A stretch of 54,300 nt of DNA from Sphingobacteriales bacterium. Lineage in GTDB: Bacteria; Bacteroidota; Bacteroidia; Sphingobacteriales; Sphingobacteriaceae. The notes beneath the pieces were generated by a model. That model was not told the origin of the DNA. It searched no databases and saw only the letters and a program-made list of their open reading frames with translations. The position numbers and the translations under genes are program-made. The stretch is taken from the NCBI GenBank assembly GCA_013298995.1, contig JAAFJW010000003.1, forward strand, positions 1-54,300, in the 5' to 3' direction. Of the stretch, positions 1 to 54,300 are shown piece after piece (within the stretch, counting starts at the first letter, position 1; each line of letters opens with the position of its first letter).

Positions 1-473
1 CTGTTCAAACTCAGATAGAAGAAAACAAAAAGGGGAAAATCCTGCCTGACAGCATTGATATTATCATGCTAAGATGCGGCTATGTTTACCCTTTTCGGTG
101 TTGTATTAAATTATACCAAAATTGTACTTTTTTTTGATAGGGTAAAGATATGAGGAAACGCCTAATTATTGCAAAAACAGTATTTATTAATCGAACTCAG
201 GCTATAATTAGCATTTTTGTAAAATTAGTTGGGTATAAAAGCAATAGGCTTTGCGTAAATCTTTGCGGTGAAACCTAAAATTATTTTAGCCGCAAATAAC
301 TTAAAGCTAGTTGTAAGCACCACCAGTAAATAAATCAGGCTAAAAAAGTCTCTCTTTTTCACCTCCGAAACTTTAGTTATCATTAATGGTTAAGCCACAA
401 ATTACCCCAATAATTCTAAACCTATAAAAATAAAATTCGATTATCAATATTTATGCTTACGCAGATAATAAAA
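1..473. other. Non-coding left edge with one partial repeat element
   Basis: I see no convincing reading frame on either strand. The only recognisable content is 161-201, which matches the reverse complement of one end of the inverted-repeat element at 21873-22025 at 39 of 41 bases. The rest is AT-rich with no tRNA-like or terminator-like fold that I can support. No clear terminator for nth, which ends at 474 on the minus strand, is visible. Confidence 0.6.
161..201 (+). repeat. Partial copy (one end) of dispersed inverted-repeat element
   Basis: Read on the plus strand this stretch matches the reverse complement of 21874-21914 with only two differences in 41 bases. It ends in CTCAGG, the terminal motif of the element. 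The central palindrome and the other half are not found next to it, so this is a truncated or decayed copy. Confidence 0.8.
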
Positions 474-1127
474 CTATAAACTTGGTTTTTTTAAAGCAGT
501 TTCAAAATATTTACAAAAACCACTAATGGGGCATATTGCACACTTAGGGTTTCGGGCTACGCAAATGTAGCGGCCATGTAAAATAAGCCAGTGGTGGGCA
601 ATAAATATTTTATCGTTGGGCAGGTATTTGGTTAATTGTTTTTCTACGGCTAGTGGGGTAGTGGCTTTAAGGGTTAAGCCCAATCGGTTGGCTACTCTAA
701 ATACATGGGTATCTACCGCCATTGCGGGGGCATTAAATATTACCGATGCAATTACATTGGCGGTTTTGCGGCCTACACCTGGCATTTTTTGTAATTCGTT
801 AATATCCGATGGTACAACACCGCCAAAATCGTTTACCAAAATTTGTGCCATACCTACCAAGTGTTTTGCTTTATTATTAGGATAACTTACCGATCGTATA
901 TAGTTAAATACCTCATCGGGGCTTGCCTGTGCCAAAGGTTCGGGTGTAGGGAAACGTTCGAAAAGCTTGGGCGTTATAGCATTAATACGCTTATCGGTAC
1001 ATTGTGCCGATAAAATAACGGCTATAAGTAATTCGTAAGGGTTGGTATAGTTTAGCTCGGTTTGGGCATTGGGCTGGTGCGCCTCAAAATAATCGATAAA
1101 TAAACGGTAGCGTTGTGTACGTAACAT
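474..1127 (-). CDS. nth: Endonuclease III (DNA glycosylase/AP lyase)
   Basis: This base-excision-repair enzyme removes oxidised pyrimidines and nicks abasic sites. The helix-hairpin-helix motif MPGVGRKTANVI carries the expected catalytic Lys at about residue 121, and VDTHVFRVANR carries the catalytic Asp at about 139. The four [4Fe-4S] cysteines have the exact C-x6-C-x2-C-x5-C spacing (residues 189, 196, 199, 205). I start it at the ATG at 1127 (217 residues, close to the E. coli length). An in-frame ATG at 1157 would add ten residues read through the T-tract and stem of the terminator at 1139-1183, which is unlikely to be coding. It is last in line after a sigma factor and a small gene, but that terminator suggests its own transcription. 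Confidence 0.95.
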   Translation of the reverse strand: MLRTQRYRLFIDYFEAHQPNAQTELNYTNPYELLIAVILSAQCTDKRINAITPKLFERFPTPEPLAQASPDEVFNYIRSVSYPNNKAKHLVGMAQILVNDFGGVVPSDINELQKMPGVGRKTANVIASVIFNAPAMAVDTHVFRVANRLGLTLKATTPLAVEKQLTKYLPNDKIFIAHHWLILHGRYICVARNPKCAICPISGFCKYFETALKKPSL

Positions 1128-1138
1128 GTACGAAACTA

Positions 1139-1183
1139 AAAAAAAATCGGAAAACAATTTTAATTGCTTCCCGATTTTTTTTT
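1139..1183 (-). terminator. Rho-independent terminator of the 64-residue gene
   Basis: On the minus strand an A-tract, the arm AATCGG, a loop, the arm CCGATT and a run of nine T follow the stop of the small gene at 1188. The symmetric A and T tracts would let it work in both directions. It overlaps the longest possible nth frame, which argues for the shorter nth start. Confidence 0.7.
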
Positions 1184-1187
1184 AAAC

Positions 1188-1382
1188 CTAATGCAATGAT
1201 TTTGAGTAGGCTAAAATTTTGCTAATGGTTTCTTGCTTAGGCTGTTTTACCAAGTTGTTTAAGCTAGGTTTAATTAAATCATAAAACAGTGCTTCGTTTT
1301 TGTTTAAAGCGTCTAACGCCAAGTTACCGTCTGCCTTGTCTTGTAGCAAGGTGTTTAAAATTTTTGTAGAGGTTGCAAGCAT
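1188..1382 (-). CDS. Small unknown protein downstream of ECF sigma factor
   Basis: The product is 64 residues, without a signal peptide or membrane segment, probably helical, rich in Lys, Asn and Leu. I do not recognise a family. It lies 71 bases downstream of the ECF sigma factor on the same strand and is closed by a good terminator at 1139-1183, which supports it being a real, co-transcribed gene. No transmembrane anti-sigma gene is present next to the sigma factor, so a regulatory partnership is conceivable but is only inference from position. Confidence 0.6.
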   Translation of the reverse strand: MLATSTKILNTLLQDKADGNLALDALNKNEALFYDLIKPSLNNLVKQPKQETISKILAYSKSLH

Positions 1383-1453
1383 AGTTTAATTTTGTTAAAG
1401 TTTGAAAATTAAACGACAACAAGCCTGCAATATTTTAGCGTTTTTTAAATAAA

Positions 1454-2056
1454 TTACACTTTTAATGTAACTTCTTTGTTACCTACAAGCATTTTCCTTA
1501 GATTGTTTAAGGCATAGCGCATCCGCCCCAAAGCGGTATTAATGCTTACATTGGTTAAATCGGCAATTTCTTTAAAACTTAACTCGCCGTAATGGCGCAT
1601 AATAAGCACTTCTTTTTGCTCGTCGGGTAGTAAATGAATTAATGATTTTAAATCGGCATAGGTTTGTTCTTTAATCATTTTTTCTTCCATACTTTCATCA
1701 TGTATGCCCAATACATCAAAAATATCGAAACCATCGCTGTTTATAATCGTTGGCGATCGTTTTTCTTTTCTAAAATAATCAATTACTAGGTTGTGGGCAA
1801 TGCGTAAAACCCAGGGTAAAAACTTACCTTCTTCGTTGTATCTACCCGCTCGTAAAGTTTTAATTACTTTTATAAACGTATCTTGAAAAATATCTTCGGC
1901 CAAGTATTCATCTTTAACCAATAAATATATAGAAGTGTAAATTTTAGATTTATGCCTAGTTACCAATTCGGAAAGTGCTTCTTCTTTCCCTTTAAGGTAT
2001 AAGTTAATTAAATCTTGGTCGGTACTTATGGATTGAATGTTCATAAAACTCTTCAT
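1454..2056 (-). CDS. ECF-type RNA polymerase sigma factor
   Basis: Sigma region 2 is visible around residues 30-95 (AEDIFQDTFIKVIKTL, then FLPWVLRIAHNLVIDYFRK, which forms the -10 binding helix). Region 4 is at about 140-190 (LPDEQKEVLIMRHYGELSFKEIADL followed by a helix-turn-helix ending in ALGRMRYALNNLRKML). The length (200 residues, or 195 from the second Met) suits the ECF class. No FecR or other membrane anti-sigma gene adjoins it, so it is not an obvious SusCD/Fec-type sigma factor. A stem formed by AAAACTC (2045-2051) and GAGTTTT (2087-2093) spans the start codon and might affect translation. Confidence 0.93.
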   Translation of the reverse strand: MKSFMNIQSISTDQDLINLYLKGKEEALSELVTRHKSKIYTSIYLLVKDEYLAEDIFQDTFIKVIKTLRAGRYNEEGKFLPWVLRIAHNLVIDYFRKEKRSPTIINSDGFDIFDVLGIHDESMEEKMIKEQTYADLKSLIHLLPDEQKEVLIMRHYGELSFKEIADLTNVSINTALGRMRYALNNLRKMLVGNKEVTLKV

Positions 2057-2262
2057 TAAAATTTGCTAAAATTGTTAATTTAGTAGAGTTTTTTCTATAT
2101 GAACTTGGTTTAAGGGTGTAATTGTGTTGCCAAATAAAAGATAAATTTTATTAACAACAAAATTTTAAATGTTTTTTATTCCAGATATTTTTTGGTTTGT
2201 GCTAGGCTTAACAGTAAGCAAGTGTTAAAAATATACAGGCTTGGCAATATATTTTTAACCGA

Positions 2263-3159
2263 TTAATCATTAAATAACCACATTTTCAGTAATTTATCGT
2301 CGCTTACCGATAATAAATTTTGGCCATTTGCCAGCCAGCAAATTTGGTTTACCGATAAGCGGTGCCCATTTGTTTTTTTATCAATACTTAGATTTTTATA
2401 AAGGCTATAATCTTTACTGCGCCAAATTTTTATGCTTTTATCGCGGCTACAAGTGGCAAAATAGGGTAGGTGTGGATGAAACGTAATTTGGTAAATAGCA
2501 AATAAATGGGCTATAATTGTTTTTTGGCAAAGCCAATTTTGCGTATCCCAAACTTTTATATGCGCATCTCGCGAGCCTGTAAGCATTACTTGCCCATCGG
2601 GCGAAAAAGCAATAGCACCCACGCCCATATTGTGGGCTTCAAAACTATTAATCAAAGTGTAATCATCAAGCTGGTAAAGGCGTACCTTATTATCATTTGA
2701 TGCAGTGGCCAGTATATTTAAGGCTACATTAAAATCAAAACTCCTTATTTTTTGAGTGCCCGATGCAAAACGATGGATAATTTTTTGCTCGTTTATGTTT
2801 ATAATAATGATTTCGCCTGCATCGGTAGAAAGCAATAGCTCTTTTTTATTAGCTACGTATTTTATACAAAAAACTGCTGAATTAAGCGTCATCGAAAATT
2901 GCAGCATCCCACTTTCAATATCAAAAAATAAAATATCCCCATTACTACAACCTGCTACCAATAAATTATGTTGTACAACAATTTCTAAGGCATAAACCGT
3001 GTGGGCAACAGGTTTAAAAAGCCGCAAAAACTGTTGCTTATCTGTATCCCATTCTACAATTCCTTTGTCATTACCAGCGGTGTAGCAAAGTTTTTTGGTG
3101 GGATGCGCCACAACAGCATAAATAGGGTTACTGTGCCCTTCTAAATTAATAGCCTCCAT
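2263..3159 (-). CDS. WD40-repeat protein
   Basis: The 298-residue product consists almost wholly of WD40 repeats. Blade-closing signatures recur about every 40 residues (VEWDTDK, FFDIESG, LYQLDDY, VWDTQNW, IWRSKDY, MWLFND), and GH-type turns precede several of them, consistent with one seven-bladed propeller. There is no signal peptide or catalytic domain, so a cytoplasmic scaffolding role is likely, with partner unknown. It starts 3 bases after the hisIE stop on the same strand and is almost certainly co-transcribed with it, although no functional link to histidine synthesis is obvious. Confidence 0.88.
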   Translation of the reverse strand: MEAINLEGHSNPIYAVVAHPTKKLCYTAGNDKGIVEWDTDKQQFLRLFKPVAHTVYALEIVVQHNLLVAGCSNGDILFFDIESGMLQFSMTLNSAVFCIKYVANKKELLLSTDAGEIIIININEQKIIHRFASGTQKIRSFDFNVALNILATASNDNKVRLYQLDDYTLINSFEAHNMGVGAIAFSPDGQVMLTGSRDAHIKVWDTQNWLCQKTIIAHLFAIYQITFHPHLPYFATCSRDKSIKIWRSKDYSLYKNLSIDKKTNGHRLSVNQICWLANGQNLLSVSDDKLLKMWLFND

Positions 3160-3162
3160 TGT

Positions 3163-3753
3163 TTAGCTGTGCCTATTTTCCAAGTTTTTGGCTATATCGG
3201 CCAAAGAAAATCTTTTTTCACGTAACAAAACTAGCAGGTGAAACACAAGGTCGCTAGCCTCGTTTACAAAATCAACATCGGTTTCGGCCAGGGCGGCAAT
3301 AACGGTTTCAACACCTTCTTCACCCACTTTTTGGGCAATTTTATTAATGCCTTTTTGTTGTAAGCTATTAATATACGACCCTTGGCGGGGATTGTTATAC
3401 CTATCATTAACAATACTTTCGAGCGCAAAAATAAAGTTTTGGTTATACGCTGTATCAAAGCAACTGCGTGTACCCTTGTGGCAGGTAGGCCCTTGGGGCA
3501 TTGCTGTAATTAGTATGGTATCTTTATCGCAATCTACAGCAATACTTTTTACGATCAAAAAATGGCCACTATCCTCGCCCTTAGTCCATAAACGGTTTTT
3601 AGAGCGTGAAAAAAAAGTTACTTTTTGCTCGGCTATGGTTTTTTGGTAAGCATCGGCATTCATATAGCCCAACATTAATACTTCAAGCGTTTGCTGGTGT
3701 TGTATAATTACGGGTAATAAACTGGCTTTGGTAAAATCGGGTTGGGGGATCAT
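3163..3753 (-). CDS. hisIE: Bifunctional phosphoribosyl-AMP cyclohydrolase / phosphoribosyl-ATP pyrophosphatase
   Basis: The enzyme catalyses steps two and three of histidine biosynthesis. The HisI half (about 1-105) shows FFSRSKNRLWTKGEDSGH and the metal-binding stretch DCDKDTILI...GPTCHKGTRSCF. The HisE half (about 110-196) shows KVGEEGVETVIAAL and NEASDLVFHLLVLL. The length of 196 residues is standard for the fused form. No other his gene is in the window; instead a WD40 gene follows after 3 bases. Confidence 0.96.
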   Translation of the reverse strand: MIPQPDFTKASLLPVIIQHQQTLEVLMLGYMNADAYQKTIAEQKVTFFSRSKNRLWTKGEDSGHFLIVKSIAVDCDKDTILITAMPQGPTCHKGTRSCFDTAYNQNFIFALESIVNDRYNNPRQGSYINSLQQKGINKIAQKVGEEGVETVIAALAETDVDFVNEASDLVFHLLVLLREKRFSLADIAKNLENRHS

Positions 3754-3953
3754 GAATTTTAATGGTTGGGTGTTTTTTTATCAGTTATAGTATATTTATG
3801 TAATACTTTTTATAAAACCTTTTATATTATCAAACTTAAAAACAAAGGTAAAAATTTGTAGCGTTGTTTTTGGCAAAAAGGGCAATTGTTTTATTTCCTT
3901 GGTAATCGTTTGTTGGTTTAAAGTATTGATATTTTTTGCTAAATATAATTTTT

Positions 3954-3985
3954 ATTGCATTTAAAAAATAATATTCTTACTTTCG
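3954..3985 (+). promoter_or_regulatory. Promoter of rpsF operon
   Basis: ATTG at 3954-3957 and TACTTTCG at 3978-3985 (one change from the Bacteroidota -7 consensus TAnnTTTG) are 20 bases apart, the usual spacing for the phylum's primary sigma factor. Transcription would start near 3988-3990, leaving a leader of about 40 bases. The leader contains TCCG and CGGA as a small stem, which could be related to the known bS6:bS18 binding motif in rpsF leaders, but I cannot establish that by eye. Confidence 0.65.
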
Positions 3986-4028
3986 CAGTCCGTAAAAAAG
4001 CGGAAAATTAATATTCAATAAGTAAGAA

Positions 4029-4397
4029 ATGAATCAATACGAAACCACTATCATTCTTACCCCGTTGTTATCAGAAGAAGTTGCCAAAGAGGTAATTGCA
4101 AAATTCTCTAAAATACTTACTGATAACGGAGCCGAAATTGTTATGGAAGACAATTGGGGTTTGAAAAAACTTGCGTATGCGATTGAAAAAAAATCGACAG
4201 CGTACTATCACCTTACTGAGTACAAAGCTCAGGGTGAGGTTATCGGCAAATTAGAAATCGAATTAAAACGCGATGAGCGTGTAATGCGCTTTTTAACAAT
4301 TAGTTTAAACAAACATGCTGTTGCGTACAACGACAAAAAACGTACTGGCGCATTTAACAAGAAAAAAATTGAAAAGGTGGAGGCTGTAGCAAACTAA
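4029..4397 (+). CDS. rpsF: Ribosomal protein bS6
   Basis: The protein is a component of the 30S platform that binds 16S rRNA as a pair with bS18. It starts [17 protein letters not shown] and contains [26 protein letters not shown], both diagnostic. It has 122 residues, with a basic C-terminal tail typical of the phylum. It opens the rpsF-rpsR-rplI operon and its stop overlaps the rpsR start (TAATG). In the Flavobacterium ribosome bS6, bS18 and bS21 pocket the 16S tail and hide the anti-Shine-Dalgarno. Confidence 0.98.
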
Positions 4398-4660
4398 TGG
4401 CAAAAGATCAAATCCAGTACGTTACCGCCCCAAAGGTGGACGATAACAGAAAAAAATACTGCCGTTTTAAGAAAAACGGAATCAAATACATTGATTATAA
4501 AGACGGAGATTTCTTGTTAAAATTTATAAACGACCAAGGTAAAATTTTACCTCGCCGCTTAACAGGTACATCTTTAAAATATCAACGTAAAGTAGCACAG
4601 GCTGTTAAAAGAGCCCGTCATATTGGCATATTGCCTTTTGTAACCGATGGTTTAAAATAA
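4397..4660 (+). CDS. rpsR: Ribosomal protein bS18
   Basis: This is an 87-residue small-subunit protein with the conserved [18 protein letters not shown] and the basic helix [27 protein letters not shown]. It is translationally coupled to rpsF through a one-base overlap of stop and start. Its C-terminus in this phylum takes part in sequestering the 16S 3' tail, which bears on the Shine-Dalgarno found just after its stop codon. Confidence 0.98.
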
Positions 4661-4661
4661 T

Positions 4662-4667
4662 AGGAGG
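4662..4667 (+). promoter_or_regulatory. Strong Shine-Dalgarno before rplI
   Basis: AGGAGG lies 8 bases before the rplI ATG at 4676, one base after the rpsR stop. It is a full-strength Shine-Dalgarno with ideal spacing, whereas the other starts I inspected in this window have none. Confidence 0.85.
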
Positions 4668-4675
4668 CTAAAAAA

Positions 4676-5119
4676 ATGCAAATTATACTAAAACAAGATG
4701 TAAAAAACCTAGGCGAAAAAGACGATATCGTTACTGTAAAGCCAGGTTACGGCCGTAATTATCTAATTCCTCAAGGCCATGCTGCTATGGCTACCGAGTC
4801 GGCCCGTAAAGTGTTGGCTGAGAATATTAAACAAGCTCAGTTTAAACAAGAAAAAATAAAAATGGATGCCGATGCAGTTGCGCTACGTTTAGCTGATGTT
4901 ACTTTAACTATTGGTGCTAAAGCTGGCGAAACTGGTAAAATATTTGGTGCTGTAAATACCATCCAAGTATCGGATGCCTTAAAGAAACTAGGCTTTGATG
5001 TGGATAGAAGAAGAATAACCTTTGAAACCGATGTGAAATTTGTAGGCGATTATATTGCCAACTTAAACCTACACAAGGAAGTAAAAGTACAAGTTCCGTT
5101 TGCGGTAGTAGCCGAGTAA
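4676..5119 (+). CDS. rplI: Ribosomal protein bL9
   Basis: The N-terminal domain MQIILKQDVKNLGEKDDIVTVKPGYGRNYLIPQGHA is the bL9 signature, followed by the linking helix and the C-terminal RNA-binding domain (GKIFGAVNTIQVSDAL). It has 147 residues, the normal length. It is last in the operon, 15 bases after rpsR, and is closed by the terminator at 5152-5188. Confidence 0.98.
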   Translation: MQIILKQDVKNLGEKDDIVTVKPGYGRNYLIPQGHAAMATESARKVLAENIKQAQFKQEKIKMDADAVALRLADVTLTIGAKAGETGKIFGAVNTIQVSDALKKLGFDVDRRRITFETDVKFVGDYIANLNLHKEVKVQVPFAVVAE

Positions 5120-5151
5120 TTTTTTTTAATCGAGCAATCGACCATATATTT

Positions 5152-5188
5152 AATGCTTCCTAAATAAAATTTGGGAAGCATTTTTTTT
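5152..5188 (+). terminator. Rho-independent terminator of the rpsF-rpsR-rplI operon
   Basis: AATGCTTCC and GGAAGCATT form a 9-bp stem around a 13-base AT-rich loop, followed by a run of T. Confidence 0.85.
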
Positions 5189-5195
5189 ATAACCC

Positions 5196-5915
5196 ATGGC
5201 CACCCGAAAAATCCGTAACAAAAACAAGCCTAACGTTTTTAAATTTATAGGTAGCATACTGATAAAAATAGTGCTATGGTTTTTGGCCATTACCTTTACC
5301 TGGGTTTTGATTTACAAATTTATAAACCCACCCATAACCTATTTGATGCTACAACGAGGCCTAGAAAGAAAATGGGAAGGTAAAAATTGGAAGCTACAAA
5401 AGGATTGGAAAAACTACGATGAAATATCCAATAATCTAAAAAAAGCAACCATAGCGGGCGAAGATGCAAGGTTTATGGTACACAATGGCTTCGATTTTAA
5501 AGCGATGGAACGGGCTTTTGAGCGGAATAAAAGCGGTAAAAAATTACGTGGAGGTAGCACCATTAGCCAGCAAACGGCAAAAAATGTTTTTTTGTGGGGT
5601 GGGAGGTCGTACCTGCGCAAGGGTTTTGAGGCTTACTTTACCGTACTAATAGAACTGCTTTGGAGCAAGCAACGCATATTAGAAATATACCTAAATGTTA
5701 TTGAAACTGGCGACGGCATGTACGGTGTACAAGCGGCTACGCTAACTTATTATGGTACTGGTTGCCAAAGCCTAAACAAAGCAAAAGCTGCTTTATTAAT
5801 AGCCTGCCTACCTAACCCAAGGCGATGGAACCCTGCCCAACCTACGGCTTATATATACCATCGGCAATATTTGATATTACGTAATATGCGTAATTTGGGT
5901 AGGGTGAGGTTGTGA
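5196..5915 (+). CDS. mtgA: Monofunctional peptidoglycan glycosyltransferase
   Basis: This enzyme polymerises lipid II into glycan strands at the outer face of the inner membrane. One N-terminal membrane anchor is visible at about 15-40. The GT51 motifs follow in order: GEDARFMVHNGFD (catalytic Glu), RGGSTISQQTAKN, and KQRILEIYLNVIETG with GMYGVQAA. It has 239 residues and no transpeptidase domain, as in MtgA. It lies just after the ribosomal protein operon but beyond its terminator, and ends in its own terminator. Confidence 0.95.
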   Translation: MATRKIRNKNKPNVFKFIGSILIKIVLWFLAITFTWVLIYKFINPPITYLMLQRGLERKWEGKNWKLQKDWKNYDEISNNLKKATIAGEDARFMVHNGFDFKAMERAFERNKSGKKLRGGSTISQQTAKNVFLWGGRSYLRKGFEAYFTVLIELLWSKQRILEIYLNVIETGDGMYGVQAATLTYYGTGCQSLNKAKAALLIACLPNPRRWNPAQPTAYIYHRQYLILRNMRNLGRVRL

Positions 5916-5942
5916 AAAAAATAGCTTTAGGCTATTTTTTTG
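5914..5942 (+). terminator. Rho-independent terminator of mtgA
   Basis: AAAAATAGC and GCTATTTTT form a tight hairpin with a TTTA loop and a T-tract, starting at the stop codon of mtgA. Confidence 0.8.
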
Positions 5943-6131
5943 TTTGAAAAATGTTTTTAAAATGCACTCAAAAACAATACCTAAACTTTTGGCGCAAAAG
6001 TGGCCGTTTTGAGGCTATAAAAAATGTATTTGTAAGGATAAAATTATTGTTTTATCGATACCTTTTTTAAGTGGCGTTTTATATTAAATATTTTATAAAT
6101 AGATAATTACATAAAAAGCATACGTTTTGTT

Positions 6132-7076
6132 TTAATAACGTATAACTTCAAAACTGCTTAAACCACCTTTTAAATGTATGTAAATTTTATTGGCCGATTG
6201 GTTAAAATTACTCGTTTCGTAAACACCTTTGCCTAAATTATTAAAGCCTACAAACTCTTTTGATGATAGCCCCGAGTTTACATTTATGCGGCAGCCCGAT
6301 TGTTCGGGAACTTTAATATCTACACTTGCTACACCCGTTTCGGCGTTTAAGGTAGTATTGTTAAATTTATTACCTAGGGTAATATTAAAAGCTGCTGCAC
6401 CACCTTTTAGGGTAGCATTATTTATTTTAAAGTTTGTTAAATCTAAATTCATTTCGCCAGCACCTATATTGGCTTCTATATCCCACAGGGGGTTTAGGTT
6501 TAGAGCCATTTCTAAATCGCTTAGCTTGTTGTTTTTAAAAGTATTACTGCGGTTTTTATTGTTGTTTAATTCGATGGTTGCGCTGGTATCGGTTTCGGTT
6601 TTTTTGAGCATAAATTTTTTAAATGCTCCTTTTACATTGGCATCAAAAAGCTGATTGGTGCTATCGTTAATAGCAAACGAACCAGCTGCACCATTGATAA
6701 TTAATTTGGCGGTTTTATAGCGGGTATCATAATCTTCGCTATACGATGTAGTTTCGGTACTATCTGTTATTTCGTTGTCTTCATCGGTTTCGTTATCATA
6801 AAAATTAAGTTCATGATTTTTATGATAACTATTTGGTTGTATGCCTTTATAAACAAATAAACTTAATACCAATACCGTAAATACAGCAACAATAGGTATC
6901 CCAATTTTAGGGTCGGTTTTTGATGTTATGATATTTACACCAATAAGTATAAGTAGCACAGGCCAAAATCGCCATATTTGCGACCACGCAAATTCAATAA
7001 TATTAAAGTTTTCGAGCAGTAAAAGCGTACCGAAAAATATGAGGATAATACCCCAAAATATTTTTTTAGATTTCAT
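6132..7076 (-). CDS. LiaF-like membrane protein (DUF5668 plus beta-sheet domain)
   Basis: The first 80 residues hold three membrane segments with LLLENFNII...WRFWPVLLILIGVNII, the module shared by LiaI/LiaF-type envelope-stress proteins. After an acidic linker (about 95-125) the C-terminal 190 residues are rich in short beta strands and glycine turns (IEANIGAGEMNLDL, LKGGAAAFNITLG), like the LiaF/toastrack domain. The family takes part in sensing cell-envelope damage in Firmicutes; its role in Bacteroidota is little known. It follows the PspC gene by 11 bases. Confidence 0.85.
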   Translation of the reverse strand: MKSKKIFWGIILIFFGTLLLLENFNIIEFAWSQIWRFWPVLLILIGVNIITSKTDPKIGIPIVAVFTVLVLSLFVYKGIQPNSYHKNHELNFYDNETDEDNEITDSTETTSYSEDYDTRYKTAKLIINGAAGSFAINDSTNQLFDANVKGAFKKFMLKKTETDTSATIELNNNKNRSNTFKNNKLSDLEMALNLNPLWDIEANIGAGEMNLDLTNFKINNATLKGGAAAFNITLGNKFNNTTLNAETGVASVDIKVPEQSGCRINVNSGLSSKEFVGFNNLGKGVYETSNFNQSANKIYIHLKGGLSSFEVIRY

Positions 7077-7087
7077 ATTATGGAATT

Positions 7088-7636
7088 TTAAAGCGTTTCG
7101 TTGTTTTTGTTTTCGGGTTCGGTAGTGGGTTGGGTTTCTTCGGGTTTAATAGGTTCGGGTTCGGTAGTTTTTTTAAAATCGCTGGTATCAAACTCTTTGG
7201 AAGCCGCCTCTTGCTTGGCACCCTTAAATAAAATGCTTAATCCTATAAATACAAATATTAAAGGCCAAAGCTTGCCTATATTAAACCAATCGGGTATAAT
7301 ATTAAATTCGTCGAGCAAAAAGTACGAACCCAAGGCAATCAAAATTAAGCCACCTATTAGGTTACCGTTAATTTTTTCTTTGCTGTTTTTATGTTTCTTT
7401 AGGTTACTAAAAATAGAATCGTTATGTGCCTGAGGTTCGTAAACAGCCGAAAAACTATTTTCGGGTACAGCAATCCATAAAATAATATATATCCATAATC
7501 CACCACCACCAAAAAAAGTGGCCAATACAAAAGCTATTCGTACCCAGGTTACTTCTAGCTGGAAGTACTCGGCTAGGCCAGCTGCTACACCTGCAAGCAT
7601 TTTATCGTTCAGGTTTCTTGTTAATTTTTTCGACAT
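7088..7636 (-). CDS. PspC-domain protein with DUF5668 module
   Basis: Residues 1-57 are a canonical PspC domain (LNDKMLAGVAAGLAEYFQLEVTWVRIAFVLATFFGGGG). A second membrane pair at about 90-135 (IGGLILIALGSYFLLDEFNII...LWPLIFVFIGLSIL) is the same DUF5668 module as in the next gene. The tail is rich in Glu, Pro and Thr. It sits between an SDR gene (24 bases upstream) and the LiaF-like gene (11 bases downstream), so the three probably form one envelope-stress operon. Confidence 0.9.
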   Translation of the reverse strand: MSKKLTRNLNDKMLAGVAAGLAEYFQLEVTWVRIAFVLATFFGGGGLWIYIILWIAVPENSFSAVYEPQAHNDSIFSNLKKHKNSKEKINGNLIGGLILIALGSYFLLDEFNIIPDWFNIGKLWPLIFVFIGLSILFKGAKQEAASKEFDTSDFKKTTEPEPIKPEETQPTTEPENKNNETL

Positions 7637-7660
7637 GTTTTTTAATTTAAGTGCTGTTTT

Positions 7661-8359
7661 TTACGATTGTACTAAAAGCGATTTGATAATAATTTGTTCG
7701 GTATAGGCATGGGTACTCATTTGTAAAGTATGGGTAATGGCCGTGGCTATATCTTGTGGCTGTACAAAATTTTGGGGTACGTTGGTTAAGCCTTCCCACG
7801 AATGTGTGTAGGTAGCTCCAGGCAATACTGCCGTTACTTTTACACCATATTTTTTTACTTCTTCTCGCATTACGTTGTTAAGACTTAGCATGGCCGCTTT
7901 TGTTACACAGTAAGCACCCGCATGTGGCAAGGTTTCGATACTAGCCACCGAACAAATATTAAAAATATGCCCAGCACCATTACTACACATGCTTTTACCT
8001 ATTGCCTTGTAAAAATAATAAGCCGATAGCAGGTTGGTATTTAGTTGCGATAGTAAAATATCATCGTCCTCGTCTAATATAAACGAAGGTTTAAATACAC
8101 CTACGTTATTTACCAGCACATTTATATCACCCAATGCCTCGTAAGCCAATTGTGTAAAGGCGTTTACATCAGTTTTTACACCACAATCGCAGGCTGCTAT
8201 AATTATTTGTTGCTTATCAGCGATTTGTATTTGCGATTTTAAGGTTTCTAAATCCTGAATATTACGGGCACAAAGAGCCAAATTATGGCCATTTTTTGCC
8301 ATTTCAATGGCTATTGCTTTGCCTATTCCTTTGCTGGCACCGGTAATTAAAATGTTCAT
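7661..8359 (-). CDS. Short-chain dehydrogenase/reductase
   Basis: The 232-residue product is a classical SDR: the nucleotide-binding TGASKGIGKA at the N-terminus, NNVGVF after the fourth strand, Ser in ICSVAS and the catalytic YCVTK. The Arg in LCARN after strand two suggests NADP(H). The substrate cannot be told from sequence. It leads the operon with the PspC and LiaF-like genes, which may mean a link to envelope maintenance, though this is inference. Confidence 0.92.
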   Translation of the reverse strand: MNILITGASKGIGKAIAIEMAKNGHNLALCARNIQDLETLKSQIQIADKQQIIIAACDCGVKTDVNAFTQLAYEALGDINVLVNNVGVFKPSFILDEDDDILLSQLNTNLLSAYYFYKAIGKSMCSNGAGHIFNICSVASIETLPHAGAYCVTKAAMLSLNNVMREEVKKYGVKVTAVLPGATYTHSWEGLTNVPQNFVQPQDIATAITHTLQMSTHAYTEQIIIKSLLVQS

Positions 8360-8668
8360 TTTGTTTTTTTAATTTAAAAAAAGTAATTTGCTGTATTTTA
8401 AGTTAAGTTAAGTTTTGTTTTTTAAAGCGTGTTACCTAACCTGCTTGCCAGTAGGGTAACATGCAAGGCAATATCAAAATTATAAAAATATGTTTTATTC
8501 ATTGATAAGTTGGGTATTAATAAGATAAATTTAAGCGGTAAAATATTTTTTATTTAGGGGTTGGTACAGGAAGCCTACGATTTAGAAATTGACCTGTTAA
8601 TTAATTTCACACAAAAAAAATAAATTTCAAACGATTAACGAATAAAAAATTGAAATCAAAATAATCAA
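8360..8668. other. Intergenic region between divergent SDR and RhuM genes
   Basis: The 309 bases serve as promoter region for both neighbours, but I cannot point to a good TAnnTTTG box. It contains an imperfect palindrome at 8427-8464 with arms resembling GTTACC and GGTAAC, similar in design to the core of the element at 21873-22025. A 20-codon open stretch at 8561-8623 ends in a stop and looks like a gene remnant at most. Confidence 0.5.
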
Positions 8669-9694
8669 ATGGATCAAAAAAATCATAGTCCAGATATTAT
8701 TATATACCAAACAGAAGACGGTGTAACCAAAATCCAAACCCGACTTGATAACGAAACCGTTTGGCTTACTCAAGCGCAAATGGCTGAGTTGTTTGGCAAA
8801 GGCCGAACTACCATTACAGAACATATACAAAATATATTTTCGGAAGGAGAGCTAGAAGAAAAAATGGTATGTCGGGAATTCCGACATACCACTCTACATG
8901 GGGCTATAGAGGGAAAAACACAAGAACAACTTGTAAAATACTATAACCTTGATGTGATTATTTCTGTAGGTTACCGAGTAAGAAGTCATCAGGGTACAAA
9001 ATTTAGGCAATGGGCTACGGCAAGGCTTCGAGAGTACATTGTAAAAGGATTTACAATGAACGATGAAATGCTAAAACAAGCAGGTGGTGGCAATTATTTT
9101 GAAGAATTATTGGCTCGTATCAGAGATATACGAAGCTCCGAAAAAGTGTTTTGGCGTAAGGTGTTGGATATTTATGCTACCAGTATAGATTATGACCCCA
9201 AGGCTGAAAATTCTGTGTTATTTTTTCAAACCATACAAAACAAAATGCATTGGGCAGCACACGGGCACACAGCAGCCGAAATTATTTACCAACGCATAGA
9301 TGCAACAAAAACAAATTTAGGCTTAACCAATTTTAAAGGTGCAAAACCTAATAAGCAAGAAATTGAAATAGCCAAAAACTACCTCAATGAGGATGAATTG
9401 AATATTTTGAACCGAATGGTAACAGCTTACCTCGACCTAGCCGAAATACAAGCATTAAATAGAAAACCAATGTATATGAAAACTTGGATAGAAAAACTTG
9501 ATGAGTTTATAAACATTACAGGCAATGATATTTTAAAATATAGTGGTACCATAAGCCATCAGCAAGCCATAAACAAAGCCAATGCAGAATACGAGAAATA
9601 TAAAGAACAAACAAAAAACGATTTAAGCCAAGCTGAAAAGCATTTTATTTCAACGATAGAAAATACAGCAAAAAAACTAAGCCCGAAACGTTAG
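8669..9694 (+). CDS. RhuM-family virulence-associated protein
   Basis: The 341-residue product matches the RhuM family (first named from a Salmonella pathogenicity island) across its length. The N-terminus has VWLTQAQMAELFGKGRTTITEHIQNIFSEGEL, a winged-helix-like DNA-binding segment, then VCREFRHTT and YYNLDVIISVGYRVRSHQGTKFRQWATARLREYIVKGF. Its biochemical function is unknown; homologues sit in mobile and defence regions, sometimes beside Fic or restriction genes. Here it stands alone, upstream of mlaEF. A 10-bp perfect inverted repeat lies inside it at 8866-8890. Confidence 0.9.
   Translation: MDQKNHSPDIIIYQTEDGVTKIQTRLDNETVWLTQAQMAELFGKGRTTITEHIQNIFSEGELEEKMVCREFRHTTLHGAIEGKTQEQLVKYYNLDVIISVGYRVRSHQGTKFRQWATARLREYIVKGFTMNDEMLKQAGGGNYFEELLARIRDIRSSEKVFWRKVLDIYATSIDYDPKAENSVLFFQTIQNKMHWAAHGHTAAEIIYQRIDATKTNLGLTNFKGAKPNKQEIEIAKNYLNEDELNILNRMVTAYLDLAEIQALNRKPMYMKTWIEKLDEFINITGNDILKYSGTISHQQAINKANAEYEKYKEQTKNDLSQAEKHFISTIENTAKKLSPKR
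8866..8890. repeat. Inverted repeat inside the RhuM gene
   Basis: GGTATGTCGG (8866-8875) and CCGACATACC (8881-8890) are perfect complements around GAATT, inside the codons for the conserved VCREFRHT segment. It would form a strong hairpin in the mRNA. Confidence 0.85.
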
Positions 9695-9742
9695 TTAATA
9701 AATGCAATCAATAAAAAGTATTACTTTTAAAAAATTTTTGTT

Positions 9743-10477
9743 ATGCTATTTTATCATTTTGGCAAGTATATACTTTTATTAAAATCTGTTTTTAGGAAAC
9801 CCGAAAAATTTAGCATCTACAAGGCCGAAATTTTTAGGGAGATGGTAGAAATTGGTTTAGGCTCTTTAGGGATTGTGAGTATAATATCTGTTTTTATAGG
9901 TGCGGTAACTACTGTACAAACTGCTTTTCAGTTGGTTAGCGATTTAATACCCAAGTCGGTTATTGGCGGTATCACCCGCGATTCTACCATTTTAGAACTT
10001 AGCCCTACCATTTGCTCGCTTGTATTGGCGGGTAAAATAGGCTCCAGCATAGCCTCGCAAATAGGTACCATGCGGGTAACCGAGCAGATAGATGCGCTAG
10101 AAATAATGGGCATAAACGCCCCAGGTTATTTGATATTACCAAAGGTAATGGCAGGCGTTTTGATGATACCTATGCTGGTTATTATCTCTATTTTTTTGAG
10201 TATTATGGGAGGATATTTGGCAGGTACAGCATCGGGCGCTGTTACCGCTGCCGAATTTATACAAGGCCTTACCACTAATTTTAATCCATTTACGGTAACT
10301 ATTGCTATGGTTAAAGCGGTAGTTTTTGCCATTATTATTACCACGGTATCGGCTTACCAAGGTTTTTATACTGGCGGTGGGGCATTAGAGGTAGGCCAAT
10401 CCAGCACTAAGGCGGTGGTAATAAGTTGCATTGCTATTTTAGCTGCCGATTATATTATAGCACAACTATTATTATGA
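9743..10477 (+). CDS. mlaE: MlaE-family ABC transporter permease
   Basis: This is the inner-membrane permease of the Mla lipid transporter that moves phospholipid between the two membranes. It has five to six membrane segments and the family signature GGITRDSTILELSPTICSLVLAGKIGSSIASQIGTMRVTEQIDALEIMG, of which the ExxxLxPTI-type and EQIDAL parts are best conserved. It has 244 residues. Its stop overlaps the start of the ATPase gene by 4 bases (ATGA). No MCE-domain (mlaD) gene follows in this window. Confidence 0.95.
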   Translation: MLFYHFGKYILLLKSVFRKPEKFSIYKAEIFREMVEIGLGSLGIVSIISVFIGAVTTVQTAFQLVSDLIPKSVIGGITRDSTILELSPTICSLVLAGKIGSSIASQIGTMRVTEQIDALEIMGINAPGYLILPKVMAGVLMIPMLVIISIFLSIMGGYLAGTASGAVTAAEFIQGLTTNFNPFTVTIAMVKAVVFAIIITTVSAYQGFYTGGGALEVGQSSTKAVVISCIAILAADYIIAQLLL

Positions 10478-11223
10478 TAGATATTAAAAATATTAGAAAA
10501 AACTTTGGCGAAAACGAAGTTTTAAAAGGTATAAGTGCCGATTTTAAGCCTGGCGTAAGTACGCTAATTATTGGAGGCTCGGGCTCGGGTAAAACTACTT
10601 TGATGAAATGTATGGTGGGCTTGCATGAACCCAATATGGGTAATGTAATGTACGATGACCGAGATTTTACCTCACTTACATTTGAGCAAAGAATTGATAT
10701 CAGAAAAGAAATTGGCATGTTGTTTCAAAGTTCGGCTTTGTTTGATTCGATGACTGTCGAAAAAAATATTTTATTCCCCTTAAATATGTTTAGCAACATG
10801 GGCAAAGGCGAAAAAAAAGACCGGGTAAATTTTGTATTGGAGCGGGTAAACCTAGCGGGTAAAAACAGCCTTTTCCCTGCCGAGCTTTCGGGAGGGATGA
10901 AAAAACGTGTAGGCATAGCCAGGGCCATTGCCATGAACCCTAAATATTTGTTTTGCGATGAGCCAAACTCGGGCCTCGACCCTAAAACCTCTATCCTTAT
11001 TGACGAATTGATACAAGAAATCACCATCGAAAATAATATCACCACCATTGTAGTAACACACGATATGAACTCGGTAATGGGTATAGGCGAGCATATTATA
11101 TTTTTACACCAAGGGCAAAAATGGTGGGAAGGCTCTAATAAAGAAATTACATCAACCAATAATAAAGAACTTAACGAGTTTGTATTTGCCACCAAATTGA
11201 TGGAAACATTACTCAAAAAATAA
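10474..11223 (+). CDS. mlaF: MlaF-family ABC transporter ATPase
   Basis: I start it at the ATG overlapping the mlaE stop (249 residues); a frame opening at 10426 lies inside mlaE. It has Walker A GGSGSGKTT (about residue 35), signature AELSGGMKKRVGIARAIAM, Walker B YLFCDEPNSGLDP and the switch His in VVTHDM. The DEPNSGLDP form is typical of MlaF. It pairs with mlaE as one translationally coupled unit. Confidence 0.96.
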   Translation: MIDIKNIRKNFGENEVLKGISADFKPGVSTLIIGGSGSGKTTLMKCMVGLHEPNMGNVMYDDRDFTSLTFEQRIDIRKEIGMLFQSSALFDSMTVEKNILFPLNMFSNMGKGEKKDRVNFVLERVNLAGKNSLFPAELSGGMKKRVGIARAIAMNPKYLFCDEPNSGLDPKTSILIDELIQEITIENNITTIVVTHDMNSVMGIGEHIIFLHQGQKWWEGSNKEITSTNNKELNEFVFATKLMETLLKK

Positions 11224-11240
11224 AACACAAAAATATATAA

Positions 11241-12134
11241 ATGGCAATACCCATCATTACCGCAATATGCCCGCAATATTGGAACGATTACGAATTATTA
11301 GATTGTGGCGATTTTGAAAAATTAGAACGTTTTGGCCAATTAATTTTAATACGCCCCGAACCGCAAGCCGTATGGCCCAAAATATTGCCCGAAAGCGAGT
11401 GGACTAAGCAACACCATATACGGTTTAAAGGCCGTAGTGCTACCTTTGGCGAATGGGTAAAAAAAACAAAAGATGTACCCGATAGGTGGCATATTACCTA
11501 CGCCAACCCTAATGTTAATATAAAATTTCGGCTTGCTTTAACTTCGTTTAAGCATGTAGGTATTTTTCCCGAGCAGGCTGTAAATTGGGATTATATTTCA
11601 TCCGCTATTGCGGAGTTTAAAACTCCCAAACCCAAAATACTAAACCTATTTGCCTATACGGGTGGCGCATCGTTAATAGCCAAAGCGGCTGGTGCCGATA
11701 TTACCCATGTGGATTCGATAAAGCAAGTAGTAAGCTGGGCTAGCGAAAACCAAGAATTATCGGGCTTAAAAGATATGCGCTGGGTGGTAGAAGATGCCCT
11801 AAAATTTGTACAACGCGAATTAAAACGGGGCAACAAATACAATGGCATTATACTGGACCCACCTGCGTATGGCCACGGCCCTAAAGGCGAAAAATGGAAA
11901 CTCGAAGACCATATACAAACCATGATGAAAGATGTGGTACAATTACTAGACCCCGATGAGCATTTTTTAATACTCAACACTTATTCCCTAGGTTTTTCGC
12001 CCATTATTGTCCAAAACTTAATAAAAGGCGCATTCCCGAAAGTAAAAAACCTAGCTATTGGCGAGTTGTATTTGGCCGCTAAAAGTGGTGTTAATTTACC
12101 ATTGGGAGTGTTTGGGAGGTTTAAATCAACATAG
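11241..12134 (+). CDS. Class I SAM-dependent methyltransferase, RlmI-like
   Basis: The C-terminal two thirds form a Rossmann methyltransferase of the RlmI/RlmK group: ILNLFAYTGGASLIAKAAGA (motif I, SAM binding), THVDSIKQVVSWASEN (motif II) and IILDPPAYGHGPKGEKW (motif IV). RlmI and RlmK methylate 23S rRNA, but this protein lacks the N-terminal PUA domain, having instead a short beta-rich segment, so the exact target is uncertain. It follows mlaF by 17 bases and may be co-transcribed. Confidence 0.88.
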   Translation: MAIPIITAICPQYWNDYELLDCGDFEKLERFGQLILIRPEPQAVWPKILPESEWTKQHHIRFKGRSATFGEWVKKTKDVPDRWHITYANPNVNIKFRLALTSFKHVGIFPEQAVNWDYISSAIAEFKTPKPKILNLFAYTGGASLIAKAAGADITHVDSIKQVVSWASENQELSGLKDMRWVVEDALKFVQRELKRGNKYNGIILDPPAYGHGPKGEKWKLEDHIQTMMKDVVQLLDPDEHFLILNTYSLGFSPIIVQNLIKGAFPKVKNLAIGELYLAAKSGVNLPLGVFGRFKST

Positions 12135-12354
12135 GTGTAGGCTTATATATTACACCGTTATATAGTATAGCGTTATCCTAAAAGTGCTTGACGGCTATCC
12201 CACAAAGGGGAGATGCACAAGAGTGAAATTTTGCATTTAGATTATTAGGTGTAAGAGAAAAATCATAAATCACACATCAGCAATCCAAAAAACTGTGTTT
12301 ATCAGTACCATCTGTGATTATAATTAATGTGCAAAATCCCCCTTTCGGTCTTTG

Positions 12355-13440
12355 TTACCTATTTGCTATTTTTCGCAGTCTTTCTTTCATCAGTTTACTC
12401 ATGGGTACCTCTATATAATAATTTATAAACCAAGCTATTATAATTACAACAGGTAGTGCTACAAAAAATGAAGCAAGCCAAAAATTAACTTGCATTTTAA
12501 TAGTAAAAAAAGGTATAATAAAGTTTCTAGATACTAACTGATGAATTAAATACAAAGCAAATGATATTTTACCAAGAAAAAGAGTCCATCTTGAAACTAT
12601 AAAATTTAACTTATTGTTCACAAAAAGTATAAATAATACAAAATATATGGTTAACATCATTGTATATTCATTATGAGATATAAACATTGAAGATTTACCT
12701 GAATACTTAAACAACAATATTTGGCTTATTAAGCAAATTATCAAAATTATATAATTCTCAAAAAGTTTATTTTTATTGGTATAAATTGTATAAAAAACAG
12801 TTCCAGCAAAAAACAAAGGAATAAACAACAACAACGGTAACCAGTAAATCAGTTTTTTTACTATATAAATATCACCCCAAAAAGTAGTCATTATCACAAC
12901 TAAAACACATAATCCTATTCCAATTATTTTTAAATGTTTAAGCATTTTAAAATGGAAAAGCAATAAAATTCCGATGTAAAAAGTCATTTCAATTATCATA
13001 GTCCAATAAGGGCCATCAATATCTGATATTTTTAAATAAAATTGAAACATTGTCATATTTCCTAAATATTGTATAAAATTAATTTTACCTAAGCCTCCAT
13101 TTATAAAAATAGAATAAACAGAAAGTAGTATAAAAGTGAAAGTTACACACGTCCAATATGTAGGATATAATCTACTAATTCTGTTAATAACAAAATCTAA
13201 ACTATTATGCGCTTTGTTTATACTCATATAAATCACAAATCCACTTATAATAAAAAACAAATCTACCCCTGTAATGCCTAACTTAAATCCGAATTGAGCC
13301 TCTGGCCTGTACATTGTAAAATGAAAAAAAACCACTATTAAAGCGGCTATGCCTCGTAGTGAATCTATCGCTTGGTACCTATTGGAATTATTGCTCATTT
13401 TTTTATTTAAGTATTGAGCCATAAAGTTAGTTTTTCTCAT
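12355..13440 (-). CDS. Membrane acyltransferase (OafA/YrhL, acyltransferase 3 family)
   Basis: The product is an integral membrane O-acyltransferase with about ten membrane helices, of the type that acetylates surface polysaccharides or peptidoglycan. The N-terminal motif YQAIDSLRGIAALIVVFFHF contains the family His in the first helix, and GVDLFFIISGFVIY and NRISRLYPTYW follow. Starts at 13440 or, giving a more usual N-terminus, at the Met codon at 13398. It is visibly more AT-rich than its neighbours and stands alone between long non-coding stretches, which suggests recent acquisition. Confidence 0.9.
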   Translation of the reverse strand: MRKTNFMAQYLNKKMSNNSNRYQAIDSLRGIAALIVVFFHFTMYRPEAQFGFKLGITGVDLFFIISGFVIYMSINKAHNSLDFVINRISRLYPTYWTCVTFTFILLSVYSIFINGGLGKINFIQYLGNMTMFQFYLKISDIDGPYWTMIIEMTFYIGILLLFHFKMLKHLKIIGIGLCVLVVIMTTFWGDIYIVKKLIYWLPLLLFIPLFFAGTVFYTIYTNKNKLFENYIILIICLISQILLFKYSGKSSMFISHNEYTMMLTIYFVLFILFVNNKLNFIVSRWTLFLGKISFALYLIHQLVSRNFIIPFFTIKMQVNFWLASFFVALPVVIIIAWFINYYIEVPMSKLMKERLRKIANR

Positions 13441-13959
13441 CCATTTATTTTTTATTGATTTTTATTTGATGAAAACGCACCATAAAAACTAAATAGTATA
13501 AAATTTATTTTTTTAACATCAAGTTAAATATAAAGTTTTTCCCGTGGTTGGTGGCACATAAAAAACCAAAAAGGTGAGATGCGTTTTTATGAAATTTAGC
13601 TTACGGTGCAATATCTCAAGTGTTAAATAAAAAATGCTTGGATGGGAGCGCAACAATTAAAAAAACTGGGTGTAGGGTGTATTTTTTAGTAGGCGGTTAT
13701 AAGTAAGCCAGTGGGTATATGCGAATATATAGCCTAAGATTTCTTTTTTTTGAAATGATAAAAAAGTACTATGTGAGTATCTTATTAAGGCCGAGCTTGT
13801 TATACTAATTATAAATTTATTACCTTAGGCAGCAAATAAAGTAGCACAAAAGCATTTTTTTTTTAACCTTTGTAAATTCGTATTAATGCTTACTGCGCCA
13901 ATATTGCAAATAAAATACTACCCTCAATTATACCAACGATGGTAAAATAAAATTAAAAT
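13441..13959. other. Non-coding region of 519 bases
   Basis: No ORF worth calling on either strand. A possible promoter for the DUF4290 gene is TTG at 13799-13801 with TACCTTAG some 21 bases on, two changes from the TAnnTTTG consensus. I see no repeat or RNA fold that I would defend. Confidence 0.4.
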
Positions 13960-14670
13960 ATGACAACTACAACACCCGCAACATTTGATTACAACACCTC
14001 GAGAGAGAAATTGATTGTAGCCGAATATGGCCGAAATGTACAAAATATGGTACATTATATATGCGCCCTGCCTACCAAAGACGAACGCAACCGCTATGCC
14101 CAAGTGGTAATAGATATGATGGGATTTTTAAATCCGCACCTACGAGATGTACCCGATTTTAAGCATAAACTTTGGGACCATCTCCATATCATTTCTGATT
14201 TTAAAATTGATGTGGACTCGCAATACCCATTACCATCAAAAGAAGCCTTGCACTTTAAACCCAAGGCTTTAGCCTACCCTCAAAACCGCATTAAGTTTAA
14301 ACATTACGGCCACACGGTAGAAATGATGATTAAACGGGCAAAAGAAATTACCGAACCCGACCGTAAAAATCACATGATAAATTCTATTGCTAATTTTATG
14401 AAAATGGCTTACATCGCTTGGAATAAAGACCACGTTACCGACGAGCAAATAATATCAGATTTTCAGGCAATAAGCAATGGCGAGCTAGATACCAGCAACA
14501 TTATTTTTAATAAAATAGAAGTTAAACCACCCGTGGTAAACAGCCCACGTAATGCCAAAACCAATAACAAAGGGCGCACCAATAACTACAGTAAAAACGG
14601 TGGCAGCAACAACCAAAATAACCGTGGCAAAAGTAATTACAGCAACGGCGGAAGTAAAAAAAGTTATTAA
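13960..14670 (+). CDS. DUF4290 family protein
   Basis: The 236-residue product matches DUF4290, a family largely restricted to Bacteroidota: FDYNTSREKLIVAEYGRNVQNMVHYICALPTKDERNRYAQVVIDMMG and LWDHLHIISDFKIDVDSQYPLP are conserved. The function is unknown. The last 40 residues are a low-complexity tail of Asn, Gly, Ser and Lys, which could bind nucleic acid. It precedes murA by 52 bases, an arrangement conserved in the phylum, so a role connected with cell-wall synthesis is plausible. Confidence 0.92.
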   Translation: MTTTTPATFDYNTSREKLIVAEYGRNVQNMVHYICALPTKDERNRYAQVVIDMMGFLNPHLRDVPDFKHKLWDHLHIISDFKIDVDSQYPLPSKEALHFKPKALAYPQNRIKFKHYGHTVEMMIKRAKEITEPDRKNHMINSIANFMKMAYIAWNKDHVTDEQIISDFQAISNGELDTSNIIFNKIEVKPPVVNSPRNAKTNNKGRTNNYSKNGGSNNQNNRGKSNYSNGGSKKSY

Positions 14671-14722
14671 TTACCAGTATTGATAAAAAATAAAAATGAA
14701 TATTATTTATTCATAAAAAAAT

Positions 14723-16027
14723 ATGAGTGCATTTGAAATAAGAGGTGGCAAACCCCTAAAAGGCGAAATTATACCACAGGGCGCAAAAAACGAAGCCCTA
14801 CAAATATTATCGGCAGTTTTATTAACCGATAAAAAAATTACCATTAGCAATATTCCCGATATTGTTGATGTAGTAAAACTGATAGAATTACTGGCCGATT
14901 TAGGTGTAGAAGTTAACCGTTTAAATAAAGATACTTACGAGTTTAGAGCGGCAAATATTAACCTCGAGTTTTTTAGCTCACAAACCTTTAAAAACAAAGG
15001 CGGTGGATTAAGAGGCTCTATTATGATAGTAGGCCCACTTTTAGCCCGCTTTGGCAAAGCCGCCATACCCAAGCCAGGGGGCGATAAAATTGGCCGCCGT
15101 AGGTTAGATACCCATTTTTTAGGCCTCGAAAAATTAGGCGCAAAATTTAACTATAACCAAGATACAGGCTTTTTTAATATCGATGCCACCCAGCTTAAAG
15201 GCACATTTATATTGCTCGAAGAAGCATCCGTAACAGGTACAGCCAATATTGTAATGGCCGCTGTATTGGCCCAAGGTACTACCACTATTTACAACGCCGC
15301 CTGCGAACCATATTTGCAACAATTGTGCAAAATGCTAAACCGTATGGGCGCAAAAATTACGGGCATAGGCTCTAATTTATTAACTATCGAAGGCGTAGAT
15401 GGATTAAACGGTACCGAACATAGGCTATTGCCCGATATGATTGAGATAGGCTCCTTTATTGGCCTAGCCGCCATGACCGAAAGCGAAATTACCATTAAAA
15501 ACGTGTGTTTTAACGAACTAGGCATTATACCCAACACATTCCGCCGTTTAGGTATTAACTTTGAATTGCGCAACGACGATATTTACATCCCCTCGCAAAA
15601 ACATTACGAAATCGATACTTTTATTGATGGCTCTATACTTAACATATCCGACGCACCGTGGCCAGGCTTTACGCCCGATTTACTTTCGATAGTGCTGGTG
15701 GTAGCCTCACAAGCAAAAGGCTCGGTGTTAATACACCAAAAAATGTTCGAAAGTAGGCTGTTTTTTGTAGATAAATTAATTGATATGGGCGCACAAATTA
15801 TCCTTTGCGACCCTCACCGAGCCACCGTAATTGGCCTCGATAAAAAATATGCTTTACGTGGAATAGAGATGACATCGCCCGATATTAGAGCAGGTGTATC
15901 CTTACTTATAGCAGCATTATCGGCGCAAGGCCGCTCCATTATACACAATATCGAGCAAATAGAACGTGGTTACCAAGATATTGATACCAGGCTAATTGCA
16001 CTTGGTGCCGATATTAGGCGGGTTTAA
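14723..16027 (+). CDS. murA: UDP-N-acetylglucosamine 1-carboxyvinyltransferase
   Basis: MurA makes the first committed step of peptidoglycan synthesis, transferring enolpyruvate from PEP to UDP-GlcNAc. The N-terminus has GAKNEALQILSAVLL with the conserved Lys and Asn, and the catalytic loop reads KPGGDKIGRRRLDTH. The residue in the place of the usual catalytic Cys is Asp (residue 121), the change that makes MurA insensitive to fosfomycin in other bacteria. It has 434 residues, full length for the family. Confidence 0.97.
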   Translation: MSAFEIRGGKPLKGEIIPQGAKNEALQILSAVLLTDKKITISNIPDIVDVVKLIELLADLGVEVNRLNKDTYEFRAANINLEFFSSQTFKNKGGGLRGSIMIVGPLLARFGKAAIPKPGGDKIGRRRLDTHFLGLEKLGAKFNYNQDTGFFNIDATQLKGTFILLEEASVTGTANIVMAAVLAQGTTTIYNAACEPYLQQLCKMLNRMGAKITGIGSNLLTIEGVDGLNGTEHRLLPDMIEIGSFIGLAAMTESEITIKNVCFNELGIIPNTFRRLGINFELRNDDIYIPSQKHYEIDTFIDGSILNISDAPWPGFTPDLLSIVLVVASQAKGSVLIHQKMFESRLFFVDKLIDMGAQIILCDPHRATVIGLDKKYALRGIEMTSPDIRAGVSLLIAALSAQGRSIIHNIEQIERGYQDIDTRLIALGADIRRV

Positions 16028-16157
16028 ATTTTTATTTACTAAAATTTATTAGCGTTAATAAACACTTTAAATTATTAACATACATTCAATACTTTTTAGC
16101 AATATCAACGCAAAGGGTGTAGGGAGAATATGGTAAGGTAAACGGTATGTAATAAAC

Positions 16158-16192
16158 CAAAAAACCCACTTTAATCATAATTAAAGTGGGTT
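16158..16192 (-). terminator. Rho-independent terminator after tRNA-Leu
   Basis: AACCCACTTTAAT (163-175) and ATTAAAGTGGGTT (180-192) are perfect 13-bp arms around CATA. On the minus strand the stem is followed by six T. It starts 2 bases after the tRNA-Leu 3' end. Confidence 0.9.
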
Positions 16193-16193
16193 G

Positions 16194-16278
16194 TACTCAG
16201 AGCGGGAATCGAACCCGCACTCCTTTAACGGGAACAGGATTTTAAGTCCTGCGTGTCTACCAGTTCCACCATCTGAGC
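16194..16278 (-). tRNA. tRNA-Leu (anticodon TAA)
   Basis: The minus strand folds as a class II tRNA of 85 bases with a long variable arm: acceptor GCTCAGA with TCTGAGT (a G-U first pair), anticodon stem CAGGA/TCCTG around CTTAAAA, and T-arm GCGGGTTCGATTCCCGC. The 3' CCA is not encoded. It lies downstream of tRNA-Gly on the same strand and is closed by a strong terminator. Confidence 0.95.
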
Positions 16279-16330
16279 GTGGGGTTTACCATTTTTAAAA
16301 ACAAATCCCTTCCTTTATAGGGGAAGGGAT

Positions 16331-16406
16331 TGGAGCGAAAGACGAGGTTCGAACTCGCGACCTCAACCTTGGCAAGGTTGCGCTCTACCAACTGAGCTAC
16401 TTTCGC
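16331..16406 (-). tRNA. tRNA-Gly (anticodon GCC)
   Basis: The minus strand gives GCGAAAG pairing with CTTTCGC, a D-arm AGCTCAGTTGGTAGAGC, the anticodon arm CAACC-TTGCCAA-GGTTG and a normal T-arm. Here CCA is encoded (76 bases in total), unlike in the tRNA-Leu next to it. Confidence 0.96.
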
Positions 16407-16491
16407 ATTTTATTAAAAGAACATTTCCCTTTGCGGGAGTGCAAATATATACAGAAATGTGTATTTTACAAATAGCAGCTCCAAAAATATT

Positions 16492-16983
16492 TCACATTTT
16501 ATTTAAGTCGCTATTGTTCAATATATAAGAAATTAAATCACTCTCGAAACCTCGGCTTAAGGCGTATTGATATAGTTTATACTTAGCTTTTCGGGGTTCA
16601 TTTTCGTTTATCGTTTGTCGTTTTTTTAGTATAACTGATTTTATTTTTTCAAAATACTCGGCATCGCTTAAACTGTTTAAGGCTTTTTTTATTAATGGCT
16701 CGCTTACGTTTTTTAAGCGTAAACCTTGTTTTATCTTAATTTTACCCCAATTTTTAATATTAAATTTTCCCGAAACATAAGCTAGGGCAAAGCGTTCTTC
16801 GTTCAAAAAATTATCGGTAATTAGTTCACATACTATTTCATCCACCTCGCTAGCATACACACCCAGTTCAAAAAGCATGGTTTTAACTTCCCAGTGGCTT
16901 CTTTCTTGGTAAGCGCAATAGTTTTGGGCTTTCGCCAATGCCGTAGCTTTGTTGATAAAGGGTTTCGAAGTATTTTTATCCAT
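16492..16983 (-). CDS. recX: Regulatory protein RecX
   Basis: RecX binds and restrains RecA filaments. The 163-residue product shows the three-helix repeats of the family: KAQNYCAYQERSHWEVKTMLFELG, then LITDNFLNEERFALAYVSGKFNIKNWGKIKIKQGLRLKNV. The length is typical. It is divergent from murF-alr with a 49-base gap if the latter starts at 17033. No recA is nearby. Confidence 0.9.
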   Translation of the reverse strand: MDKNTSKPFINKATALAKAQNYCAYQERSHWEVKTMLFELGVYASEVDEIVCELITDNFLNEERFALAYVSGKFNIKNWGKIKIKQGLRLKNVSEPLIKKALNSLSDAEYFEKIKSVILKKRQTINENEPRKAKYKLYQYALSRGFESDLISYILNNSDLNKM

Positions 16984-17032
16984 CGGCGATAAAATTAGTG
17001 TTATTCACGAATATTCATCAAATTTGCCACAG

Positions 17033-19492
17033 ATGAAAATCATAAAATATACTATCCAATCCATTTCGGAAATAATAGGGGAGGAGTGCTTGCTTTTTTC
17101 GCCTCATACCAGCATATACACCTTGCTTTACGATAGCCGAAAACTGGCCGATGCCGCCCATTCCTTATTTTTTGTATTGCCAGGTAAGGTTGATGGGCAT
17201 ATTTTTATCCACAACCTTTACCAAAACGGGATGCGTAATTTTGTGATTTCGGATAGTAAATTTCCTGTTTCTGATTATCCAGAGGTCAATTTTATTTATA
17301 GCCACAATACTTTAGCTGCCTTACAGCATTTGGCTACCCAGCATCGCCAGCATTTTGATTTCCCTGTAATAGGTATTACAGGCAGTAATGGCAAAACGGT
17401 GGTTAAAGAATGGCTGTTTCAATTGCTTCACCCCGATTATAAAATAGTACGCAGCCCCAAAAGTTTTAACTCGCAAATAGGCGTACCACTTTCGGTATGG
17501 CAGATGGAGGCATCGCACAATTTAGGCATTTTTGAAGCAGGCATATCACAACCTAATGAAATGGATAAACTCCAAAAAATTATCCAGCCTACAATAGGTA
17601 TTCTTACCAATATTGGTGCAGCCCACGACGAAGGTTTTGTAAACACCGAACAAAAATTGACCGAAAAACTGGCCTTATTTTCCATTGCGAATTTCGTAAT
17701 TGTAAATCAATTTTATTTAAAAAATATTAAAAATCAGAATATTAAAACGTTTACTTGGAGTTTTACTTCTGATGCTGATTTGCAAATAAAATCCGCCCAT
17801 AGCGAAAACAATAAAACCACCATAACGGCTATTTACCAAAACATACCTGTACATATACGCATACCATTTAGTGATAAGGCATCGATAGAAAATGCCGTAA
17901 TATGCTGGGCTACGCTTTTATTGCTTGGTGTGGGGCAAGCAACCATTGCCCACCGAATGCAACATTTACAAGCCGTAAAAATGCGCTTAGAATTAAAAAG
18001 TGGTAAAAATAATTGCTCAATAATTGATGATAGCTATAACTCCGATTTATCATCGCTAGAAATAGCATTGGATTTTTTAAATCAGCAACAGCAACATCCT
18101 ACCAAAACCCTTATACTTTCGGATTTGTTGCAAACAGGCACAACAGCCAACGTTTTATACGCTAAAATTGCCCACTTATTGGCCACAAAAAATATCCATA
18201 AGTTTATTGGTGTGGGTAGTAACCTATCTCAATACCGTAATTTATTTACTCCTAATAGCCATTTTTATAGCCATACGAGCCATTTAATTGACGATTTAGG
18301 CAATTTAAAATTTAGCAACGAAGCCATACTGATAAAAGGAGCCCGCAGTTTTGGGTTTCAAAAAATAAGTAAACTGCTTACCCAAAAAGTGCATCAAACG
18401 GTATTAGAAATTAACCTAAATGCCCTCGAACACAATTTTAATTATTACAAAACCTTATTACAGCCCAAGGTAAAAGTAATGGCTGTGGTAAAAGCGTTTT
18501 CGTACGGAAGCGGTAGTTACCAAATAGCCAATGTGTTGCAATACAATAAAGTGGATTATTTGGCGGTGGCTTTCGCCGATGAAGGTACCGAACTAAGGGC
18601 AGCAGGCATTACCACCCCAATTATGGTAATGAGCCCCGAAGAAGCCGCTTTTGATGCTATTGTAAGCAATAAACTGGAGCCCGAGTTGTATAGTTTTAGA
18701 ATTTTAAGGGCTTTCGCCGAGTATATTGTACAAAAAAATATAACTACATATCCCATTCATATTAAACTAGATACTGGTATGCACCGTTTGGGTTTTGAGG
18801 GTGATGATGAGATAAAAAAACTGGTAGCATTTTTAGCCAAACACCCACAATTAAAGGTATGCAGTATTTTTTCGCACCTTGTGGCCAGCGAAGATGCACA
18901 GCAAGATGAATTTACGCTTTTGCAAATTGACATGTTTAAGCAACAGGCAGCTTTTATCGAACAAGCAATTGGTTATAAAGCTATTAAGCATTTGGCCAAT
19001 ACAAGCGCAATCGGACGCTTTGCTGGCGCACAATTTGATATGGTACGCTTAGGCATAGGTTTTTATGGTGTTGATAGCACCAGCCGAACAAACGAAAAAC
19101 TCGAAAACGTATTGACTTTAAAAACCAATATTTCGCAAATTAAGCACCTGCGCAAAGGCGATACCGTAGGTTATGGGCGCAAAGGCGTGATGCCTAAAGA
19201 TGGCCGAATAGCTACTTTAAAAATAGGCTATGCCGATGGTATATCCCGTAGGCTAGGTAATGGCAAAGGTAAAATGTGGGTAAATAACCAGCTTGTACGC
19301 ACCATAGGCAGTATTTGTATGGATATGTGCATGATAGATATTAGCGATATTGAGGCCCTGGAGGGAGATGAGGTAATTATATTTGCCGACCGAAAAAGTA
19401 TTTATACTTTGGCGGATGATTTAGAAACCATACCTTACGAGGTATTAACCAGTATTTCGCAAAGGGTAAAAAGGGTATATTATTATGCATAA
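17033..19492 (+). CDS. murF-alr: Bifunctional MurF ligase / alanine racemase
   Basis: The first 450 residues are MurF-like (UDP-MurNAc-tripeptide:D-Ala-D-Ala ligase): ATP loop GITGSNGKTVVKEW at about 114-127, and DDSYNSDLSSLEIAL. The rest is alanine racemase with the PLP lysine at residue 487 in MAVVKAFSYGSGSYQIAN, and RTIGSICMDMCMID near the end. Fusion of racemase and ligase is common in Bacteroidota. I start at the ATG at 17033 (819 residues) because it matches relatives and follows CAAATTTG, close to the -7 consensus. An upstream in-frame ATG at 16949 would overlap recX. Confidence 0.95.
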   Translation: MKIIKYTIQSISEIIGEECLLFSPHTSIYTLLYDSRKLADAAHSLFFVLPGKVDGHIFIHNLYQNGMRNFVISDSKFPVSDYPEVNFIYSHNTLAALQHLATQHRQHFDFPVIGITGSNGKTVVKEWLFQLLHPDYKIVRSPKSFNSQIGVPLSVWQMEASHNLGIFEAGISQPNEMDKLQKIIQPTIGILTNIGAAHDEGFVNTEQKLTEKLALFSIANFVIVNQFYLKNIKNQNIKTFTWSFTSDADLQIKSAHSENNKTTITAIYQNIPVHIRIPFSDKASIENAVICWATLLLLGVGQATIAHRMQHLQAVKMRLELKSGKNNCSIIDDSYNSDLSSLEIALDFLNQQQQHPTKTLILSDLLQTGTTANVLYAKIAHLLATKNIHKFIGVGSNLSQYRNLFTPNSHFYSHTSHLIDDLGNLKFSNEAILIKGARSFGFQKISKLLTQKVHQTVLEINLNALEHNFNYYKTLLQPKVKVMAVVKAFSYGSGSYQIANVLQYNKVDYLAVAFADEGTELRAAGITTPIMVMSPEEAAFDAIVSNKLEPELYSFRILRAFAEYIVQKNITTYPIHIKLDTGMHRLGFEGDDEIKKLVAFLAKHPQLKVCSIFSHLVASEDAQQDEFTLLQIDMFKQQAAFIEQAIGYKAIKHLANTSAIGRFAGAQFDMVRLGIGFYGVDSTSRTNEKLENVLTLKTNISQIKHLRKGDTVGYGRKGVMPKDGRIATLKIGYADGISRRLGNGKGKMWVNNQLVRTIGSICMDMCMIDISDIEALEGDEVIIFADRKSIYTLADDLETIPYEVLTSISQRVKRVYYYA

Positions 19493-20075
19493 AATATTAA
19501 AAATAATTATTAACTATTTTGTAAAAGGATTATTGATTGTATTGCCTTTGGGTGCGGCTTTTTACATTATTTTTTGGACATTTTCTACCGTTGATAATGC
19601 TTTAAACCTTAGCGACCAGCTTTTTTTTAACCCCGCCAACGGTAAACCTATTTACATACCAGGTATAGGTATTTTATCGGTAATATTGTTGATTTTACTT
19701 TCGGGTATTATTGTAACTTATTTAATTACAGAGCCTATAAAAATTTGGTTCAACAAATGGTTGAATAAACTGCCCTTGTTTAAATTTATTTTTTCGTCGG
19801 TTAAAGATTTAACTGAAGCCTTTGTAGGCGACGAAAAAAAACTAAGCGAGCCTGTATTGGTTGAAGATAATAATGGCTTTAAACGCATAGGCTTTTTAAC
19901 GCAGCGTAACCTCCAAGTATTTGGCAACGAAGATGAAGTGGCTGTGTATTTTCCATGGTCGTACTCGTTTGCGGGGCAGGTAGTTATTGTGCATAAAAGT
20001 AAGGTAAAGGCTTTGCATATTTCGGCGGCGCAAGCCATGAAATTTATTATTTCGGGCGGAGTGGGGCATGTGTAG
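19485..20075 (+). CDS. DUF502 membrane protein
   Basis: The 196-residue product has two strong membrane segments near residues 8-30 and 60-85 and the DUF502 pattern (VKGLLIVLPLGAAFYIIFW, LPLFKFIFSSVKDLTEAF). The family is widespread and its function unknown. Its ATG lies inside the last codons of murF-alr, overlapping by 8 bases, so it is translationally coupled to cell-wall synthesis genes. Confidence 0.9.
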   Translation: MHKILKIIINYFVKGLLIVLPLGAAFYIIFWTFSTVDNALNLSDQLFFNPANGKPIYIPGIGILSVILLILLSGIIVTYLITEPIKIWFNKWLNKLPLFKFIFSSVKDLTEAFVGDEKKLSEPVLVEDNNGFKRIGFLTQRNLQVFGNEDEVAVYFPWSYSFAGQVVIVHKSKVKALHISAAQAMKFIISGGVGHV

Positions 20076-20121
20076 TAGCATAATAAATCACCCATTTAAT
20101 AGTATAAACTAAATAGTAAAT

Positions 20122-20706
20122 ATGTTTACAGGTATAATAGAAACTTTAGGTAAAGTAAGTGATATAATTAAAAATCAATCGAATATCGATTTTGTGATTA
20201 CATCAGACTTAACCAGCGAATTAAAAATAGACCAATCGGTGGCGCACAATGGCGTATGCCTAACCGTGGTAAATATCTGCGAAAACACTTATACGGTAAC
20301 GGCTATTAGCGAAACCTTACAAAAAACAAATTTAGGCGAACTGCAAATAGGCGATAGTGTAAATATAGAGCGTTGTATGCAAATGAATGGCCGCTTAGAT
20401 GGCCATATAGTGCAAGGCCATGTTGATACTACCGCTACATGTACACAAGTGCTAGAAACGGATGGAAGTTGGTTATATACTTTTACCTATAAAAAAGATG
20501 AAAGGTATAATACTGTAGAAAAAGGTTCGGTATGTGTAAATGGGATAAGCCTAACGGTTATAAACTCGCAAGTCAATAGCTTTTCGGTAGCCATTATTCC
20601 TTATACTTATGCCCATACAAATCTAAAAAATGTGGGTATGGGCAATACAGTAAATTTAGAATTTGATATTATAGGTAAATATGTGGCTAGGCTAATGGGT
20701 AAATAA
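20122..20706 (+). CDS. ribE: Riboflavin synthase, alpha chain
   Basis: The enzyme dismutates two lumazine molecules to riboflavin. It starts with the invariant MFTGIIE and has the two homologous barrel halves with VAHNGVCLTVV and GSVCVNGISLTVI, and NGRLDGHIVQGHVDTT between them. It has 194 residues, the normal length. It stands apart from any other rib gene, 46 bases after the DUF502 gene, and no FMN riboswitch is visible upstream. Confidence 0.96.
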   Translation: MFTGIIETLGKVSDIIKNQSNIDFVITSDLTSELKIDQSVAHNGVCLTVVNICENTYTVTAISETLQKTNLGELQIGDSVNIERCMQMNGRLDGHIVQGHVDTTATCTQVLETDGSWLYTFTYKKDERYNTVEKGSVCVNGISLTVINSQVNSFSVAIIPYTYAHTNLKNVGMGNTVNLEFDIIGKYVARLMGK

Positions 20707-20819
20707 TATGCTCAGTAATAAACAAAATTTTACTTTAGCGGTAAAATAAAAACGGCTATAAAAACTATCATAATTACCTTAATACCGTTTAAGGTTACAC
20801 AATTAAAACTTATTTAAAA

Positions 20820-21806
20820 TTGGCAATAAAAATAGCTTCTTTTTTTAAATTTATTATTGCTATTATTTTTGTTTTTGCCTTTTGTACGGCATCGGCGCAA
20901 AGCCTCCAAAAATATACCTATGAAATAGGTTTTAAAAGCGATAATGATGCCTATTTGGCAACCAAGCAAGACCGTTATTATACCAACGGTATATTTATTT
21001 ATATGCGTAAAGCATTACAAACCAAATCGAAGCAAGATACCAGCACATTTGTAAAAAAAATATGGAGCATAAGTGCTGGGCAAAAAATGTTTACTGCTAG
21101 GTCGGGTAAAACTGCGTTTATAGAAAACGTAGATAGACCAATTACCGCTTATTTATACGGCAGTACAGCCTTACAGTGGCATTTTAAAACCGAAACTTTT
21201 TTAAAAACCGAAATACAAATAGGCACAATAGGCCCCAATGCGCTAGGTAAGCAAACGCAAGAATTTATACATACTGCGTTTAATTTTTATAAAATTAATG
21301 GTTGGCAATACCAGCTAAACAATGCTTTGGGTGTTAACCTAGTGGTTGATTATCAACGTTTATTTTACCGTAGCCAAAACAAAAAATCCGATTGGGCTAT
21401 TCCGTTTCAACTACGTATAGGCAATACTTTTTCGGGAGGTAGTGCTGGCGTATTGTTTCGAACGGGTAATATTAACCCTTTTTACCATTCGTATGCTACC
21501 GAAAGTACGGTTTCAGTAGCTACATTAAATCATAAAATAAAAGCCCAAGAGTTTTATTTGTATGCAAAGCCTGTTGTTAACTTGGTATTGTACGATGCTA
21601 CCATACAAGGTGATATGTTTAAAAATTACGAAAAAGAGGTAGTTTATCAGCCTATTCCTTGGGTATTTAGTCAAGAAATAGGAGCTAGTTACAGCAAAAA
21701 TCGTATTGCCTTTAATGTTTCCTATATATTTAAAACACGTGAAATAAAAAGTAAGGCAATAAGCCATAAATATGGCTCTTTTAGCATGTTGTATAGGTTT
21801 AATTAA
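20820..21806 (+). CDS. LpxR-like lipid A 3'-O-deacylase (DUF2219)
   Basis: The 328-residue product is an outer-membrane beta-barrel of the LpxR family, which removes the 3'-acyl chain of lipid A. Evidence is a signal peptide (IIAIIFVFAFCTASA before QS), SDNDAYLATKQDRYYTNG corresponding to the catalytic Asn-Asp region, IGTIGPNALG, and TQEFIHTAFNFYKINGWQYQL with the conserved His. The start must be the TTG at 20820, since a stop lies at 20790-20792 and no in-frame ATG precedes the signal peptide. It stands alone. Confidence 0.85.
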   Translation: MAIKIASFFKFIIAIIFVFAFCTASAQSLQKYTYEIGFKSDNDAYLATKQDRYYTNGIFIYMRKALQTKSKQDTSTFVKKIWSISAGQKMFTARSGKTAFIENVDRPITAYLYGSTALQWHFKTETFLKTEIQIGTIGPNALGKQTQEFIHTAFNFYKINGWQYQLNNALGVNLVVDYQRLFYRSQNKKSDWAIPFQLRIGNTFSGGSAGVLFRTGNINPFYHSYATESTVSVATLNHKIKAQEFYLYAKPVVNLVLYDATIQGDMFKNYEKEVVYQPIPWVFSQEIGASYSKNRIAFNVSYIFKTREIKSKAISHKYGSFSMLYRFN

Positions 21807-21872
21807 AGACTTACTAGTGTTGGAATGGAAACCCTAAAATTTTGTTAAAGGTTTAGCCTTGTGTATCAAATA

Positions 21873-22025
21873 ACCTGAGCTCGATTAATAAATACTGTTT
21901 TTGTAATAATTAGGGCGTTACCTGCCTGCGCAGGCAGGTAACGCTACCGTCGTTAACGTTATAAAAACTTGATTAACATGTATTTATATAAAATTATACT
22001 ATAGTTTAATCATCGTAACTCAGGT
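21873..22025. repeat. Inverted-repeat element with perfect 30-bp core palindrome
   Basis: The 153-base unit begins ACCTGAGCTCGATTAAT and ends so that its reverse complement begins ACCTGAGTTACGATGATTAA, giving imperfect terminal inverted repeats. Its centre at 21915-21944 is a perfect palindrome with arms GCGTTACCTGCCTGC. It has no ORF. Related partial copies lie at 161-201 and 31345-31443, so it is a dispersed, MITE-like or REP-like element. Confidence 0.8.
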
Positions 22026-22115
22026 AAATAGGCATTTAAAACACCAATATTCAGCTCCGAAAGTTTAATTATTAAAGCCTTAATTATGCCTTTTGGCTTG
22101 CTGTATCATAACTTT

Positions 22116-22147
22116 ATTGTGTAAAACCTTGTACACAATTTTATTTT
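22116..22147 (+). terminator. Possible terminator hairpin
   Basis: ATTGTGTA (22116-22123) and TACACAAT (22132-22139) are perfect arms followed by TTTTATTTT. It lies 310 bases after the LpxR-like gene, so assignment to that gene is uncertain. Confidence 0.4.
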
Positions 22148-22250
22148 GCAAAACCACGTGTTTTAGGGCTTGTATTTTTTGGGGGCGGGTTTTTACCAAT
22201 AGGCGGCATAGGATTTAATTGATTATAAAGTAAAAAAGCGTATAAAAAAG

Positions 22251-22583
22251 TTAAGCTCCAACGGGGAGAAGGAGCTTAAACTAACCAATTATAAACCAAT
22301 TATATGTAGGACATTTTAATATGTAGAAACCTTGTTTGTTTTACATAGTGTAAAAGTAACACTAAGCTATCGTTTAATTGTCATAGAATTGTCATTAAAT
22401 AATATAGCTCACTTATTTTATGTATTTTAAAATATAACAATTGTAACATATATAATTAAAAAATAGTTTATTTATATTTTTTAAACCTAAAATATATAAA
22501 TATTGTAATATACTTAAGTTTATTTAGCTTATCTATATAAAATTTGTAACCCAATTTCAATAAAATTAATTGGGTTATTTTTA
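22251..22583 (+). ncRNA. Candidate non-coding RNA ending at a terminator
   Basis: A hairpin with 9-bp perfect arms (TTAAGCTCC 22251-22259, GGAGCTTAA 22271-22279) is followed about 270 bases later by a Rho-independent terminator (AACCCAATT 22548-22556, AATTGGGTT 22568-22576, then T-rich). No reading frame lies between them. I cannot match it to a known RNA family and see no clear promoter, so the extent is a guess. Confidence 0.3.
22548..22583 (+). terminator. Rho-independent terminator without an obvious gene
   Basis: A 9-bp stem (AACCCAATT/AATTGGGTT) is followed by ATTTTT on the plus strand. The minus-strand side lacks a T-tract, so it does not serve the convergent tdk gene well. Confidence 0.65.
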
Positions 22584-22639
22584 CACTATTAAATTTTATG
22601 TGCTTTAAATTAATAGCATATCTATAACATAAAAAACTA

Positions 22640-23212
22640 CTATTTATTATAACAGTTTCTACACAACGGTTCGTAATTTTCTTTTTCGCCTAGCAAAACT
22701 TGATTTTTATTATCTACCAATCTATAGCTATACAATGCCGCACCACCACAACGCATACAAACAGCGTGTACTTTGGTAACATCCTCGGCAATGGCCATTA
22801 AAGCAGGCATGGTTCCAAATGGCTTCCCCTCAAAGTCCATATCTAAGCCCGCTACCAAAACCCTAATACCTTTATTGGCAAGTTTTATACATACATTGGG
22901 TAAATTGGTATCAAAAAATTGGGCTTCGTCAATCCCTACCACTTGTGCATCACCTACATACAATAGTATCGACAATGAATTATCAACACTTATTGCCTTT
23001 ATAGAATTAGCATTATGCGATACTACATCGGTTTCGTGGTAGCGGGTATCAGTTGTAGGTTTAAATATTTCAACGGATAGTTTTGCTATTTGAGCCCGCT
23101 TTAATCGCCGTAAAAGTTCTTCGGTTTTGCCCGAAAACATCGAACCACATATCACTTCTATACTTCCACTATTGGTGCTTATAGCTTTATTGGCGGCAAA
23201 ATTATTTGTCAT
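22640..23212 (-). CDS. tdk: Thymidine kinase
   Basis: Thymidine kinase phosphorylates thymidine for the salvage pathway. The P-loop [14 protein letters not shown] is at about 23-36, and the catalytic Glu is in [11 protein letters not shown]. The lasso and zinc site are shown by [15 protein letters not shown] and LCRNC, which supply the four Cys. It has 190 residues, normal for the type II enzyme. It follows the TspO-like gene on the same strand but beyond a terminator. Confidence 0.97.
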
Positions 23213-23287
23213 ATTACATTAAGTAAATAAGCGGGTTAAAATAGGTAAATTTCATAAAATAGGTGTTGCCCGAGCATAAATTATACC

Positions 23288-23335
23288 AAAAAATATGCCA
23301 CCACACCATTTGCGATATACAATGGGTATGGTGGC
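23288..23335 (-). terminator. Terminator of the TspO-like gene
   Basis: On the minus strand the arms GCCACCATACC and GGTGTGGTGGC form an imperfect long hairpin, followed by ATATTTTTT. It lies about 90 bases after the stop at 23423 and before tdk. Confidence 0.6.
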
Positions 23336-23422
23336 AATATAAAATTTGTGGGGGTAGCTGATTTTGTATTTACAATAGCTTAATAGGTAGGTGAAATAGC
23401 ATTTATACAGCTTTAATACTTA

Positions 23423-24232
23423 TTAATCAGTTGTTTCTACAAATGATTTGTTCATAAAATTAATAATAAACCTTATAATAACCGTTAAACCAATAATAGC
23501 TAAGGCAACCCAAATATTTAATATTATTTCGCGGTATAAAACAGCATCAATCATAGCTCTTTTTAATTGAATGCCATAAAGTGCCCACATAAATACCAAG
23601 CCAAAATAGGGATTTTTCTTTTTTATATCCATAAAAACTGCCAGTATAACCGCCGACCAAATCATAATTTCTACCCATGTTTCGGCATTAGAATTACCCA
23701 CCCAGTTTATCGAAACTAAGTAAACGCTAAAATTTGCAATAGTAGCTATACATAACCAAGCAAAATAAATACTTAAAGGAATTTGAGTAAACAACCTCGA
23801 ACTAATGCTTTTGTGTGGGCTGTATAAGTTTAACTTTAATGCAATAACTAAAAGTGTTAGCAATTGGATGATAATGAGTATTAACGATAAGCCCAAGTAT
23901 TCATACGAAAAGGCAAATACCCAAAAAGCAGTTGCTATATTATTAATTACAAATAGGTAATTAATTTTACGAAGTGCTTTGTTGGCCTCGCTATCGTAAT
24001 CATCTTTAAATGCGCTAATGGCATGGTAAATTACAAAACCAAACAAGGATAAATAAATTAACCCCCAAATAGAAAAGGTAAGCCCCGCTGGGGTAAATAA
24101 GGTTTCGTACTTGGCTGATATTTCGGCATTATTTTGGTTATTAAACACCTTTGATTGGCTTAAATAGGAAACAGAAAAGGCAATTACATAAAATATAAAA
24201 TTTAAAATGGCCAATAGTTTTATTTTTTTCAT
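23423..24232 (-). CDS. TspO-like multi-pass membrane protein
   Basis: The 269-residue product has about eight hydrophobic helices and the motif TPAGLTFSIWGLIYLSL near residue 47, found in proteins annotated as tryptophan-rich sensory or TspO/MBR-like. TspO proteins bind tetrapyrroles and lipids. This one is nearly twice the usual TspO length, so it may be a distant relative with a different role. It stands alone between tdk and lepA. Confidence 0.65.
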   Translation of the reverse strand: MKKIKLLAILNFIFYVIAFSVSYLSQSKVFNNQNNAEISAKYETLFTPAGLTFSIWGLIYLSLFGFVIYHAISAFKDDYDSEANKALRKINYLFVINNIATAFWVFAFSYEYLGLSLILIIIQLLTLLVIALKLNLYSPHKSISSRLFTQIPLSIYFAWLCIATIANFSVYLVSINWVGNSNAETWVEIMIWSAVILAVFMDIKKKNPYFGLVFMWALYGIQLKRAMIDAVLYREIILNIWVALAIIGLTVIIRFIINFMNKSFVETTD

Positions 24233-24489
24233 AACGAAAGTATTTTTTTAGTAAATTATTAATTAAGGTTTATAACGGTTTTTTACAATTATAAATATTT
24301 TTTTTTAACTTAAAGAAGTGTAACACAATAGTTACAATAGTATGTTTATCAACTATTTTAAATGTTTTGATTGTGCCTTTTTTTTATCTTTAAATGGCAT
24401 AAAATAGTTAACTATCGTTAAAGTTTTATATGCCAGCAACGTAAACTAAAAAACAATAAATACCCTATTATTTATATGGCTTAAAAATC

Positions 24490-24497
24490 TATATTTG
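24490..24497 (+). promoter_or_regulatory. -7 promoter box of lepA
   Basis: TATATTTG is a perfect match to TAnnTTTG and ends 6 bases before the lepA ATG, so the mRNA leader would be only a few bases. I see no clear TTG at -33. Confidence 0.6.
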
Positions 24498-24503
24498 CGC
24501 TAA

Positions 24504-26291
24504 ATGAAGCACATACGTAATTTTTGCATAATTGCACATATAGACCACGGCAAAAGCACCCTAGCCGACAGGTTATTAGAATATACCAACACCATAACCC
24601 AGCGTGAAGCGCAAGCACAATTGCTTGACGATATGGATTTAGAGCGTGAACGTGGCATTACCATAAAAAGCCATGCCATACAAATGGACTATATACAAGA
24701 TGGCCAGCCCTATATTTTTAATTTGATTGATACGCCCGGCCATGTTGATTTTTCGTACGAAGTATCTAGGTCTATTGCTGCCTGCGAGGGTGCTTTGCTA
24801 ATTGTAGATGCCTCGCAAGGCATACAAGCCCAAACTATTTCTAACCTTTATTTGGCTTTAGAAAACGATTTAGAAATTATCCCTATTTTAAACAAAATGG
24901 ATTTGCCTGGGGCGATGCCCGAAGAGGTAAAAGACCAAATTATTGATTTAATAGGCTGTAAACGAGAAGATATAATTGCAGCATCGGGCAAAACAGGTTT
25001 AGGTATTGATGATATTTTACGGGCCGTTGTGGAACGTGTACCGCCGCCAGTGGGCAACCCCGATGGCGAGTTACAAGCCTTAATTTTCGATTCGGTTTTT
25101 AACTCTTTCCGTGGTATAATTGCTTATTTTAAAGTGCTTAACGGCGAAATTCGCAAGGGCGATAAAGTAAAATTTGTGGCCACTGGTAAAGAATATATTG
25201 CCGATGAGGTAGGCACTTTAAAACTTACGCCAAAACCAAAAGATGTTATTAAAACTGGCGATGTAGGTTATATAATTTCGGGCATTAAAGAAGCCCGTGA
25301 GGTTAAAGTTGGCGATACCATTACCCACAAAGATAAACCTAGTAACGAACCTATTAAAGGTTTCCAGGAGGTTAAACCAATGGTTTTTGCTGGCATTTAC
25401 CCTGTTGATACCGATGAGTTTGAAGAGTTGAGAGAAGCCATGCACAAACTGCAATTAAACGATGCTTCGATAGTTTTTGAGCCCGAATCATCGGCCGCAT
25501 TGGGTTTTGGTTTTAGGTGTGGATTTTTGGGAATGCTACACATGGAGATAATCCAAGAGCGACTGGAGCGGGAATTTGATATGACGGTAATTACCACCGT
25601 ACCCAACGTATCGTACAAAGCTACTACCACCAAAGGCGAGGAAATTGATGTAAACAACCCATCCGACCTGCCCGACCCAAGCAAGTTAGAGTTTGTAGAA
25701 GAGCCTTTTATAAAAGCTAATATTATTACAAAATCGGAGTTTGTGGGGCCTGTAATGTCGCTTTGTATTCAAAAAAGAGGTATTGTGGTAAACCAATCGT
25801 ACTTAACTGCCGATAGAGTAGAGCTTGTTTTTGAGATACCCATGGGCGAAATTGTGTTTGATTTTTACGACCGTTTAAAAACCATATCCAAAGGTTACGC
25901 ATCATTTGATTATCACCAAATAGGTTACCGTCAGTCGGATTTAGTGCGTTTAGATATTAGGTTAAACAGCGAGCCTGTGGATGCTTTATCGTCATTAATT
26001 CACCGCAGTAACTCTTACGATTTTGGTAAACGTATATGCGAAAAACTAAGAGAATTAATCCCTCGCCAGCAATTCGAAATTATTATTCAGGCCTCTATTG
26101 GGATGAAAATTATAGCCCGCGAAACCGTAAAAGCCTTGCGTAAAGATGTAACCGCTAAATGTTATGGTGGCGATATCTCGCGTAAGCGTAAACTATTAGA
26201 AAAACAGAAAAAAGGTAAAAAACGCATGCGCCAAGTAGGTAATGTAGAAATTCCACAATCGGCGTTTATGGCGGTGTTAAAGTTGGATTAA
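24504..26291 (+). CDS. lepA: Elongation factor 4 (LepA)
   Basis: LepA is a ribosome-binding GTPase that back-translocates or assists initiation and biogenesis. The G domain has [16 protein letters not shown] (G1), [10 protein letters not shown] (G2), [15 protein letters not shown] (G3) and LNKMDLPGA (G4). The unique C-terminal domain ends [42 protein letters not shown]. It has 595 residues, exactly typical. Monocistronic, with a promoter directly at the start codon. Confidence 0.98.
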
Positions 26292-26403
26292 GAAATTTTG
26301 AGCTTTATAACCATAATAACATAAAATTTTTCGTGAAATGAATATTAAAAATAATGCAATTAATTTACACGTATAAAATATTTATTTGTTACGTAATTTT
26401 TAA

Positions 26404-26411
26404 TACCTTTG
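26404..26411 (+). promoter_or_regulatory. -7 promoter box of the DUF6364-PIN pair
   Basis: TACCTTTG is a perfect match to TAnnTTTG, 23 bases before the first ATG. TTTG at 26385-26388 is upstream, though only 15 bases away, shorter than usual. Confidence 0.5.
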
Positions 26412-26434
26412 TTATACAAATTTAATAATTTGCT

Positions 26435-26692
26435 ATGGATACTAAGCTTACATTGTCTTTTGATGAGGCAATAATAATTAAAGCAAAAAATTTTGCTGAG
26501 CGTAATAATATAAGTTTGTCTCGCATGATTGAACATTTATTAAGCAAAGTTGTTGAGAAGCCTTATCAATCTTTAGATGATTTTCCTATTTCGGATTGGG
26601 TAAATATAGTTGCAGAAGGTAAGGCCATTTATCAAACTAAAAACCTTAAAAAAACATCATTAAAAGATGAATTTTTTGCATCTAAAAAATGA
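26435..26692 (+). CDS. Antitoxin of the DUF6364 family
   Basis: The 85-residue product begins MDTKLTLSFDEAIIIKAKNFAERNNISLSRMIEHLL, a ribbon-helix-helix fold typical of DUF6364 antitoxins. Such proteins bind DNA through the N-terminal strand and neutralise the toxin with the C-terminal tail. Its stop overlaps the start of the PIN gene by 4 bases (ATGA), the standard layout of a VapBC-like operon, and it probably represses its own promoter. Confidence 0.88.
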   Translation: MDTKLTLSFDEAIIIKAKNFAERNNISLSRMIEHLLSKVVEKPYQSLDDFPISDWVNIVAEGKAIYQTKNLKKTSLKDEFFASKK

Positions 26693-27117
26693 AAATTTTT
26701 TTAGATGCAAATGTTTTGGTTGCCATATTAAACAAAGAATATCCCGTTTTTTCGTACGCTGCTCGCATTTTAAGCTTAGCCGATAATCCAAAATTTACTA
26801 TATACACTTCGCCTGTTTGTTTAGCAATAGCATACTATTTTGCCGAGAAAAAAACTTCGGCCAAGGTTGCAAAAACTAAAATCAACTTGCTTTTACAACA
26901 TATTTTAATTGCAGAAAATAGCAAATTGGGTGTTATAAGAACCTTAGAAAACAAAAAAATTTTAGATTTTGAAGATGGATTAGAATACTATGCAGCTGTT
27001 GAAAATAAATGCCGATGTATAGTTACAGAAAATTTAAAGGACTTTCATTTTTCAGAAATAGAAGTTATTAATTGCGAAGATTTTGCGGTGAAATATTTCA
27101 TAAAACAACCTTTGTAA
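26689..27117 (+). CDS. PIN-domain toxin (VapC-like)
   Basis: The 142-residue product starts MKIFLDANVLVAILNKEYP with the first acidic residue of a PIN nuclease, and has LDFEDGLEYYAAVENKCRCIVTENLKDF carrying the central and last acidic residues (ED...N/D). PIN toxins cut tRNA or rRNA. It is translationally coupled to the DUF6364 antitoxin. All key acidic positions seem intact, so it is probably active. Confidence 0.88.
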   Translation: MKIFLDANVLVAILNKEYPVFSYAARILSLADNPKFTIYTSPVCLAIAYYFAEKKTSAKVAKTKINLLLQHILIAENSKLGVIRTLENKKILDFEDGLEYYAAVENKCRCIVTENLKDFHFSEIEVINCEDFAVKYFIKQPL

Positions 27118-27217
27118 TAATAAAAATTGGTAATTAAGTTTAAAGTATAAATATTAACTATTTATCTAAAAAAAAATAGATTTACAATAAGATAATGCCC
27201 ATTTAAAATAAAAAAAA

Positions 27218-28099
27218 ATGAAATTACTAGACGGTAAACACGTTTCCGAACATTTAAAAATAGAAATTGCACAAGAAGCAGCCGATTTACTAGCCAAAAC
27301 TGGTCGTAAACCACATTTGGTAGCTATTTTGGTAGGCAACGATGGCGGCAGCGAAACTTACGTAGCCAGCAAAATGCGCAACTGCGAAAAAGTGGGTTTT
27401 AAATCATCGTTAATTAGGTACGATAACAGCGTAACCGAAGCTGAACTTATTGTAAAAATTACCGAACTAAATAACGATAATAGTGTAGATGGTTTTATCG
27501 TACAACTTCCACTACCGCAGCATATAAATCCCGAAACCATTACCGAAGCAATAGATTACCGAAAAGATGTAGATGGTTTTCACCCCGTAAACTTGGGGCG
27601 TATGCAACGCAATTTACCTTGCTTTTTACCCGCCACACCTTATGGAATTTTATTAATGCTACAATTTTATAATATCGATACCGAGGGCAAAAACTGCGTA
27701 GTTATTGGCCGTAGCAATATAGTGGGCAGCCCCATGAGTATTTTAATGGCTCGAAACGCCAAACCAGGAAATTGTACCGTAACATTGGCACATAGTAAAA
27801 CCAAAAATTTAAAAGAAATTACGCTTAACGCTGATATTATTATTGCCGCCATAGGCAAAAAGAATTTTGTAACCGCCGATATGGTAAAACAAGGTGCCGT
27901 AGTAATTGATGTAGGTATGAATAGGGAAACCTCTACCGAAACAAAATCGGGCTATAAACTTTTTGGCGATGTTTATTTTGAGGCCGTTGCGCCAAAATGT
28001 AGCTACATTACCCCCGTACCTGGTGGCGTAGGTTTAATGACGATTGTGAGTTTATTGAAAAATACTTTGGCGGCAGCTAAAAACGAATATTATAGCTAA
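27218..28099 (+). CDS. folD: Methylenetetrahydrofolate dehydrogenase / cyclohydrolase
   Basis: FolD interconverts methylene-, methenyl- and formyl-tetrahydrofolate for one-carbon metabolism. Signatures are [19 protein letters not shown] with the catalytic Lys, [26 protein letters not shown], and the NADP site [17 protein letters not shown], ending [20 protein letters not shown]. It has 293 residues, the normal length. It faces tonB, with a shared terminator between. Confidence 0.98.
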
Positions 28100-28100
28100 A

Positions 28101-28149
28101 AACCTACATCCAATGCGTAAACACTATGTTTACACATTGGATGTAGGTT
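28101..28149. terminator. Bidirectional terminator between folD and tonB
   Basis: AACCTACATCCAATG (28101-28115) and CATTGGATGTAGGTT (28135-28149) are perfect 15-bp arms, with GTAAAC/GTTTAC pairing inside. It lies between two convergent genes, 2 bases after the folD stop. Confidence 0.85.
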
Positions 28150-28156
28150 AAATATT

Positions 28157-28999
28157 TTAATTCGAAGGATTTAACTGAAACATAATAGGCATAACGTAAG
28201 CTACCCTTACCGCATTCCCGTTTTGAAAACCAGGTTTCCATAATGGCGATTTTTTAATTACCCGCATAGCCTCTTCATCGCAGCCACCGCCAATAGCTCC
28301 CAAAACCTTTAGGTTTGTAATTTCGCCATTAGGTTCAACCACAAACGATACCGTAACCCTACCCGTAATTCCATTTTCTTGTGCAACAGGCGGGTAGCGT
28401 AAATTTTTACTTAAATATTTGTTCCAAGCAGCTACACCACCCGGAAACTCGGGCATCACCTCTACGGCTTCAAATACGGTATTATTTGTTACGCTGCCAG
28501 TCTCGCCAATTGATTTATTTCCCTCACTTCCTGCAACAACTCCACCTGGTAAATCGATTCCTTTCTTCGTTTCCGAACCTATTGCACTGGTTAATAATTG
28601 TTTCACAGTTGGCATATCTTCGGAGGCCAAAACGTTAGCTACCACACGGGGCGGAAGGTTTTTTACCACATTTGCGTTCTGATTATCTACATTATTTTGT
28701 GCCGCTTTGGTTTGAGGTTTAACAGGTTCAATTGGTTTTGTAGGAATAGGAATATCTTTAAATATATAAGGGTCAGGTAAATTGGGCTTTGTAACTATGT
28801 TCACAATCTCTTTTTTATACGTAATTACTGCCGATAGCACAATAATCGCACTAAAAAAAAAGGTAGCAATTAGCAAAGCTTTACTTAAATAATTTCCCGA
28901 ATTTCGGCGTAAAACAAATGCGCCATACGATTGATTTCTGTTTTCGAAAACGAGATTGAGCCACTCAATCCGGTTCACATCAAATTTAGAGTTTAGCAT
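28157..28999 (-). CDS. tonB: Energy transducer TonB
   Basis: TonB passes proton-motive force from ExbBD to outer-membrane receptors. A single membrane helix at about 37-60 is followed by a Pro/Lys-rich linker (IPTKPIEPVKPQTK) that spans the periplasm. The C-terminal domain begins at about 190 with EVMPEFPGGVAAWNKYLSKNLRYPPVAQENGITGRVTVSFVVEPNG and ends KPGFQNGNAVRVAYVMPIMF. It has 280 residues. No exbB or exbD is adjacent. Confidence 0.93.
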   Translation of the reverse strand: MLNSKFDVNRIEWLNLVFENRNQSYGAFVLRRNSGNYLSKALLIATFFFSAIIVLSAVITYKKEIVNIVTKPNLPDPYIFKDIPIPTKPIEPVKPQTKAAQNNVDNQNANVVKNLPPRVVANVLASEDMPTVKQLLTSAIGSETKKGIDLPGGVVAGSEGNKSIGETGSVTNNTVFEAVEVMPEFPGGVAAWNKYLSKNLRYPPVAQENGITGRVTVSFVVEPNGEITNLKVLGAIGGGCDEEAMRVIKKSPLWKPGFQNGNAVRVAYVMPIMFQLNPSN

Positions 29000-29146
29000 A
29001 ATTTTGGAAGGTTTATTTTGTTTGATAACGAAACTACTTTTACTTTAGTACACCATAAAGTTTGCCTAATTTTTGTTGCATTAACGCATTGGTCTTAAAT
29101 TTTAATAATTAAAGTTTTTGTAAAATTATTTAGCTAAGCTATTAGT

Positions 29147-29218
29147 ATAAATACTTGTAAAATAGCACATAAAATTATTGTGTTGTTCTTTTGCAAAAAA
29201 TAAAAGTCAAGTATTTAT
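29147..29218. repeat. Long-spaced inverted repeat
   Basis: ATAAATACTTG at 29147-29157 is the exact reverse complement of CAAGTATTTAT at 29208-29218. Further weak pairing (CACA with TGTG) lies inside. It could be an operator pair or a folded RNA upstream of pgm. Confidence 0.5.
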
Positions 29219-29247
29219 CTCCCCAAAAACTAGGTTTAAAAAATAAG

Positions 29248-29276
29248 TTTGATTTTAATATAATATTTTACTTTTG
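29248..29276 (+). promoter_or_regulatory. Probable pgm promoter
   Basis: TTTG at 29248-29251 and a perfect TAnnTTTG box, TACTTTTG, at 29269-29276 are 17 bases apart. The pgm ATG is 90 bases downstream. Confidence 0.5.
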
Positions 29277-29366
29277 TTTATATAATTGCAACAATAAAAT
29301 AGCACATTTTTTTTTACCGTACACTGCTCAATATAACTTGTTTAACGCATTAATATTTAATAATCA

Positions 29367-31100
29367 ATGACTTTAGAAACCTCCATCCAAAACAAAATAA
29401 ACACTTGGTTAACTGGCAATTACGATACAGCAACCAAACACGAAATTCAAAAACTAATTGATACCCATGCAGCTACCGAGCTTACAGATGCTTTTTATAA
29501 AGATTTAGAATTTGGTACTGGCGGCCTGCGTGGCATTATGGGTGCGGGCAGTAACCGCATTAATAAATATACCATAGGTACAGCCACACAGGGTTTGTGT
29601 AATTTTTTAAAAGCAAAATATCCCACCCAAAAAATAAAAGTAGCCATAGCACACGATAGCCGTAACCAGTCGGATTTTATTGCCCGCACTACGGCCGAGG
29701 TTTTTTCGGCAAACGATATTTACGTTTACTTTTTTAAAGCACTAAGGCCTACGCCATTATTATCGTTTGCGGTGCGTGAACTAGGTTGCCAAAGTGGCGT
29801 GGTAATTACGGCATCGCACAACCCCAAAGAGTATAATGGTTATAAGGCTTACGCCGAAGATGGCGGCCAATTTGTTGCGCCTGATGATAAAGCCGTAATG
29901 GACGAAGTGGGTAAAATTACCAACATTAATGAGGTTAATTTTAATACTATTGAAGATAATATTGAACTTATTGGCGAAGATATTGATAAACTTTATTTGG
30001 ATAAAATAGCCTCGCTTTCGGTATCGCCCGATGCCATAAAAAACCAACACGATTTAAAAATAGTGTTTTCGCCCATACACGGTACAGGTATTACGCTAGT
30101 GCCCAAAGCATTAGAGATGTTTGGTTTTACTAACGTGATTCTGGTTGACGAGCAAGTTATACCCAATGGCAATTTCCCAACAGTAATATACCCCAATCCC
30201 GAAGAAAAAGAAGCCCTAACGCTTGCACTTAAAAAAGCCCAAGAAACCAACGCCGACCTTGTATTAGCCACCGACCCCGATGCCGACCGTGTAGGCATAG
30301 CTGTTAAAAACCTTAACGGTGATTTTGAATTGTTAAACGGCAACCAAACAGGTAGCTTGCTGGTAAATTATATGCTAAGTGCCTGGGAAAAAGAAGGTAA
30401 ATTTACAGGTAACGAATATATTGTAAAAACTATTGTAACCTCCAACTTGATTGATAAAATTGCCGAAGCCAAAAAAGTTACTTGCTATAACACTTTAACA
30501 GGCTTTAAATTTATTGGGCAAATAATGACGGAATTACAAGGCAAAAAAACCTTTATTGTAGGTGGCGAAGAAAGTTATGGTTATTTGGTGGGCGATTTTG
30601 TACGTGATAAAGATGCCGTGGTTTCATGTGCATTTATTGCCGAAATGACCGCTTTTTACAAAAACCAAGGCAGCAGCCTTTACGAAGCCTTAATTGATAT
30701 GTATGTGCAATACGGTTTTTATAAAGAAAAACTGGTATCGATAACCAAAAAAGGAAAAACAGGTGCCGAAGAAATTGTAGCCATGATGGAGCGTTTTAGA
30801 AACAACCCGCCTGCAACCTTAGGTGGTGCCAAAGTAATTACGCTAAAAGATTACACCTTGCAAAAAGAAACCAATTTACTAACAGGGCAGGTAACAGCTA
30901 TTGAACTGCCAAAATCAGATGTATTACAATTTATAACCGAAGATGGCAGCATTATATCGGCCAGGCCAAGTGGCACCGAACCTAAAATTAAATTTTATTG
31001 CAGCGTAAATACGGTGCTAGCTAATAAAGATGTTTTTGCCGCCATCGAGCAGCAGTTAGAAGAAAAAATAGGAAATATTATGGATGATTTGGCGGTATAG
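29367..31100 (+). CDS. Phosphoglucomutase/phosphomannomutase (phosphohexomutase)
   Basis: The alpha-D-phosphohexomutase interconverts hexose 1- and 6-phosphates, feeding glycan and glycogen synthesis. The four signature loops are present: TASHNPKEYNGYKAY with the phosphoserine at residue 150, DPDADRVGIAV for Mg2+, GGEESYGYLVGDFVRDKDA for sugar specificity, and RPSGTEPKIKFY for the phosphate. At 577 residues it belongs to the long PGM2-like group. Glucose versus mannose preference cannot be read from sequence. Confidence 0.95.
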   Translation: MTLETSIQNKINTWLTGNYDTATKHEIQKLIDTHAATELTDAFYKDLEFGTGGLRGIMGAGSNRINKYTIGTATQGLCNFLKAKYPTQKIKVAIAHDSRNQSDFIARTTAEVFSANDIYVYFFKALRPTPLLSFAVRELGCQSGVVITASHNPKEYNGYKAYAEDGGQFVAPDDKAVMDEVGKITNINEVNFNTIEDNIELIGEDIDKLYLDKIASLSVSPDAIKNQHDLKIVFSPIHGTGITLVPKALEMFGFTNVILVDEQVIPNGNFPTVIYPNPEEKEALTLALKKAQETNADLVLATDPDADRVGIAVKNLNGDFELLNGNQTGSLLVNYMLSAWEKEGKFTGNEYIVKTIVTSNLIDKIAEAKKVTCYNTLTGFKFIGQIMTELQGKKTFIVGGEESYGYLVGDFVRDKDAVVSCAFIAEMTAFYKNQGSSLYEALIDMYVQYGFYKEKLVSITKKGKTGAEEIVAMMERFRNNPPATLGGAKVITLKDYTLQKETNLLTGQVTAIELPKSDVLQFITEDGSIISARPSGTEPKIKFYCSVNTVLANKDVFAAIEQQLEEKIGNIMDDLAV

Positions 31101-31253
31101 GGTTAAAAAACAGAACTATAAAAATATAAATAGTAGCTGGCGAAAAAAGTAAAGGCTTAACTTTTAATAGGTGTTTTTTAGGTACTAACCCCAGTTACAA
31201 TGTATAAATATTGTTTGTAAAAAAATGGTTTTAAACGGAATAACAGTACATTA

Positions 31254-31283
31254 ACTACTTGTCTGCAGGCAAGTAGTTTTTTT
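31254..31283 (+). terminator. Rho-independent terminator of pgm
   Basis: CTACTTG and CAAGTAG arms enclose a near-palindromic TCTGCAGG and are followed by eight T. Confidence 0.8.
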
Positions 31284-31312
31284 TCTTTATAGTCCCTTTT
31301 TTCTTTTTCTTT

Positions 31313-31335
31313 GGGGGCTAGGGGGAGGGCTAGGG
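31313..31335 (+). other. G-quadruplex-type G-rich tract
   Basis: The strand has G runs of 5, 5, 3 and 3 separated by CTA, A and CTA. This meets the usual four-run pattern for an intramolecular quadruplex and is striking in AT-rich DNA. Confidence 0.6.
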
Positions 31336-31344
31336 AAAAAAGAT

Positions 31345-31443
31345 GCCTGCCTGTGCAGGCCGCTGCCGTTGTTAACGCTATAAAACCAAAAAAACATTTA
31401 TTTACAGTAAATTATACTGTAAATAAATCATCATAACTCAGGT
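31345..31443. repeat. Half copy of the dispersed inverted-repeat element
   Basis: It begins at the central palindrome GCCTGCCTGTGCAGGC and aligns with the right half of the element at 21873-22025 (shared GTTAACG, TATAAAA, AAATTATACT and the AACTCAGGT end), about three quarters identical by eye. Inside, ATTTATTTACAGTA (31396-31409) and TACTGTAAATAAAT (31415-31428) are perfect 14-bp arms. It ends 2 bases from the gap stop codon, so it could double as the gap terminator. Confidence 0.75.
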
Positions 31444-31445
31444 TA

Positions 31446-32459
31446 TTAGCTATGGGCAGCGTAGTTTTTTTGCATCAAAATTTCGGCAACATCTGCTAGG
31501 CGATTAGCGTAGCCAAACTCGTTATCGTACCAGCCTACAACTTTAACCAAGCCACCTACTATGGAGGTTAATTGCGCATCAAATATACATGAGTGTGGGT
31601 TATCAATAATATCAACAGATACAATCGGGTCTTCGGTATATTGTAAAATACCTTTCAAATTTGTTTCGGCGGCTATTTTAAAAGCTAAATTTATTTGGGC
31701 AACTGTAGCAGGAGGGGTTTTAAGAATACAGGTAAAATCTGTTAGCGAGCCATTTAAAACAGGTACACGTATGCCAGCTCCGCCCAAGCGACCTGTTAAA
31801 TGTGGGAAAATATGTGTTATAGCTTTCGCCGCACCTGTGGTAGTAGGAATAATTGAAGCCGAAGCTGCCCTAGCTCGGCGTAAATCGCGGTGTGGGGCAT
31901 CGTGTAGGTTTTGGTCGCCCGTCATCGAGTGTACAGTGGTAATATAACCGTCTTTAATTTTCCAATTATCATCTAAAATTTTTACCAATGGGGCTACGTT
32001 ATTTGTAGTACACGATGCGTTCGAAATTATAGGTAACTGCCAATTAAAGTTTTGGTTATTAATGCCCAATACAACGGTTGGTATATTTTTATCGGGCGAT
32101 GGTGCGCTAAGCAATACCTGTTTTGCGCCAGCTATAATATGTTTTTGGGCGTTTATATTATCTAAAAATTTACCAGTAGCTTCAATTACCAAATCTATTT
32201 TTAGGCTTTTCCAAGGTAAATTTTCGGGCTTTGATTCCGAAAAAACCTCAATAATTTTTTGATTAACAATTAGCGAATGGCTATCGAAACTAATACCTCC
32301 TTTAAAATTACCGTGAATGCTATCGTACTTAAACAAATGTGCTAAAGTTGCGGTATCGCCTACATCATTTATGGCTACTACGCTAATATTTTGCTTTGTT
32401 AAAAGCGTACGTAACACCATTCTACCTATCCTACCAAAACCATTAATTGCAATTCTCAT
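31446..32459 (-). CDS. gap: Glyceraldehyde-3-phosphate dehydrogenase, type I
   Basis: GAPDH oxidises glyceraldehyde 3-phosphate in glycolysis. The NAD-binding INGFGRIGRMVLR is at 4-16, the catalytic Cys is residue 150 in SNASCTTN, and the conserved HSMTGDQ, RRARAASASIIPTTTGAAKA and WYDNEFGYANR blocks follow. It has 337 residues, full length. The gene is monocistronic and has a -7 box directly before its ATG. Confidence 0.97.
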   Translation of the reverse strand: MRIAINGFGRIGRMVLRTLLTKQNISVVAINDVGDTATLAHLFKYDSIHGNFKGGISFDSHSLIVNQKIIEVFSESKPENLPWKSLKIDLVIEATGKFLDNINAQKHIIAGAKQVLLSAPSPDKNIPTVVLGINNQNFNWQLPIISNASCTTNNVAPLVKILDDNWKIKDGYITTVHSMTGDQNLHDAPHRDLRRARAASASIIPTTTGAAKAITHIFPHLTGRLGGAGIRVPVLNGSLTDFTCILKTPPATVAQINLAFKIAAETNLKGILQYTEDPIVSVDIIDNPHSCIFDAQLTSIVGGLVKVVGWYDNEFGYANRLADVAEILMQKNYAAHS

Positions 32460-32463
32460 TTTG

Positions 32464-32471
32464 CAAAATTA
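32464..32471 (-). promoter_or_regulatory. -7 promoter box of gap
   Basis: On the minus strand TAATTTTG matches TAnnTTTG and is separated from the ATG by only CAAA, so the mRNA would be almost leaderless. Confidence 0.55.
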
Positions 32472-32716
32472 GAATATTAAAAACATAAATTACACGAATG
32501 TAAATTTGTTTATTTTATAAAAGCAAAAATGATTTGAGAGTATTTTAAGGCACACTACATTTTTCTAAGGTGGATTCAATAAATAAAACTTCCCAACACT
32601 TGCATTTATTCACTTTTAATTTTTTAAATTTATGTGTTTAAACATCTAAACAATTTTAACCAAATTATACGTTTATTACAATCTAAATTTATTTGCGCCC
32701 TTAAAAATTACGCACC

Positions 32717-33280
32717 ATGAAAAAACCATTAAATATTAAAGTTGCGTTTTATTTTATTTTGATTGTAGCATTATCCCATTTTTACACAGCTACTTATGCG
32801 CAAAATAGTTTTAGTACCAAAGAGGCTAAAATCAGCTTGTTTTCATCAACACCACTCCAAGATATTAAAGCACAATCAAACCAAGGCTACTCGGTAATAA
32901 TTCCCAAAAGCCAGCAAATTGTTTTTCAATTAGCCATTACCAGTTTGGTGTTTCCTAGGCCCTTAATGCAAGAACACTTTAACGAAAACCACATGGAAAG
33001 CGATAAATACCCCAACGCATTATTTAAAGGTACCATTGTTGATGCTATTGATTTTACCAAAGAAGGCCAATACCCTGTTACCGTTAAAGGTACGCTTACC
33101 TTACATGGCGTATCTCAAGAAAGAAGCATAACAGGTAAAATCGAAATAATAAACGGGAAACCTAAAGTAAGCAGCAATTTTGATGTTTTATGTGCCGACC
33201 ATAAAATAAAAATCCCCAGCTTGGTATTTAAAAAAATTGCCGAAAAAATTAATATTAACGTAGTAGCCGATTACAATTAG
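32717..33280 (+). CDS. YceI-family periplasmic protein
   Basis: The 187-residue product has a signal peptide (to about residue 28, ending TATYAQ) and a YceI lipocalin-like barrel: FSTKEAKISLFSSTPLQDIKAQS, KYPNALFKGTIVDAIDFTKEGQYPVTVKGTLTLHG. YceI proteins bind polyisoprenoid or quinone-like lipids. It opens a tight three-gene operon with a DUF5777 protein (2 bases on) and a Rieske lipoprotein, which suggests a quinone or redox role. Confidence 0.92.
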   Translation: MKKPLNIKVAFYFILIVALSHFYTATYAQNSFSTKEAKISLFSSTPLQDIKAQSNQGYSVIIPKSQQIVFQLAITSLVFPRPLMQEHFNENHMESDKYPNALFKGTIVDAIDFTKEGQYPVTVKGTLTLHGVSQERSITGKIEIINGKPKVSSNFDVLCADHKIKIPSLVFKKIAEKININVVADYN

Positions 33281-33282
33281 CA

Positions 33283-34215
33283 ATGAAAAAAAACAACCTA
33301 AAATTAGTATGTGTACTTGCTATTGCAACATTACAATTACAAACAACAAAAGCACAAGATGCCGATTCGCTACTAAATGCCTTAACCGCCAATAAAGCAC
33401 CAGCAAAAGTAATGGCTACTTTTAAAAGCACCCACCTAGTATTACTTAACACCAACGAAACACAAAAGAAAAACGACCTAGCTTTTTGGATAGCCCACCG
33501 TTTTGGCGATATTGGTGGAGAGTTTGGCGGTTCGCACACTTTATTTGGTTTGGATAATGCCGAAGATAATTATATAGGTTTTGATTACGGCTTAAGCGAT
33601 AGGCTTACCCTAGGTTTCGGCCGCAGCCGAAGAGATGAAACCTATAATTTACTGGTAAAATATAAATTGATAGAGCAACTGGAAAAAGGCTTACCTTTTT
33701 CGCTCACCTTATTTGCCCAAAGTGCCACAGTAACCCGTAAACCTTATTTTGATAACGAGTTTACTTCACAAGCACAACGAATATCACATTATATAAGTGC
33801 AATTTTTGCAACCAAGGTTAATAGTGGATTATCGTTTTTAGTAAGTCCTGGCCTATTATTACGAGATAAAGTAGCCGATGCTGGCGACAAAAAATCCTTA
33901 CTTTCGGTAGGCCTAGGTGGCCGATTTAAAATATATAAAAGGTTTTCGCTTATTACCGATTATACCTTGGTACAAGGCTTAGGTCGCCCACAAAACCTAA
34001 ATACCAAATATTATAACCCACTTGGCGCAGGTATCGAAATCGAAACAGGCGGACATGTGTTTAGCCTTAATTTTCAAAATTCACCTTATATCATCGAAAA
34101 TAATTTTATTGCCGATACACAAAAATCGTGGTCAAAAGGTGGTGTAAGGTGGGGGTTTGCCGTATCCCGAAATTTTAGCTTATTTCAAAAAAAGAAAATT
34201 AAACCAACCCAATAA
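33283..34215 (+). CDS. DUF5777 beta-barrel protein
   Basis: The 310-residue product has a signal peptide (ending TTKAQ) and matches DUF5777: FKSTHLVLLNTNETQKKNDLAFWIAHRFGDIGGEFGGSHTLFGLDNAEDNYIGFDYGLSDRLTLGFGRSR. Alternating hydrophobic strands and a C-terminal aromatic residue region point to an outer-membrane barrel. The function is unknown. It starts 2 bases after the YceI gene and ends 12 bases before the Rieske gene. Confidence 0.9.
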   Translation: MKKNNLKLVCVLAIATLQLQTTKAQDADSLLNALTANKAPAKVMATFKSTHLVLLNTNETQKKNDLAFWIAHRFGDIGGEFGGSHTLFGLDNAEDNYIGFDYGLSDRLTLGFGRSRRDETYNLLVKYKLIEQLEKGLPFSLTLFAQSATVTRKPYFDNEFTSQAQRISHYISAIFATKVNSGLSFLVSPGLLLRDKVADAGDKKSLLSVGLGGRFKIYKRFSLITDYTLVQGLGRPQNLNTKYYNPLGAGIEIETGGHVFSLNFQNSPYIIENNFIADTQKSWSKGGVRWGFAVSRNFSLFQKKKIKPTQ

Positions 34216-34227
34216 ATACTTAATATT

Positions 34228-34659
34228 ATGGAACGTCAACAATTTTTAAAAACCCTAGGCATCAGCTTTGCCACTGTATGTGTAGGTGCTTGTTTTAGCG
34301 ATTGTAGTAAAAAAAATGAAGCCACACCTGCACCTCCTGCTGGTACAACTGTGAGTGTAAATTTATCAGAGTTAACCGCTATTGGGAAAAAAGTAGTTGT
34401 AGGCAATGTCGCTATTTTTCGTATCTCAGAGGGCGATATTGCTTCATCTTTTATTGCTACCCAAGCACTTTGCACTCACCAAAACGGTACATTACAATGG
34501 AATGCAGGTTCAAATGTGATAGAATGTCAAAGTCATTTTGCGCAGTTTAGCCCTGATGGGGTAAATACAAAACAACCACTAGGAGGTGGTGAGGCTAATA
34601 AATTGGCTACTTATATAATTACCGTAGCCGATGGAAAGGTGAACGCAAAAGTGGCATAA
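34228..34659 (+). CDS. Rieske [2Fe-2S] protein, probably a lipoprotein
   Basis: The 143-residue product has a complete Rieske site: C82-x-H84 in ALCTHQNG and C100-x2-H103 in ECQSHFAQF. The N-terminus is signal-like and cysteine-rich (CVGACFSDC), consistent with a lipid anchor or Tat/Sec export followed by attachment. With no quinol oxidase genes near, it probably transfers electrons in a small periplasmic system together with the YceI and DUF5777 proteins. It closes the operon before a strong terminator. Confidence 0.9.
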   Translation: MERQQFLKTLGISFATVCVGACFSDCSKKNEATPAPPAGTTVSVNLSELTAIGKKVVVGNVAIFRISEGDIASSFIATQALCTHQNGTLQWNAGSNVIECQSHFAQFSPDGVNTKQPLGGGEANKLATYIITVADGKVNAKVA

Positions 34660-34694
34660 AAAAAGCCTTAGTAGAAAATGCCAAGGCTTTTTTT
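34657..34694. terminator. Terminator between the Rieske and ATPase genes
   Basis: AAAAAAAGCCTT and AAGGCTTTTTTT form a strong hairpin with A and T tracts on both sides, so it can serve both convergent genes. Confidence 0.88.
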
Positions 34695-34716
34695 AACAAA
34701 TGAGACTGTAGCGTTA

Positions 34717-36006
34717 TTAATCAAATAAAAAATACTTTGCTGCATGTATAACTTGTATGGTGATATTGTCTATCACCACCTCTTCGGCATCCGAAAGGGT
34801 TAAAACAACGCCTCTATTTACGTTCAAATATTTACAGGTTTCTATCAACCCAGCAAACTCTCGTTTGCGGGTATCGGGGTTATCCATAGCGTAGCATACT
34901 TGTAGGGGTAAAAGGCTACCATCAGCTTGTTCCACCACAAAATCACATTCTTTATTGCCTTTGTAAAAAAAAGTTTTAAGCCCTTTTTTGCGCAACTCTA
35001 GGTGTACGGTGTTTTCGAGCATTGCGCCCCAATCATCTTTAAAAGTAAAAGTGAGGGCATTTAATAGGCCGTTATCTATGGCGTAATATTTTTTTTCGCT
35101 AAGTTCTTGCTTTAAAACCGAGTGGCTAAATTTAGTACTGGTACTACAAAAAAATATGGCTATGGCGGCATCTAAATACTCGTAAAGCGTGTTTTTACTT
35201 ACTTTATACCCCTGCGATTTTAGTTCGTTAAATACCTTATTTACCGAAAACGGAGTGGTTATACACTCGAACATTCGCTTTAAAAAATATTTTAATACTC
35301 CTACTTGCCCAAAGCCGTAACGCTCTATCATATCACGGTACATCATTACATGATAATAATCTTGCAGTATGTTTTTGTGAAACTCGGGTGGTAAAAGTGC
35401 TATTTCGGGGAAGCCACCTTCTTTTATAAACTGTATAAAAGCGGCATTTATTTTAGCCTGTGTTTTGGTATCAAGGTCTTGGGTTTCTATTTTTTTAAAC
35501 CTTACATATTCTTTAAACGATAACGGTAGCAGCTCTATGGTATAAGTGCGGCCACGTAATTCGGTAGCTATTTCGCTGCTAAGTAATTTGGCGTTAGAGC
35601 CTGTTAAAAACACATGGCTACTTACTGTATCGTAAACTCGGCGTACAAATTTTTCCCAGCCATCAACGTTTTGTATCTCATCAAAGAAAAAATAGCAATC
35701 AGCTAACTCTTGGTTGGGGTACATTTCGGCGTAAGCCTGCAGTATTTTATCTAAATCTTTTGCCAAAAGTAGTAAGCGTTCGTCCTCAAAGTTTATATAG
35801 ATAATTTGAGTAGCTTTTACGCCATCTTTTACCAGCTGTTGTGCTGCAAATTGTAGCAAAGCTGTTTTTCCACTACGCCTTGGTCCTATTACAGTTATTA
35901 TTTTGTTTAGGTTTAAAGGCATTAGATAATCTCTACGTACAAAAACTTTTTTTATCGCTTTATGGTAGTTGGTTATCAATATTTTTATGGTTTCTATCTC
36001 TTTCAT
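34717..36006 (-). CDS. ATP-binding protein with AAA_14 and DUF4143 domains
   Basis: The 429-residue product has Walker A GPRRSGKTALLQFAAQQL at about residue 40, Walker B CYFFFDEIQNVDGWEKFVRRVYD at about 105, and VFLTGSNAKLLSSEIATELRGRT, typical of the AAA_14 group. The C-terminal DUF4143 domain ends with ELRKKGLKTFFYKGNKECDFVVEQADG, a nuclease-like ExD-type segment. Family function is unknown; such genes are found in multiple copies in Bacteroidota and archaea. Iterated AT-rich repeats lie just upstream. Confidence 0.9.
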   Translation of the reverse strand: MKEIETIKILITNYHKAIKKVFVRRDYLMPLNLNKIITVIGPRRSGKTALLQFAAQQLVKDGVKATQIIYINFEDERLLLLAKDLDKILQAYAEMYPNQELADCYFFFDEIQNVDGWEKFVRRVYDTVSSHVFLTGSNAKLLSSEIATELRGRTYTIELLPLSFKEYVRFKKIETQDLDTKTQAKINAAFIQFIKEGGFPEIALLPPEFHKNILQDYYHVMMYRDMIERYGFGQVGVLKYFLKRMFECITTPFSVNKVFNELKSQGYKVSKNTLYEYLDAAIAIFFCSTSTKFSHSVLKQELSEKKYYAIDNGLLNALTFTFKDDWGAMLENTVHLELRKKGLKTFFYKGNKECDFVVEQADGSLLPLQVCYAMDNPDTRKREFAGLIETCKYLNVNRGVVLTLSDAEEVVIDNITIQVIHAAKYFLFD

Positions 36007-36158
36007 AAATACAAAAATATGTTTTTTGTACTAAAATAAAGGAAATGTTTATAATAATTATCTTAAAATAAAAGATAATAAATTTTAAAATATACTTTTA
36101 ATGAAGAAATAAAATAATTTTATTTACTTATTTAAAGGAAATTTATATAGTTTTTTGT

Positions 36159-36243
36159 TTTTAAATAAAGAAAATAAATTAATTATTTTCCTTTAAATAA
36201 AGAAAATAAATATATAATTTTCCTTTTAATAAGGAAATTTATG
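36159..36243. repeat. AT-rich tandem repeat, period 32
   Basis: TTTAAATAAAGAAAATAAAT occurs identically at 36160-36179 and 36192-36211. Each copy runs on to ATTTTCC, and a third diverged copy follows (TTTTAATAAGGAAATTTAT). A related TAAAGGAAAT motif recurs at about 36037 and 36133, nearer the ATPase gene. Confidence 0.8.
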
Positions 36244-36330
36244 TAAAATAATATTGTTAATTTATGATTGAGAATTTATGACTACAAGAAAAAAAAACGC
36301 TAATTTTAATCCCTAATATTCGATTTTCCT

Positions 36331-36382
36331 CGCCCGAAGCCCACCACCCGAAGCCCGAAAGCCCACAGCCCGAAAGCCCGCT
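36331..36382. repeat. GC-rich short tandem repeat
   Basis: Five or six diverged copies of an octamer-like unit (GCCCGAAA, GCCCACCA, GCCCACA) follow one another. It is a sharp GC-rich island in AT-rich DNA. Confidence 0.75.
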
Positions 36383-36438
36383 ACCTCTCTAAAGTTTTAT
36401 AATACCGTAACAATGTGCATATAATTATGTTATTTATT

Positions 36439-36446
36439 TATATTTG
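36439..36446 (+). promoter_or_regulatory. -7 promoter box of the desaturase gene
   Basis: TATATTTG matches TAnnTTTG exactly, 15 bases before the ATG at 36462. It overlaps the TTG codon of a slightly longer frame, which argues for the ATG start. Confidence 0.65.
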
Positions 36447-36461
36447 CTTAAAATTGAGAGA

Positions 36462-37445
36462 ATGCAGGATATATCTATAGGATCAAGAAAAGAGGTAATG
36501 ACTTATTTAGAGCCGTTTATGTTAAACGAAATGGCCGAATACCTAAAGCCAGTGGAGGAAATGTGGCAACCTGCGGATTTTTTACCTGATGCCCGCAAAG
36601 AAAATTTTTTTGAAGAAATAAAAGATTTACAAGAAGGTGCTAAAGCACTTTCGTACGATTTATTGGCCGTTTTAATTGGCGATACCATTACGGAGGAGGC
36701 TTTGCCAACGTACGAATCGTGGTTGTGTATGGTGGATGATATTTCTAAAAGCGAGCAGGGTGGCTGGATGAAGTGGGTGCGGGCTTGGACAGCCGAAGAA
36801 AACCGCCATGGCGATATATTAAACAAATATTTATACCTATCGGGCCGTGTAGATATGCGTATGATGGAAGCATCAACTAATTATTTAATACGTGATGGTT
36901 TTGATATTGGCACAGGGCATGACCCTTACCGAAATTTTATTTATACCTCGTTTCAAGAGATGGCTACCAATATATCGCACCGTAGGGTGGCGGCATTGGG
37001 TAAGCAGGCTGGCGATAAGCTAATGTCGAAAATGTGTGGCCTTATAGCCGCTGATGAAGCCCGCCATGCAAAAGCATACAAATCGTTTATTAGCAAAGCT
37101 TTTGAGGTAGATGCCAACGAAGTTATATTAGCTTTTGAGGATATGATGCGTAAAAAAATTGTAATGCCTGCACATTTTTTGCAAGAAATGGGCAGCAAAA
37201 TTGGGCAAACATTTGGCCATTTTACCGATGCTGCACAACGCCTAGGCGTTTATACGGCTTTAGATTATGTTGATATTTTAAGGCAACTGGTAGTAGAGTG
37301 GAACATAGAAAGCCTTAAAGACTTGGACGATGCAGGCGAAAAAGCCCGCGATTATTTGGTAAATTTGCCTGATAGGTTAGCCCGTATTGCCGAGCGCATG
37401 AAAAGCCCTACCATTGCTTATAAATTTAATTGGATACATATATAA
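36462..37445 (+). CDS. Acyl-ACP desaturase (stearoyl-ACP type)
   Basis: This soluble di-iron enzyme introduces a double bond into ACP-bound fatty acids. The two iron-ligand helices are seen as EENRHGD (112-118) and DEARHAK (198-204), preceded by further Glu ligands. The product has 327 residues from the ATG at 36462, chosen because the promoter box overlaps the TTG at 36444. It is common in Actinobacteria and plants and found in many Bacteroidota. A glycosyltransferase follows after 6 bases, suggesting a common mRNA. Confidence 0.92.
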   Translation: MQDISIGSRKEVMTYLEPFMLNEMAEYLKPVEEMWQPADFLPDARKENFFEEIKDLQEGAKALSYDLLAVLIGDTITEEALPTYESWLCMVDDISKSEQGGWMKWVRAWTAEENRHGDILNKYLYLSGRVDMRMMEASTNYLIRDGFDIGTGHDPYRNFIYTSFQEMATNISHRRVAALGKQAGDKLMSKMCGLIAADEARHAKAYKSFISKAFEVDANEVILAFEDMMRKKIVMPAHFLQEMGSKIGQTFGHFTDAAQRLGVYTALDYVDILRQLVVEWNIESLKDLDDAGEKARDYLVNLPDRLARIAERMKSPTIAYKFNWIHI

Positions 37446-37451
37446 AAATTA

Positions 37452-38633
37452 TTGTTTAGTAATAAATACACACAACCTTTACATAATGGTTATGTTTTGG
37501 TGTTGCCTAGTTGGTATCCAAGCGAGGTAAGCCCATTTAACGGGGATTTTAATCAGCGTTTTGTTGAAGCACTTTCGTTAAAAGTACCTCAGATAGTGTT
37601 GTATGTAGTAGGTAAACCCAATATCCAAAAAACTTATTTTACCCTTACGGTGGATGGTAACCTAAAAACCTATTTAGTTTATTACCCGCTTAAAAAAAAT
37701 ATTTTCGGAAAAATTTATGCCAAAATAAATTATTTTATTACGCAAGCTAGATTTTTAAAATTAATTTTTACCCAAAATGGCTTGCCCAAACTTAGCCAAG
37801 TTTACGTGTTTTGGATGGCGGGTATTGCTGCTTTTGCCTTAAAAAAAATATACGGCATACCTTACATTATTACCGAACATTGGACAGGGTTTTACAAAAA
37901 CTCGCCGTCCGATATGTACAAAAACAATTTTTTGGTACAACACATTTTTAAAATTATACTTAAAAATGCCAATCATTTTATAGCCGTTGCCGATAAATTA
38001 AAAAACAGGATACAGGTATGGAACCCCAAGGCTATGGTTACCATTATACCCAATGTGGTAGATACATCTATTTTTTACTTTCAAAAAAAAACAGATAAAA
38101 AACATAGCTTTAAGTTGGTACATGCATCAACCATGAAAATTCAAAAAAATATTATTGGCCTGCTTGATGGTTTCGAAAACGCTGTAAAAGAAAATAATAA
38201 TTTAGAATTAGTGCTTGTAGGCCATGTACCTCAAAATGTTGAGGATAAAATAAATGCTTCGGTATTGCTACAACAAAAAGTTACCTGCCTAGGCGAAGTG
38301 CTATATACTGCTGTAAAAGATATTATGCTTACAGGCGATGCTTACATCATGTTTAGCCGCTACGAAAACCTGCCCTGTGTAATATTAGAAGCATTGTGCT
38401 GTGGATTGCCCGTAATAACTACCGATGCTGGGGGCTGTGCCGAAGTAATAAACCCAAGCAATGGCATTGTGGTACAAAACGAAAACGAAACCGAACTTAC
38501 CCAAGCCATACTAAAAATGGCTAATAACCGAGCTTATTATGATAGCAAAAGTATTGCCCAAGCTGCAAGCAAACTATATAACTACGAAACCGTATCGGCA
38601 CAAATAGTACATGTTTACGAAAACATAACCTAG
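37452..38633 (+). CDS. Glycosyltransferase, GT4 family
   Basis: The 393-residue product is a GT-B glycosyltransferase. LPSWYPSEVSPFNGDFNQRF near the N-terminus is the acceptor-side motif, and IPNVVDTSIF, STMKIQKNIIGLLDGF and SRYENLPCVILEALCCGLPVITTDAGGCAEVI form the nucleotide-sugar side with the E-x7-E signature. The start is the TTG at 37452, since no in-frame ATG precedes the conserved LPSWYP. It lies 6 bases after the desaturase and 9 before the flippase, so it probably builds a surface glycan. Confidence 0.9.
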   Translation: MFSNKYTQPLHNGYVLVLPSWYPSEVSPFNGDFNQRFVEALSLKVPQIVLYVVGKPNIQKTYFTLTVDGNLKTYLVYYPLKKNIFGKIYAKINYFITQARFLKLIFTQNGLPKLSQVYVFWMAGIAAFALKKIYGIPYIITEHWTGFYKNSPSDMYKNNFLVQHIFKIILKNANHFIAVADKLKNRIQVWNPKAMVTIIPNVVDTSIFYFQKKTDKKHSFKLVHASTMKIQKNIIGLLDGFENAVKENNNLELVLVGHVPQNVEDKINASVLLQQKVTCLGEVLYTAVKDIMLTGDAYIMFSRYENLPCVILEALCCGLPVITTDAGGCAEVINPSNGIVVQNENETELTQAILKMANNRAYYDSKSIAQAASKLYNYETVSAQIVHVYENIT

Positions 38634-38642
38634 AGTTTAGCG

Positions 38643-39854
38643 ATGTTCAAAAAAATTATTTCGACCTACCAAAGCAGCTTAATAATTGCTGTATTAAGTT
38701 TTACCACAGTGTGGCTTACGGTACATTACTTGGGCACCATTGGGCGGGGGCAAATAAGTTTATTTTTACTAAATCTTAGTATTGTGCAAATTGTGAGTTC
38801 GGTAGTAGGCAGTGGTTCCTTGGTATATTTGTACAGCAGGCACCGTTTAAGTAATATTTTGTTGTTAACCGTGGGCTGGGCTTTTATTTGTGCTATTATA
38901 GTTCCCATTATTTTATTAGCAATACAGATGTTGCCCTTACAGCAATTATTTAGCACCGTATTTCTTTCGTTTCTTACTTCTATTTTATTAAATAATTATG
39001 CGGTACTGATGGCTCAAAATCAGTTTTTTCAATACAATTTAATACGAGTACTACAAGCGGCATTAAACATATTGTTTTTTGTTGGCTTTTTTTACATGTT
39101 TAAAACACCACAGGTGCAACAATATATTTGGGCTATGTACCTATCGTACAGTGCAATGGTATTGTTAAGTTTTTGGCTGGTTTTTAAAAAAGAAACCTTA
39201 ACGCCCCTAGATAATTTACCAAAAACCCTGACCGATTTTTTTAAGTTTGGCGGTTTAAACCAGCTAAGCAATATCATACAACTAGGCAATTATAGGGCAA
39301 CTATGTATATGCTAAGTAAGTATATTGGCTTGGGTGCAACAGGGATATTTTCGTTGGCCTTAACGCTTACCGAAGCCGTATGGATGTTTAAAGATAGCAT
39401 TGTTACCAATCACCATAGCTACGTTGCAAGGCAAAGTAATGCACAAGCAGCCTCAAAAAATAATAATAAATTTATGCTAATGAGTGGTTTAGGTACTTTG
39501 GTTGTAATAACAATAGCTTTGCTTATTCCATTAAGCATTTATATAAAAGTTTTTGGTGTTGATTTTGGGGCGGTAAAGCAATTGTTGTTTTTACTTTCGC
39601 CAGGTATAGTGGCACTAGCCATAGGAGCGGTTATATCGCATTATTTTTCGGGTGTGGGTAAAATAAAATACAATACCTACACATCATTTGCGGGTTTAAT
39701 GGTAGTGCTTGTTTCGGGTATTTATTTAATACCCCGCTATGGTATTAATGGAGCTGCGGTAGCAAATGCTTTATCTTATTGTACTACGGCCGTATTGTTG
39801 CTACTTATTTATTTTGGTAGGATAAAAAAAGTAAATAAAAGCAGGGGTAAATAA
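38643..39854 (+). CDS. Polysaccharide flippase-like membrane protein
   Basis: The 403-residue product has about 12 membrane helices and begins like Wzx/MATE-type lipopolysaccharide flippases (STYQSSLIIAVLSFTTVWLTVHYLGTIGRGQISLFLLNLSIVQIVSS). KFGGLNQLSNIIQLGNYRATMYMLSKYIGLGATGIFSLALTL is typical of the family's centre. It follows the glycosyltransferase by 9 bases. Confidence 0.88.
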   Translation: MFKKIISTYQSSLIIAVLSFTTVWLTVHYLGTIGRGQISLFLLNLSIVQIVSSVVGSGSLVYLYSRHRLSNILLLTVGWAFICAIIVPIILLAIQMLPLQQLFSTVFLSFLTSILLNNYAVLMAQNQFFQYNLIRVLQAALNILFFVGFFYMFKTPQVQQYIWAMYLSYSAMVLLSFWLVFKKETLTPLDNLPKTLTDFFKFGGLNQLSNIIQLGNYRATMYMLSKYIGLGATGIFSLALTLTEAVWMFKDSIVTNHHSYVARQSNAQAASKNNNKFMLMSGLGTLVVITIALLIPLSIYIKVFGVDFGAVKQLLFLLSPGIVALAIGAVISHYFSGVGKIKYNTYTSFAGLMVVLVSGIYLIPRYGINGAAVANALSYCTTAVLLLLIYFGRIKKVNKSRGK

Positions 39855-39918
39855 GGGAAAGGATTTATAAATTACCTCGATATTTGAGTTCCTTTTAAAT
39901 TTTTATAATAGAAAATAA

Positions 39919-40815
39919 ATGCCCATAAAATACCTTAAACACCATAATATTGATAAACAGAAATGGGATAATTGTATAGAATTATCCGATAACGGAATGA
40001 TATATGGTTTTTCTTGGTATTTGGATAGTATATCTGATAATTGGGATGCGCTTGTACTTGATGATTACCAAGCAATTATGCCGTTGCCTTGGACAAAAAA
40101 ATACGGTATAAAAACTATTTACCAGCCTTATTTTTGCCAACAATTAGGCGTGTTTTATTTAGGTGATGATGAAAATATCGCTACATTATTTGTAAAAAAA
40201 ATTCCTTTTTGGTGTTTAAAAATCGCAATTTCTTTTAATACAAAATGTAAAATTGAGGGCAAATACAAAAAAAAACTGAACCATATTTTGCCAATAAACG
40301 CATCTTACAGCCATATTTCCAAATCATATAAACCAGATTTGGTTAGATACCTCAAAACGCCAACACCTTTTTTGTTTACCGAAAGCTTAAAAACTGAGGA
40401 AATTATTGCTTTTTATATAAAATTTTATCAACAAAAACATCCCAATATTTTACTGCCTATGTATGATAAACTTGCTAAATTATGCCATCAACTAGCTTTA
40501 CGAAATAAGCTATACCATATAGGCATACTTAATAACGATGGCGAATTGATAGCCTTCGAGCTAGGGGCATATCACCACAAAACAGTACATCGTATATTGG
40601 CTGGGTCGCACCCTGATTATAAAAAATTCAGATTAAACCATCATCTGCTCGATTATATTATTCGTACCCATTGCGAAAAATATGATTATTTAGATTTTGA
40701 AGGTTCTGAAATCGAATCAATCGCTTACTTTAATAGAAAATTTAACCCTACCGCAACTTACTATTGCAATTTAAGTTACTTCAATATTTTAGGTTGCAAA
40801 TTTTACACAACCTAA
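39919..40815 (+). CDS. FemAB/GNAT-like protein of unknown substrate
   Basis: The 298-residue product resembles a group of Bacteroidota proteins with an acyltransferase (FemAB/GNAT-like) fold: YGFSWYLDSISDNWDALVLDDYQAIMPLPWTKKYGIKTIYQPYFCQQLGVF, and later GELIAFELGAYHHKTVHRILAGSHPDYKKFRLNHHLLDYII, where the second fold repeat would be. FemAB proteins add amino acids from aminoacyl-tRNA to cell-wall or other acceptors. The placement after glycan genes suggests envelope modification. Convergent with truA, 16 bases apart. Confidence 0.65.
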   Translation: MPIKYLKHHNIDKQKWDNCIELSDNGMIYGFSWYLDSISDNWDALVLDDYQAIMPLPWTKKYGIKTIYQPYFCQQLGVFYLGDDENIATLFVKKIPFWCLKIAISFNTKCKIEGKYKKKLNHILPINASYSHISKSYKPDLVRYLKTPTPFLFTESLKTEEIIAFYIKFYQQKHPNILLPMYDKLAKLCHQLALRNKLYHIGILNNDGELIAFELGAYHHKTVHRILAGSHPDYKKFRLNHHLLDYIIRTHCEKYDYLDFEGSEIESIAYFNRKFNPTATYYCNLSYFNILGCKFYTT

Positions 40816-40831
40816 ATCATTTACAATTCCC

Positions 40832-41608
40832 CTAACACCACAACAAAAACTCGGTACGTGGCGGTATATCCAAATACGGGTACACAATTTTAGATAAATA
40901 TAATCCCTGCGGATGCGCTGGCACCACATCAATAGGTTTATGGGTATCCAAAAAATAACTTTCAAATTCATCCACACTCAACTCGCCTTTACCAACCTTT
41001 AAAAGCCGAGCCACAATAATGCGTATCATACGGCTCAAAAAACGGTTTGCCGAAATCTTAAAACGTAACTTATCGCCTTTATCATTTATAAACAATTCTG
41101 CTGCCGATACATGGCACAGCGTATGCACATACTTAGCCGGCGAAGTACAAAAAGTAGCATAATCCTTATATTTACTAAGCAAGGCTACGGCTTTACGCAT
41201 CTCATCTACCCGCAAGTTTTTTAGTAAATACATCGCACTAAGGTTGTTTAAAAACGGGTTTTTATAAGTATGTAAAAAATAATCGTACGTCCGTTGCGTA
41301 GCATCAAACCTAGCATGTGGCAAGCCATCCATTGCAACAATATCAAATACAGCAATACCCGCAGGCAAAGTTTTGTTTAACCTAAAAGCCAAATCATAAT
41401 CCCATTGCGGTTCAATATCAGCATGAAAAAAATACTGGCTAGCATGTACACCAGCATCCGTACGCCCACAGCCAACAATCCCAATAGGTATTTTAAGAAC
41501 TTTTTTAAGCCTATCCTCTAATACCTCCTGTACTGTAGCAACATTACTGTGCCTTTGCCAGCCATGGTAATGTGTACCATTATAACCTATATGAAAAAAG
41601 TACCTCAA
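40832..41608 (-). CDS. truA: tRNA pseudouridine synthase A
   Basis: TruA makes pseudouridine at positions 38-40 of tRNA. The catalytic Asp is in GCGRTDAGVHASQYFFHAD, and the N-terminus RYFFHIGYNGTHYHGWQRH fits the family. It has 258 residues. The start codon is a TTG at 41606-41608; no in-frame ATG or GTG lies upstream before the frame diverges from the family. Confidence 0.96.
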   Translation of the reverse strand: MRYFFHIGYNGTHYHGWQRHSNVATVQEVLEDRLKKVLKIPIGIVGCGRTDAGVHASQYFFHADIEPQWDYDLAFRLNKTLPAGIAVFDIVAMDGLPHARFDATQRTYDYFLHTYKNPFLNNLSAMYLLKNLRVDEMRKAVALLSKYKDYATFCTSPAKYVHTLCHVSAAELFINDKGDKLRFKISANRFLSRMIRIIVARLLKVGKGELSVDEFESYFLDTHKPIDVVPAHPQGLYLSKIVYPYLDIPPRTEFLLWC

Positions 41609-41688
41609 TTGCCTTGTATGTATTAGATTTAAGTAATAAAAAAGGCTTCGTTTTTGTAAAGTATTTTTTATCCCCCCCCAATATTTCC

Positions 41689-43443
41689 TTACAAATTTTT
41701 CCCCAATTTCTCTATCATATCCATAGGTACGTTTTCCATATCAAGTACTAAAAAGCCATCTAGGGAGTTTGAAAACTTAGGGTCGATATTAAAGCAAATA
41801 ATTTTTGCATTAAGGGCAATATACTGGCGTAGTAAAACGGGTACTTTTATGTGTGTAGTTTCTATTTCGGATATAAGGCTGTCTAAACTTTTTAGGCTAT
41901 CGCCACTTGCGGTAAGTACTTCGGCATCTATGGTGGATAAATCAACCTTAAATTTTTTTCTCGGTTTTACCATATCCGCCATAGCGGCATCAAAATGGTT
42001 GTTGTAAATAAAGTTTACAATTAACGATTTAGAAACCTTGCTAAAGCTATTGCTGATAGATACAGGGCCAATTAAATATTTGTATTGTGGGTTATCTATC
42101 ACATATTTTAAAATCCCTTTCCATAACAAAAATAGGGGTAGGGGTTTTTGTTGGTATTCTTTGCGTATCCACGAGCGCCCTAGCTCTAAACTATTTTTTA
42201 AAACTTCGCCAAATTCGGGTTTTATTTTAAACAGCTCGTTGGTGTAAAATCCTTTTTTGCCATAGCTGTAATAAATTTCGTCGCCACGGCCTATGCGGTA
42301 AGCCCCCACAATTTGTTGGGCATCAATATCCCAAATAAAAAGGTGTTGGTAATAAATATCGTAGCTATCTAAATCGATAGATTTATTGGTACCTTCGCCT
42401 ACTTCTCTAAATGTTACCTCTCTTAATCGTCCAATTTCTTTTATAATATGAGGTATTAAGCTGGTAGGAGTAATAAAAACTTCATAGTTTTTTTCGGTCC
42501 ATACCAAATGTTGGGCTCTTAGGTTTTCTACCTCGTGGGCTAATAAATTTTTTTCGATGCTATTGATTATCGTATCGGCCTGTTTCCTTATTTTAAAAAG
42601 GCTACGAGGGTTAAATATTTTTTTCTCGTTTTCGAGGCCTGCACCCAAGGCATAGGTTTTGGCCCGTAGGTACGATAATACACTGGTAGGGTTGGTGTTG
42701 TTATGTATATCGGCAAATTGTATAGGTTTGCCAATGCGTACTTTTATGGTATCACCGTTTTTATTAAACAATTCGGAGGCTAGCTTGGCGGTGCGTAGCG
42801 TAGGGTGTATCAGCGAAAGCAAATTAAATAAAAGCCCATTATTACCATGAAAATATACAGGCAATACCGTAACTTTTGCTTTGCTAATAATTTTACCTAC
42901 TACTGGGTGCCATAATTTGTCGGTTACTTTTTGCTGGTCGAGCTTATAGGTTGATACTTCGCCAGCCGGAAAAATGCCTATGGGTGTGCCATTGCTTAGT
43001 AGCGATAGCGTTGTTTTTAGTCCGCTTATGCTGGATGAGTGATCGATGTTTTCGAAGGGGTTTACAGGTACCAAAAATTTGTTTAAACTGGGTACTTTGT
43101 TGAGTATAAAGTTGGCCATCAGTTTCGATTCGGGCCTTACGCTGTTTAATAGTTTTAGCAATATCAAGCCTTCGATACCGCCATAAGGGTGGTTTGATAC
43201 GGCAATAAAGGCACCTTCTTTGGGTATGTTTTTTAAATCTTTTTCGTTAATTTCTATTTTGATACCCAATATTTGTAATACCTTATCTACAAATGCAATG
43301 CCTTGTAAATGTTCGGCCCGGGCTACCAGTTCGTTCACATCGTTAATTTTCATAATTTCCATTAACAGCGACGCTAGGCCAGGCATGCGCAATTTATCTA
43401 TATTGGTTGCTTTTGCAAATTCTTTTGAAGTAATAAGTGTCAT
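41689..43443 (-). CDS. Bifunctional acyltransferase, OlsF/Gls-like aminolipid synthase
   Basis: The 584-residue product joins two acyltransferases. The N-terminal half is PlsC-like (SNHPYGGIEGLILL with His85 and an acidic residue six further on, and IGIFPAGEVSTYK). The C-terminal half, from about 305, is an OlsB/GlsB-type GNAT (EVFITPTSLIPHIIKEIGRLREVTFREVGEGTNKSIDLDSYD, IVGAYRIGRGDEIY, LELGRSWI). This domain order is that of OlsF of Serratia and Flavobacterium, which makes ornithine lipid; in Bacteroides the same two activities make glycine lipids. The amino-acid substrate here is open. Confidence 0.85.
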   Translation of the reverse strand: MTLITSKEFAKATNIDKLRMPGLASLLMEIMKINDVNELVARAEHLQGIAFVDKVLQILGIKIEINEKDLKNIPKEGAFIAVSNHPYGGIEGLILLKLLNSVRPESKLMANFILNKVPSLNKFLVPVNPFENIDHSSSISGLKTTLSLLSNGTPIGIFPAGEVSTYKLDQQKVTDKLWHPVVGKIISKAKVTVLPVYFHGNNGLLFNLLSLIHPTLRTAKLASELFNKNGDTIKVRIGKPIQFADIHNNTNPTSVLSYLRAKTYALGAGLENEKKIFNPRSLFKIRKQADTIINSIEKNLLAHEVENLRAQHLVWTEKNYEVFITPTSLIPHIIKEIGRLREVTFREVGEGTNKSIDLDSYDIYYQHLFIWDIDAQQIVGAYRIGRGDEIYYSYGKKGFYTNELFKIKPEFGEVLKNSLELGRSWIRKEYQQKPLPLFLLWKGILKYVIDNPQYKYLIGPVSISNSFSKVSKSLIVNFIYNNHFDAAMADMVKPRKKFKVDLSTIDAEVLTASGDSLKSLDSLISEIETTHIKVPVLLRQYIALNAKIICFNIDPKFSNSLDGFLVLDMENVPMDMIEKLGKNL

Positions 43444-43532
43444 TAATAAGGCTTATTGTTAAATGTATAAGTATAATATGATTTTACGTAATATCAAAAA
43501 TAAATATTAATTTTCTCACCTAAATCATAAAT

Positions 43533-44444
43533 ATGCATAAATGGCTTAAAAGTTATTTTACGATTTCTAAACGTGAGTTTAACGGTATGTTGGTATTTGT
43601 TATAGTAATGATAGCTGTATTTTTAATTCCATTTGTGTATGATAAGCTAATGGTTGAACCTGTTAGGGTAAAAATAGAGGTTTTGCAACCTGCTATTAAC
43701 CAAATAGAACAAAATACGTATCAATTAAAGCAACATAATTACACCAACTATGGCAACAAAGGTAAGCATTATAAAGGCGTTTTATTTAATTTTAACCCTA
43801 ATACTTTAAACCTACAAGGCTGGGTAAAGCTAGGGCTAAGCGATAAGCAGGCGAGTTCTGTTTTAAAATATGTAGCCAAAGGTGGAAAATTTTATACCAA
43901 AGAAGATGTAAAAAAAATGTATGCCATAAGCCCAGCCAATTACGAAAGGCTTGAGCCATATATACAAATACCCGAAAAAAACATCCCTAATAGTCCAGCA
44001 AATACCTATGCAAGTACTCCTACCACCCCAAATAAAACCATAGAAAACGTATTGGTAGAAATTAACGAGGCCGATTCTATAACCTTAACTACCATTAGAG
44101 GCATAGGCCCAGCATTTGCCAGCCGAATTTTAAAATACCGTAACCGCATAGGTGGCTTTGCGGGTGTGGCGCAGCTAAGGGAGGTATATGGCATTGATTC
44201 GGTTAAATTTGACCAAATTAAAAATCAAATTAAGGTAAACACAGCTTTAATCGTAAAAACCAATATCAATACTGCCGAGTTTGATGAATTTAAAAAAATG
44301 CCCTATTTGTCTTATAAACAAATGAATGCAATAATTGCTTACCGTAAGCAACATGGTAAGTTTTTGCAAGTTTCTGAATTGGAAAAAATTGTAATTTTAA
44401 CCCCAAGCCTTATCCAAAAAATTGCCCCTTATGTACAGTTCTGA
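43533..44444 (+). CDS. ComEA-like helix-hairpin-helix protein
   Basis: The 303-residue product has one N-terminal membrane helix (about 18-37) and then three helix-hairpin-helix segments: FNPNTLNLQGWVKLGLSDKQASSVLKYVAKGGKF, VEINEADSITLTTIRGIGPAFASRILKYRNRIGGF and INTAEFDEFKKMPYLSYKQMNAIIAYRKQHGKF. ComEA proteins bind incoming DNA in the periplasm during natural transformation, but many Bacteroidota have such proteins without known competence. It overlaps apt by 14 bases. Confidence 0.88.
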   Translation: MHKWLKSYFTISKREFNGMLVFVIVMIAVFLIPFVYDKLMVEPVRVKIEVLQPAINQIEQNTYQLKQHNYTNYGNKGKHYKGVLFNFNPNTLNLQGWVKLGLSDKQASSVLKYVAKGGKFYTKEDVKKMYAISPANYERLEPYIQIPEKNIPNSPANTYASTPTTPNKTIENVLVEINEADSITLTTIRGIGPAFASRILKYRNRIGGFAGVAQLREVYGIDSVKFDQIKNQIKVNTALIVKTNINTAEFDEFKKMPYLSYKQMNAIIAYRKQHGKFLQVSELEKIVILTPSLIQKIAPYVQF

Positions 44445-44973
44445 TACTTTAGCATCGGTTATAAAAAACACCATTCGCGAAATACCCGATTTTCCCAAAG
44501 CGGGCATATCGTTTAAAGATATTACCCCTATTTTAAAAGATGCAAAATTGTGTACTGCCATTATGGACGAGTTGTGCAAGCAATTAAGTAATATAGAATT
44601 TGATGCTGTGGCAGCGGTAGAAAGTAGGGGTTTTTTGTTTGGGCTTATGCTGGCCAATAGGATGGGAAAACCTTTTATACCTATTCGTAAAAAGGGGAAA
44701 TTACCCTTTACCACGGTGCAACAGCAATATAATTTAGAGTATGGGCAGGCTACTTTAGAAATCCATAACGACGCATTTGAACCTGGTGCCAAAATACTTG
44801 TTCACGATGATTTGCTGGCTACTGGAGGTACCGTAATGGCTACGGCTGCACTTATTAAGCAACTGGGTGGTAGCGTTGCTGGGTTTTCGTTTATTATAAA
44901 TTTAGGCTTTTTAAACGGGGCTAGTAACTTAAAAAGCATATCCGAAAACATATATGCTTTGGCCACTTATTAA
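44431..44973 (+). CDS. apt: Adenine phosphoribosyltransferase
   Basis: Apt salvages adenine to AMP. The PRPP-binding motif is ILVHDDLLATGGTVMA, with IREIPDFPKAGISFKDITPIL at the N-terminus and AAVESRGFLFG in the core. I start it at the ATG at 44431 (180 residues), which overlaps the ComEA-like gene by 14 bases; a TTG three codons upstream is less likely. Confidence 0.96.
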   Translation: MYSSDTLASVIKNTIREIPDFPKAGISFKDITPILKDAKLCTAIMDELCKQLSNIEFDAVAAVESRGFLFGLMLANRMGKPFIPIRKKGKLPFTTVQQQYNLEYGQATLEIHNDAFEPGAKILVHDDLLATGGTVMATAALIKQLGGSVAGFSFIINLGFLNGASNLKSISENIYALATY

Positions 44974-44999
44974 GCCAGTTATATTAATAAGTCGAAAAA

Positions 45000-45197
45000 T
45001 TAATTTTCCTTATTTAGGGTTTCAAGCAACTCTTTTGCGGGTACTTCTTTGCATGTACCATCAATATTGCCAATAATTAAACTCCCGTTTTCGGCAGCGG
45101 TTTTTTCAACCAATTTGCGATTAGCAATTCTTAATCCTAATAAAATTTTTTCGGTAAATTCGTTAAATTTTATTATTTTACTATCTACTACTATCAT
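45000..45197 (-). CDS. Small unknown partner of the zeta-like kinase
   Basis: The 65-residue product overlaps the end of the zeta-like gene by 17 bases on the same strand. It has no signal or membrane segment. It starts MIVVDSKIIKFNEFTEKILLGLRIANRKLVEKTAAENGSLII and I recognise no family with certainty. Tight coupling to a toxin-like kinase makes an antitoxin or accessory role plausible, though in the classical epsilon-zeta system the antitoxin comes first. Confidence 0.7.
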   Translation of the reverse strand: MIVVDSKIIKFNEFTEKILLGLRIANRKLVEKTAAENGSLIIGNIDGTCKEVPAKELLETLNKEN

Positions 45198-45765
45198 AAC
45201 TCATATTTAAAATGGTTTTCCAAATATCATAATTATAAATTACTTCTCCCAATTTATTAGAACCTTCGGCTACCAAATCAGGCTCGGATACCATATTATC
45301 AAAAACCGACCACGTATTACACAACGGTATATACAGGTTTACCAAATTATAAATCCCTCTAAAATACCTACGCTCGATAACATCGCTGGGTATATGGTGC
45401 CCACCTTGGCTTACTCTTTTTGCCACACGTTGTACAGCATTTTGCGGGCTACTTAACCAAAAATATAATAATGCAACTTGGTAACCAAGTAGTTGTGCTT
45501 TTTTGATAAATGAAACGTAGCTACGGGTTGATAGCGTGGTTTCGAAGGCAAAATCAACATTTTCTTTTAAAAGCTCGTCCATCCTTAGCAACATTATCCT
45601 ACCAGCGGCAAGTGCAACACTTTCTACATTAAATGGCGATAAACCCGCCGCAATATTATCAGCGTTTACAAATTCGCGGCAATTTAAAATTTCGGGCAAT
45701 ACGGTATAGCTTGCCGTGGTTTTACCCGCACCGTTGCACCCAGCTATAATGTATAAATTTGGCAT
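45181..45765 (-). CDS. Zeta-toxin-like P-loop kinase
   Basis: The 194-residue product belongs to the zeta-toxin/AAA_33 group (often annotated as predicted ABC-type ATPase): P-loop AGCNGAGKTTAS at 8-19, REFVNADNIAAGLSPFNVESVALAAGRIMLLRMDELLKENVDFAFETTLSTRSY with the substrate Asp, and the Arg pair in RVAKRVSQGGHHIP. Zeta toxins phosphorylate UDP-GlcNAc and poison wall synthesis; whether this group does so is not established. The small gene downstream overlaps it by 17 bases. Confidence 0.85.
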   Translation of the reverse strand: MPNLYIIAGCNGAGKTTASYTVLPEILNCREFVNADNIAAGLSPFNVESVALAAGRIMLLRMDELLKENVDFAFETTLSTRSYVSFIKKAQLLGYQVALLYFWLSSPQNAVQRVAKRVSQGGHHIPSDVIERRYFRGIYNLVNLYIPLCNTWSVFDNMVSEPDLVAEGSNKLGEVIYNYDIWKTILNMSYDSSR

Positions 45766-45786
45766 AAGGCAAATATAGTTTTTTTT

Positions 45787-45905
45787 ATTAGTAGCTAGTG
45801 CTTAGTAGCTAGTGAATGTTTAAAAGCATAGATAATTATGGATTAAAATTGATTTTTTTCTTTCCCATTTACAACCACTAAAACTACCCACTAACTACTA
45901 ACCCC
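45787..45905. repeat. Clusters of ACTA-type short repeats
   Basis: TAGTAGCTAGTG appears twice at 45788-45813, and the opposite-strand forms CACTAAAACTACCC and ACTAACTACTAA lie at 45889-45902. The same CACTAGCTACTAA motif occurs before obgE at 53126-53178. Confidence 0.6.
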
Positions 45906-47166
45906 CACTTAAAACCCTTAAAATTCCCTCGGCTTTTAGCAAGCATTCGTTATACTCGTTTTGGGCATTGGCATTTACGGTAATGGCACTGCCTACCTCA
46001 AATGAAAGGTATTTACGGCTGGCATTGTATAGCATCGAGCGTATAATTACGTTAAAATCAAAATCGCCATTAGGTGCAAAATAACCTATTGCACCCGAGT
46101 AAATGCCTCTTTTTGTTGTTTCGTACTGCTCTATTATTTCCATTGCTTTTAGTTTGGGTGCACCCGTCATGCTACCCATAGGGAATGTGTTTTTAATAAT
46201 TTCTACGTTATCTAATTCGGGTTTGGCTTGGCAAACTACGGTCGATATCATTTGGTGTACTTGGGCAAAGCTATAAATGCCAAAAAGTTCTTCAACGCTT
46301 ACGGTGCTGGCTTTCGCCGATTTTGTGAGGTCGTTACGCAGCAAATCTACAATCATCACGTTTTCTTGCTGTTCTTTGGCATCGTTTTTTAAATCGTTTT
46401 TTATTTGATTATCAGTAGCTAAATCGGTGTTTCGCTTGGCAGTACCTTTTATAGGTTGTGCAATTATTTTGTTGCCTCGTTTTGCCAAAAAACGCTCGGG
46501 CGATGCGCTTATGGTGTATTTATCATCCCATTTAAAAAAAACAGAGAATGGGGCAGGCGATATTTTGTTTAAGGCTTCAAAAGCCCAAACAGGGTTTATA
46601 TCCACATTTTCGGCAAAAAATTCGATACAAAAATTGCTAATGTAAATATCACCACGGTTTATGTGCGCCAAAATTTTATCGAAAGTATTTATATATTGTG
46701 CATTGGTAAAAGTGCTTTTTAGCTGGCCATTAAATATAAAACTATTTTTTTGTGGCTTTAGGCCGATGATTTGCTGGTAAATATCATCGGCAATATTGCT
46801 AGTTATGGTAAGCGTATTGCCTTTTAAAATAAGTAAATGCTTGGGTTCAAAAAAAAACAAATCTGGAAAATTTAATACGTCTTTATTTTGGGATGTTAGG
46901 TTTTCTATCTCGTTTTTTAAATCATAACCAAAACCTCCTAGAAGCCATTTTTTATTTAACTTATAATTTTTTAATTGCTCAAAGGCGCTAAGCTTGGTAT
47001 TGTAAATTTCTAATCGAGAAACGCTATCTGCGCCAAGCAAAAAATCAAACTCGCTGTAATTATCTGTATAATTATTGCTGTCAAATACGCAACAAATCTT
47101 AAATTTTTTGGCCCATTGTAGGGCTTGTTGTTTAAATAGGGCGATGTTGCTAAGGGTAATAATCAT
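45898..47166 (-). CDS. pabB: Aminodeoxychorismate synthase, component I
   Basis: PabB joins chorismate and ammonia to make the folate precursor aminodeoxychorismate. The C-terminal chorismate domain shows AQPIKGTAKRNTD, whose Lys is typical of PabB rather than TrpE, then VMIVDLLRNDL, FPMGSMTGAPKLKAMEII and YSGAIGYFAPNG. I start at the ATG at 47166 (422 residues); an upstream in-frame ATG at 47235 would add 23 residues not expected in the family. No pabA or trpG is next to it. Confidence 0.9.
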   Translation of the reverse strand: MIITLSNIALFKQQALQWAKKFKICCVFDSNNYTDNYSEFDFLLGADSVSRLEIYNTKLSAFEQLKNYKLNKKWLLGGFGYDLKNEIENLTSQNKDVLNFPDLFFFEPKHLLILKGNTLTITSNIADDIYQQIIGLKPQKNSFIFNGQLKSTFTNAQYINTFDKILAHINRGDIYISNFCIEFFAENVDINPVWAFEALNKISPAPFSVFFKWDDKYTISASPERFLAKRGNKIIAQPIKGTAKRNTDLATDNQIKNDLKNDAKEQQENVMIVDLLRNDLTKSAKASTVSVEELFGIYSFAQVHQMISTVVCQAKPELDNVEIIKNTFPMGSMTGAPKLKAMEIIEQYETTKRGIYSGAIGYFAPNGDFDFNVIIRSMLYNASRKYLSFEVGSAITVNANAQNEYNECLLKAEGILRVLSGG

Positions 47167-47251
47167 TGATAGTAAAAATAATAAAGCTTTGTGGTTTGCT
47201 GCTTGTTTTTTAAATAAATTATACAGTGCTTTCATCGCCTCTTAAAAACAA

Positions 47252-48335
47252 CTAACCACCAAACTCCATTAAATAAGCCTTTAAAAACTCGTTTAATTCG
47301 CCATCTAAAACTGCTTGGGTGTTTGATGTTTCGTAGCTGGTGCGTAAATCTTTCACTAATTTATAGGGATGTAAAACGTAATTTCGTATTTGCGAACCCC
47401 ATTCAATTTTCTTTTTATTACCCTCAACCGTGGCCGATGCTTCCATTCGTTTACGAATTTCTATTTCGTATAGCTGTGATTTTAAAAGCCTTATAGCATT
47501 TTCTTTATTTTGTAGTTGCGACCGAGATTCTTGATTTTTGATAATTATACCACTAGGCTTGTGGTATAAACGTACAGCGGTTTCAACCTTGTTTACATTT
47601 TGGCCTCCAGCCCCGCCCGACCTAAAGGTTTCGAATTCGATTTCCGATGGGTTAACCTCAATTTCGATCGTATCATCAACCAGCGGATACACATATACCG
47701 ATGCAAACGAAGTATGGCGCTTGGCATTGGCATCAAATGGCGAAATACGTACCAAGCGGTGTACACCGTTTTCGCCTTTTAGGTAACCGTAGGCAAAAGC
47801 TCCTTCAAACTGTAGCGTAACTGTTTTTATACCCGCTACATCGCCCTCTTGCGCATCTTGCTCGGTAACTTTGCAGCCATTTTTTTCGCCCCACATGATG
47901 TACATGCGCATAAGCATAGCCGCCCAATCGCAACTTTCGGTACCTCCCGCCCCAGCGGTAATTTGTAATACAGCGTTGAGTTGGTCTTCTTCGGCCGAAA
48001 GCATATTTTTAAATTCCAGCTCTTCTAAAGTTTTTAAGGCATCGGCGTAAGCCAAATCTACCTCTTGTTCGCTTGCATCGCCAGCCTGAAAAAACTCCAA
48101 CATTATGCCCGCATCATCAATTGCCGAAACAGCTTTTTGGTAACCATCCGTCCACACTTTTTTATTATTAATGGCGTGTAGCACCTTTTCGGCTTCTTTG
48201 GGCTTATCCCAAAAACCAGGCTGTAGGGTTAAATCTTGTTCGCGGTGTAATTGTTCAATTTTGGTGTCGAGGTCAAAGATGCCTCCTCAGAGAAGTTACC
48301 CTATCTCTTAAATCCTGCAAGTTTTCTTTTGTCAT
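47252..48335 (-). CDS. prfB: Peptide chain release factor 2, with programmed +1 frameshift
   Basis: RF2 ends translation at UGA and UAA. The main frame holds SPF in [15 protein letters not shown] and the GGQ motif in [18 protein letters not shown]. The first 20 codons are in another frame: from the ATG at 48335 the sequence runs to TGA at 48273-48275 preceded by CTT, with AGGAGG three bases before it. A +1 slip gives a continuous protein of about 360 residues, the expected length. A TACATTTG promoter box 7 bases before the ATG supports this start. Confidence 0.97.
48273..48287 (-). promoter_or_regulatory. prfB +1 frameshift site
   Basis: On the minus strand AGGAGG, CAT, CTT, TGA, C follow in order. 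The spacing and slippery CTT-TGA-C are the same as in the E. coli prfB site, where RF2 scarcity favours the shift. Confidence 0.93.
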
Positions 48336-48342
48336 AAGGTTG

Positions 48343-48350
48343 CAAATGTA
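48343..48350 (-). promoter_or_regulatory. -7 promoter box of prfB
   Basis: TACATTTG on the minus strand matches TAnnTTTG and ends 7 bases before the prfB ATG. Confidence 0.55.
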
Positions 48351-48540
48351 GTATTACAAATTCGAAATTGTTAAAAATAACTAAAGTTTCGGAGCAAAAA
48401 TAGGGTCAGGGTAATTTTTATTGCTGTTTTGGCGGTATCGTACATTTATTGTGATAAAGTAGCTGCCAATAGCGGTAAATAATAACTCCAAAAAAGCCCC
48501 GCCAAAAAAAACTAAAAACTTTGTTGTTTCAACTAAACAC

Positions 48541-48576
48541 AAAAAAAGCCCAACTAAATGTAGCCAGGCTTTTTTT
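48541..48576. terminator. Terminator after dnaK
   Basis: AAAAAAAGCC and GGCTTTTTTT pair over a 16-base loop, giving a terminator usable from either side; it lies 17 bases after the dnaK stop. Confidence 0.8.
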
Positions 48577-48592
48577 GTGTTTTAGCAATTTA

Positions 48593-50503
48593 TTATTTTG
48601 CTTCTCCGTCTTTCACTTCTTCAAACTCGACATCGGTAACGCTATCGGCGTTATTAGTAGCTTGTTGGTTAGCTTCGGCATTTGCGCCTTGGGCATCACC
48701 ACCTGTGGCTTTGTACATATCTTCGGATGCTACCGCCCATGCAGCGTTTAAGGTTTCGGATGCGGCATCAATATCGGCAAAGTTACGGTTTGCGTAAGCA
48801 TCTTTTAACTTGGTTAAAGCATCTTCGATAGGTGCTTTTTTATCTGCTGGTATTTTATCGCCGTATTCTTTCAATTGTTTTTCGGTCGAAAATATCAGCG
48901 CATCAGCACTGTTAATTTTATCCGCTTCTTCTTTAGCTGCTTTGTCCGATTCGGCATTTTGCTCTGCTTCTTCTTTCATCTTTTTAATATCTGCATCCGA
49001 TAAGCCAGATGAAGCCTCAATCCTAATTTTTTGTTCTTTACCCGTTGCTTTATCTTTAGCACCTACGTGTAAAATACCGTTTGCATCAATATCAAAAGTA
49101 ACTTCAATTTGTGGTACACCACGTGGTGCTGGTGGTATGCCATCAAGGTGGAACCTACCAATAGTGCGGTTATCTTTTGCCATTGGGCGTTCGCCTTGCA
49201 AAATATGTATTTCTACCGATGGCTGGCTATCCGATGCGGTAGAGAATGTTTCTGATTTTTTGGTTGGGATGGTGGTATTGCTTTCTATCAATTTTGTCAT
49301 CACACCGCCCATAGTTTCGATACCTAAGCTAAGTGGGGTAACATCTAATAACAATACATCTTTAACCTCGCCAGTTAATACACCGCCTTGTATGGCAGCA
49401 CCTATGGCCACTACCTCATCGGGGTTTACACCTTTTGAAGGTGCTTTGCCAAAGAATTTTTCGACCGCTTCTTGTATGGCTGGTATGCGGGTACTACCAC
49501 CTACTAATATAATTTCGTCGATATCGCTGGTAGATAAACCTGCATTTTTTAATGCCGATTTACACGGTGCAATGGTACGGTTAATTAAATCGGCAGCTAA
49601 AGCCTCAAATTTTGCTTTTGATAAGTTGCGTACCAAATGTTTGGGGCCGCTAGCATCGGCAGTAATATAAGGTAAGTTTATTTCGGTTTGGGTTGAGTTA
49701 GAAAGCTCGATTTTAGCTTTTTCGGCAGCTTCTTTTAGGCGTTGTAAAGCCATTGGGTCTTTTACCAAATCCATACCAAACTCGGTTTTAAATTCGGCAG
49801 CCAACCAGTCGATAATTACTTGGTCAAAATCATCACCACCTAAATGTGTATCGCCATCGGTAGCTTTTACTTCAAATACGCCATCGCCTAGCTCTAAAAC
49901 AGATACGTCATGCGTACCACCACCACAGTCGAAAACAACAATTTTCATGTCTTTGGCGGTTTTATCTAAGCCATAAGCTAAGGCAGCAGCAGTAGGTTCG
50001 TTTATAATTCTACGCACTTTTAAGCCAGCAATTTCACCTGCTTCTTTGGTAGCTTGGCGTTGCGCATCGTTAAAATAAGCAGGTACAGTAATTACCGCTT
50101 CGTAAACCTCTTGACCTAAAAAATCTTCGGCAGTTTTCTTCATTTTTTGAAGTATCATGGCCGATAGTTCTTGAGGCGTATATTTTCTATCGTCGATTTC
50201 TACACGTGGTGTGTTATTATCGCCTTTTACAACTTTGTAAGGTACACGGCTAATTTCTTTAGAAACCTCGTTAAAATTGTTTCCCATAAAACGCTTAATA
50301 GAGTAAATCGTTTTTGTAGGGTTTGTAATAGCTTGACGTTTAGCAGGGTCACCCACTTTACGTTCGCCACCTTCCACAAAAGCAACTATAGAAGGCGTGG
50401 TGCGCTTACCCTCGCTGTTAGCAATAACCACAGGCTCGTTGCCTTCCATTACCGAAACACAAGAGTTGGTTGTGCCTAAATCGATACCAATAATTTTTGA
50501 CAT
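48593..50503 (-). CDS. dnaK: Chaperone DnaK (Hsp70)
   Basis: DnaK is the ATP-driven folding chaperone. The ATPase domain starts [21 protein letters not shown], with [19 protein letters not shown] and [13 protein letters not shown]; the substrate domain has [20 protein letters not shown]. It has 636 residues with a Gln/Asn/Ala-rich tail ending in the acidic [11 protein letters not shown]. It stands alone, without grpE or dnaJ next to it. Confidence 0.98.
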
Positions 50504-50556
50504 AATGTATATATTTAATTAATATTATATTCGTTAACCTTACTTAACAAGGCTTA

Positions 50557-50578
50557 TGCCAACAAATAATTGTCAGCA
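50557..50578 (-). promoter_or_regulatory. Possible operator upstream of dnaK
   Basis: On the minus strand TGCTGAC and GTTGGCA form an imperfect inverted repeat around AATTATTT, 54 bases before the dnaK ATG. A further TGTCA half-site lies upstream at about 50596. No CIRCE element is present. The regulator, if any, is unknown. Confidence 0.3.
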
Positions 50579-50742
50579 AAATGATGGTTTATGACAGTTT
50601 TTTAAAAATTAAGGCTGGATTTTATTATTTTGATAATGACAGGATGGCAGAAAAGATGTGTGCAATTGCGGTTTATTGTAAAAACGCTAGTAATGCTTAA
50701 CTAAAATTTATCGCATTATATTAGTTCTGGCATTATATATTT

Positions 50743-50750
50743 TACTTTTG
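50743..50750 (+). promoter_or_regulatory. -7 promoter box of the RmlD-like gene
   Basis: TACTTTTG matches TAnnTTTG and ends 5 bases before the ATG at 50756, suggesting a very short leader. Confidence 0.6.
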
Positions 50751-50755
50751 TTTGC

Positions 50756-51673
50756 ATGATAAAAATTTTAATAACAGGTAGCAATGGCCTGCTGGGGAAA
50801 AAATTAATCAACCTTATTTTAAACACCACAGGTTTCGATTTGGTTGCCACATCAAAAGGTAAAAATCGCCATCCTATACAACAGGGCTATACTTATGCCT
50901 CATTGGATATTGCCCAAGCACACCAAGTAGCCACAATAATAAACCATTACCAACCCCATATAGTGATACATACCGCTGCAATCACGAATGTAGATATTTG
51001 CCATACCGAGCGTGAGTTATGCTGGCAAGTAAACGTTAGCGCAGTAGCTTATTTAATTGATGCCTGCCGTAAGGCTAATTGTAGGCTTATACATTTATCA
51101 ACCGATTTTATTTTTGATGGTAAAAATGGGCCATATACCGAAAATGATACGCCCAACCCATTATCCTATTACGGTCAAAGCAAATGGGCTGCCGAACAGT
51201 TGATAATGCAATCGGATATTCAATGGGTTATATTACGTACCATATTGGTTTACGGGGTAGTAAAAAATTTAAGCCGATCAAATATTGTGTTGTGGGCAAA
51301 AAATGCCTTACAAAAAGGCGAAACCATCAATGTAGTAAACGATCAATGGCGAACGCCTACCTTGGCCGAAGACCTGGCCACTATTTGCCTATTGGCAGCA
51401 CAAAAAAATGCACAAGGCATATATAACGCTTCGGGTAAAGATATGTTGAGTATTTTAGAATTGGTGCAGGCTGTAGCCGATTTTTATGGCTTAGATAAAA
51501 GCCTGATAAACCCCGTAACATCAGCCAGCTTAAACCAAGCGGCTATAAGGCCAGCAAAAACAGGTTTTATATTAGATAAGGCTATGGCCGATTTAGGCTA
51601 CACACCACACTCGTTTACCCAAGGTTTAAAAATTATGGATAAACAGTTGAAAGAATTGGACAAGAATGTATAA
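50756..51673 (+). CDS. RmlD-like NAD(P)-dependent sugar reductase (SDR)
   Basis: The 305-residue product is an extended SDR of the dTDP-4-dehydrorhamnose reductase group: GSNGLLGKKLI for the nucleotide, HTAAITNVDICHTERELCWQVNV, STDFIFDGKNGPYTENDTPNPLSYYGQSKWAAEQ with the catalytic YxxxK. No rmlA, B or C is nearby, so the substrate may differ from rhamnose. A peroxiredoxin follows by 29 bases. Confidence 0.88.
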   Translation: MIKILITGSNGLLGKKLINLILNTTGFDLVATSKGKNRHPIQQGYTYASLDIAQAHQVATIINHYQPHIVIHTAAITNVDICHTERELCWQVNVSAVAYLIDACRKANCRLIHLSTDFIFDGKNGPYTENDTPNPLSYYGQSKWAAEQLIMQSDIQWVILRTILVYGVVKNLSRSNIVLWAKNALQKGETINVVNDQWRTPTLAEDLATICLLAAQKNAQGIYNASGKDMLSILELVQAVADFYGLDKSLINPVTSASLNQAAIRPAKTGFILDKAMADLGYTPHSFTQGLKIMDKQLKELDKNV

Positions 51674-51702
51674 TTTAGACAAAATTTAAAAAACACAACA
51701 TT

Positions 51703-52164
51703 ATGGCACTACAAATTGGCAACCAAGCCCCCGAATTTACCTTGTTTAGCTCGGATTTAAAAGAAGTAAGTTTAAGCGATTACGCAGGTAAAAAAGTAAT
51801 TATTCACTTTTTTCCGATGGCTTTTACAGGCGTGTGCACCACGCAATTATGCACCATGCGTGATAATTTTGGCTTTTACGAAGGTTTAAATGCCGTAGTA
51901 TTAGGCATATCGGTTGATTCGCCTTTTACCCTTGCCAAATTTAAAGCCGACAACAATTATCAATTTGATTTACTTTCGGATTTTAACAAAACAGTTTCGC
52001 AGTCTTACGGTGCATTTTATGATACCTTTGTATTTAATTTAAAAGGAGTAGCCAAGCGAGCCGCCTTTGTTTTAGATACACAACACAAGGTAATTTATGC
52101 CGAAGTATTGGAATCGGCGGGCGATTTACCCGATTTTGCAGCTATTGATGCTTTGATAAAATAG
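51703..52164 (+). CDS. Peroxiredoxin (AhpC/TSA, AhpE/Bcp-like)
   Basis: The 153-residue thiol peroxidase reduces hydroperoxides. The peroxidatic Cys is in PMAFTGVCTTQLCTMRDN, with a second Cys five residues on, as in Bcp-like atypical two-Cys enzymes. GISVDSPFTLAKFKADN and a C-terminal LESAGDLPDF complete the fold. It probably shares an mRNA with the reductase upstream. Confidence 0.93.
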   Translation: MALQIGNQAPEFTLFSSDLKEVSLSDYAGKKVIIHFFPMAFTGVCTTQLCTMRDNFGFYEGLNAVVLGISVDSPFTLAKFKADNNYQFDLLSDFNKTVSQSYGAFYDTFVFNLKGVAKRAAFVLDTQHKVIYAEVLESAGDLPDFAAIDALIK

Positions 52165-52212
52165 CGATTTTTGCTATTTAAAAGCATATTTATAATATTT
52201 TATTAATAAAAA

Positions 52213-52244
52213 TTTGTGGTTGTGTAGTAAAACTGATACTTTTG
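52213..52244 (+). promoter_or_regulatory. Promoter of tRNA-Arg
   Basis: TTTG at 52213-52216 and TACTTTTG at 52237-52244 are 20 bases apart, a full match to the Bacteroidota housekeeping promoter. The tRNA starts 26 bases further on. Confidence 0.8.
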
Positions 52245-52270
52245 CACTCTCAATAAAAAACAAATTTATT

Positions 52271-52347
52271 GGACCTGTGGCTCAACTGGATAGAGCACTT
52301 GACTACGGATCAGGAGGTTAGGGGTTCGAATCCCTTCAGGTTCACCA
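52271..52347 (+). tRNA. tRNA-Arg (anticodon ACG)
   Basis: The 77 bases fold as a class I tRNA: acceptor GGACCTG with CAGGTTC (one G-U pair), D-arm GCTCAACTGGATAGAGC, anticodon arm CTTGA-CTACGGA-TCAGG and T-arm AGGGGTTCGAATCCCTT. CCA is encoded. A frame starting at 52269 reads through the tRNA into adk but is not real coding. Confidence 0.96.
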
Positions 52348-52357
52348 TAGTAAATCG

Positions 52358-52388
52358 AAGCCTTTTTGTATTTTGTACAAAAAGGCTT
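52358..52388 (+). terminator. Rho-independent terminator after tRNA-Arg
   Basis: AAGCCTTTTTGTA and TACAAAAAGGCTT form perfect 13-bp arms over a five-base loop, followed by TTTT. It separates the tRNA from adk. Confidence 0.88.
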
Positions 52389-52409
52389 TTTAAATTTAAC
52401 CACACACTT

Positions 52410-53006
52410 ATGCTCAATTTAGTTCTTTTTGGCCCTCCAGGGGCAGGTAAAGGTACACAATCACAAAACCTAATAGCTACTTATGGTTTAATACATTTAT
52501 CTACTGGCGATATTTTAAGAAACGAAATTAGCAATGGAACAGCCCTAGGTATCGAAGCCAAAAAACTAATGGACGAAGGCTTACTAGTACCCGATGCCGT
52601 AGTTATAGGCATGATAAGCAATAAGCTAGATGCCAATAAAGATGCTAAAGGCTTTATTTTTGATGGTTTTCCACGTACAGTTGCCCAAGCCGAGGCTCTA
52701 GATAATTTACTTGCATCTAAAAACGAAAGTATTTCGGCAATGATAGCCTTAGAAGTAGATAAAATAGAACTTGAAAAAAGATTGCTTTTGCGAGGCAAAG
52801 ACTCGGGCAGAGTAGATGACCAAAACTCCGAAATTATAAAAAAACGCATCGAAGAATATATAAGCAAAACCGAAGTAGTAGCCAGTTTTTATGCCAGCCA
52901 AAATAAATTTTTTAGTGTAAACGGCATAGGTAGTATTGATGCTATTTTTAATGAAATTAATAAAGTAGTAAGCAACTTATCTCCGACTGAAATCGGGGAA
53001 AAGTGA
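52410..53006 (+). CDS. adk: Adenylate kinase
   Basis: Adk balances ATP, ADP and AMP. The P-loop GPPGAGKGTQ is at 8-17, with HLSTGDILRNEI, FIFDGFPRTVAQAEAL and the short LID RGKDSGRVDDQNSEIIKKR without zinc cysteines. I start at the ATG at 52410 (198 residues), since a longer frame reads through the tRNA. The last eight residues come from a degenerate repeat at 52985-53090, making it slightly longer than usual. Confidence 0.96.
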   Translation: MLNLVLFGPPGAGKGTQSQNLIATYGLIHLSTGDILRNEISNGTALGIEAKKLMDEGLLVPDAVVIGMISNKLDANKDAKGFIFDGFPRTVAQAEALDNLLASKNESISAMIALEVDKIELEKRLLLRGKDSGRVDDQNSEIIKKRIEEYISKTEVVASFYASQNKFFSVNGIGSIDAIFNEINKVVSNLSPTEIGEK

Positions 53007-53090
53007 TGAAGTCTGAATGCAAATTGATAAAGTCAGGGGAAATTGATGTAATCAGAGGTTTTTTTATAAAATCGGAAACAATTTATAAAA
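52985..53090. repeat. Degenerate tandem repeat after adk
   Basis: Blocks like ATCGGGGAAAAGTGATGAAG and GTCAGGGGAAATTGATGTAA recur with a period of about 40 bases, with a third weak copy (AATCGGAAACAATTTATAAA). The first copy overlaps the adk stop. Confidence 0.5.
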
Positions 53091-53125
53091 GTTTAATAAA
53101 CATATACACACATAGCAAGCGCACT

Positions 53126-53178
53126 AGCTACTAACCACTAAAAACTAGCTACTAGGTACTAATTCACTAGCCACTCCC
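53126..53178. repeat. ACTA-type short repeats before obgE
   Basis: CACTAGCTACTAACCACTA, ACTAGCTACTAGGTACTAA and CACTAGCCACT follow each other directly up to the obgE start. The same motif occurs in the other orientation at 45788-45813. Confidence 0.65.
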
Positions 53179-53180
53179 TA

Positions 53181-54176
53181 ATGTCTCAATCAGGTAATTT
53201 TGTTGATTATGTAAAAATTTGTTGCCGTTCGGGAAATGGTGGCGCAGGTTCGGCCTATTTACACCGCGATAAAAAAACCAGTATGGGTGGCCCAGCAGGT
53301 GGCGATGGTGCCCGTGGTGGGCATATTATTGTAAAAGGTAATGCGCAATTATGGACATTACTACACCTTAAATTTCGCAAACATATTACAGCGGGCAATG
53401 GCGGTGCTGGTGGTGCCACCATGAAATCGGGTAAAATGGGTGAAGACCAAATTTTGGAAGTTCCCCTAGGTACTATTTTAAAAAATGCCCAAACAGGCGA
53501 AACCGAATTTGAAATCACCCACGATGGCGAAGAAAAAATATTGGTTGATGGTGGCCGAGGAGGCTTGGGAAATTGGCATTTTAAATCAGCAACCAACCAA
53601 ACGCCTCGCTATGCTCAACCAGGCGAACCTGGTAAAGAAGAATGGAAAATTTTAGAACTTAAAGTACTGGCCGATGTAGGCTTGGTAGGTTTCCCCAATG
53701 CAGGAAAATCAACGCTCCTATCAGTAATTACTGCTGCCAAGCCCGAAATAGGCGATTATCCTTTTACCACCATAGTGCCCAACTTGGGTATTGTGGCTTA
53801 CCGAGGTAATAAATCGTTTGTAATGGCCGATATACCAGGGATTATCGAAGGCGCATCAAAGGGTAAAGGTTTAGGATTTAGATTTTTACGTCATATAGAA
53901 CGCAATGCCGTTTTACTATTTATGATACCTGCCGATACCACCCGAACCATTAAAGAAGAATACCGTATTTTATTAAACGAATTAGAGGTTTACAACCCCG
54001 AATTAGCACAAAAACCTAAAGTACTGGCCATTACCAAGGCCGACTTGCTTGATGCCGAATTACAAAAAGAAATACAGAAAGAATTGCCTGCGGGCTTGCC
54101 ATCACTGTTTATATCATCAGTAATGCAAAAAGGAATGCAAGAACTAAAAGATTTATTGTGGGGCGGATTCAAGTAA
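53181..54176 (+). CDS. obgE: Obg-family GTPase
   Basis: Obg binds the 50S subunit and coordinates ribosome assembly and stress response. The glycine-rich Obg fold occupies 1-160 ([41 protein letters not shown]), and the G domain has [38 protein letters not shown] and ITKAD. It has 331 residues. The last codons (GGFK and the stop) overlap the end of an opposing IS30-type transposase frame, so the 3' end may have been rewritten by insertion. Confidence 0.96.
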
Positions 54177-54300
54177 TAAATGCAACTTTTCCGTTATTAG
54201 TTAATGCATGTGAATATACTTGATTTGGGCTTAAGAAACCAAATCTTTTTCTTGGTCTGTTGTTCAATTTATCTTCAACAATTTTTATTTGTTCGTTTGT
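54169..54300 (-). mobile_element. IS30-family transposase, C-terminal part (cut by window end)
   Basis: The minus strand encodes 43 residues up to a TGA at 54169-54171, including EDKLNNRPRKRFGFLSPNQVY, the classic C-terminus of IS30-type transposases. The rest lies beyond the window. The reading frame ends inside the obgE gene, so the IS terminal repeat probably lies within or just at the end of obgE. Confidence 0.85.

Follow-up and report, generated by a model that had tools for sequence, protein, structure and literature searches.

The unit at positions 21873-22025 of the window (the whole stretch of 54,300 nucleotides from a Sphingobacteriales bacterium that was analysed) is, judging from its sequence and that of its relatives, very probably a MITE that was mobilised in trans by an IS982-family transposase, with the Flavo-1 motif as its cargo and with a core that has collapsed in this copy. 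A preliminary description of the stretch had proposed, among other readings, a non-autonomous mobile element. That reading is borne out: the family is short and dispersed, has terminal inverted repeats and no transposase ORF, creates a fixed 5-bp target-site duplication, has corresponding empty sites and shares its ends with an autonomous IS982 partner.

The copy in the window, a collapsed form of 153 bp (21873-22025, left to right end on the + strand), is situated where two ORFs converge (20820-21806 and 22640-23212), between their 3' ends. It opens with ACCTGAGCTCGATTAAT and closes with ...GTTTAATCATCGTAACTCAGGT, its inverted ends are ACCTGAGTTCGATTAAT, and AAATA is found on either side, as the left (21868-21872) and right (22026-22030) copy of a 5-bp target-site duplication. 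The left terminal inverted repeat (ACCTGAGCTCGATTAAT, 21873-21889, + strand) has near-identical counterparts at the ends of IS982 elements; the right one (22004-22025, - strand) reads ACCTGAGTTACGATGATTAAAC on that strand. In the interior we find a perfect 30-bp palindrome, GCGTTACCTGCCTGCGCAGGCAGGTAACGC (21915-21944), with an 18-bp palindrome, CCTGCCTGCGCAGGCAGG, nested in it (21921-21938). On both sides of it there are remnants of a Flavo-1 core, namely the GGGCGTT side (21913-21919) and the other side, CGCTACCGTCGTTAACG (21942-21958). Both were recognised by reading against long copies, the former also from the Rfam result on the long copies, and both are on the - strand, which is the Flavo-1 sense strand in the window copy. 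The right arm (21959-22003, + strand) is related to the right arms of other MITE copies. The ORF list of the window has no entry of at least 60 aa that overlaps 21873-22025. The termini starting with ACCTGAG, the perfect palindrome and the lack of an ORF are all as first described.

Two further copies lie in the window. The second, a long form with a decayed left end and an altered core, was placed at 31188-31443 (+ strand), because the family profile matches 31315-31443 and a decayed left end can be read leftwards, at 31188; it is flanked by the TSD-like TACTA (31183-31187) and TATTA (31444-31448), found by eye. The preliminary description had taken 31345-31443 for the other half of the unit: the sequence is indeed related, but it is the right half of this longer copy, which had been missed. 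The third is a left-end fragment near the contig edge (155-202, - strand), found as a profile match. A repeat search aligned 161-205 with 21870-21914 at 93%, and the recurrence of one end at 161-201 noticed earlier is real, in inverted orientation. Beside this fragment, about 70 bp are nearly repeated near the start of another contig (window 1-150 versus G000:C46:1-350, L423); this may be another repeat, at which the assembly breaks.

The genome of the window (G000) is a 98% complete draft of 2.78 Mb in 211 contigs. Searching it with 21873-22025 gave at least 61 matches with E <= 1e-3, which by our own count fall into about 40 distinct places; this is a lower bound, since scores were computed for only the best 40 of 130 candidates, from which the copy at 31188 is missing. 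The possibility that only few copies exist, raised in the preliminary description, can be set aside. When at most two mismatches are allowed, the 17-bp left end occurs 44, 84, 10 and 6 times in four genomes, and the same end read backwards does not occur in any of the four. BLAST with the window copy (at most 14 candidates scored per genome) gave strong matches in four of the 18 genomes of the genus, which are G000 and its sister genomes G004, G015 and G016, and a single weak match of 37 bp outside the genus. Long sibling copies of the MITE measure 213-287 bp.

Target duplications, empty sites and the IS982 partner

To characterise the target duplication, we used 32 copies (20 from G000, 7 from G004, 3 from G015 and 2 from G016; one-ended copies were excluded). 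Exact 5-bp repeats flank 12 of them, compared with a mean of 2.0 and a maximum of 7 when the flanks were re-paired in 2000 shuffles, and among the other lengths from 2 to 9 bp none stands out. The duplicated target is A/T-rich. An exact 5-bp repeat is missing in the remaining 20 copies, which is to be expected only if many copies are old.

We then joined the flanks of 18 insertions in G000 and searched them in G015 and G016, scoring the best 40 of 255 and 40 of 180 candidates. Unoccupied sites with both flanks continuous were found for five of the 18 insertions. Two are clean (L029/L237, with the target TATTT once, and L002/L240, with TATTA once) and three diverge somewhat at the junction (L017/L235; L012/L241, located in a short tandem array; L013/L239). 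The other 13 queries were one-sided, uninformative (L009, and L055 with a shortened query) or without a listed match. The boundaries and target duplications, which according to the preliminary description should be checked on aligned copies, are consistent: the same terminal inverted repeats, a 5-bp duplication and empty sites in sister genomes. At one of these sites the insertion (L002:1501-1661, compared with L240 in G016) appears to interrupt a coding-like sequence that may be GtrA-like.

The window copy itself has no listed empty-site match, and the similarity with G015 and G004 ends at window position 22232 (about 1.1 kb of each were covered beyond it). This point is about 200 bp past the MITE (22026-22232), which suggests a rearrangement between the MITE and a putative thymidine-kinase-like gene. 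In other parts of the sequences we noted two small overlapping ORFs of 85 and 142 aa (window 26435-27117) that resemble an antitoxin and PIN-domain toxin pair and, in G004, a SAM riboswitch (L042:2582-2686) that scores 77.2 bits and has a MITE copy some 1 kb away.

The IS982 family comprises elements of about 1 kb with terminal ACC. In named genomes, the 19-base end ACCTGAGTTCGATTAATAA was found in at least 119 stretches, and the organisms of the 119 listed ones are all Bacteroidota or of the neighbouring Balneolales/Balneolia type. In five listed loci (L285, L322, L297, L307 and L328) a second end follows at 1004-1041 bp; the ends of L285 and L322 are ACCTGAG, and L297 differs at one end (GCCTGCG). 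L285 is flanked by the 5-bp repeat TACTA and L322 by TATTA. Their transposases match the NCBIfam IS982 model NF033520 (cut-off 130) with 262.5 bits (E 3.5e-78) for L285 and 275.0 bits (E 5.7e-82) for L322, and both also match Pfam PF13612. By eye, the frame in L297 resembles these transposases; a simple reading of L307 and L328 gave no full-length transposase frame.

A transposase gene with the same ends, which the preliminary description had suggested looking for, is present in named genomes, and copies or pieces of such a gene lie beside these ends in the three sister genomes. In G015, 205 aa of an IS982 transposase (75% identical) adjoin a MITE-type end and run to the end of contig C81. In G004, transposase pieces of 27 aa adjoin a MITE-type end at the contig ends of C50 and C134, and in G016 degenerate IS982 transposase copies abut such an end on C56 and C26. 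Three contigs of G004 (L202, L206 and L228) break off at almost one position, within some 95 identical bases that begin with a MITE-type end, as a recent multi-copy element would produce. In the 98% complete draft of G000 we found no IS982 transposase; the lone match is weak (E 4e-4, 34% over 59 aa). Since no such transposase was seen there, the idea that the element still moves in the window's own genome is not supported, and the copy at 21873-22025 is probably a relic that is no longer active.

The MITE and the autonomous IS982 elements of about 1.0 kb share some 17-20 bp of inverted ends. Past the first 20 bp or so, the MITE arms are by eye unlike the IS ends, so the MITE may not have arisen by a simple internal deletion of the IS elements compared here. 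Short elements of 97-285 bp with IS982-type ends and other interiors are seen at L256, L263, L267, L274, L276, L284, L287, L288, L289, L304, L315, L317 and L324, in Pedobacter, Reichenbachiella, Aquimarina, Balneolaceae and other hosts; MITEs with these ends look widespread.

Flavo-1 inside and outside the element

Between the arms of the 213-287 bp copies there are versions of GGGCGTTTTAACACGCC-GTCCGCTGTATCTTTTT-[hairpin]-AAAAAGGATGCCGCTACCGTCGTTAACGC, in the same orientation in all copies that we read. Rfam identifies this core, on the other strand, as Flavo-1 (RF01705), for which the gathering cut-off is 42 bits. The cut-off is exceeded at eight of the ten tested loci with a core; in the other two (L091 and L096) the 18-bp palindrome is inserted. 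One of the eight, the two-ended MITE L042, reaches 45.0 bits; beyond these ten, the MITE at G000:C29 reaches 54.3 bits, and L266 and L305 reach 46.8 and 45.2 bits. The window copy gives no Rfam match at the gathering score and stays below the covariance threshold of Flavo-1. The proposal that the unit belongs to a family of structured RNAs or protein-binding sites therefore holds in so far as the interior of the long copies is Flavo-1, but the window copy itself has lost it.

Among 16 short elements (97-497 bp) with the same ends in named genomes, only L266 and L305 contain a Flavo-1 that reaches the gathering score. When the sequence behind the 121 end matches in the 119 listed loci of named genomes was searched for the motif, two further loci were added, L310 and L348. 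All four come from Sphingobacteriales bacterium PH2015_01D_34_72, which matches G004 in 1509 of 1509 bases at one locus. Two other identities of the core were considered and rejected. For a 23S IVP/four-helix-bundle system in a variable loop, PF05635 has two matches in G000, and inspection of their flanks by eye revealed no such core beside either; for an integron attC site, the ends of the core, on reading, do not fit the 7-bp core rule.

Flavo-1 is far from confined to the MITE. Of 60 genomes, the window's own included, 37 have an Rfam match to it with E <= 1e-3, and in 29 of them it is above the cut-off. Since it is present in 18 of the 18 genomes of the genus and the MITE was detected in four of these, the MITE looks like a younger association than Flavo-1 in the genus. 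Flavo-1 has 65 matches in G017, 32 in G057 and 45 in G030, and none of the 39 loci examined there (20, 15 and 4, respectively) shows MITE arms; with G045 included, no arm was detected by a profile search in 40 Flavo-1 loci of G017, G057, G030 and G045. At least one arm was found with E < 1e-4 at five of the 30 Rfam-ranked Flavo-1 loci of G000, one of which (G000:C29) belonged to the training set of the profile. Two more of the 30 show a faint right arm only (E 8e-4 and 9e-4), and the right-arm matches at L188 and L184 (E 0.7-0.9) were taken as chance.

With so many matches and examined loci that are armless, Flavo-1 multiplies somehow apart from the MITE. One could therefore imagine that Flavo-1 itself is the mobile unit, spread by a specific mechanism such as a hairpin-recognising recombinase, and that the ACCTGAG arms are merely a common flank in this clade. 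We consider this very unlikely for the copies described here: the 5-bp duplications and the empty-site junctions lie at the ACCTGAG ends and not at the edges of Flavo-1, and the same ends bound IS982 elements as well as short elements without Flavo-1. More plausibly, an element with IS982 ends would have captured a Flavo-1 unit once, in an ancestor of the four genomes of the genus (2.2-2.8 Mb), and the IS982 transposase would then have copied Flavo-1 around as cargo.

Orthologous Flavo-1 loci were compared in 11 alignments, each of which pairs G000 with either G015 or G016. Identity is 710/748 in the scaffold, 1758/2200 in the nearest 100-bp flanks, 5272/5726 farther out and 304/405 in the hairpin. 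If the doubtful pair L183/L411 is left out, the values are 657/680 for the scaffold, 1656/2000 for the near flank, 4984/5368 for the farther flank and 273/354 for the hairpin. One G000 locus was used twice, and L180/L049 (collapsed in G016) and L189/L221 (match off the core) were excluded; for 18 of the 30 loci in G000, the loci compared from G015 (30 of 52) and G016 gave no match longer than 300 bp. Between orthologous loci, the Flavo-1 scaffolds are conserved above their near flanks, which indicates that part of the wider family is under selection. This would also fit a repeat that binds a host regulator or a nucleoid protein and is no transposon at all, with the terminal inverted repeats and the palindrome as binding symmetry. 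Such a reading can apply to Flavo-1 itself, not to the whole MITE, for which it is still less probable than mobility of Flavo-1 as such: it is at odds with the target-site duplications, the precise empty sites, the ends shared with IS982 and the lineage-restricted copy number.

Whether Flavo-1 acts as RNA or as DNA was addressed with base pairs from Flavo-1 copies of several genomes. In the hairpin stems of 113 copies, 1853 pairs are of the Watson-Crick type and the single mismatches number 29 (6 G-T, 5 A-C and 18 other), which shows no RNA-like excess of wobble pairs. The scaffold pairs, parsed in 101 of the 113 Rfam-found copies (the window copy is not included), vary with compensation. Five of seven have at least two common Watson-Crick types, and G-T exceeds A-C by 14 to 1, a ratio that is biased because the RNA model used to find the copies tolerates wobble pairs on the strand concerned. 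Only the scaffold thus has a wobble excess, with this bias, and Flavo-1 may act as RNA or as DNA.

The nested palindrome and the proposed collapse of the core

The nested 18-bp palindrome CCTGCCTGCGCAGGCAGG has 48 exact copies in G000, 15 in G015 and 4 in G016 and is absent from G004, G017, G007, G003 and G057; its reversed sequence, used as a control, does not occur in any of these eight genomes. At two orthologous Flavo-1 loci, G016 and G000 differ in their palindromes. L046 in G016, compared with L184 in G000, has CCTGCCTGCGCAGGCAGG and a 20-bp palindrome as extra insertions exactly in the loops. At L049 in G016 there is a palindrome alone, and at the corresponding L180 in G000 the whole core. 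In the short MITE copies L002, L003, L009 and L014 the junction is as expected for a deletion between two such palindromes, and by reading, the junction in the window copy is of a related type, with CGC as the short shared sequence. The perfect 30-bp palindrome is found in four of the 22 copies examined, in three sequence versions (L001, L004/L015 and L010), and the differences between the versions are mirrored in both arms.

From the comparison of copies and the two orthologous loci we infer that the 18-bp palindrome inserts into the hairpin loops of Flavo-1, and that the core is afterwards reduced to one palindrome by a deletion between palindromes or between short repeats; the window copy would be in this state. 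The 30-bp palindrome would accordingly be what is left after entry of the 18-bp palindrome into a hairpin loop and deletion of the rest. As first reported it is real and perfect, although its probable nature as a collapsed core was not recognised at that time.

The palindrome CCTGCCTGCGCAGGCAGG is also held by a second dispersed repeat of G000 (L422, L421, L425, L432 and L437), which contains CTAAACCCGACAG or TACTGTCTTAAAAAGC adjoining it and is not Flavo-1-like. Because it occurs within this second, seemingly unrelated repeat as well, the 18-bp unit looks like an independent nested element. Perfect dispersed palindromes, one of them nested and with 48 exact copies, may bring to mind REP/REPIN sequences spread by a RAYT (Y1 HUH) transposase; this is possible for the 18-bp palindrome alone, but as an account of the whole unit it is the least likely of all, since 17-bp terminal inverted repeats with a fixed 5-bp duplication are not generally expected of REPs, and the ends belong to a DDE element, IS982.

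A wider reading, which we put forward as possible but rather doubtful, is that the IS982 MITE seeds new Flavo-1 modules, some of which outlast the decay of their arms, so that transposition would be one source of an orphan "RNA" family of Bacteroidota. In that case a conserved folded scaffold on one strand would be the active part of Flavo-1, and the long variable hairpin, which would be kept symmetric at the DNA level, would be a landing site for nested palindromes. The signs that could point this way are the arms at 5 (plus 2 faint) of 30 loci in G000 against 0 of 40 elsewhere, the scaffold conservation and the mismatch ratios of hairpin and scaffold.

Known systems and the meaning of the cargo

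The closest relative that we found in kind is MITECca01 of Cardinium cOegib, an IS982-derived MITE (PMC9769881). It also has a Bacteroidota host, measures circa 240 bp, has no transposase, has ends like those of its IS982-family parent ISCca4 and is present in multiple copies. However, it comes from a different host lineage, the main text of that paper does not contain Flavo-1, and according to the same text MITECca01 keeps 5 bp of its parent beside the left end, whereas the family in the window, as far as we see, shares only the ends. A MITE of Porphyromonas gingivalis with a minisatellite is likewise a Bacteroidota MITE with internal cargo, but it is a different element (PMC4596501).

As for Flavo-1, it has been regarded since 2010 as a probable structured RNA that is not cis-regulatory (Weinberg et al. 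2010, PMC2864571), and in that paper the lone mention of transposition is in the row of another motif, Transposase-resistance. A review from 2022 still gives no function for it (PMC9029176). In the transcriptome of Flavobacterium psychrophilum, Flavo-1 matches are reported to be found indistinctly in sense and antisense, many of them outside transcribed regions (PMC9723704). The long MITE copies agree with RF01705 in that they score above its gathering cut-off and have the same scaffold; they differ from it in that a transposable element houses the motif, which is no longer present in the window copy. We found no paper that joins Flavo-1 to a transposable element in the literature searched, which was mostly that outside subscription journals and without preprints. 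In summary, IS982-derived MITEs in Bacteroidota and Flavo-1 as a probable RNA are both known, and no MITE with Flavo-1 as its cargo came up in that literature.

The element is thus ordinary in kind, and its cargo is informative, as it represents one concrete route by which Flavo-1 spreads between genomic sites. The filled sites and their empty counterparts in sister genomes are places where an effect of Flavo-1 on neighbouring genes could be tested. The finding also calls for caution in counting Flavo-1 "genes", some of which can be copies of a transposon.
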